32,395 bases of DNA. Origin: Gammaproteobacteria bacterium (GTDB taxonomy: Bacteria; Pseudomonadota; Gammaproteobacteria; Chromatiales; Chromatiaceae). The notes beneath the pieces are model-generated. The model was given only the letters and a program-made list of their open reading frames with translations, was not told the origin of the DNA and made no database searches. The DNA lies in NCBI GenBank assembly GCA_003696905.1, contig RFHJ01000146.1, forward strand, positions 1-32,395, written 5' to 3'. Made by a program: the position numbers and the translations under genes. Below, piece after piece: positions 1 to 32,395 of the stretch (position 1 is its first letter; every line of letters starts with the position of its first letter).

Positions 1-172
1 CTTCTTCTGCAACCAATAGCTCTTCACGCGACTCCTGCCCAATAGAATTCACAAAGCCTCGACCGCCTAAAGGCTCGCGATCAGAAAATTCTATGAAATA
101 CTGTTCAAATTCCTATGGGCGGCGACTCGTTACAATGGCTGGACCAACGACCACTGCTGGCGGGAAAGACCC
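1..172. other. Left-edge stretch, lower GC, no complete gene
   Basis: The first 120 bases are about 46% G+C by count, clearly below the neighbouring genes. On the minus strand a frame is open from base 112 to the edge (about 37 codons; it reads EFEQYFIEFSDREPLGG and onward), bounded upstream by a TAG at 113-115. It has no ATG, so it may be the remnant or start-less end of a gene lying to the left. A plus-strand frame is also open from the edge to 175. I recognise neither. The last bases carry the ribosome site (GGGAAAG) of the next gene. Confidence 0.4.
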
Positions 173-1063
173 ATGAATCACAAGGTTTTGTTGCTTCTGA
201 TCGCGCTCGTGCTGAGTCCGCCGAGCCCCGCCGCGGTGACGGTCCTGATTCACGGTTTTCTTGGCAGCAACCGCTCCTGGCTGGAAAGCGGCGTGATCGA
301 GCAGTTGGCGCAACACGGCTACGAGTGGCGCGGCAGTTACTCGCCCGGCCCCGGCAAGGCGGTCTTTGTTCCGATCGGATCCAGTCCGGGGCCCAAACCC
401 GTCTATACGGTGAACCTCCCCTCCACCGCACCCATACGGTTGCAGGCGGACTGGCTGGCAGCCTATCTGCAGGATATCCGCCGGCGCCAGCCCGGGGAGC
501 CAATCGTCCTGGTCGGGCACTCTGCCGGCGGCGTGGTAGCACGCGCCGCGCTGGTCTTGAATGGTGTCGAGGGGGTGACGCGCCTGATCACCATCGCCGC
601 ACCCCATCTGGGAACCTGGCGTTCGATCCAGGCCCTCGAGGCCCTGGACGACGACGATCTTTTCTTCATTCCGATCGGCCGGATCAAGCGGTGGCTGATC
701 AAGCGTCGTCTCGGAGGCTGGCTGTATTACACCCTCAAGGCGTCACGTGGCGTGCTCTACGACCTGCGCCCGGCGGTACCCGGATCCTTTCTGTACTGGC
801 TCAACCGCCTGCCCCATCCCGACATCGACTATGTCAGCCTGATCCGCAGCGGCACCTTCTATATGCCAGGTGATCGAATCGTGCCCCCCTTCAGCCAGGA
901 CATGCGCCTGGTACCGGCAATCGGCAAGCGCGCGCGCAGCTATACCACGCCGGCGGGCCATCTGCTCAATCCGCACGACGGCGCGGTGCTCGCCTGGCAG
1001 CTGGATCATCCAAAGGGCGAGTCGCCATCGGAGACAGCGGCGGACGAGCCGACCGTCCAATGA
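173..1063 (+). CDS. Exported alpha/beta-hydrolase, lipase/esterase-like
   Basis: The 296-residue protein starts with a short hydrophobic signal peptide (residues 1-20, ending SPPSPAA). An alpha/beta-hydrolase fold follows. HGFLGS at 27-32 is the usual oxyanion-hole loop. GHSAGG at 115-120 is the nucleophile elbow, with Ser117. GDRIVP (Asp234) and AGHLLNPHDG (His263) are likely acid and base of the triad. The fold suggests a periplasmic or secreted lipase/esterase of the PGAP1/triacylglycerol-lipase type; the substrate cannot be read from the sequence. GGGAAAG lies about six bases before the ATG. The gene is followed after 13 bases by the MarC-family gene, so the two are probably cotranscribed. 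No metabolic link between them is evident. Confidence 0.75.
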   Translation: MNHKVLLLLIALVLSPPSPAAVTVLIHGFLGSNRSWLESGVIEQLAQHGYEWRGSYSPGPGKAVFVPIGSSPGPKPVYTVNLPSTAPIRLQADWLAAYLQDIRRRQPGEPIVLVGHSAGGVVARAALVLNGVEGVTRLITIAAPHLGTWRSIQALEALDDDDLFFIPIGRIKRWLIKRRLGGWLYYTLKASRGVLYDLRPAVPGSFLYWLNRLPHPDIDYVSLIRSGTFYMPGDRIVPPFSQDMRLVPAIGKRARSYTTPAGHLLNPHDGAVLAWQLDHPKGESPSETAADEPTVQ

Positions 1064-1076
1064 TGAGAAGCAGTCG

Positions 1077-1652
1077 ATGGAAATCGCCCTGCTGCTGTTC
1101 CTGGTCATCGATCCCTTCGGGAATCTGCCCTTCGTGCTGGCGGTACTGAAACGCCTGGACGGCCGGGCCTACCGACGCGCCATCGCCCGTGAACTGGGCC
1201 TGGCCTTCCTGATCCTGCTCGGCTTCGCGGTGGCTGGGGAGGCCGTGCTCGCCTATTTCCGGATCGATCAGGCCTCGTTGCAGATCTCCGGGGGCATTAT
1301 CCTGTTTCTGATCTCGCTGAAGATGCTGTTCCAGTCGTCCAAGGCGATCTTTCCTGGCGAGTACCAGGCCGACCCCATTCTGGTACCCATCGCGATGCCG
1401 GCGATCGCCGGACCCGCCGCCATCACCACCCTGATCATCCTGCGCAATCAGCAGCAGGCCGCTCTGGGTGAGATCGTGCTGGCCCTGCTCGGTGTATTGA
1501 CGCTGACCGCGCTGGTATTACTCGCCGGGCGCCGCCTGCAACGCCTGCTAGGCGAACGGGGTATCGACGCCATGGAGAAGCTGATGGGGCTGATCCTCAA
1601 CATGGTGGCGGTGAACATGGTGCTGGACGGGATCCGCCTCAGCCTCGGGTAG
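1077..1652 (+). CDS. MarC/YhgN-family integral membrane protein
   Basis: This is a 191-residue, very hydrophobic protein with about six membrane segments arranged as two halves. The N-terminal LLLFLVIDPFGNLPFVLAVL is the hallmark of the MarC (UPF0056, formerly NAAT) family. The second half has the matching PIAMPAIAGPAAITTL motif and ends with LMGLILNMVAVNMVLDGIR, also typical. Length is close to E. coli YhgN (about 197 residues). It sits in the inner membrane; the transport substrate of the family is not established, and the old 'multiple antibiotic resistance' label for MarC was not upheld. The ATG at 1077 was chosen because the family signature begins almost at once; the open frame extends upstream only as overlap with the hydrolase gene. 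Confidence 0.85.
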   Translation: MEIALLLFLVIDPFGNLPFVLAVLKRLDGRAYRRAIARELGLAFLILLGFAVAGEAVLAYFRIDQASLQISGGIILFLISLKMLFQSSKAIFPGEYQADPILVPIAMPAIAGPAAITTLIILRNQQQAALGEIVLALLGVLTLTALVLLAGRRLQRLLGERGIDAMEKLMGLILNMVAVNMVLDGIRLSLG

Positions 1653-1670
1653 GCCGGAACCGAAGCCCGC

Positions 1671-1697
1671 AGGCGTCACCCAGGGAGACGCCTTTTC
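1671..1697 (+). terminator. Rho-independent terminator after the marC-like gene
   Basis: A 7-bp perfect stem (AGGCGTC / GACGCCT) with a 9-base loop is followed by TTTTCC. It lies 19 bases after the stop at 1652. The opposite strand has no T-run after the stem, so it serves the plus-strand hydrolase-marC unit and not lon. Confidence 0.65.
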
Positions 1698-1723
1698 CTG
1701 CATGCCACAGCGCTCCCTGCCGG

Positions 1724-4069
1724 CTACGACTTCTGACTGACACCATTGCCGATGGCGGTCTCCAGCACCTGGTCGATCCGATCGGCCAGAACGAAGTGCA
1801 TCTCCTTGCGCACGTCCTCCGGCAGGTCGTCGAGGTCTTCCTCGTTCTGCCTGGGCAGGATGACCTGGCGAAAACCGAGCCGACGCGCCGCCAGTACCTT
1901 TTCCTTGATGCCGCCCACCGGCAGTACCAGGCCGGTGAGCGTGATCTCCCCGGTCATGGCCGTATCGGCCCGCGCCGCCTTGCCGGAGAGCAAGGAGGCG
2001 ATGGCCGTCGCCATGGTCACGCCCGCCGAGGGGCCATCCTTGGGAATGGCGCCGGCGGGCACATGCACGTGCACCGCACCGGAGGTGTCCTCGATACCCA
2101 GCTCTTGGGCGTGGGCGATCACCCAGCTGTAGGCGGCCTGGGCGGACTCCTTCATCACATCGCCCAGCTGGCCGGTGAGTCTCAGCCCCTCGCCGGTGGG
2201 CAGACGAATCGCCTCGATATAGAGCACATCGCCCCCGGTCGGGGTCCAGGCCAGTCCCGCCGCTACCCCGGCAGGCAATTCCTTGCGCGCCTCGTCCGGG
2301 GTATGCAGACGCTTGCCGAGCATCTCGCCGAGCATGTCGGGAGTGATCCGTGGCGGGGCCTCGCCGCCCTCGGCGATGGTCAGGGCGACCCGCCGGGCCA
2401 GGCGTCCGATCGCCCGTTCGAGATTACGCACTCCCGCCTCACGGGTGTAGTCGCGGATCAGGGCACGCAGGGTCTCGTCGGGCACCACGAACTGTTCGGA
2501 CGTCAGCCCGGCGTCCTTGCGCTGGCGCTCGAGCAGATAGCGCTTGGCGATCTCCAGCTTCTCCTCATCCGAATAGCCCGACAGCTGGATCACCTCCATG
2601 CGGTCGAGCAGCGGCCCAGGAATGGTGTCCAGGGTGTTCGCCGTGAGGATGAAGAAGGTGTGCGACAGGTCGAACGGCAGATCGAGATAGTTGTCGCGGA
2701 AGTCGCTATTCTGGTTCGGATCGAGGATCTCCAGCAATGCCGAGGCCGGGTCGCCACGAAAATCGCGCCCCAGCTTGTCCACCTCGTCGAGCATCAACAA
2801 CGGATTGCGCACCTGGGCACGACGCATCGCCTGGATGATCCGCCCTGGCATGGCGCCCACATAGGTCCGGCGATGGCCGCGCAGCTCGGATTCGTCGTGC
2901 AACCCCCCCAGGCTCAGGCGCTCGAACTTGCGCCCCAGGGCCCGCGCGATCGACTTGCCCAGCGAGGTCTTGCCCACACCGGGCGGTCCCACGAACAGCA
3001 GGATCGGCGCCTTGGCCTCGGGGTTGAGCTTGAGCACCGCCAGCTGTTCGAGAATCCGCTCCTTGATCTTCTCCAGGCCGTAATGGTCCTCGTCCAGCAC
3101 CTCGCGGGCACGCTTGAGGTCCAGCACATCCTCGGTCTCGGCCTTCCACGGCAGCTCCAGCACCAGGTCCAGGTAGTTGCGGATCACCTGGTAGTCGGGC
3201 GAAGAGGCATTCAGGCGCTGCATGCGATTGAGCTCGCGTTCGGCCTCCTCGCGCACCAGCTCGGGCAGGTCGGCCTCTTCCAGACGACGGCGCAGTTCGG
3301 CCACCTCCTGGTCCTCGGGGTTGGTCTCGCCCAGCTCCTCCTGGATGGCCCGCAGCTGCTGGCGCAGGATGTGTTCGCGCTGCTGCTTCTCCATCTCGCC
3401 TTGCACCTGCCCGGCGATCTCCTGGCGCAGCTTGAGCACCTTGATCTCGTGAGAAAGGTACTCGTGCAGGCGCTTCATCGCCTCCAGGGCGCTGTCCGCC
3501 TCGAGAATCTGCTGTGACTTCTCCAGCGGCAGGTCGGGGATCATCGCCAGGAAATAGATCAACTGGACCGGCCCCTCCAGTTGTCGCGCCGCCTGCTCCA
3601 CGTCGAAGCTCATGGCCATCTGCACCATGCCCTGATACTGCTTGGTCAGCGCCACCAGCTCTTGCTTGAGCGCCTCGGCTTCAGGGGTGTCTTCCCATGC
3701 GGGCATGGGCAGGGCCTCGAACCGGCCCAGCAGGTAGGGATCCTGTTTCTCCAGCTTGACCAGGCGAATCCGCTCCACGCCCTGCAGGATCATCTCCACG
3801 GTTTCTTCCGAGCGTGCCATGCGCTTGATCACCGCCCGGGTTCCGATCTCGTACAGATCGTCCTGGTCCGGCACGTCCACGGCAATGTCACGCTGGGCGA
3901 AGACCGCAATCTCTTTCTCTTCGCTGCCCGAAGCGGCATCCACCGCCTCCATGGAGATGCGCCGTCCGGCCGAGAACGGCCCCAGCGCATAGGGATAGAG
4001 CACACTGTTGCGGAGGGGAAATATAGGCAGTTCCAAAGGGGTTTTGGCTTGCTCCTGGTTTTCGCTCAT
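1724..4069 (-). CDS. lon: ATP-dependent Lon protease (LonA)
   Basis: The 781-residue protein has the full LonA layout. The N-terminal substrate-binding LON domain (about 12-205) begins [15 protein letters not shown] coiled region (about 210-290) follows. The AAA+ domain has Walker A GPPGVGKT at 361-368 and Walker [10 protein letters not shown] at 424-432. The C-terminal peptidase domain has the Ser-Lys dyad: Ser681 in PKDGPSAG and Lys724 in GGIKEK, 43 residues apart as in E. coli (S679/K722). It degrades misfolded and regulatory proteins in the cytoplasm. Its ATG overlaps the stop of the upstream Hsp20 gene (ATGA), so the two are translationally coupled and probably share the heat-shock-type promoter at 4522-4549. 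Pairing with a small heat-shock protein suggests joint handling of damaged proteins (inference). Confidence 0.97.
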
Positions 4070-4440
4070 CTGCTGCTCCCCGGCACGATCTCCACCAGCA
4101 TCATGCCGTCTTGAAATTGGCTCCTTATCTCCGCCTGTTCGATACTCACCGGAAACTCGAAGCCCCGTTCGAATTCGGCGTAGGCGATCTCCATGGATCG
4201 CAGGCGCAGGCCGGGCTGCTGACTCAGATCCAGGCGCCGCCCGGAGATCCCCAGGAAATTGCCGCAGACCCGCAATTGCACGTCCTGCGGGCGAACACCG
4301 GCCAGCTCCAGTTTTATCAGCCAGCCATCCCGTCCCTCGTAGACGTCGGCCGCGGGAGTCCAGCGCAGGGACTGAACACGTCGCTCGGTGGTCAGATGTA
4401 CCCGCCGCGTCAATATCAACAAATCATGGGAAAAAGGCAT
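4066..4440 (-). CDS. Small heat-shock protein, Hsp20/alpha-crystallin family
   Basis: The product (124 residues from this start) contains an alpha-crystallin domain: TPAADVYEGRDGWLIKLELAG, then VQLRVCGNFLGISGRR and a C-terminal FERGFEFPVSIEQAEIRSQFQDGMMLVEIV. FERGFxxP and the closing GxxxVxxP-like strand are standard for Hsp20 ATP-independent holdases. The N-terminal arm is short. The frame stays open to a TTG at 4506 (146 residues) and an ATG at 4491. I prefer the ATG at 4440 because the promoter predicted at 4522-4549 would start RNA near 4515, leaving almost no leader for the TTG. No start has a perfect ribosome site. The stop overlaps the lon start by four bases. Confidence 0.8.
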   Translation of the reverse strand: MPFSHDLLILTRRVHLTTERRVQSLRWTPAADVYEGRDGWLIKLELAGVRPQDVQLRVCGNFLGISGRRLDLSQQPGLRLRSMEIAYAEFERGFEFPVSIEQAEIRSQFQDGMMLVEIVPGSSR

Positions 4441-4521
4441 ATCCTGAAAAGCCCCCGCTCGGTTCAACTTTCTTCGGCCCGCGGCCGTCATACTTGTGGA
4501 TGACAATGACTCCCTCGCTTC

Positions 4522-4549
4522 AGATTGGGCTCAAGGGACCGGTTTCAAG
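4522..4549 (-). promoter_or_regulatory. Heat-shock (sigma-32-like) promoter for hsp20-lon
   Basis: Read on the minus strand: CTTGAAA (4549-4543), 13 bases, then CCCAATCT (4529-4522). The E. coli RpoH consensus is CTTGAAA, 11-16 bases, CCCCATnT, so the -35 is exact and the -10 has one clear mismatch. It stands immediately upstream of a small heat-shock gene and lon, both classical RpoH targets. The match is by eye. Confidence 0.65.
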
Positions 4550-4655
4550 CCCCCCGAGCGTGACAGAGCACGCAGCGAAAGTCGACAATGCATCACTGCC
4601 TGTGGCGGACGCTACCGCTAGACTTCGTAACAACACCTAGTGCAATCTGGAGACC

Positions 4656-5243
4656 ATGCAGACCTTCGACATCTATTTCCGCGGCGAACTTCTTCCGGAC
4701 GCGGATCCGGCACTCGCCCGTGCCGGCATTGCCAAGATGTTTCGTCTCGATGAAGCAGGGGTAGAGCGCCTGTTCAGTGGCAAGCCGAAACGCATCAAGC
4801 GTGGCGCCGACGTCGAGAAGGCGAGTCGTTACCGGGCTGCCTTTCGTGAGGTCGGGGCATTGATCGAGATCGTGCCTGCAGGGAATCCTGCGCCTGCTGG
4901 ACGAAAACGATTGGTTGCAGAGCCTGCGCAGAACGCGACTGCAGAGCAAAATCGCCCAGGCGTCCTGGATGCCGCCTTCGAGCTCCTGCCGCCGCGTACC
5001 GGTTCCCTGGCGGACTGTGCACCACGGATAGAACCTCAGCCCATCAGTGACATCAGCTGGATGGTTCTAGATGAGCCGGGGGTCACCCTGGTGGAGCCGG
5101 AACCCCAGCCCCGAGTCGAATATGACACCAGTGGCCTGAGCATGTCGCCCCCCAGGGCATTTACCCTGGAAGATTGTGACAACCGGCCACCACCCGCGGA
5201 GCTTCCGGACATCTCGCACCTCAGCCTCGCGGACTCGTCGTGA
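4656..5243 (+). CDS. Unknown protein: conserved N-terminal domain plus C-terminal repeats
   Basis: The 195-residue protein has no signal peptide or membrane segment. Residues 1-75 form a compact domain with LFSGKPKRIKRGADVEKASRYRA and REVGALIEI. I remember this pattern (a binding-like alpha/beta domain with an LFSGKPxxxKxG core) at the N-terminus of several gammaproteobacterial proteins of unknown function. The rest is Pro/Glu-rich and contains two copies of a motif about 53 residues apart: SLADC (117-121) then SDISWMVL, and TLEDC (170-174) then PDISHLSL, with a third DTSGLSM between them. GGAG lies five bases before the ATG. It is convergent with the DUF3108 gene, with 18 bases between stops. 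No function can be assigned. Confidence 0.75.
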   Translation: MQTFDIYFRGELLPDADPALARAGIAKMFRLDEAGVERLFSGKPKRIKRGADVEKASRYRAAFREVGALIEIVPAGNPAPAGRKRLVAEPAQNATAEQNRPGVLDAAFELLPPRTGSLADCAPRIEPQPISDISWMVLDEPGVTLVEPEPQPRVEYDTSGLSMSPPRAFTLEDCDNRPPPAELPDISHLSLADSS

Positions 5244-5261
5244 TATCTGGCCCGTGCCGAT

Positions 5262-6119
5262 TTAAGAGCCATCGCGCTTTGCCAGATTGACCACTGGCGG
5301 TGTCACCCGTTCGATCCGAATCCTGCCGGCCGCGCCTCGCGCCACGGCGCGCAGCGGGATATGCCTTGGCTCATCGCTCACCCACAGATAAATGGGTCGA
5401 TGGGCCGGTCGTTCCCGGCCCCGTGCGTCGCGTTCCATCCCATCGATTCGCAGTTTCAACGCGGGCCAGCCTCGCCCGTCCAGTCTCACGACCTCTCTCT
5501 TCTCGACCTTGACCTGGTAACGCATCATCTTGCTGCCATTGCTCACCATGGCGGTAAACCGCAGGCCGATCGGAAGCGTGCGTGCCCTTATGGCCTGCAA
5601 CAGGCCCAGCCGGTCGAATACACGGCGCTCGCCGCGCGCAGCCTTGGGCCGATAGCGTCCTGCCTCAAGGGCCGACAGGACCTGGCGACCCTGGCGCAAC
5701 AGATTGCGGGTGAGGAAGGGTCGATCGCTGCGGTCGAGAAGGATCAGCTTGTGTTCGAGATCGTCTGGCCGCCCGTATTCATGGTATTCGGAGGCCACCA
5801 CGGCGGAGTGATCCGGCCAGTACCAGGAGCGAATGTGGTACCGAATGGGATAGAAGGCCTCCACGGCCCCATAGGCTGCGGAGCTGACCAGCAACTCCGA
5901 TTCCAGGTAGGGCGCGCCCGCCGGACGGCGGCTGCGCAGCCGGATATCGGCAATGGACACCCTGGCCCCTGCGGAGAATACCCCCTGGTAGCTCACTCGA
6001 TAATGCAGTTCTTCGGGCAAGGTCGCTGCGATCGAGACATCCTGCAGCCACAGCAAACCGAGCAACCAGGCAATGCCGATCCCAATCCATTCTGCCTTGC
6101 AGCGTTTCTCTGATCTCAT
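5262..6119 (-). CDS. DUF3108-family periplasmic protein
   Basis: From the ATG at 6119 the product has 285 residues. It starts with a signal peptide (basic start, then IGIGIAWLLGLLWLQDVSIAA). The mature part opens with LPEELHYRVSYQGVFSAGARVSIADIRL. It continues through a beta-rich body with FYPIRYHIRSWYWPDHSAV, YHEYGR, VFDRLGLLQAIRARTLPIG and a C-terminal RPIYLWVSDEPRHIPLRAVAR. These are the recurring features of DUF3108, a lipocalin-like all-beta family of unknown role in the periplasm of Proteobacteria. An in-frame GTG at 6170 would add 17 residues before the signal peptide and would cover the sigma-54 promoter at 6174 only marginally. I prefer the ATG because it gives a normal signal peptide. 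Confidence 0.75.
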   Translation of the reverse strand: MRSEKRCKAEWIGIGIAWLLGLLWLQDVSIAATLPEELHYRVSYQGVFSAGARVSIADIRLRSRRPAGAPYLESELLVSSAAYGAVEAFYPIRYHIRSWYWPDHSAVVASEYHEYGRPDDLEHKLILLDRSDRPFLTRNLLRQGRQVLSALEAGRYRPKAARGERRVFDRLGLLQAIRARTLPIGLRFTAMVSNGSKMMRYQVKVEKREVVRLDGRGWPALKLRIDGMERDARGRERPAHRPIYLWVSDEPRHIPLRAVARGAAGRIRIERVTPPVVNLAKRDGS

Positions 6120-6173
6120 CTCATCAATAGATCGTCGGGACGCCGCTGGGTTCCAGTCGCGAATCTCCACATC

Positions 6174-6191
6174 CTGGCACGATATATGCTT
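6174..6191 (+). promoter_or_regulatory. Sigma-54 promoter for the 106-residue small gene
   Basis: CTGGCACGATATATGCTT matches the RpoN consensus TGGCACG-N4-TTGCW. The -24 half is perfect, the -12 half is ATGCT, and GG and GC are exactly ten bases apart. Predicted RNA start is near 6201, giving a 47-base leader before the ATG at 6248. It is the best -24 match in the window. Confidence 0.75.
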
Positions 6192-6247
6192 TATTTTTCA
6201 TCGAACACGGAAAAGGTCCACACGACCGGCCAAAACGAGGAAATTTC

Positions 6248-6568
6248 ATGGCAAATCCCATCTCTGGCGTCAAGTTGCCGTCATTCACCGCAAGACCGGC
6301 CCGGCTGGACGACGAGAACCCGTCGTCCGCTCCGAACCGCCCCCGGCTCAGGGACAAGGACAAGGATGACGCCGTGCGACTCGAGAGCACAGCGGGCGAA
6401 CGCCTGGAGCGACCCCTGAGCCAACGTCTTGGCTCCGTCGCTCAGGCTCGCGCCGCAGTGGAACGCCTGCGCGGCCAACTGGAATCCGCACCTGCAGCGG
6501 GTGCCGCCGCTCATCGTCTCGGCGAAACCGAGGTCGAAGCACTGTTGACTCGCCCGCCCACAAGCTGA
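6248..6568 (+). CDS. Small protein of unknown function, sigma-54-controlled
   Basis: The product is 106 residues, hydrophilic, with no signal peptide or membrane segment. The N-terminal half (about 1-50) is Pro/Arg/Asp-rich and looks disordered. The second half (about 56-103) is predicted helical: QRLGSVAQARAAVERLRGQL, then AHRLGETEVEALL. This layout (low-complexity head, helix pair ending in a short 'xxEVxxLL' helix) resembles small unnamed proteins found near flagellin and hook genes in other gammaproteobacteria. That comparison is from memory. GAGGAA lies six bases before the ATG. An RpoN promoter sits upstream and a strong terminator downstream, so this is a complete single-gene unit. The promoter type ties it to the flagellar regulon (inference). 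Confidence 0.7.
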   Translation: MANPISGVKLPSFTARPARLDDENPSSAPNRPRLRDKDKDDAVRLESTAGERLERPLSQRLGSVAQARAAVERLRGQLESAPAAGAAAHRLGETEVEALLTRPPTS

Positions 6569-6593
6569 ATCCGTAGCGAATCGATCCTCCTCG

Positions 6594-6643
6594 GACGGGC
6601 TTTCCCGTCATTCGGCCGGCGCATCGCGCCGGCCCTTTTCTTT
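6594..6643 (+). terminator. Tandem hairpins and terminator after the small gene
   Basis: The first hairpin is GACGGG-CTTT-CCCGTC (6594-6609). The second is a perfect 9-bp stem, GGCCGGCGC-ATC-GCGCCGGCC (6614-6634), followed by CTTTTCTTT. The T-run lies only on the plus strand, so it ends the 106-residue gene transcript. It may also insulate the convergent lpxR-like gene. Confidence 0.85.
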
Positions 6644-6649
6644 GCGCAA

Positions 6650-7681
6650 TCAACGCCGCACGGTGACATAGAAGCCACCCCACCACTGAGTGCGATCGGC
6701 TGGCCCCCGATCGAGTTCCGAGGTCTTGAGATTGGCCGAGAGCGTCAACTGGACACCCCGCCAACTCCCCGTGACACCTGCCCCTGCATCCACCACCACG
6801 CGCCGAATCGCATCGCCATCGTAGGTCAGGGGGCTGTCACGAAACTGCCCCTGCAGCAGCGCGTCGTAGCCCACCAGCCGAACGCGTGCCGCACCCCACA
6901 GGTAGAGTTCGTCATCACCGAAGGCAGGAACGAAATTACCCCGGTTGATGGGGTCGTAGGGAAGGCTGGAGAAATCGCTGCGCAACAGACCGGTGCGCAG
7001 TGCCAGACCGACGCTCGTATTGGTCTGGTAACCAATACTGAGGTCGTAGGTACCCGCCAGATCCCAATGCCGGCTGTCACCCAGTAGCCGTCCCGAATGC
7101 GCCAGGCGCAGGCGCAGGGTGGGCTCGCCACCGGCGCTGATCTGATTGCCCCAACCCCGTGGCGTCACCGGCTCCCGGCTGTGGTTCGCTTCACGCCAGT
7201 ACCGGTGCAGATGGCGCTGGATCTCCCGTGCCACGTAGGCACCGAGCAACCCCACCTGCAGTTCCACACCGACGGCATGTATAGCATCGCTCACTACCCG
7301 CTTGTTGGACAGATAGAGTACCGACGCATAGGGCCGGTCGCCAACCACAGGCGTGGTCGCGGCGAGATCATCCGGGGTGAAGTTGACCGAGCCCAGCAGA
7401 TAGCTGGTTCGCAATTCACCCCGCTGCTCGTCGATCGAGAGCAGGCTCCCAACCGACCCGAGCGGTCCCTGTAACAGCTGGAAGATACTCTCGCGCTCGA
7501 AGCGCTCGACTGCAACACCCATCGTGTAGTCGCGATCCTCGTTGACCAGCGGCAGAAAGAGGTCTTGGTCGAAATAGATCCCATACCCCTTCTGCGCTGC
7601 CGCAAGGTCTTCTGCCGGAATCGCGAGAACGAAAAAGCCGAGGAGAAGGAGAGATGCTGTGCAGGTATTACGCATGCCCAT
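6650..7681 (-). CDS. LpxR-family outer-membrane lipid A deacylase
   Basis: This is a 343-residue protein with a signal peptide (about 1-29). Alternating hydrophobic/polar strands suggest an outer-membrane beta-barrel, ending in the aromatic-flanked WWGGFYVTVRR. LpxR (DUF2219) signatures are present: FDQDLFLPLVNEDRDYTMG (37-55), GDRPYAS (114-120), a QxxLH segment with His159 matching the catalytic His of Salmonella LpxR by pattern, and GWGNQ (176-180). LpxR removes the 3'-linked acyloxyacyl chain of lipid A, using calcium. The gene lies 39 bases after flgL on the same strand with no terminator or promoter seen between them, so read-through from the flagellar unit is likely. A second ATG (7675) is equally possible as start. 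Confidence 0.8.
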   Translation of the reverse strand: MGMRNTCTASLLLLGFFVLAIPAEDLAAAQKGYGIYFDQDLFLPLVNEDRDYTMGVAVERFERESIFQLLQGPLGSVGSLLSIDEQRGELRTSYLLGSVNFTPDDLAATTPVVGDRPYASVLYLSNKRVVSDAIHAVGVELQVGLLGAYVAREIQRHLHRYWREANHSREPVTPRGWGNQISAGGEPTLRLRLAHSGRLLGDSRHWDLAGTYDLSIGYQTNTSVGLALRTGLLRSDFSSLPYDPINRGNFVPAFGDDELYLWGAARVRLVGYDALLQGQFRDSPLTYDGDAIRRVVVDAGAGVTGSWRGVQLTLSANLKTSELDRGPADRTQWWGGFYVTVRR

Positions 7682-7720
7682 CCCGTGCGGAAAAGGGCAC
7701 AGTGTACCGAGGCTGGGGCT

Positions 7721-8623
7721 TCAGCGCAGGAAGTCGAACAGATTGAGGCCCTGGATCTTCATGAAACTCTGCTGCGAGGCCTGCAGCGCCGCCAGCTGCT
7801 GGTTGAAGCGACTGACCGCCTCGGCATAGTCCAGATCCTCCAGATTCGAGCGAACCTGTTCCACCGCCAGGGCAAAGGACTCGTTGGCTGTCTTCTGCTC
7901 GTCGATGGCATTCATCCGCGCGCCAACCGAAGCGCGCGTATTGAGAATTCGCCCGAGGGCGGTGTCCAGATCGGTGAGGCCGTCGGCATCGGGGGTGCCT
8001 GCCGCAAAGTTCGCGGCAATACGGTAGATCACCGCGCCGATATCGGTCGTCCCCGCCACCCCCGGCAGGTTCATGAAAATGGTACCCGGGTCACCCATGG
8101 CGATCTCCCGGGTCTCCCCTACCTTTACTACCCTCTGGCCCTCGTCCCCATTGTAGGTGAACCCACCCACCCCATCATGGGTCAGGGGCGGCGTGTCGGT
8201 ACGATAGCCGGCAAAGATGTATTCGCCGTTGGCATCGCGGGTATTGGCCAGCTGGATGAATCCCTCGAGGTGCTGTCGAATCTCGGCGCCAATGGCCTGC
8301 CGATCGTCGGCGCTGAGGGAGCCATTGTTGCCCTGCACGGTAAGCTCACGTACCCGCTGCAGCAGATTGCCGATGCCCTCCAGCGCAGTCTCCTCCTGTC
8401 GCAGACGTGCAGAAACCGCCTCGGCATTGCGTTGGAACTGCTCCAGACGTGCCTTCGATTCCTTGAGATCCAGCAATTGCACCGAGGCCGCTGCGTCATC
8501 CGAAGGCCTGAGAATGCGGTTGCCGCTGGCCAGCTGCAGCTCGGTACGACTGATGTCGACCTGCTTCTTCAACATAACGTCCACGCCTTGGGCGAACAGA
8601 AAAGGGGTGGCTATACGTTGCAT
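7721..8623 (-). CDS. flgL: Flagellar hook-filament junction protein FlgL (HAP3)
   Basis: The 300-residue protein starts MQRIATPFLFAQGVDVMLKK and has the flagellin-like N-terminal helix with QLASGNRILRPSDDAAASVQLLDL. A central domain includes GEYIFAGYRTDTPP. The C-terminal helix reads VRSNLEDLDYAEAVSRFNQQLAALQASQQSFMKIQGLNLFDFLR. These paired end helices build the coiled-coil core of the hook-filament junction, and the ANGEYIFAG motif is a FlgL hallmark. It is exported by the flagellar type III system and joins FlgK to the filament. It starts four bases after the flgK stop and is the last flagellar gene of the flgG-L unit. Confidence 0.95.
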   Translation of the reverse strand: MQRIATPFLFAQGVDVMLKKQVDISRTELQLASGNRILRPSDDAAASVQLLDLKESKARLEQFQRNAEAVSARLRQEETALEGIGNLLQRVRELTVQGNNGSLSADDRQAIGAEIRQHLEGFIQLANTRDANGEYIFAGYRTDTPPLTHDGVGGFTYNGDEGQRVVKVGETREIAMGDPGTIFMNLPGVAGTTDIGAVIYRIAANFAAGTPDADGLTDLDTALGRILNTRASVGARMNAIDEQKTANESFALAVEQVRSNLEDLDYAEAVSRFNQQLAALQASQQSFMKIQGLNLFDFLR

Positions 8624-8627
8624 GGCA

Positions 8628-10547
8628 TCAGTTCCTTACGGCACCAAGCAGGGTATCGAAGAGGGTATTGGCGGTGGAGATCACCTGCGCTGCCGCGGCA
8701 TAGGCCTGCTGGAAACGCACCAGATCGGCCGCCTCTTCATCGAGATTCACTCCCGAGACCGCCGACCGTGCCGCCTGTGACTGAGAGAGCAGTTCGCCCT
8801 GCACCTCGGCGTTGGCGGACGCCTGCTGGGTACTGGTGGCCACATCCGCCACCATGAAGCCATAGGCATCGCTCAACGTGGCGGTGTTGCCAAAGAGCAG
8901 GGAACGTTTCTGCAGCTTTGACAGATGCAGGGCATTGCGGTTGTCTCCCGTTCCTCCCGCATTGGACAGCAGACTGAACTGATCACCGTTGTTGGGAGTG
9001 CCGGTCATCTCGAAGGTGAAGTCACCCAATCCTGCGATGGTCACGATGAGAGACTTGCCACTGTCCGTAGCAGGGTCGTACGGAACAGAGCCGCCGGTGG
9101 ACAGATTGAACACCTTGGCCACTGCATCATAAGTCAGCGTGATCGGCGTCGCCGGCAGCGTGCTTCCGCTGACGCTGGTGAGAGCCCCGGGACCGATGGC
9201 ACCGGTACCCGTATTCGTATCTGCCGTCGCGGTTCGAATTGGGTCTGCGGCCGCGATGTCTCGGGTGTCGTTGATCAGGGTATCGATGGATCCGGCACCA
9301 CTACGTGCCGGGCGAAGTAGGTAAGTATCGCCTGCTGCGGGTGGCGCTCCCACCACCAACGCTACGCCATCCGCTATGAAAGGATTGGTCGCCGTACCGG
9401 CACCGGTCATGGTCACACTGCCACCGGTGGTCAGATCCGTGAGGCTCCAGGTGCTACCGTCATAACTCAGCTGATACTCGTGGTTCGTGAGATCGGCGAT
9501 ACTGTCGAAACTCGCTGTCACCGTTCCGGTATTGGCTGGGTCGGCCAGCAGCTCGGGCTCGCCGAGCGCGAAATAATCGCCTCCCAGTTGACCATCAAGA
9601 TCCAGGCCCGTGCGATGTTCACGATTGAAACTGTCTGCCAGCCCAACTGCTACCAGTCCCAGTGAATTCTGCGCGGGATTCAACACTTCATCACGAAAAC
9701 GCAACAGGCCGCCAACCTTACCCCCGGTGATCTGATCCGTCACCACGGCCGTTCCCCCTCCCACGAGACTGACGGCCACCTCCTTTTGGTCTGCTGCCAT
9801 CGGATTGTTGATCACCGACAACCGGTTCGCCACTTCTCCCACCACCAGGGCCTGGCCATTGCCGATGAAGACGTTCAGGGCCCCATTGTCCTGCGGTACC
9901 GTCGTCACTTTGACATAGGTAGACAGCTCATCGATCAACTGGTCGCGTTTATCGAGCAGGTCATTGGGAGGATTGGCCTGACCCGCCGAGATCTGCTGGA
10001 TCTGCTGGTTGACCTGGGACAGCGCCTGACCCAGACCATTCACTTCGGAGACGAAGGTATCGAGGTCTCGATTGAGTTGTCCGCGCAGGTCCTCCATCCA
10101 GCCGTCCAGGGAACGAAAACGGTCGGTCAGGACCTGTGAGCGATTGAGCATGACGTTCCGCGCGGGAATAGAGGTGGGATCGGCAGAGACATCCTCTATG
10201 CTGGCGAAGAATTCCTGCATCATGCGATCCAGTCCGGATGCCGCATCGGCAACCACATTGTCCACCTGGCTGGCCCGCTCGTGGTAGATCGCATATTCCT
10301 CCTGCGAGGCACTGTAGGCGCGCACCTGCCCACTGAGGTAATCATCGTAACTTCGACGAATGGCCGCCACCTGCACGCCGGCCCCGAGAAAGCCGTCCCC
10401 GCCCGGCTGGGCCTCCAGGGTGCTAAACTCGACGCGCTGACGACTATAGCCCTCGGTATTGACATTGGCGATGTTGTGCCCGGTGGTATTCAGCTGCCGT
10501 TGGAAGGCATTGAGTGCGCTGATGCCGGTGTTGAGGATGCTTGCCAT
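8628..10547 (-). CDS. flgK: Flagellar hook-associated protein FlgK (HAP1)
   Basis: The product has 639 residues. The N-terminus carries the rod/hook family signature (NTGISALNAFQRQLNTTGHN, then IANVNTEGYSRQRVEF). The C-terminus is VNLDEEAADLVRFQQAYAAAAQV followed by ISTANTLFDTLLGAVRN. Both ends form the helical D0 core. The middle is a variable, Thr/Gly-rich region longer than in E. coli FlgK (about 547 residues), as in Pseudomonas. FlgK is the first junction protein, added after the hook is complete. GGAGGG lies about six bases before the ATG. I saw no FliA promoter in the short gap after flgJ, so expression probably depends on the flgG promoter. Confidence 0.96.
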   Translation of the reverse strand: MASILNTGISALNAFQRQLNTTGHNIANVNTEGYSRQRVEFSTLEAQPGGDGFLGAGVQVAAIRRSYDDYLSGQVRAYSASQEEYAIYHERASQVDNVVADAASGLDRMMQEFFASIEDVSADPTSIPARNVMLNRSQVLTDRFRSLDGWMEDLRGQLNRDLDTFVSEVNGLGQALSQVNQQIQQISAGQANPPNDLLDKRDQLIDELSTYVKVTTVPQDNGALNVFIGNGQALVVGEVANRLSVINNPMAADQKEVAVSLVGGGTAVVTDQITGGKVGGLLRFRDEVLNPAQNSLGLVAVGLADSFNREHRTGLDLDGQLGGDYFALGEPELLADPANTGTVTASFDSIADLTNHEYQLSYDGSTWSLTDLTTGGSVTMTGAGTATNPFIADGVALVVGAPPAAGDTYLLRPARSGAGSIDTLINDTRDIAAADPIRTATADTNTGTGAIGPGALTSVSGSTLPATPITLTYDAVAKVFNLSTGGSVPYDPATDSGKSLIVTIAGLGDFTFEMTGTPNNGDQFSLLSNAGGTGDNRNALHLSKLQKRSLLFGNTATLSDAYGFMVADVATSTQQASANAEVQGELLSQSQAARSAVSGVNLDEEAADLVRFQQAYAAAAQVISTANTLFDTLLGAVRN

Positions 10548-10564
10548 GATCTACCCTCCGGGCG

Positions 10565-11494
10565 CTAGCCCTTTGCGCCTCCGCTCGTTTCGAGCGCTGC
10601 GTTGCGCAATGGCTCGCTGCTCAGAATGCGGCGAATCTTGCGGGCATAGGCCGGATCGGTGGCATAGCCGGCATGCTGCAAGGCCTCGAAGTAGCGCCCA
10701 CTGTCAGCCGTATTGCGCAGCGCCTCGGCATAGCGCGGATTCTCCTGCACGAAACGCACATAGTCCTGGAAACTCTCTTCCCACGAATCGTAGGCCCGAA
10801 AATCGGCCCGTGTCTTGAGCGCCACGCCGTCCTTGTATTCCAGCGTGGTGACAGTAACCCGATCACCCTGCCAACGACCATCCGCCTTGATACCGAACAG
10901 GTTGTGGCTGCTGCTGCCGTCGGCCCGCAGTATCACGTGGCGTCCCCACCCGGTCTCGAGCGCTGCCTGCGCGAGCAGTGCCTCCGCCGGCAGGCCGAGT
11001 CGACGCGCGGCCTTCTCTGCTGCAGGACGCAGTGCCGTCACGAAGCCTTCAGGTGTGCCGTCCAGGACATCCGGCACCTGACTTGTGGCGGATGGCACAG
11101 GGGCCATGGCAGCATTGGGATCCGCGATAGCGGCCGGCATGGTCACGACAGGCTTGGCACGGTAGGCGGCCAGGTCCCTGCCCTGCTCGCCTGCCGACAC
11201 CTTACCGCCCAACTGGCGCTTGATCACCTCGGCCAGACCCAGACCACGCTGGCGACTCATCTCCACCGCGAGCTGCTGATCGTACATCTCGCGATAGAAC
11301 CGGGTGTTCCTTCCCTCTCCCAGACCACCCCCGAAACTGGCATCACGCATGCTGCGCAGCATCATCTGGGTGAACAAGGACTCGAACTGGCGCGCCACTT
11401 CGTCGAGGGCAGACTCGCGGTCCTTGCGTGCCTTTGCCTTGAGAGCGCCAAGACCGGCAAAATCGGTATAGACCTGGGCCAGCTCTATCGCCAT
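10565..11494 (-). CDS. flgJ: Rod-capping peptidoglycan hydrolase FlgJ
   Basis: This is the two-domain 309-residue form typical of beta/gammaproteobacteria. Residues 1-100 are the rod-cap domain (ARQFESLFTQMMLRSMRDAS, then FYREMYDQQLAVEMSRQRGLGLAEVI). A Pro/Ala linker (about 101-148) follows. Residues 149-300 are a glucosaminidase-type (GH73) domain with ALLAQAALETGWGRHV, where Glu180 is the likely catalytic acid, and SSHNLFGIKADGRW. FlgJ is exported into the periplasm, caps the growing rod and opens the murein for it. Its ATG shares one base with the flgI stop, indicating translational coupling. Confidence 0.96.
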   Translation of the reverse strand: MAIELAQVYTDFAGLGALKAKARKDRESALDEVARQFESLFTQMMLRSMRDASFGGGLGEGRNTRFYREMYDQQLAVEMSRQRGLGLAEVIKRQLGGKVSAGEQGRDLAAYRAKPVVTMPAAIADPNAAMAPVPSATSQVPDVLDGTPEGFVTALRPAAEKAARRLGLPAEALLAQAALETGWGRHVILRADGSSSHNLFGIKADGRWQGDRVTVTTLEYKDGVALKTRADFRAYDSWEESFQDYVRFVQENPRYAEALRNTADSGRYFEALQHAGYATDPAYARKIRRILSSEPLRNAALETSGGAKG

Positions 11495-12597
11495 CAGATC
11501 ACCACCAACTCTGCCTTCAGGGCACCCGCCTGCTTCAGCGCCTCGAGGATCGCCACCAGATCACTGGGACCGGCCCCTACATCGTTGACCGCCCGCACGA
11601 CCTCATCGAGGGTGATGCCGGGTGCGAACTTGAACATGTGACGTCCATTCTCGGTCACGTCCACCTGACTCTGCGGCACCACCACCGTCTGCCCGCCACC
11701 CAGAGGATTGGGCTGCGACGCCTCCGGGCTCTCGCTGATGGTCACCGTCATGCTGCCATGGGAGACGGCTGCCGGTGAAACCCTCACTGCCTGGTTGATG
11801 ACCACGGTGCCGGTTCGCGAGTTGACAATCACCTTGGCAACCGCCTGGGCGGGTTCTACCTCGATGTTCTCGATCATCGACATGAAGGTCACCCGCTGCC
11901 CAACGTCGGCCGGCGCATTGACCTTCACCGAGGACATGTCGACCGCGGTGGCGGTGCCCGGTCCGATGGTATCGTTGATCGCCTTCACCACCCGCGCGAC
12001 CGTGGTGAAGTCACCCGACTTGAGGCTCAGGGTGAGCTGAGGGCTGGTGGCGAATCCGCTGGGCACGGCCCGCTCGACCGTGGCGCCGTCCGGAATACGT
12101 CCGGAGCTCGGAATGTTGACGGTGATCTTCGAGCCATCGTTGCCCTCGGCCGCCAGCCCCCCGACCACCAGATTACCCTGCGCAATCGCGTAGACCTTTC
12201 CGTCGATGCCCTTGAGCGGCGTCATCAGCAGGCTGCCGCCCCGCAGACTCTTGGAATCGCCGATCGACGAGACGGTCACATCGATGCGTTGCCCCGGCTT
12301 GACGAAGGGTGGCAGCTCGGCATGCACGGTGACTGCGGCGACATTCTTCGGATTGATGCTTGTCCCAGGCGGTACCACGATACCGAGCTGGGTGAGCATG
12401 CTGCGCAGGCTCTGCTCGGCAAAGGGCGAGGACCCCACCTTGTCACCGGTACCATTCAGGCCCACCACGAGACCATAACCCAGCAACTGGTTGCTTCTCA
12501 CCCCTTGCACATCCGCGAGGTCCTTGATGCGCTCGGCCCGTACTTCGGGCTGCCACAGACCCAACAGGACGAGAAATATCAAAGATAACTTCTGCAT
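11494..12597 (-). CDS. flgI: Flagellar P-ring protein FlgI
   Basis: From the ATG at 12597 the product has 367 residues, the normal FlgI length. A Sec signal peptide [20 protein letters not shown] is cut near Ala21. The mature protein begins [21 protein letters not shown], the family signature, and continues with GLNGTGDKV and [15 protein letters not shown]. The C-terminus is [20 protein letters not shown] followed by [20 protein letters not shown]. It assembles in the periplasm as the P ring around the rod, with FlgA as chaperone. AGGAG stands eight bases before the ATG. The frame is open 59 codons further into flgH, but that part is flgH in another frame. Confidence 0.97.
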
Positions 12598-12607
12598 ACC
12601 GATACTC

Positions 12608-13318
12608 CTAGAAGGGCATGATCGCGGAGATGAAGAACTTGGCCAGCCAGCCCATGGTCGAGGCGGCGGTATTCTGTCCATCCCCCACATAGGTGAGCGT
12701 GGCATCGGCGATCTTGGTGGAGTCCACTGTGTTGTCGGTATCGATGTCTTCGGGCCGCACGATGCCCGAGACACGGATATATTCGTTTCCTCCAGTCATG
12801 GAGATTCGTTTCTCTCCCCGCACCTTGAGATAGCCATTGGCCAGCACCTCGGTGACCATCACCGCGATCGATCCCTTGAACTGATTGTTCTGGGTGTTCT
12901 CGCCGCTGCCCGAGAAATCGGTACTGGAACTCAGGTCCATTCCCAGGTTCGCACCGGCACCCCCCTTTACGCCCGGCAGGGTAAAACTCAGAGCCTTACC
13001 GAACAGGGTCGGATTGCTGATGGTGTTGCTGTTGCTCTTCTTCACCTTGCCAGCGTTGGTGTGCTTGGCCTCGGTGTTCTCCACCAGGGTGACCAGCAGG
13101 ATGTCGCCCACCCGCCGTGCGCGCACGTTCTCGAACCAGCTGTGCTCGAACCCCGCCTGGTAGATGGCGCCGTTGGTCTGTGCAGCGGGCTTCGGTACCT
13201 GAGGGGGGACCGGGGCAAAGGCCGGGTCCCGCTTGGGCTGTGACTGACAGCCGGCCAGCAGCAGCCCGACCAGCAGCATCATGGCCAGATTTCGCAGCTT
13301 GTGTAGCGTGCTGATCAT
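12608..13318 (-). CDS. flgH: Flagellar L-ring lipoprotein FlgH
   Basis: From the ATG at 13318 the product has 236 residues. A lipoprotein signal peptide ends in LLLAGC, with the lipidated Cys at residue 24. FlgH signatures follow: [19 protein letters not shown], then [25 protein letters not shown] and [12 protein letters not shown]. FlgH forms the outer-membrane L ring through which the rod passes. GAGGGGG lies just before the ATG. An in-frame codon at 13351 would extend into flgG and destroy the short lipoprotein signal, so it was not used. The gene ends ten bases before flgI. Confidence 0.96.
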
Positions 13319-13331
13319 CGCCCCCTCACCC

Positions 13332-14117
13332 TCACAGCTGCTGGCTGACATAGGCCAGCATGTCGTCCGTGGTGGAGATGGCCTTGGAGTTCATTTCATA
13401 GGCGCGCTGGGTCTCGATCATGTTGACCAGTTCCTCGACCACATTGACATTGGAACTCTCCAGTGAACCCTGGATCAGGGTACCGGCACCATTGGTACCT
13501 GGGGTGTCGATCTGTGGCGCACCGCTGGAGGCGGTCTCACGGTAGAGGTTGTCGCCAATCGCCTCCAGTCCGGTTGGGTTGATGAACTGTGCCAGGGTCA
13601 GATTTCCGATGGTGGTGGGCGTGGTACTGCCCGCCACCAACGCCGAGACGGTGCCGTCGGACCCGATCGTCACGCTCAGGGTATTGGCCGGCACGGTGAT
13701 CGAGGGCTGGAGCGGATAGCCGTTCTGGGTGACCAGCTGACCGGAGGAATCCATGCCGAAGGAGCCATCGCGGGTATAGACGATGCTGCCGTCCGGGTGG
13801 GTGACCTGAAAGAAGCCATTGCCCTGCACCGCCACATCGAAGCTGTTGTTGGTCTGCACGATGTTGCCCTGGGTATGGAGCTTTTGCGTGGAGACGGTGC
13901 GCACGCCTGTTCCGAGATAGAGGCCGGACGGGAGATTGGTGTCTTCGGTACTGCTGGCACCCGCCTGGCGTACGTTCTGATACATCAGATCCTGAAATAC
14001 CGCGCGATCGCGCTTGAAGCCGGTGGTGTTGACATTGGCCAGGTTATTCGAGATCACCGACATACGGGTCTGTTCGGCATCCAGTCCGGTCTTGGCTATC
14101 CAGAGTGCGGGATACAT
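13332..14117 (-). CDS. flgG: Distal rod protein FlgG
   Basis: From the ATG at 14117 the product has 261 residues, matching E. coli FlgG (260). The start [20 protein letters not shown] is followed by [23 protein letters not shown] central [12 protein letters not shown] and the end [20 protein letters not shown], then [23 protein letters not shown], are standard. It forms the distal rod inside the P and L rings. GAGAGGAAC precedes the ATG. The frame runs open for 39 codons upstream through the promoter region and was not used. It is the first gene of its transcription unit, behind the sigma-54 promoter at 14190-14206. Confidence 0.97.
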
Positions 14118-14189
14118 GGCTGTTCCTCTCGAGTTGTCTCTGCAGCCGCGCCATGGGGCACGGCGGGTTTCTGTCTTCACCCATTCCCT

Positions 14190-14206
14190 AGCAAGAGGCC
14201 TGCCAA
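14190..14206 (-). promoter_or_regulatory. Sigma-54 promoter for flgGHIJKL
   Basis: On the minus strand TTGGCAGGCCTCTTGCT agrees with TGGCA-N6-TTGCW, and GG and GC are ten bases apart. Predicted RNA start is near 14179, about 62 bases before the flgG ATG. The -24 side lies only 12 bases from the outer arm of the nested inverted repeat at 14218-14391. Confidence 0.7.
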
Positions 14207-14217
14207 ATACCTGCTGC

Positions 14218-14391
14218 CAGCAGGACTGCGTCATCTAAATTCGTAAGCTGTTGAAAAGGGGAACAGGTCGTCTGTTCGAAAAACGTCGACGGCAGGGATA
14301 CCGCCGTCGAGCCTACAAGGATGTATTTACGGCGTTTTTTCGAGCAGACGACCCGCTCCGCGCACAGTTAGATGACGTTACCCTGCTGCTG
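14218..14391. repeat. Nested inverted-repeat element between flgF and flgG
   Basis: Three concentric inverted repeats share one centre. Outer arms at 14218-14238 and 14368-14388 contain the perfect 10-bp pair CGTCATCTAA / TTAGATGACG and the pair CAGCAGG / CCTGCTG. Middle arms at 14266-14285 (GGTCGTCTG, then TTCGAAAAACG) and 14333-14353 (CGTTTTTTCGAGC, then AGACGACC) match over about 19 of 20 bases. The inner hairpin is TCGACGGC (14286-14293), a 9-base loop, then GCCGTCGA (14303-14310). The right half includes CCTACAAGGATGTATTTACGG, nearly the wording of short intergenic repeats I recall from other gammaproteobacteria. No open reading frame in it looks real. Confidence 0.75.
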
Positions 14392-14493
14392 CCACCAGAG
14401 GCCCTTGCCTGCAGGCCCATTACATGCACCAGGCGGCACCCCTCAACAGCCGAAACGGCAAACCCTTGCCGCCCCCCAAAAGTATTGCCACCC
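14392..14493. other. Rest of the flgF-flgG gap, no gene
   Basis: This is the part of the 438-base gap between the inverted-repeat element and the flgF terminator. I see no credible gene in it. The only structure is a short hairpin CGGCAA-ACCC-TTGCCG at 14456-14471. It recalls the CGGCAAA/TTTGCCG repeats upstream of the flgB promoter (18185-18221). Confidence 0.4.
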
Positions 14494-14528
14494 AAAAGCA
14501 AAGGGCCGAAGAGCGAACTCCCCGGCCC
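14494..14528 (-). terminator. Rho-independent terminator after flgF
   Basis: On the minus strand the stem is GGGCCG-GG-GAG, a TTCG tetraloop, then CTC-TT-CGGCCC. It makes 11 base pairs counting two G-U pairs, and is followed by TTTGCTTTT. It starts 28 bases after the flgF stop and closes the flgBCDEF transcript. Confidence 0.85.
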
Positions 14529-14555
14529 AGTCGCCCATCACAGGCGGTGACGGTG

Positions 14556-15296
14556 TCACACAGGCTTGACGACCGATGCGGCTGATGCAGCGGTTTCCTC
14601 CGCGGTCTTCATCAGTTTGATCTGCATCTCGAAGCGCCTTGACAGCTCTATCATGTCGACCATTTCGTTGACGATATTGACATTGCTCGACTCCAAGGCC
14701 CCGGACACCAGACGCTGCTCGAAGGCCGCCGGGGCCTCGGTACCGTCCTTGAGTCTCATCAGGCCATCCGGTCCCTTGATCATCTGATCGAACGCCGGGG
14801 CGACCAGTTTGATCCGATCGATAACCGCCAGTTCACTGGGCGGAGCGCCCTGTGGCCGAATCGAGATGGTGCCGTCGGCACCAATGTTGATGGCGTCGAA
14901 GGGTGGCAGTGCGATGGGGCCGGAATTCCCCATGACCGGCAGGCCATCGCCCGTGGTCAACACCCCGTTGGGATCGATCTGCAGATCACCACGTCGTGTG
15001 TACGCCTCGCCGCCGTCACGCGCCTGTACCGCAATCCATCCCCCACCCTTGACCGCCACATCCAGGTCTCTGCCGGTCTGGGTGATGGTGCCATGGGTGA
15101 AATCGGTCTGCGGTCGCTCGTCCAGTGCATATACCCGGGTTGGATGGCCCGGGCCGAACACCGGCATGCTGCGAAACTGATTCAGGTCGGCCAGAAAACC
15201 GGTGGTGTTGGCATTGGCCAGGTTGTTACTCGCATTGCCCTGCGCAATCAGGGTCTCACGAGCACCGCTCATGGCGACATACAGCATACGGTCCAT
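14556..15296 (-). CDS. flgF: Proximal rod protein FlgF
   Basis: The 246-residue protein starts MDRMLYVAMSGARETLIAQG, then NASNNLANANTTGFLADLNQ, the rod-family N-terminal motif. DLDVAVKGGGWIAVQARDGG is mid-protein, and the C-terminus is LESSNVNIVNEMVDMIELSR, RRFEMQIKLMKTAEE. Length fits E. coli FlgF (251). It is exported unprocessed and forms part of the rod below FlgG. It begins 15 bases after the flgE stop and is the last gene before a strong terminator, so here it is transcribed with flgBCDE and not with flgG. Confidence 0.96.
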   Translation of the reverse strand: MDRMLYVAMSGARETLIAQGNASNNLANANTTGFLADLNQFRSMPVFGPGHPTRVYALDERPQTDFTHGTITQTGRDLDVAVKGGGWIAVQARDGGEAYTRRGDLQIDPNGVLTTGDGLPVMGNSGPIALPPFDAINIGADGTISIRPQGAPPSELAVIDRIKLVAPAFDQMIKGPDGLMRLKDGTEAPAAFEQRLVSGALESSNVNIVNEMVDMIELSRRFEMQIKLMKTAEETAASAASVVKPV

Positions 15297-15311
15297 GGCT
15301 CAGTTCCCCTG

Positions 15312-16562
15312 TCAGCGACTCAGGTTGATCACCGCCTGGGTAATGGCGTCGGCGGTCGATATCGTCTTGGCATTGGCCTGGAAATTGCGTTGCGCGGTGA
15401 TCAGATTGACCAGCTGTTCCGCCACGTCGACATTGGACGCCTCCAGGGCACCGGATTGAATCTGCCCGAAGCTGGAGGTACCCGCCTCGCCAAGCTGCGC
15501 CGAACCCGATTCATAGGATTCCACCCATTGGGTGTCTCCCACCTGACGCAGCCCCTGGTTGTTGTTGAACTTGGCCAGCGCCACCTTTCCCAGCGGCGAA
15601 GACTGACCATTGGTGTAGCGCGCAAAGATCACGCCCTCGGTATCGATGTCCACCCCCGCAAGACGTCCCGACGTATAGCCGTTCTGACTGAGATTGTTGA
15701 CGCCAAAGGGTGCGCCATATTGGGTAGTGGAGCTGAGATCCAGGTCGATCGTCATCGCGGCAGCGCCCGACGGCGTGAAGGCCGGCAGCGTGACCACACC
15801 CGAGGCGGGCGAGGTCAGCGCTCCGGAGGAACTGAAACCCATGCTGACCTCTGCCGAGGCCGGAGGGGTCGTGGTGCCGGTGGATATACTATTGCCGTCC
15901 ACATAGGCATAGGCATCCCAGGCATTGGAGCCCGTCTTGACGAAGTACAGAGTGGTCGTGTGGGGATTGCCGAGGGAATCGTAGATCGTGGTGGAAGTCG
16001 CACTGTTGTAGCTTGCCGGATTGGCCGGATCGAAGGCCACGGTGGGCACATCTTCCGACGAGTTCAGATTGAGCGAGGCGCTGATATTGTCGGTAGCCAC
16101 GGGCGCGCTTGGCGTAGTTGGCAACTGCAGATCCTGCAAGACGCCCGTACTGAAGGTAGTGCCGGACACCCCGTTGACCGCCGGATAGACCTGCAGGCGA
16201 TCGTTAGCGTGATTGACGACGTAACCGTCGCGATCCACGCTATAGGCACCGGCACGGGTATAAGAAATGGTCCCGTCCGGGTTCTCCAGAACGAAGAACC
16301 CCTGGCCACTGATCGCCAAGTCCAGGTTGTTGGAGGTAAAGTCGACGGAACCCTGACTGAACTGTTGAGCCACCTTGACAACCTGTGCGCCCTGCCCGGC
16401 GGCATTGTTGGAGGTATCCTGGATGGCACTGGCGTATAGGTCACCAAACTCTGCCCGCGATTCCTTGAAACCATTGGTGGCGGCGTTGGCAATGTTGTTG
16501 CCGGTGACCTCGAGGTCGGTAGTGGCAGCGTTCAGTCCGCTGAGCGCGATACGAAAGGGCAT
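15312..16562 (-). CDS. flgE: Flagellar hook protein FlgE
   Basis: The 416-residue protein starts MPFRIALSGLNAATTDLEVT, then GNNIANAATNGFKESRAEF. Its long middle section (about 90-330) is Ser/Thr/Gly/Ala-rich, as in hook proteins of this length. The C-terminus is ALEASNVDVAEQLVNLITAQ, RNFQANAKTISTADAITQ. It polymerises into the curved hook under the FlgD cap. Within the middle region GRLAGVDIDTEGVIFARYTNG and LGKVALAKFNN mark the conserved FlgE core. It lies between flgD and flgF with short gaps. Confidence 0.96.
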   Translation of the reverse strand: MPFRIALSGLNAATTDLEVTGNNIANAATNGFKESRAEFGDLYASAIQDTSNNAAGQGAQVVKVAQQFSQGSVDFTSNNLDLAISGQGFFVLENPDGTISYTRAGAYSVDRDGYVVNHANDRLQVYPAVNGVSGTTFSTGVLQDLQLPTTPSAPVATDNISASLNLNSSEDVPTVAFDPANPASYNSATSTTIYDSLGNPHTTTLYFVKTGSNAWDAYAYVDGNSISTGTTTPPASAEVSMGFSSSGALTSPASGVVTLPAFTPSGAAAMTIDLDLSSTTQYGAPFGVNNLSQNGYTSGRLAGVDIDTEGVIFARYTNGQSSPLGKVALAKFNNNQGLRQVGDTQWVESYESGSAQLGEAGTSSFGQIQSGALEASNVDVAEQLVNLITAQRNFQANAKTISTADAITQAVINLSR

Positions 16563-16576
16563 GATATTACCTCCGG

Positions 16577-17278
16577 TCAGTAGATCTGTTTGACATTGCT
16601 GAAGGCCACCGGCCCCAGCCCTTGGAGATTGAGTGTGAGCCCGTCCCTGGCGGAAAGATTCACGGACTCGACGCGGGAAAAAAGCTGGGTCTGCAAATCG
16701 ATCGTCTGGTCACCCTGGACGGCGGAGAGCTGCATTCGATACCTTCCCGGTGGCATATAGGCACCCGTGTCGTCCAGGCCATCCCATTGGAACCGAACAC
16801 TCCCAGCGCCCGCCGGACCCAACGGCATCTCTCTGACGAGCTGGCCGGCCTGGTCATAGACGCGCAGGGTTACCTCGGAGCTGTTGCTGGGCAACTCGAC
16901 CTGCCCTTCAATGGTGCCGCCGGCCGCCAGCTGCCCAACCTCCACGGGCACCAGCACGTTGCGACCGACCAGGCCGCCTGCCTGCAGCGCCTGACCTGAA
17001 GTCAGCGACGCAGAGAGATCCTGGATCTGGTTGTTGAGCTTATCCAGGCCGGTCACCGAGCCGAACTGGGCGATCTGAGCCAGAAAATCGCCGTTCTCCA
17101 TCGGCTTGAAGGGGTCCTGATTGTTCATCTGGGTGACCATCAGCTTGAGGAAGGTCTGCATTCCCAGTTCACTGGGATCGCTGGCCTTCCGAGTCTGTTC
17201 CGCCCGCTTCAAGCCGAGCGAGGCGAACAGGTCATCCTGTGCTTGCAGTGCGTTGGTGGTATTCATATTGCTGTTCAA
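16577..17278 (-). CDS. flgD: Hook-capping (scaffold) protein FlgD
   Basis: The product has 233 residues. The conserved N-terminal segment (40-85) reads MQTFLKLMVTQMNNQDPFKP, MENGDFLAQIAQFGSVTGLD. The C-terminal half has the FlgD tudor/Ig-like pattern: GRNVLVPVEVGQLAAGGTIEG, then VRFQWDGLDDTGAYMPPGRY. It caps the growing hook and is discarded afterwards. Its ATG overlaps the flgC stop by four bases. A second in-frame Met at residue 5 could also be the start. Confidence 0.95.
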   Translation of the reverse strand: MNSNMNTTNALQAQDDLFASLGLKRAEQTRKASDPSELGMQTFLKLMVTQMNNQDPFKPMENGDFLAQIAQFGSVTGLDKLNNQIQDLSASLTSGQALQAGGLVGRNVLVPVEVGQLAAGGTIEGQVELPSNSSEVTLRVYDQAGQLVREMPLGPAGAGSVRFQWDGLDDTGAYMPPGRYRMQLSAVQGDQTIDLQTQLFSRVESVNLSARDGLTLNLQGLGPVAFSNVKQIY

Positions 17279-17688
17279 CGTCCGAGGTTGATGGTCGCCA
17301 TCATCATCTGGCGCGCGGCATTCAGGACCTCCACATTGCTCTGGTAGGCCCGGGAAGCAGAGATCATGTTCGCCATCTCTTCGACCGCGTTGACGTTTGG
17401 TCGGTAGATGTAGCCATCCTTGTCTGCCATGGGATGGTTGGGCGCATATTCGCGCACCAGTGGTGCCTTGCTCTCCACGACCCCGACCATCTCCACGCCT
17501 TCCGCTGGCGCCTCGGGGTTGAACTGGTCGAGCACGGCGCGAAATACCGGCTCGCGGGCCCGGTAGGTCTCTTGCATGCTGCTGGACACCGCATCCACGT
17601 TGGCCAGGTTGGAAGAAACGACGTTGAGGCGCAGATTCTGCGCATTCATCCCGGAACCGGCGATATCGAAGATCTTGAAGCTACTCAT
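17275..17688 (-). CDS. flgC: Proximal rod protein FlgC
   Basis: The 137-residue protein starts MSSFKIFDIAGSGMNAQNLR, then LNVVSSNLANVDAVSSSMQ. YRAREPVFRAVL is characteristic of FlgC, and the C-terminal helix is NVNAVEEMANMISASRAYQS followed by NVEVLNAARQMMMATINLGR. Length equals E. coli FlgC (134) within a few residues. It overlaps flgB and flgD by four bases at either end (ATGA), so the three are translated as a coupled set. It is a rod subunit next to the MS ring. Confidence 0.97.
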   Translation of the reverse strand: MSSFKIFDIAGSGMNAQNLRLNVVSSNLANVDAVSSSMQETYRAREPVFRAVLDQFNPEAPAEGVEMVGVVESKAPLVREYAPNHPMADKDGYIYRPNVNAVEEMANMISASRAYQSNVEVLNAARQMMMATINLGR

Positions 17689-18080
17689 TGGGCAGTCCCC
17701 TTGATGGCGGTCTTCAGGGTACGAATGGTGCCGTCGAGAAAGCGCAGGCTGGCCTGGTATCGCACCGCATTGGCGCTGTACTCCACCTGCTCACGCTCGG
17801 CCTCGACCGTGTTGCCGTCGAGCGAAGGCTGTTGAGGGACTCGGTACTGCACCGCCTGCGCGGGTACCGGCCCCACAGGGGGCGCGACATGACCCGGGCG
17901 CGTCGCAGCCAGCTGGACGGCCGGTTGCATCTGCCCCTGCAGGAGACGCCGGAAGTCGATATCACGCGCCTTGTAACCCGGCGTATCGGCGTTGGCGAGG
18001 TTGGCGGCCAGCAGTTCGGCGCGTCGCGCCCGTATCTGCAAGGCCCGCTCATGGATACCGAATACTGTGTCGAACTTCAT
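17685..18080 (-). CDS. flgB: Proximal rod protein FlgB
   Basis: The product has 131 residues. Its N-terminus is FDTVFGIHERALQIRARRAE, then LLAANLANADTPGYKARDID. A short linker is rich in Pro/Gln (about 60-95). The C-terminal helix is YSANAVRYQASLRFLDGTIR, TLKTAIKGT. It is the first gene of the flgBCDEF unit. GGAGAG sits six bases before the ATG, and the predicted RNA start (about 18106) leaves a short leader of about 26 bases. Confidence 0.96.
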   Translation of the reverse strand: MKFDTVFGIHERALQIRARRAELLAANLANADTPGYKARDIDFRRLLQGQMQPAVQLAATRPGHVAPPVGPVPAQAVQYRVPQQPSLDGNTVEAEREQVEYSANAVRYQASLRFLDGTIRTLKTAIKGTAQ

Positions 18081-18115
18081 GCTGGCTCTCCGACAAACCT
18101 GTCTGCCAGGAAGAG

Positions 18116-18132
18116 AAGCAGTCTTCGTGCCA
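18116..18132 (-). promoter_or_regulatory. Sigma-54 promoter for flgBCDEF
   Basis: On the minus strand TGGCACGAAGACTGCTT has a perfect -24 (TGGCACG) and a CTGCT -12, with GG and GC ten bases apart. Predicted RNA start is near 18106. Further upstream (18185-18221) are repeated GAGCGGCAAA/TTTGCCG motifs that could be activator sites. Confidence 0.75.
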
Positions 18133-18184
18133 GATCATTCGTTCTTTCTTTATCAATCGGTTGCGTGGTCGCTCACGATCTGTC

Positions 18185-18221
18185 GAGCGGCAAACAGGCA
18201 AGGATTTGCCGGAGCGGCAAA
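18185..18221. promoter_or_regulatory. Repeated CGGCAAA/TTTGCCG motifs upstream of flgB
   Basis: GAGCGGCAAA occurs at 18185-18194 and again at 18212-18221 (27-base period), with the inverted TTTGCCG at 18205-18211 between them. They lie 53-89 bases upstream of the -24 element of the flgB promoter, the usual distance for an RpoN activator. Alternatively, the TTTGCCG-CTC-CGGCAAA hairpin could be a weak terminator for cheR, but there is no T-run. Confidence 0.35.
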
Positions 18222-18239
18222 GGGGGGCAATGGCTGAAG

Positions 18240-19064
18240 TCAGATCTTACGATATACCAGGCCGGTACTGTGCCGCTGCATCCGGAACAGATCGGCATGG
18301 TCACTCATCGACTCGGTGGAGCCCAAAAACAGGCCACCCTGCGGAGAAAGTGCGCGATGGAATCGTTTCAGAATGTCGCGCTTGCGCTCCTGCGAGAAGT
18401 AGATCAGGACATTACGGCAGAAAATCACGTCGAAGCGACCCAATCCCTCGAAAGACGACAACAGATTGAAGTGGCGGAAGCGCACGCCACGTCGATATCT
18501 CGGCTGAACCTGGATACAGTCTCCGTCCGCATCGAAGAAACGTTGTCGCTGCTCAGTGGTCAGTCCCCGCCCGGCAGAGATACCGCAATAGCGACCGGCC
18601 TCTGCCTGACTCAAGGCCGAGGACGAGATATCCGTACCCAGAATCTCCCAACTGCGATCGGCGGTGATGGACCCGGCATCACGAGCATCGTGCAGAGCGA
18701 AGGCAATGCTGTAGGGCTCCTGACCGGTGGAGGCAGCGGCCGACCAGATGCGCACCGGTCCCGGCGGCAACTCCCGCATCAACACATCGATCAGGATCTG
18801 ATAATGGGCCGGATCGCGAAACCAGAATGTCTCATTGGTCGTCATCGCATCGACCACCGCTGCCTGCAAGGCCGCGCGGCCACCGAGTCGCAACTCACGC
18901 AACAACCCATCGAAGTCCGCCAGCCCGTGTTCGCGCAACAGGCCAGCGAGACGGCTGACGACAAGATATTCCTTTCCCAGGCCCAGACGAATACCTACCT
19001 GCCTCTCGAGGTAGTCTGCGATGGCCCGATACTGATCAGCGGAGAGTTCCGCTCTCCCAGTCAT
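18240..19064 (-). CDS. cheR: Chemotaxis protein methyltransferase CheR
   Basis: From the ATG at 19064 the product has 274 residues. An N-terminal helical domain (about 1-70) reads SADQYRAIADYLERQVGIRL. The catalytic domain has TTNETFWFRD (75-84), the AdoMet-binding WSAAASTGQEPYS (107-119) and FDVIFCRNVLIYF (about 211-223). The C-terminus LFRMQRHSTGLVYRKI has no added receptor-binding pentapeptide. CheR methylates glutamates of chemoreceptors for adaptation. AGGGAAG precedes this ATG. The frame is also open to a GTG at 19100 that overlaps the cheV stop (GTGA); either is possible. Order cheV-cheR upstream of flgB is common in Pseudomonas and Vibrio relatives. Confidence 0.93.
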   Translation of the reverse strand: MTGRAELSADQYRAIADYLERQVGIRLGLGKEYLVVSRLAGLLREHGLADFDGLLRELRLGGRAALQAAVVDAMTTNETFWFRDPAHYQILIDVLMRELPPGPVRIWSAAASTGQEPYSIAFALHDARDAGSITADRSWEILGTDISSSALSQAEAGRYCGISAGRGLTTEQRQRFFDADGDCIQVQPRYRRGVRFRHFNLLSSFEGLGRFDVIFCRNVLIYFSQERKRDILKRFHRALSPQGGLFLGSTESMSDHADLFRMQRHSTGLVYRKI

Positions 19065-19096
19065 TGACTTCTTCCCTGTGATCGTGGCGTTCCCTT

Positions 19097-20038
19097 TCAC
19101 GCCACTTGTGCGCTTTCCTCGTCGTGCTGCCGCAGATGTTCCTGCACGATCATGGCGAGCGTATCAGGTTCCCACTTGGGCAGAAAGTCGTTGGCCCCCA
19201 CCTTGGCCACCATCGACTTGTTGAACACGCCGCTCAAAGAGGTGTGCAGGATGATGTACAGATCCGCGAGTGAAGGATTTTCTCGAATCTTCTTGGTGAG
19301 AGAATAGCCATCCATACGCGGCATCTCGACATCGGAGATGACCAGCGAAAGGAAGTCGTGCACATTCCTTCCCTCCTCCAACCATCCCAACAACAGTTCC
19401 CAAGCCTCCTGCCCATCCTTGCAGGCGGTGAATTCGACTCCCATCTGCTTCAGCACTCGGGTTACCTGATTACGAGCCACGCTGGAGTCGTCCACCACCA
19501 GTACATGATGGGGGTGGGGATCTGCACGGATTTCGATGATCCCTTCGGACACCTCTTCCTGACCACCGATCACCTCCTTGAGGACCTTCTCCACGTCGAT
19601 GATCTCCACCAGTTCGTCTTCTACCTGGGTCACGGCAGTCATGTAGGTTCCCTCTGCCGCCCCCTTCGGCGGTGGGAGGATGTCCTTCCAGTTCATGTTG
19701 ATGATGCGATCCACCGAATCGACCAGAAAGCCCTGTACCTTTCGGTTGTACTCGGTGATTACCGTGAACTTGTTTTCGTAGTCGTCGAGCGGCGGACCAC
19801 CGATCGCCATGGAGAGATCCATGATGGTGATGGTATTGCCCCGCATGTTGGCAATCCCCTTCACCACCGGATGGGCCTGAGGTACCTTGGTCAGTGGCGG
19901 TGTGTGGATGACTTCCTGCACCTTGAAGACGTTGATGCCGTAACGCTGTCTTCCCCCCAGACGGAACAACAATAGCTCCAGACGATTGTGCCCTGCCAGC
20001 TGGGTGCGCAAATCGACGCCGTCGAGTATTCCGGCCAT
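19097..20038 (-). CDS. cheV: Chemotaxis coupling protein CheV (CheW-receiver fusion)
   Basis: The product has 313 residues. Residues about 18-165 are a CheW-like domain: LLLFRLGGRQRYGINVFKVQ, EVIHTPPLTKVPQAHPVVKG, then NMRGNTITIMDLSMAIGG. Residues about 177-305 are a response-regulator receiver: HHVLVVDDSSVARNQV, Asp236 in VISDVEMPRMDG as the phosphoacceptor, the Thr of ILHTSLSG, and a Lys in the GANDFLPKWEP loop. CheV couples receptors to CheA and can be phosphorylated by it. GGAGAG lies seven bases before the ATG. A FliA-type promoter at 20076-20102 makes it a late flagellar gene. Confidence 0.96.
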   Translation of the reverse strand: MAGILDGVDLRTQLAGHNRLELLLFRLGGRQRYGINVFKVQEVIHTPPLTKVPQAHPVVKGIANMRGNTITIMDLSMAIGGPPLDDYENKFTVITEYNRKVQGFLVDSVDRIINMNWKDILPPPKGAAEGTYMTAVTQVEDELVEIIDVEKVLKEVIGGQEEVSEGIIEIRADPHPHHVLVVDDSSVARNQVTRVLKQMGVEFTACKDGQEAWELLLGWLEEGRNVHDFLSLVISDVEMPRMDGYSLTKKIRENPSLADLYIILHTSLSGVFNKSMVAKVGANDFLPKWEPDTLAMIVQEHLRQHDEESAQVA

Positions 20039-20075
20039 CTCTAACTCTCCATGGTTGTTGCGAAGGTCTCACTGA

Positions 20076-20102
20076 TAGGCGGCGCAGCAAAGAAAAACTT
20101 TA
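20076..20102 (-). promoter_or_regulatory. FliA (sigma-28) promoter for cheV-cheR
   Basis: On the minus strand TAAAGTTT (20102-20095), 11 bases, then GCCGCCTA (20083-20076). The E. coli FliA consensus is TAAAGTTT-N11-GCCGATAA. The -35 is perfect, the spacing exact, and the -10 shares GCCG and most of the rest. Predicted RNA start is near 20068, about 30 bases before cheV. Confidence 0.75.
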
Positions 20103-20138
20103 GACGCCTAGGCGGCTCGACGGGCATTTCGCGGGGAC

Positions 20139-20160
20139 GCGATCTTCGCGCGAAGACCGC
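20139..20160. promoter_or_regulatory. 22-base near-perfect palindrome between cheV and flgA
   Basis: The core TCTTCGCGCGAAGA (20143-20156) is a perfect 14-base palindrome. Flanking GCG/CGC extend it with one mismatched pair. It lies about 92 bases upstream of the -24 element of the flgA sigma-54 promoter and 37 bases upstream of the cheV -35. Position suits an activator or repressor site. No known consensus (for example FleQ) is matched that I can recall. Confidence 0.4.
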
Positions 20161-20251
20161 GATTCTCGAACGGACTTTCGCCCGGTAATGCCTCGGGCTG
20201 TCCGGCCACGATCTTCCGTGGAGCCGTTCTCCTACTGCGACCACCATAGAG

Positions 20252-20268
20252 CCGGCATAAATCTTGCC
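20252..20268 (+). promoter_or_regulatory. Sigma-54 promoter for flgA
   Basis: CCGGCATAAATCTTGCC fits GGCA-N7-TTGC with GG and GC ten bases apart. The first base of TGGCA is C here. Predicted RNA start is near 20279, 22 bases before the flgA ATG. Confidence 0.6.
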
Positions 20269-20300
20269 TGACATCGGGCATCACCAGCGCAGAGGCCACC

Positions 20301-21023
20301 ATGCGACGATTATTTGACACCCGCCCCATTCTGGCGGGCATGCTGTTATCGATAGGCAGCGTCTCGACAGCCGGTTCCGCAACCGACGGACCGTTCGAAT
20401 CGCACGAACGGATACGCGAAACGGCCCGCCAGCACGTGCTGGCGCGGGCCACCGAGTTCCCCGGGAAAATCCAAGTGACCACTTCTCCTCTCGACTCCCG
20501 CCTTCACCTACAGCGTTGCAACCGGCCGCTGGAAAGCTACGATTCGCCAAATGGCCTGCGACCGGGCCGCAACGTCGTTGGCGTGCGCTGTCCTGGCAGC
20601 AAGCCCTGGAAGCTCTACGTCCGCGTGAATATTGCGACCCTCGGACCAGTCGTGGTGGCAGCACGCCCGCTGGCACGAGGTCAGCAGATCTCGGCGGCGG
20701 ACCTGCGCCTGGAGGAACGGGATACCTCTCGTCTGCATCGCGCCTACTTTACCGATCCTCAGGCATTGATCGGTCAGCGGGCCCGGCGCCAGGTCGCTGT
20801 GGGCCGGGTCCTACACCCTGGAATGGTAGAGCGACGCAAGCTGGTACGGCGCGGGGGACTGGTCAGGATCGTCGTGCGCCACGGCGCCCTTCAGGTGAGC
20901 ATGAAAGGCAAGGCCCTGGAAAACGGCTCGCTCGGCGACCAGATACGCGTACGCAATACGGCCTCCGGGAGGGAAATCACGGGCGAGGTGGTCTCTTCAG
21001 GGGTCGTCTCGGTTGGGCAATAA
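20301..21023 (+). CDS. flgA: P-ring assembly chaperone FlgA
   Basis: The 240-residue protein has an N-terminal signal peptide (about 1-27, MRRLFDTRPILAGMLLSIGS). The body has the FlgA pattern: CNRPLESYDSPNGLRPGRNV, VGVRCPGSKPWKLYVRVNI, then the SAF domain (about 118-180) VVVAARPLARGQQISAADL. The C-terminus is GLVRIVVRHGALQVSMKGKAL, then GSLGDQIRVRNTASGREITG. It works in the periplasm as chaperone for FlgI. AGAGG stands six bases before the ATG. It is divergent from cheV and heads the flgA-flgM-flgN run; flgM also has its own promoter. Confidence 0.95.
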   Translation: MRRLFDTRPILAGMLLSIGSVSTAGSATDGPFESHERIRETARQHVLARATEFPGKIQVTTSPLDSRLHLQRCNRPLESYDSPNGLRPGRNVVGVRCPGSKPWKLYVRVNIATLGPVVVAARPLARGQQISAADLRLEERDTSRLHRAYFTDPQALIGQRARRQVAVGRVLHPGMVERRKLVRRGGLVRIVVRHGALQVSMKGKALENGSLGDQIRVRNTASGREITGEVVSSGVVSVGQ

Positions 21024-21096
21024 CGTGATCCACTTCCCGGCAACAGGGCGCAGGGAGGCATTTTCGGAATCCGCTTCACTACTTAGCGCGCCTGGC

Positions 21097-21123
21097 TAAA
21101 GTCCGTCAAATCCTGGACGATAT
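21097..21123 (+). promoter_or_regulatory. FliA (sigma-28) promoter for flgM-flgN
   Basis: TAAAGTCC (21097-21104), 11 bases, then GACGATAT (21116-21123). Against TAAAGTTT-N11-GCCGATAA the match is strong with exact spacing. Predicted RNA start is near 21130, 27 bases before flgM. It allows flgM to be made late, in addition to read-through from flgA. Confidence 0.75.
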
Positions 21124-21156
21124 ACTGGACGACACAGCAAGAAGCAGGTGAGCACT

Positions 21157-21480
21157 ATGAGTATCGAGATCGACACGAGCAGGAATCGCCCTCCCCTGAC
21201 CAGCACCGAAACCGGGCGTTCATCAGGCCTTGGGGAGCAGCCTAGCGACACTGCCGTCACGAGTCACCCATCGGCCTCGCGCGCCGATAGCGCCAGCATC
21301 ACCAGTCGTGCGGCCCAGCTGCAGCGTCTGGAAGCGCAGATCGAAAACCTGCCAATCGTAGACACCCATCGCGTCGATGAGGTGCAGCGTGCTCTGGCCA
21401 CTGGCAGTTACGAGATCCAACCCGCACGGGTGGCCGACAAACTGTTGCGATTCGAGGCCGGCCTCGACAAACCGAGTTGA
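21157..21480 (+). CDS. flgM: Anti-sigma-28 factor FlgM
   Basis: From the ATG at 21157 the product has 107 residues. The first half is Ser/Thr/Pro-rich and probably disordered. The conserved C-terminal part (about 55-104) reads LQRLEAQIENLPIVDTHRVD, EVQRALATGSYEIQPARVAD, KLLRFE, the FlgM motif that binds FliA. FlgM holds FliA inactive until the hook is finished, then leaves through the flagellar export channel. AGGTGA lies about five bases before the ATG. A GTG nine bases upstream is in frame but lies inside this ribosome site. Confidence 0.95.
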   Translation: MSIEIDTSRNRPPLTSTETGRSSGLGEQPSDTAVTSHPSASRADSASITSRAAQLQRLEAQIENLPIVDTHRVDEVQRALATGSYEIQPARVADKLLRFEAGLDKPS

Positions 21481-21485
21481 CCACG

Positions 21486-21965
21486 ATGGACGCCACGACC
21501 CTGAAGGGCCCTTTTCGCGCCACCCTGGAAGCCTCCCTGGCGGAACTGGAGCGACTGAGCGAAATTTTGAAAGCGGAACGAAAGGCATTACTGGGCCCCG
21601 ATGTCTCGGCCCTCGAACAGGTCGTTCTTGAAAAAAACCGCTGCCTGGAAACACTGGAGCACAGCGTCAAGGCCCGAGAACAGATGCTTGCACAGCTGGG
21701 GCTGCCTGGCGGTCTGGGCGGTGCGGAGCAGTTCCTTTCCGCCCACTTTTCCCGAGACGAGTTGCTCGTCCAATGGAAGCGCCTGGTCGAACTCTCGCGT
21801 GAAGTCGCCGAACTGAACGTACATAACGGGAAACTGGCAATGGCCAGTGAGCGCCGGGCACGCGAGGCCTTGAGCATACTCACCGGGCGGCCATTGATCC
21901 CCGAGACCTATTCAGCCAAGAGGGGCTTGACCAATTCCACCGGGATCACCCTCGGCAGGTGCTGA
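21486..21965 (+). CDS. flgN: FlgN-like export chaperone for FlgK and FlgL
   Basis: From the ATG at 21486 the product has 159 residues, all helical. It contains LEASLAELERLSEILKAERK, ALLGPDVSALEQVVLEKNRC, LETLEHSVKAREQML and, near the C-terminus, VAELNVHNGKLAMASERRAR followed by EALSILTG. The DVSALExVxxEKxxxLxxLE and N(x)xNGxLxxxxxxRxxxAL patterns are typical of FlgN. It keeps FlgK and FlgL in an export-ready state in the cytoplasm. An in-frame TTG at 21477 overlaps the flgM stop and could be an alternative start. No strong ribosome site is present, so translation may depend on coupling to flgM. Confidence 0.9.
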   Translation: MDATTLKGPFRATLEASLAELERLSEILKAERKALLGPDVSALEQVVLEKNRCLETLEHSVKAREQMLAQLGLPGGLGGAEQFLSAHFSRDELLVQWKRLVELSREVAELNVHNGKLAMASERRAREALSILTGRPLIPETYSAKRGLTNSTGITLGRC

Positions 21966-21987
21966 ATCCTCTTTCCTCCGCTCGGCC

Positions 21988-22359
21988 TCACTGCGATTCC
22001 GCATCGCCCTGCGCCCTTGCGCCAGGGGGTTGAGGTGAAAGGGCCGGGGGTGCATAGCCTCCCCAATAAGGCACGCCATAGTAATAGGGCGCCCCATACC
22101 CATAGGGGGTGTCGTAACCGTAGCCGTACCAGTCGCTATCGCTCTCTGCATTACCTTGCACATTGCTCCGCGACTTCGCCCGCCCAGAGAATCTGAAGGT
22201 AAAGGTCGCCTCGGCCTGGGCCTCGCCTTCTCCGCTGGCATCACTCTCGCTGCGGTAGTCCCCACCGCCATAGCTGTCGCTGTTACCCCAGCCCCAGAAA
22301 CCCTGGGCCGAGCCATTCAGCAACATTGCCGCCATTGAAACCACGACCATCTTGTTCAT
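21988..22359 (-). CDS. Sulfur-globule-protein-like secreted Gly/Tyr-rich protein
   Basis: The product has 123 residues. A signal peptide (MNKMVVVSMAAMLLNGSAQG) precedes a mature start FWGWGNSDSYGGGDYR. Residues 40-75 are Glu/Ser/Ala-rich with ATFTFRFSGRAKSRSN. Residues 77-103 are a Tyr/Gly/Pro run: YGYGYDTPYGYGAPYYYGVP, YWGGY. A secretory signal, an FWGWG start, an FxFSGR-like middle and a YGYGxPYGYGAPY tail are the layout of sulfur globule proteins (SgpA/B/CV type) that coat stored sulfur in purple and colourless sulfur bacteria. The assignment rests on composition and motif memory, not on alignment. GAGGGG lies seven bases before the ATG. It converges on flgN with 22 bases between stops. 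Confidence 0.6.
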   Translation of the reverse strand: MNKMVVVSMAAMLLNGSAQGFWGWGNSDSYGGGDYRSESDASGEGEAQAEATFTFRFSGRAKSRSNVQGNAESDSDWYGYGYDTPYGYGAPYYYGVPYWGGYAPPALSPQPPGARAQGDAESQ

Positions 22360-22407
22360 CGTCTACCCCTCGAACCAGTTCAGTAGGCGCCCGCGCCGAG
22401 ACCCTAT

Positions 22408-22441
22408 TGATTAAGTTAATCAGGGAATAGTGAAGTAGCAA
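22408..22441 (-). promoter_or_regulatory. Promoter with overlapping palindrome before the sulfur-globule-like gene
   Basis: On the minus strand -35 TTGCTA (22441-22436), 17 bases, -10 TAACTT (22418-22413). The -10 is inside the 15-base palindrome TGATTAAGTTAATCA (22408-22422), flanked by CCC and GGG. The predicted leader is about 47 bases. A repressor or activator binding the palindrome could control access of sigma-70. Confidence 0.45.
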
Positions 22442-22552
22442 GAGGTGAAAACCCTTGACAGGTAGCGTGCGCGCCTTCCCGGCTATCGCGGAAATCCAGG
22501 GCGAGAGAGGCAGTGTGGCGGGCCTTCGCACCAGCGAAGACTTTGGCTGAGA

Positions 22553-22625
22553 TAAAAAAAACGCCTCGTCACGGCGACGGGCGTTCCATCCTCCTCCGGG
22601 CTCGTTCTGTGCAAGTCTCAAGGAT
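22553..22625 (-). ncRNA. Candidate small RNA with own promoter and terminator
   Basis: On the minus strand -35 TTGCGG (22659-22654) is 16 bases from -10 TATACT (22637-22632), so RNA would start near 22625. About 40 bases later comes a terminator: AACGCC-CGTC, loop GCCGT, GACG, bulged A, GGCGTT, then a run of T (22585 down to 22554). The 5' part can pair CCATCC with GGATGG and shows three GGA triplets close together (CGGAGGAGGATGG). It lies between msrQ and the sulfur-globule-like gene, with no convincing reading frame. It matches no RNA family I can name. Confidence 0.4.
22554..22585 (-). terminator. Rho-independent terminator downstream of msrPQ
   Basis: This is a ten-pair stem with one bulged A and a 5-base loop (GCCGT), followed by eight T on the minus strand. 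It would end both read-through from msrPQ and the candidate small RNA. Confidence 0.8.
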
Positions 22626-22776
22626 GGACGAAGTATAACGTGAATCAATATTTCCGCAAGTGAAAGATGGTTGGGCAGCAGGAACAGGGTAGCGTCGTCT
22701 AGCCCAAGCAAGGCGAGGCCTGTCCCGTCTTTCGGTCCATTACGCCAGATGATGGGAACCTGGGGCCGGCAACACA
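22586..22776. other. Gap between msrQ and the terminator
   Basis: Part of the 417-base interval between msrQ and the sulfur-globule-like gene. Apart from the candidate small-RNA promoter (22632-22659) I see no gene; the open minus-strand frame through it is a continuation of an out-of-frame msrQ shadow. Confidence 0.4.
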
Positions 22777-23409
22777 TCAGCCACCGGACATCTCTCCGCG
22801 GCGGGGGGTTCGCCGCTCCTGGAACAGCCAGCGCCAGGGAACACGCAGCAGCATCAACCCGGCAAATACCGCGGCGTACAGCAGCGGATCGCGCAGATCT
22901 GCCTTCACCAGCCATAGATAGTGCACCACTGCCAGCAGGGTGGCGAGGTAGACGAGCTTGTGCAGCTGGCTCCAACGCCGACCCAGGCGGCGCATCGCCC
23001 GACGCGTGGAGGTCAGCGCCAGCGGCACCAGCAACAGCCAGGCAGCGAAGCCCACGGTCACGTAGGGCCGCTTGCCGATGTCCACGACGATATCGCTCCA
23101 TCGCAGTTCCTGGTCGAGCACCAGCCAGGTAGCGAAATGCAGACAGGCATAGAAAAAGGCGAACAGGCCGAGCATGCGGCGCAGCCGCAGCGGCCAGGCC
23201 GCATGCACCAGACGCCGCAACGGCGTCATCGCCAGAGTGACCAGAAGGAGCCGGAGCGCCCAGTCGCCGGTGGTATGGGTGACCGTCTCGAGGGGGTTGG
23301 GCCCCAGGTCGTCCGTCTGGATTCCCCACAGCAGCCTCGCGCAAGGAGCCAGACAGGCAAGGAACAACAGCGGCTTGAGCAGCCGATGGAAAGCGAGATC
23401 ACTGGCCAT
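22777..23409 (-). CDS. msrQ: MsrQ, haem-binding membrane subunit of MsrPQ
   Basis: The 210-residue protein has about six membrane segments of the ferric-reductase-like type: FHRLLKPLLFLACLAPCARL, then THTTGDWALRLLLVTLAMTP. LRRMLGLFAFFYACLHFATWL has a conserved His, and WSQLHKLVYLATLLAVVHYLW has two more. These histidines are the expected haem ligands. MsrQ passes electrons from the inner membrane to periplasmic MsrP, which repairs oxidised methionine. PNPLETVTHTTGDWAL near the N-terminus is a family signature. It begins three bases after the msrP stop. Confidence 0.93.
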   Translation of the reverse strand: MASDLAFHRLLKPLLFLACLAPCARLLWGIQTDDLGPNPLETVTHTTGDWALRLLLVTLAMTPLRRLVHAAWPLRLRRMLGLFAFFYACLHFATWLVLDQELRWSDIVVDIGKRPYVTVGFAAWLLLVPLALTSTRRAMRRLGRRWSQLHKLVYLATLLAVVHYLWLVKADLRDPLLYAAVFAGLMLLRVPWRWLFQERRTPRRGEMSGG

Positions 23410-23412
23410 CGG

Positions 23413-24375
23413 TCAATAGAACTTGCGCAGGTCCATGCCCTTGTAGAGGTGTGCCACCTCCTCGGCATAGCCGTTGAACTTCAGGGTCTTGTGCTTGCGG
23501 GCAAATAATCCCTCGCCGATCCGTCGCTCGTATTTCTGGCTCCAACGTGGATGGTCGACCTCCGGATTGACATTCGCATAGAAGCCATACTCCTCCGGCT
23601 GCAATGCCGCCCAGGTGGTGGCCGGTTCCTTCTCCACGAAATAGATGCCGACGATAGACTTGATGCTCTTGAAGCCATACTTCCAAGGCACGATCAGGCG
23701 TAGCGGGGCCCCGTTCTGGGCGGGCAGCTCCATCCCATAGACGCCAGTCACCAGCATGGTGAGGGGATGCATCGCCTCGTCCATGCGCAACCCCTCACGA
23801 TAGGGCCAGTCGAGGATATTGCGACGTTGCCCCGGCAGATGCTCGGGGTCATAGAGAGTTTCGAAGGCCACGTAGCGCGCCTTCGAAGTGGGTTCGAAAC
23901 GCTTGAGCAGTGTTCCCAGGGAAAAACCATCCCAGGGCACGATCATGCCCCAGGCCTCGACGCAGCGGAAACGATAGATCCGCTCCTCCTGCGGGATCTT
24001 CCGCAGAATATCCTCGATATCGATCTGCCCCGGTTTCTCGCAGGCCCCGTTGACGCGGATCGACCAGGGACGTGTCCGCAACTTGTCCGCGTTGCGCGCC
24101 GGGGCGCGCTTGCCGGCCCCCAGCTCGAGGAAATTGTTGTAACTGGTGATGTCGTCGAAATCGGTGGGCTCCAACTCACGACCCCATTCACTGTCGCGCA
24201 CATTGGACAGCCGCCGGCCCTGCTTGGGCGGGGCGACCCGGGCGATCGCCGGCATGGCGGCACCGACCCCGGCCGCCGCCGCGGCCTGCAATAGCTTCCG
24301 GCGCTGGCGAAAATGGGGCTCGGGCGTGACCGAGGATTCCTTCAGCTCCCACGGTCGGCGGATCTTGATCAGCAT
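23413..24375 (-). CDS. msrP: MsrP, periplasmic methionine-sulfoxide reductase (Mo cofactor)
   Basis: From the ATG at 24375 the product has 320 residues. A twin-arginine signal (RQRRKLLQAAAAAGVGAAMP) exports the folded molybdoenzyme. The sulfite-oxidase-type domain has YRFRCVEAWGMIVPWDGF, where Cys138 is the expected molybdenum ligand. Further motifs are NFLELG, LRTRPWSIRVNG, NGAPLRLIVPWKYGFKSIKS and the C-terminal TLKFNGYAEEVAHLYKGMDL. It reduces methionine sulfoxide in periplasmic proteins with electrons from MsrQ. GGAGAG precedes the ATG. The frame runs 15 codons further upstream but without a ribosome site. Confidence 0.95.
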   Translation of the reverse strand: MLIKIRRPWELKESSVTPEPHFRQRRKLLQAAAAAGVGAAMPAIARVAPPKQGRRLSNVRDSEWGRELEPTDFDDITSYNNFLELGAGKRAPARNADKLRTRPWSIRVNGACEKPGQIDIEDILRKIPQEERIYRFRCVEAWGMIVPWDGFSLGTLLKRFEPTSKARYVAFETLYDPEHLPGQRRNILDWPYREGLRMDEAMHPLTMLVTGVYGMELPAQNGAPLRLIVPWKYGFKSIKSIVGIYFVEKEPATTWAALQPEEYGFYANVNPEVDHPRWSQKYERRIGEGLFARKHKTLKFNGYAEEVAHLYKGMDLRKFY

Positions 24376-24439
24376 CGCTTCTCTCCAAATGACACAACTC
24401 GGAGACCGCATACCGCGCACGAGATGTGATCGTCATTGG

Positions 24440-24455
24440 CTAACACCGGAGTTAG
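24440..24455. promoter_or_regulatory. Imperfect palindrome upstream of msrP
   Basis: CTAACACCGGAGTTAG is symmetrical (CTAAC/GTTAG, CCGG centre) except for one mismatched pair. It lies 65 bases before the msrP start, after the stop of the 58-residue gene. It could be an operator. I found no convincing promoter elements near it. Confidence 0.25.
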
Positions 24456-24484
24456 ACCGTGGAAGGGCGACAAAAATTGCGGCT

Positions 24485-24661
24485 TCAACCGTTCCGCTCC
24501 CGCACATACCAGAGAATGGGCAGCAGGGCGCCAAAAAAGGTGACGATCATGGAGAGATCGCCGGGGCCGAACTGCTGTGCGGCCCAGTAGCCCCCTCCCC
24601 CGCCCAGGATGAGCGACAGCAGCACGGTGCGCAGCAGCAGACAGAGGCGACAATGACTCAT
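24485..24661 (-). CDS. Small membrane protein, 58 residues, unknown function
   Basis: The frame encodes MSHCRLCLLLRTVLLSLILG, a Gly-rich turn (GGGG), then YWAAQQFGPGDLSMIVTFFG, ALLPILWYVRERNG. There are two hydrophobic segments (about 8-24 and 38-53), a CxxC pair at residues 4 and 7 near the start, and a basic C-terminus. It is too small for most gene finders but has good membrane-protein texture. I recall similar unnamed small proteins (CRLCLLLR start) beside other gammaproteobacterial genes. The ribosome site is weak. It is divergent from the gene at 24720 and 109 bases upstream of msrP on the same strand, so it might be cotranscribed with msrPQ. Confidence 0.6.
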   Translation of the reverse strand: MSHCRLCLLLRTVLLSLILGGGGGYWAAQQFGPGDLSMIVTFFGALLPILWYVRERNG

Positions 24662-24719
24662 GGAGTCCAGTTTACCCGCGCTATTTGCGTTTCGCGACGC
24701 GAGACGCTACAAGTTGGTT

Positions 24720-25586
24720 ATGGATGAGGCAGCCGTTCACTGCTTTTCGCAACGCATCCTCAACCCCTTTCGCGGGGCCATGCATTGCATACGAATCCGC
24801 TGGGGCGAGGCGGTCACCGTGGATGGCCGGGCCTGGACACTCTATGTCGAAGGGGAATGCATCTATCAGGACCCCGACGACGAGCTGTCATCGGACATCT
24901 GCGTCCCCGACATCAAGTATGGCGAATGGTCGAGGGAGCGCGGATTTCAGCGAGCGCCGGTACGCCTGCCCACCTTCGAGAAGACCATCTCTGCCATCGG
25001 CGAACGCCTACTCAAATGCGTGCAGGAGCGGGCCGACTCGCTGCCCTTCCCTGCGGCCGATTTCCACGAACTCTGGCTGATGCATGGCGACCGTGACCTG
25101 CCACTCGCCCTGCTGGCCTCGCACTGCGACCACCAGGCGAGAGAGGCCCCGCCCCTGCTGCGCTGGACCCCTGGTGAGGCCGCCATGGCACATGACCTGC
25201 TGCTACGCGATCTGCACGACCAGGTGGCATCGCTGGCCGGCAACCCGGTGCGCACCGCCTGGTTCGATCGTCGCCGGCACCCGCTGCCGGAAGGCGATCT
25301 CAATACGGATCTGATCGAGGCGGCGGACGATTCATTGTGCGCCCTGAGATCGTGGCAGAGCCCCGCCACCCTGCTGCTCCCACTGGAGCGAGAAACCCGC
25401 CTGGAGACCGAACGCCTGGCCGCCCGCCACGCCCTGCGTCTGGTCGAGCTGCTGCCCCTCTATCCGGAGGTCCTGCAGCAGGAGCTGGTGACCGCGGCAT
25501 TGGTGGAGGCGCGGATGCGCCAGTCCGCCATCGACCGGCCGTCCCCTGCCGAGGAAACCCTGTCGCCCTTCTACCTGGAGGAGTGA
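24720..25586 (+). CDS. Unknown cytoplasmic protein, 288 residues
   Basis: I do not recognise a named family. The protein has no signal peptide or membrane segment. It is acidic and Leu/Arg-rich. The N-terminal part (1-100) reads like a beta-rich domain: FRGAMHCIRIRWGEAVTVDG, WTLYVEGECIYQD, then DIKYGEWSRERGF. The middle has DFHELWLMHGDRDLPLALLAS, and the C-terminal part is helical (ETRLETERLAARHALRLVEL, LPLYPEVLQQELVTAALVEA). I have a vague memory of similar hypothetical proteins in sulfur-oxidising gammaproteobacteria. The frame is open to an ATG at 24660, but that start would overlap the divergent small gene; the ATG at 24720 is preferred without a clear ribosome site. Confidence 0.65.
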   Translation: MDEAAVHCFSQRILNPFRGAMHCIRIRWGEAVTVDGRAWTLYVEGECIYQDPDDELSSDICVPDIKYGEWSRERGFQRAPVRLPTFEKTISAIGERLLKCVQERADSLPFPAADFHELWLMHGDRDLPLALLASHCDHQAREAPPLLRWTPGEAAMAHDLLLRDLHDQVASLAGNPVRTAWFDRRRHPLPEGDLNTDLIEAADDSLCALRSWQSPATLLLPLERETRLETERLAARHALRLVELLPLYPEVLQQELVTAALVEARMRQSAIDRPSPAEETLSPFYLEE

Positions 25587-25616
25587 CATCACGACCGCAG
25601 TCTTCAGGACAGCGGT

Positions 25617-25817
25617 TCAGTAATGGGGCGGCGGGGCGTCCTCGATCGTTTCGCCGACCCGCTCGGAGAGATCCCGCAGCTGCCGCTCCAGTTCCTCCAC
25701 CCGCGCGACCAGGGCGCGGATGCGTTCGTCCTGGACCAGCGACTGACGGGTGAGTTCCTCTATGGCTGCCTCCTGATGCGCGATCCGCTCCTGCAATGCG
25801 ATGAGCCCGGCGTCCAT
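25617..25817 (-). CDS. slyX: SlyX family protein
   Basis: This 66-residue coiled-coil protein reads LIALQERIAHQEAAIEELTR, QSLVQDERIRALVARVEELE, then RQLRDLS, and ends DAPPPHY. The ExRIAxQExxIEEL core and the closing PPPHY are SlyX hallmarks. Its role is unknown (named from a lysis-related locus in E. coli). Its ATG shares one base with the purL stop, so it is translated in coupling with purL. That pairing is not one I recognise as standard. Confidence 0.93.
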   Translation of the reverse strand: MDAGLIALQERIAHQEAAIEELTRQSLVQDERIRALVARVEELERQLRDLSERVGETIEDAPPPHY

Positions 25818-28800
25818 CAGTCGACCCAGCGGCGGGCGTTACGGAACAGGCGCATCCAGGGTCCGTCCTCTTCCCAATGATCGGGATGCCAGCTGTTCTG
25901 CACCGTACGGATCACCCGCTCCGGATGGGGCATCATGATGGTCACCCGGCCGTCGGCATTGCACAGCCCGGTGATGCCCTCGGGCGAGCCGTTGGGGTTG
26001 GCGGGATAACGCACCGCCACGCTGCCATCGTTCTCCACGTAGCGCAGCGCTACCCGATCGTTCACCGCCTGCAGCTGCGCCGGGTCGGCGAACTCGGCGC
26101 GCCCCTCGCCATGGGCCACGGCGATGGGCATGCGACTGCCCGCCATGCCGTCGAGCAGGATGGAGGGCGAGTCGGTCACCTCCACCATCACGAAGCGCGC
26201 CTCGAACTGCTCCGAGCGATTGCGCACGAAATGCGGCCAATGTTCGGCACCCGGAATCAGCTCCTTGAGGTTGGAGAGCATCTGGCAGCCGTTGCAAACC
26301 CCCAATGCAAAGGTGTTATCGCGCTCGAAAAAGGCCTGAAACTGATCCCGGGCGCGGGAGTGGAACAGGATGGACTTCGCCCAGCCCTCGCCCGCGCCCA
26401 GCACGTCACCGAAACTGAAGCCGCCACAGGCCACCAGCCCCTGAAACGACTCGAGATCCACCCGTCCATCGAGGATGTCGGACATGTGCACATCCACGCA
26501 CTCGAAGCCCGCCTTGTGGAAGGAGACCGCCATCTCGACCTGGCCGTTGACCCCCTGCTCCCGCAGGATCGCCACCCGCGGACGCGTCTTCTCGATATAG
26601 GGCGCGACGATATCGTCATCGGGGTCGAAGGTGAGATGGGCATGCAGGCCGGGATCTTCCTGGCCGATGCGCTCGAATTCCTCGGCGGCGCAGGCGGGGT
26701 TGTCGCGCAGCGCCTGCATCTCCCGCGTGGTCTCCGACCAGGCCTGCTGCAGCGTGGGACGGTTGGAGGCGAACACCGGCCGGTCGCGATGGCGGATGAC
26801 GATGCGCTCGTCCTCGCGCAGGGTGCCGATCAGCTGGGAGCAATGCCCCAACCCGGCCTGTTCCAGTCGCAGCAGCACATCGTCCGCATCGCTGTGCCGC
26901 ACCTGCAGCACGGCACCCAGCTCCTCGTTGAACAGCACCGCGATGTCGTCGCTCGACAGCCCCGCGAGGTCGATGTCCAGCCCGGTACGGCCGGCGAAGG
27001 CCATCTCGCACAGGGTGACGAAGAGCCCCCCGTCGGAGCGGTCGTGATAGGCGAGCAGGAGCCCCTCGCCATTCAGTTCCTGAATCGCCGAGAAAAAGCG
27101 CTTGAGCAGTTCCGGATCGTCCAGATCCGGACCCTGTTCCCCGATCTCGCCATGGACCTGCGCCAGGGCGGTGCCCCCCAGCCGGTCGCGCCCCTCGCCC
27201 AGATCCACCAGAATCAGATCGGTATCCCCCAGGTCACCGCGCAGCTGGGGCGTCAGGGTGCGCCGGGCATCGGTCACCGGGGCGAAGGCCGAGACGATCA
27301 GCGACAACGGCGCGGTCATCTCGCGCGTCTTGCCGTCCTGTTGCCAGACCGTCTTCATGGACATCGAATCCTTGCCCACCGGGATGGCGATGCCCAAGGC
27401 GGGACAGAGTTCCATGCCCACCGCGCGGACCGTGTCGTACAGCCGGGCATCCTCGCCCGGGTGGCCGGCCGCGGCCATCCAGTTCGCCGAGAGCTTGATG
27501 TCGCCGAGCCGTTCGATGGGAGCGGCAGCGATGTTGGTGACCGCCTCGCCCACCGCCATCCGCCCCGACGCCGGGGCGTCGAGCAATGCCAATGGCGTGC
27601 GCTCGCCCATCGCCATGGCCTCGCCGGTGTAGCCGGTGTAGTCGCTGAGGGTCACCGCCACGTCGGCCACCGGCACCTGCCAGGGCCCCACCATCTGGTC
27701 GCGCGCCACCATGCCGGTGATGCTGCGGTCGCCAATGGTGATCAGAAAGCTCTTGTTGGCCACCGTGGGCAGGCGCAGCACCCGCTCCGCGGCCTCGGCC
27801 ACATCGAGGCCGGCCGAGTCCAGGCTGGACCGGGCCGGGGGCCGCCGGGTCACCTCGCGGGTCATCTTCGGCGGCTTGCCCAACAGCAGCGAGAGTGGCA
27901 TGTCGATGGGCCAGTTGTCGAAATGGCGGTCGTGCAGACGCAAGGTGCGCTCCGCGGTGGACTCGCCCACCACCGCATAGGGACAGCGCTCCCGCCGGCA
28001 CAGCGCCTTGAAGTCATCGAGACGGGCCGCATCGATCGCCAGCACATAGCGTTCCTGCGCCTCGTTGCACCAGATCTCCATGGGCGACATGCCCGGGTCG
28101 TCACAGGGCACCTCCCGCAACTCGAATTCGCCCCCGCAGCCGCCATCGTTGACCAGCTCCGGCAGGGCATTGGAGAGACCACCGGCGCCCACGTCGTGGA
28201 TGAAGAGGATGGGATTGTCCTCGCCCATCTGCCAGCAGCGGTCGATCACCTCCTGGGCGCGCCGCTCCATCTCCGGATTGGCGCGCTGCACCGAGGCGAA
28301 ATCCAGATCCTCTGCCGAGGCGCCGGAGGCCATGGAAGAGGCCGCCCCCCCGCCCAAGCCGATCAGCATTGCCGGCCCGCCCAGCACCACCAGGGGCATC
28401 CCGGCGGGAAACCCGCCCTTCTCCACGTGCTCGGCGCGGATGTTGCCGATGCCGCCCGCGAGCATGATGGGCTTGTGGTAACCGCGCAGTTCGCCGCCCA
28501 CCTCCTGCTCGTAGGTGCGGAAATAGCCGCACAGATTGGGACGGCCGAACTCGTTGTTGAAGGCGGCCGCGCCGATGGGCCCCTCCAGCATGATCTCCAG
28601 GGCGGAGACGATCCGTTCGGGCTTGCCATGGTCCTGTTCCCAGGGCTGCTCCAGCCCCGGGATGCGCAGGTTGGAGACGGAGAAGCCGCAGAGCCCCGCC
28701 TTGGGCTTGCCGCCCCGGCCGGTCGCCCCCTCGTCGCGGATCTCGCCCCCCGACCCGGTCGCCGCGCCGGGATCGGGAGAGATGGCGGTGGGGTGGTTAT

Positions 28801-29683
28801 GGGTCTCGACCTTCATGAGGATATGGATGTCCTCGTCGTGATCGGCATAGACCCCGCTCTCGGGTTCGGGGAAGAAGCGATAGCCCTCGTGGCCGACGAT
28901 CACCGCCGCATTGTCCTTGTAGGCCGAGAGCACGTTCTCCGGCGACGACTCGGTGGTATGACGGATCATCCGGAACAGCGAATGCGGCTGCCGCTCACCG
29001 TCGATCACCCAGTCGGCATTGAAGATCTTGTGCCGGCAGTGTTCCGAATTGGCCTGGGCGAACATCATCAGCTCGACGTCGCTGGGATTCCGACCCAGGT
29101 CCCGGAAACTCTCCACCAGGTAGTCGATCTCGTCGTCCGACAGGGCGAGCCCCAGTTCCCCGTTGGCCTGTATCAGGGCCTCCCGTCCGGCGCCCAGCAC
29201 GTCCACCGTCGTCATGGGGCGCGGTTCGGCGTGCAGGAACAACGCCTCCGCCTCCTCCACAGCGGAAAGGACCACCTCGGTCATGCGGTCGTGCAGCAGC
29301 CCTCCCACCGCCTGTCGCTCGGCGGCATCCAGCGACCTGTCTTCCACGAAGTAGGCGATGCCCCGCTCGATACGCTGCACCTTCTCCAGGCCGCAGTTGT
29401 GCGCGATGTCGGTGGCCTTGGAGGACCAGGGAGAGAGGGTGCCGGGACGCGGCACCACCAGCAGCATCCCGCCCCGCGGCTCGTGCGACGGCAGATCCGG
29501 GCCATAGCGCAGCAGACGCTCCAGCACCCCCATTTCGGCCTCGTCCAGTTCGCCCCGGCATTCGACGAAGTGCCGAAACTCGGCATACAGACCCAGTTCC
29601 AGACCGGTGGCCTCGGCAATCCGCCGGACCAGTTTCTGCAGGCGAAACTCGGAAAGTGCGGGGGCACCGCGCAGCGTCAGCAT
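25817..29683 (-). CDS. purL: Phosphoribosylformylglycinamidine synthase PurL
   Basis: This is a full-length 1288-residue single-chain PurL (E. coli 1295). It begins [20 protein letters not shown]. The N-terminal domain (about 1-150) is followed by the two synthetase halves: [40 protein letters not shown], then [15 protein letters not shown] and [16 protein letters not shown]. The C-terminal glutaminase (about 1030-1288) has Cys1130 in GVCNGCQML and His1253/Glu1255 in MMPHPERV. It makes formylglycinamidine ribotide from FGAR, ATP and glutamine in purine synthesis. It lies 133 bases after the MBL-fold gene; a palindrome TCTCCGGAGA overlaps its ribosome site. Confidence 0.98.
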
Positions 29684-29816
29684 GGGGATCTCTCCGGAGA
29701 TAGCAGGAAGGAGGCAATGATACTAGGACGCATGGCGCCGAGGCCACAGCGAGGCACGCTCGTGAGTTGTTTCCTGCATCCAGGCTACGGGCTGGCCTGG
29801 CGTCGATTGCCGCCGC

Positions 29817-30587
29817 TCATTCGATGGCGAACCAGCCGCTCACCGTATCCTGTTGCAAAAGGCTCAGTCGCGACTCGATCTCGGGAACCGCCCGGCAGAG
29901 GGCGCCACGGGCCAGCTCGGGTCGGTTGTTCTTCTCGCTCAGGTGTCCAGCCACCAGATGCTGCAGCCGGGCGTGGCCGATCTCGCGCAACAGGGCCCCT
30001 GCCTGGCCGTTGTTGAGATGCCCATAGTCTCCGCCCACCCGTGCCTGCAGGCGCGGTGGATAGGGGCCCTCGGCCAGCATCTGCAGATCGTGGTTGCACT
30101 CCAGCAGCAGACCATCGAGATCCCGGTAACAGCTGGCCACATGCCGGGTAAAGCTGCCCAGGTCGGTGAGCAGTCCCAGACGCCGACCGGCACCCTCGAC
30201 CACGAACTGAACCGGTTCGCGGGCATCGTGTGGCACCGGCACCGGCTGTATCCGCAATCCGCCGATCCGTACCGACGCGTCATGGCTATTGAACAGGTGC
30301 AGCTCCGGCAGCTCGCCGAAATCGCGCGCATGCCAGGTACCGTGACTCATCCAGACGGGCACCTTCAGGGCGCGGGCAACCGCGCCGACCCCGGCTGTGT
30401 GATCACCGTGCTCATGGGTGACAAAGAGCGCATCGATATCGCAGGGATCGACCCCGGCCAGCGCACAGCGCCGCCGCAGCTCCTTGAGGGGATAGCCGCA
30501 ATCGATCAGCAGCAGGGTGCCGTTGCCCCAGACGAGGGTGGCATTGCCGCGGCTGCCACTGCCCAGCGAAAGGAACCGCAGGCTCAT
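29817..30587 (-). CDS. MBL-fold hydrolase, YycJ/WalJ-like
   Basis: The product has 256 residues and no signal peptide. MSLRFLSLGSGSRGNATLV is the typical start of the YycJ/VicX group of metallo-beta-lactamase-fold proteins. The metal site is VTHEHGDHTAG, with His58, His60, Asp62 and His63. Further on are LLTDLGSFT, LLLECNHD and VAGHLSEKNNRP, giving the remaining ligands. Relatives are thought to act as DNA 5'-exonucleases, but the substrate is not proven here. It lies 34 bases after bamC. The same order, dapA-bamC-MBL, is known from Pseudomonas aeruginosa (PA1010-PA1008). Confidence 0.88.
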   Translation of the reverse strand: MSLRFLSLGSGSRGNATLVWGNGTLLLIDCGYPLKELRRRCALAGVDPCDIDALFVTHEHGDHTAGVGAVARALKVPVWMSHGTWHARDFGELPELHLFNSHDASVRIGGLRIQPVPVPHDAREPVQFVVEGAGRRLGLLTDLGSFTRHVASCYRDLDGLLLECNHDLQMLAEGPYPPRLQARVGGDYGHLNNGQAGALLREIGHARLQHLVAGHLSEKNNRPELARGALCRAVPEIESRLSLLQQDTVSGWFAIE

Positions 30588-30621
30588 CCCGTCCGACCAG
30601 CGGCCAAAACCATCCGGCGAA

Positions 30622-31764
30622 TCAGTGCAGCTGTTCCTGCAGCAGTTTCAGAATTCGCTTCGCCGTGGGCGTCTGGTCACGTTGTGACTTGGCATTCAGT
30701 ACCACCACCTCGGTCGCTCCGTCCCTTGGCTGCAGCTTGATCTGGTACTGGGTCTCACGATCCGGCTTTTCATCGCCCCAGAACTTCAGCTTGGACAACA
30801 GCCCACCGCTTTCCTCGGCGGTCGCAGGATCGTTGTAGCGTACATAGTAGACGCCCGCCGAGCGATTACGATCCTCCACCGCAAAGCCGACGCGATCCAG
30901 CGCCAACCCCACCAGTCGCCAGGCGCGGGGGAATTCGTCCCCGACCACCAGCTTGACGCCGTCCCGACCCTGCACCAGTTGGGACTGAGGCCTGCGCGCC
31001 TTGCGCGCCACCTGCTCACGCTCATCGGCAGCACCCAGGAAGGCCTTGATACGGCGCAACATGATCGCCTCGAGGTTGGGATCGCGTGGCCGCGGCTGCC
31101 AGACGGTATTCTCCGCATCGCCCTGGGAATCGGTGACCAGTTTCTCTTCCATGCCATAATGGGTGAGGTAAATCTCGGTCTTGTTGGGGCCGTCCTTCTC
31201 CAGGCGTATCCGGTATTGATCACGCAAGCTGGTTTCGTAGAGGCCTTCGAAGACCTTGCGCACCGCTTCCGTAATGAAATCCCGCGAGATGTTCGCACGG
31301 TTCTCCAGCCAGGCGGTGCGCATGATGCCCAGTTCGGGATCCTGTTCCTCGAGCAGGATCCCTTGGTCCTGCCAGAACTCGATCAACTTGTCCCATACCG
31401 CATCGGCCGGCGCATCCACCACCAGCCAGCGCATGTCGCCATCGCGCATCTCCTTGACCTTGGGATGCTCGGGCAAGACGGCGCCCCCGACGCGGGCACG
31501 CCCCTCGATGCCACGCAGCCTTCTGTCGGTGGCATACTCGGAATAACTGGTGGCCACACCGGCAAAGTTATCGGGCACGCTCATGCGATCGTTGAATCGG
31601 CGGGAAGTTAGATCCGGCGGTACCTCCAGGTTCTTGCTGGCCTGCTTTTCCCGCTTGTATTCCACTGCCTTGTCGGGCAACACATCGTCGACATTGACGC
31701 TGCTACAGCCCCCCACGGAAATCAGCAGAACGATCGACATGGCGATGGCGGGGCATTTTTTCAT
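30622..31764 (-). CDS. bamC: Outer-membrane protein assembly factor BamC
   Basis: The 380-residue lipoprotein has the signal MKKCPAIAMSIVLLISVGGC, with Cys20 lipidated. The unstructured N-terminal segment follows: VDDVLPDKAVEYKREKQASK, NLEVPPDLTSRRFNDRMSVP. This stretch binds BamD in E. coli. Two helix-grip domains (about 110-240 and 270-375) are visible; the first has DMRWLVVDAPADAVWDKLIE, FWQDQGI. BamC is an accessory part of the Bam complex that folds outer-membrane barrels. It is followed by the MBL-fold gene and lies 30 bases after dapA, the standard dapA-bamC arrangement. Confidence 0.92.
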   Translation of the reverse strand: MKKCPAIAMSIVLLISVGGCSSVNVDDVLPDKAVEYKREKQASKNLEVPPDLTSRRFNDRMSVPDNFAGVATSYSEYATDRRLRGIEGRARVGGAVLPEHPKVKEMRDGDMRWLVVDAPADAVWDKLIEFWQDQGILLEEQDPELGIMRTAWLENRANISRDFITEAVRKVFEGLYETSLRDQYRIRLEKDGPNKTEIYLTHYGMEEKLVTDSQGDAENTVWQPRPRDPNLEAIMLRRIKAFLGAADEREQVARKARRPQSQLVQGRDGVKLVVGDEFPRAWRLVGLALDRVGFAVEDRNRSAGVYYVRYNDPATAEESGGLLSKLKFWGDEKPDRETQYQIKLQPRDGATEVVVLNAKSQRDQTPTAKRILKLLQEQLH

Positions 31765-31794
31765 GGGTGATGTTTCTCCGTGGGAGCCTGTGAC

Positions 31795-32395
31795 TCAGCC
31801 CTGAGCGGGGGTGATACCGGCCCGGTGCAAGGCCTCTACGACGGCCGGTTCCGCGTCCGGCGACAGCCAGGTCAGGGGCAGCCGAATACCCCGATCGATC
31901 ATGCCCATCCAGGCCAGGGCCCATTTCACCGGAATGGGATTCGACTCGACGAACAATGCCCGATGCAGGGCCGCTACCTGGGCATCCAGTTCCGCTGCCA
32001 ATGCCTCGTCGCCAGCCAGCGCCGCCTGGCACATGCGATGCATGATTTCGGGCGCAACGTTTGCGGTGACCGAGATATCACCATCGGCACCCCGCAGGAT
32101 CGCCTCGCGCGCAGTGGCATCGTCGCCACTGTAGATGGCGAAGTCGGCCCCGGCGAGCTCGCGGATGCGCGTGATGCGGTCCAGGTCGCCGGTTGCCTCC
32201 TTGATGCCCACGATATTGGGCACCTCGGCGAGGCGTGCCACCGTCTCCGGCAGCATGTCTACCGCCGTGCGGCCCGGTACGTTGTAAAGGATCTGGTCGA
32301 TCTCCACCGCCTCGGCCACCGCCTTGTGGTGGAGATAGAGTCCTTCCTGGGTCGGCTTGTTGTAATAGGGGGTCACCAGCAGGCAGGCGTCGGCC
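31795..32395 (-). CDS. dapA: 4-hydroxy-tetrahydrodipicolinate synthase DapA, N-terminus off the edge
   Basis: This is the C-terminal two-thirds (about 199 codons) of DapA; the start lies beyond base 32395. It reads [48 protein letters not shown]. The active-site Tyr is in YNVPGRT and the Schiff-base Lys in [31 protein letters not shown] is a DapA signature. The enzyme condenses pyruvate with aspartate semialdehyde, the first committed step to lysine and diaminopimelate. It is the upstream gene of the dapA-bamC-MBL run. Confidence 0.95.

Follow-up and report, generated by a model that had tools for sequence, protein, structure and literature searches.

The nested inverted repeats between flgF and flgG in the window (here the whole 32,395-nucleotide stretch that was analysed, from contig RFHJ01000146.1 of a Chromatiaceae gammaproteobacterium) are probably a single copy of a MITE that carries a CsrA-type RNA module of the Gammaproteobacteria and has no specific function at this site. 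Its core (14273-14344) appears, from sequence comparison, to belong to a wider gammaproteobacterial family of folded RNAs that resemble CsrA docking sites.

Architecture of the window copy

The MITE occupies positions 14221-14385 (165 bp); its terminal repeats are 18 bp long, and the target duplication that flanks it measures 10 bp (CTGCTGCCAG/CTGCTGCCAC). The features of the element and of its locus are:

13332-14117, minus strand: flgG, matching a Pfam flagellar rod family
14191-14205: sigma-54-like sequence GG-N10-GC, a promoter-like site upstream of flgG
14211-14220: target-site duplication, left copy CTGCTGCCAG, 9/10 identical to the right copy
14221-14238, plus strand: left terminal inverted repeat CAGGACTGCGTCATCTAA, from the inverted-arm search, with a boundary common to copies
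14260-14283, plus strand: 5' arm of the outer stem bearing the core, 24 nt, 88% complementary to 14336-14359
14273-14344, plus strand: 72-nt core, scoring 84.3 bits with covariance model R1, this sequence being among the 33 used to build R1
14287-14306, plus strand: hairpin A, loop AGGGAT (14294-14299), from the sequence read against the family structure
14311-14333, plus strand: hairpin B, GCCTAC-AAGGAT-GTA...GGC, loop AAGGAT (14317-14322), from the sequence and family covariation
14336-14359, plus strand: 3' arm of the outer stem, from the inverted-arm search
14368-14385, plus strand: right terminal inverted repeat TTAGATGACGTTACCCTG, from the inverted-arm search and copy alignment
14386-14395: target-site duplication, right copy CTGCTGCCAC, from flank comparison
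14503-14528: terminator-like hairpin, arms from the inverted-repeat search
14556-15296, minus strand: flgF, matching a Pfam flagellar rod family

A sequence-only reading of this DNA had described three nested inverted repeats at 14218-14391, and these are real: the arms are recovered by the inverted-arm search, and the 165-nt element folds with -77.0 kcal/mol on the plus strand (z = -8.1) and -78.5 kcal/mol on the minus strand (z = -9.1), none of 200 dinucleotide shuffles being as good in either case. The outer, middle and inner arms described in that reading are all present; they lack the exact common centre it gave them, as the inner hairpin has a neighbour that it overlooked, a second side hairpin at 14311-14333. 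Its 21-base outer arms likewise exist (14218-14238 and 14368-14388, 21 nt, 81% complementary) and resolve into the 18-bp terminal repeats plus part of the target duplication. The setting it proposed, between a terminator and a sigma-54 promoter, is borne out by the hairpin at 14503-14528 and the GG-N10-GC sequence at 14191-14205.

Within hairpin B, UACAAGGAUGU agrees with the CsrA SELEX consensus RUACARGGAUGU from the second consensus base onwards; in the available text of the source of that consensus, the ANGGAN hexaloop is described as the loop of RsmE/CsrA (PMC7652899). Hairpin A shows a C.A mismatch at its closing position (14293/14300) and an A.C mismatch at 14289/14304, both of which become wobble pairs if read on the opposite strand. 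The copy is oriented antisense to flg transcription. Since two pairs of hairpin A are broken and the host copies show little constraint, the window copy is probably a decaying and inert MITE copy, most likely devoid of any specific function, including one in flg expression.

The flgF-flgG spacer in relatives

A GG-N10-GC site lies 58-96 bp before flgG in all 11 relatives in which the spacer could be read, and the spacer ends coincide with the flgG ATG. None of these 11 spacers contains a core match, the sole weak score in their vicinity (14.7 bits, L095 5770-5844) falling within flgG itself. The host FlgE is most similar to proteins of Sedimenticola and other Chromatiales-like bacteria (88% at best). 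With the core missing from the spacer of all 11 relatives and broken pairs in the window copy, the regulatory role before flgG that the sequence-only reading entertained finds no support, and a flgG-specific regulator was rejected.

A dispersed MITE in the host genome

Element matches in the host genome amount to 46 pieces at 40 places, the window included, when each of six long copies found as two halves is taken as one. Thirteen of these 40 places run into or adjoin a contig end, so that the true copy number may be lower, as some of the 13 may be halves of one copy. Full copies start with CAGG...GTCATCTAA and end with TTAGATGAC...CCTG, with small variations (element ends, CAGGRCYCCGTCATCTAA), and long variants carry about 50 extra bases with an additional CAGGGATG hairpin. 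The 10-bp flanks match at 8 or more positions in 19 of 25 paired host copies vs 3 of 600 mismatched-pair controls. Identical elements were counted once; the 25 pairings include two that are probably false (L015, 206 bp; L037, 345 bp), and L011, which has an 11-bp duplication, is scored as a miss. Mean flank identity is 0.78 at a length of 10 and 0.24-0.33 at lengths of 6-9, 11 and 12.

The copies are thus short, non-coding and dispersed, with terminal inverted repeats and a target-site duplication, as is characteristic of MITEs. The earlier suggestion of a dispersed MITE-like family is accordingly upheld by the 40 places, the 18-bp ends and the 10-bp duplication (19/25), and the search of the host genome for a second copy, recommended in the same reading, returned about 40 places. 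Its REP-like alternative is not supported, given the 165-bp length of the element, its terminal repeats and its target duplication. No obvious transposon or transposase was seen by eye near other end matches (20 stretches, 17 of them viewed in part). Carriage on plasmids or in E. coli was rejected: the element has no match in plasmids, and one core (from L053) has none in plasmids or E. coli genomes. In two host copies (L027 1-230 and L038 3791-4000) a further sequence, itself repeated and perhaps mobile as well, is inserted near TTAG/TGTGGAA next to the right end.

Host contigs C42, C51, C53, C68, C94, C223, C255, C263 and others end inside copies of the element, so that these copies are break points of the assembly. 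A search for csrA in the host, whose assembly is 92% complete, did not find the gene, and breaks at element copies may account for its absence. Of 55 genomes searched, 47 yielded csrA; these include every one of the seven other members of the host genus, one of them below the family cut-off.

A core family across the Gammaproteobacteria

In other genera of the host family the middle of the element alone matches, flanked by unrelated arms. Covariance model R1 (72 nt, 23 pairs) was built from alignment A1, which retains 33 of 64 core sequences, the window copy included, after long variants, near-duplicates and misplaced sequences were left out. At E <= 1e-3, R1 matches at least 92 of 369 gammaproteobacterial genomes, the host among them, and at least 83 of 271 genera; these class-wide counts are lower bounds, since at most 13 matches were scored per genome and stricter filters applied. 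The resemblance to a short intergenic repeat of other gammaproteobacteria, suggested in the sequence-only reading, is thereby confirmed. In a sample of the phylum searched at 1e-4, 29 of 398 genomes match: 28, counting the host, are gammaproteobacterial, and a single borderline match (6.5e-5) comes from outside the class.

Copy number and arrangement vary. At least 150 core copies are present in G281, a genome of two contigs, and L216 (genome G574, contig C1 94435-95643) has six head-to-tail cores about 227 bp apart in an array-like order. A core of the type of Ysr224, a reported Yersinia sRNA, is found at L368 6150-6330 on a contig classed as viral (IMGVR_UViG_2724679354_000001), the only exact core-pattern match in the IMG/VR collection.

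Conserved structure and loop constraint

The family structure consists of a long outer stem, a junction and two side hairpins, each with a C-ANGGAN-G loop. In the 33-sequence alignment 94.9% of cells are paired vs 33-56% in slid controls. An alignment of 105 distinct rows (A2) gives 94.6% standard pair cells, compared with 67.8% when shuffled and 31-46% when slid, and a covariation score of 0.689 vs 0.191 for shuffled rows. Both sides are changed in 610 cells vs 161 in the shuffled alignment, compensating changes of the kind that the sequence-only reading proposed to look for.

The loop letters A, G, G and A hardly vary in either hairpin (1.84-2.00 bits), and the loop-closing C-G is similarly constrained (1.72-2.00 bits), whereas loop positions two and six (N) are variable (0.61-1.07 bits). 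The outer stem has a median length of 25 bp (175 elements, two from the host), and in several genomes outer stems differ almost wholly among the copies of one genome. Host locus L170 contributes two rows to A2 and belongs to the set of 175 arms; it is excluded from the non-host mismatch and gene-context counts below. The family thus has the two ANGGAN hairpins on an outer stem that typify TwoAYGGAY RNAs and the paired GGA/ANGGAN loops of CsrA-binding RNAs; in the window copy the closing pair of hairpin A is broken by C.A.

The maintained strand

Outside the host, outer-stem mismatches scored on the GGA strand show a strong asymmetry, with 163 G.U vs 29 A.C and 89 purine-purine vs 16 pyrimidine-pyrimidine, which indicates that the folded GGA strand is maintained outside the host. 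The asymmetry persists when each position is scored a single time for every genome group (G.U 121 vs A.C 28; purine-purine 73 vs pyrimidine-pyrimidine 16) and outside the part of the stems covered by the model (138 vs 20 for G.U and A.C). It holds for copies antisense to both neighbouring genes (G.U 65 vs A.C 11) and for sense copies (24 vs 5). We infer that the maintained strand acts as RNA.

The host copies give 8 G.U vs 6 A.C, small numbers in which there is little sign of constraint on the GGA-strand fold, and they look largely neutral; this neutrality is uncertain, since purine-purine mismatches (12) exceed pyrimidine-pyrimidine ones (3). The sequence-only reading offered cruciform DNA or a long RNA stem; the cruciform fits poorly with the strand-specific mismatches of the wider family, and the folded strand agrees with them.

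Turnover in place at orthologous loci

The core was followed at one spacer in each of two genera: the ureB-ureC spacer in g292, a genus with a core match in 57 of 61 genomes, and the spacer between an AraC regulator and an acyl-CoA dehydrogenase in g300, with a match in 58 of 61. The flanking genes match the Pfam urease beta and alpha, AraC and acyl-CoA dehydrogenase families. Among the best 30 matching loci compared per genus, 23 are filled in g300, 3 are unreadable and the other 4 are shortened, being empty, reduced or left with the stem alone; in g292, 9 are filled, 2 have a stem without a core and 19 are without the element. These counts are not independent, because the loci are related to one another. 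All filled loci (23/23 in g300, 9/9 in g292) contain two C-ANGGAN-G loops.

The g300 stems, of up to 31 bp, have diverged and remain paired (G.U 30, A.C 1); those of g292 show 7 G.U and no A.C, two loci giving 5 bp by the ungapped rule. Across orthologous copies the stem changes are compensatory and the loop changes are confined to the N positions. In some lineages a copy has become fixed and selection probably retains it, as in the ureB-ureC spacer. There the mRNA carries the GGA sequence (ureB, ureC and the core all lie on the minus strand of L338). At L342 and L343 (ureB-ureC) and at L326 the core is lost and a paired stem with a short loop is retained. Insertion of cores into ready-made hairpins and snap-back copying of flanks were considered as sources of the copy-specific stems and set aside, though not for every genome, as some genomes and the orthologs show homologous stems diverging by compensation.

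Gene context and replication strand

Gene context was assigned from codon-scored gene calls at three stringencies. At the loosest threshold the 173 non-host elements comprise 53 tandem antisense, 25 sense, 28 convergent, 16 divergent, 45 edge and 6 located inside genes. Tandem antisense vs sense counts become 42/26 and 31/22 at the stricter calls (p from 0.002 to 0.27 across thresholds), so that the GGA strand shows no preference for the neighbouring mRNA; if anything there is an antisense excess, which weakens with stricter calls. Convergent spacers outnumber divergent ones, 25 vs 13, at the middle threshold. In G281, 58 of the 138 matches listed are on the leading and 80 on the lagging strand (p = 0.07, the terminus being assumed opposite dnaA), and a replication-strand bias was rejected as not significant. 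Inspection by eye shows no obvious promoter near core copies.

Relationship to known RNAs and repeats

A close published counterpart is TwoAYGGAY (RF01731), which likewise has two AYGGAY-type hairpins and a poorly conserved external stem, with GGA on the same strand. Three loci (L208, L209 and L223) exceed its gathering score, and among 16 core-bearing genomes the RF01731 model matches 7 at E <= 0.01, only 1 of them over the cut-off; it has no match in the window or the host genome. In their available text, one source lists TwoAYGGAY from human gut, gammaproteobacteria and Clostridiales (PMC2864571) and another proposes that it binds CsrA, naming Clostridia (PMC4333381); the CsrA idea is consequently not new. 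MITE dispersal and in-place stem turnover, by contrast, are absent from the available parts of the published descriptions.

Ysr224 (RF02770) has the same core, L214 reaching 82.4 bits with its model (cut-off 70) and the window copy 39.4 bits, below the gathering threshold of 70. It differs in being modelled on the strand complementary to GGA, with NUCCNU loops, and appears from the sequences to be a branch of the core family read on the other strand. Comparison of RF02770 with L214, L174, L048 and the window shows mismatch patterns which suggest that the maintained strand is the opposite of the one modelled for Ysr224.

CsrB/CsrC and RsmX/Y/Z share paired hairpins with GGA in the loop (PMC4333381, available text) and the ANGGAN hexaloop (PMC7652899, likewise), but are highly expressed small RNAs, whereas the present copies are dispersed, have a long outer stem and show no recognised promoter. 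The YPAL/RU-2, ERIC and Correia/NEMIS MITEs are similarly small, mostly intergenic, repeated and structured, according to the accessible part of PMC2229807; the present element has its own CAGG...CCTG ends, 10-bp duplication and core, the comparison with YPAL being by description only. REP/REPIN sequences are also palindromic, dispersed and intergenic, but the accessible text of PMC3733652 gives a palindrome of 20-40 bp, unlike a 165-bp element with terminal repeats. Core sequence strings gave no match in a literature that included few subscription papers, a weak negative, and nothing joining CsrA binding to dispersed repeats appeared in titles and abstract openings, where coverage was also weak. 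Within this limited search we found no earlier description of the extent of the family, the strand test, the in-place turnover or carriage by a MITE.

Discussion

Several other accounts of the structure deserve consideration. Integron attC sites are recognised as single-stranded DNA hairpins by a recombinase, and the GGA-strand hairpin might similarly be recognised as DNA by a recombinase or transposase, its structure being kept for mobility. Such a mechanism would tolerate the same strand-specific mismatches and agrees with stems that are free in sequence yet paired and with maintenance independent of gene direction; we nevertheless regard it as unlikely, because compensatory change in place at orthologous loci is hard to explain by mobility alone, in the host the element ends in terminal repeats flanked by a 10-bp duplication, and no strong replication-strand bias is seen in G281 (58 leading and 80 lagging among the matches listed). 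A double-stranded palindrome or cruciform would require no selection on a folded strand at all. Template switching can homogenise palindrome arms, and the arms here are long and near-perfect; however, equalisation of this kind predicts strand-symmetric mismatches, and the excess of G.U over A.C (163 vs 29) and of purine-purine over pyrimidine-pyrimidine (89 vs 16) largely refutes it. It also leaves unexplained why two dissimilar hairpins should keep A and GGA unchanged while the adjoining N positions vary freely, and is highly improbable.

The opposite strand could instead be the active one, with a REP- or YPAL-like 3' hairpin terminating or stabilising mRNAs through UCC. The surplus of convergent over divergent spacers at the middle threshold (25 vs 13), the tendency of tandem copies to put UCC on the mRNA and the modelling of Ysr224 on the UCC strand all point this way, but even in such copies the wobbles lie on the GGA strand (65 vs 11) and the loop constraint fits recognition of GGA, making this account quite improbable. 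A regulator specific to flgG, acting by looping, FleQ-type activation or attenuation, could draw on the start of the element 15 bp past the sigma-54-like site; it is very unlikely, since the element recurs at some 40 host sites and the spacer gave no core match in any of the 11 relatives, all of which retain the promoter-like site.

A MITE with an RNA module as its cargo remains our preferred explanation. A transposase acting in trans would have moved the element by its 18-bp ends, making the 10-bp target duplication. The cargo would be a stem of about 20-35 bp of almost free sequence with two hairpins at the junction, whose C-ANGGAN-G loops are those gripped by CsrA/RsmA proteins; by this resemblance the core RNA would be expected to bind CsrA, and two adjacent sites would be well matched to a single CsrA dimer. 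Transcription of the GGA strand should then either place the mRNA under CsrA control or titrate CsrA. Against this account stand the absence of a GGA-strand preference on neighbouring mRNAs, the modelling of Ysr224 on the complementary strand and the negative csrA search in the 92%-complete host assembly. In some lineages a copy would then become fixed and selected, and in this host the copies would be largely neutral. More tentatively, and with some doubt, it is possible that the transposon ends made a CsrA-binding module mobile and that some spacer copies (ureB-ureC, AraC-regulator/acyl-CoA dehydrogenase) have long been kept as regulatory RNAs, rewiring the Csr regulon, genomes with at least 150 copies possibly using them as a CsrA sponge too.

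The turnover of orthologous stems amounts to a clean natural experiment on RNA selection, in which the sequence is nearly free, pairing is kept and four loop letters are fixed. Should CsrA prove to bind the module, a mobile element would be extending the target set of a global regulator across a bacterial class, and the two Rfam entries TwoAYGGAY and Ysr224 may represent one family, Ysr224 having been modelled on the reverse strand.
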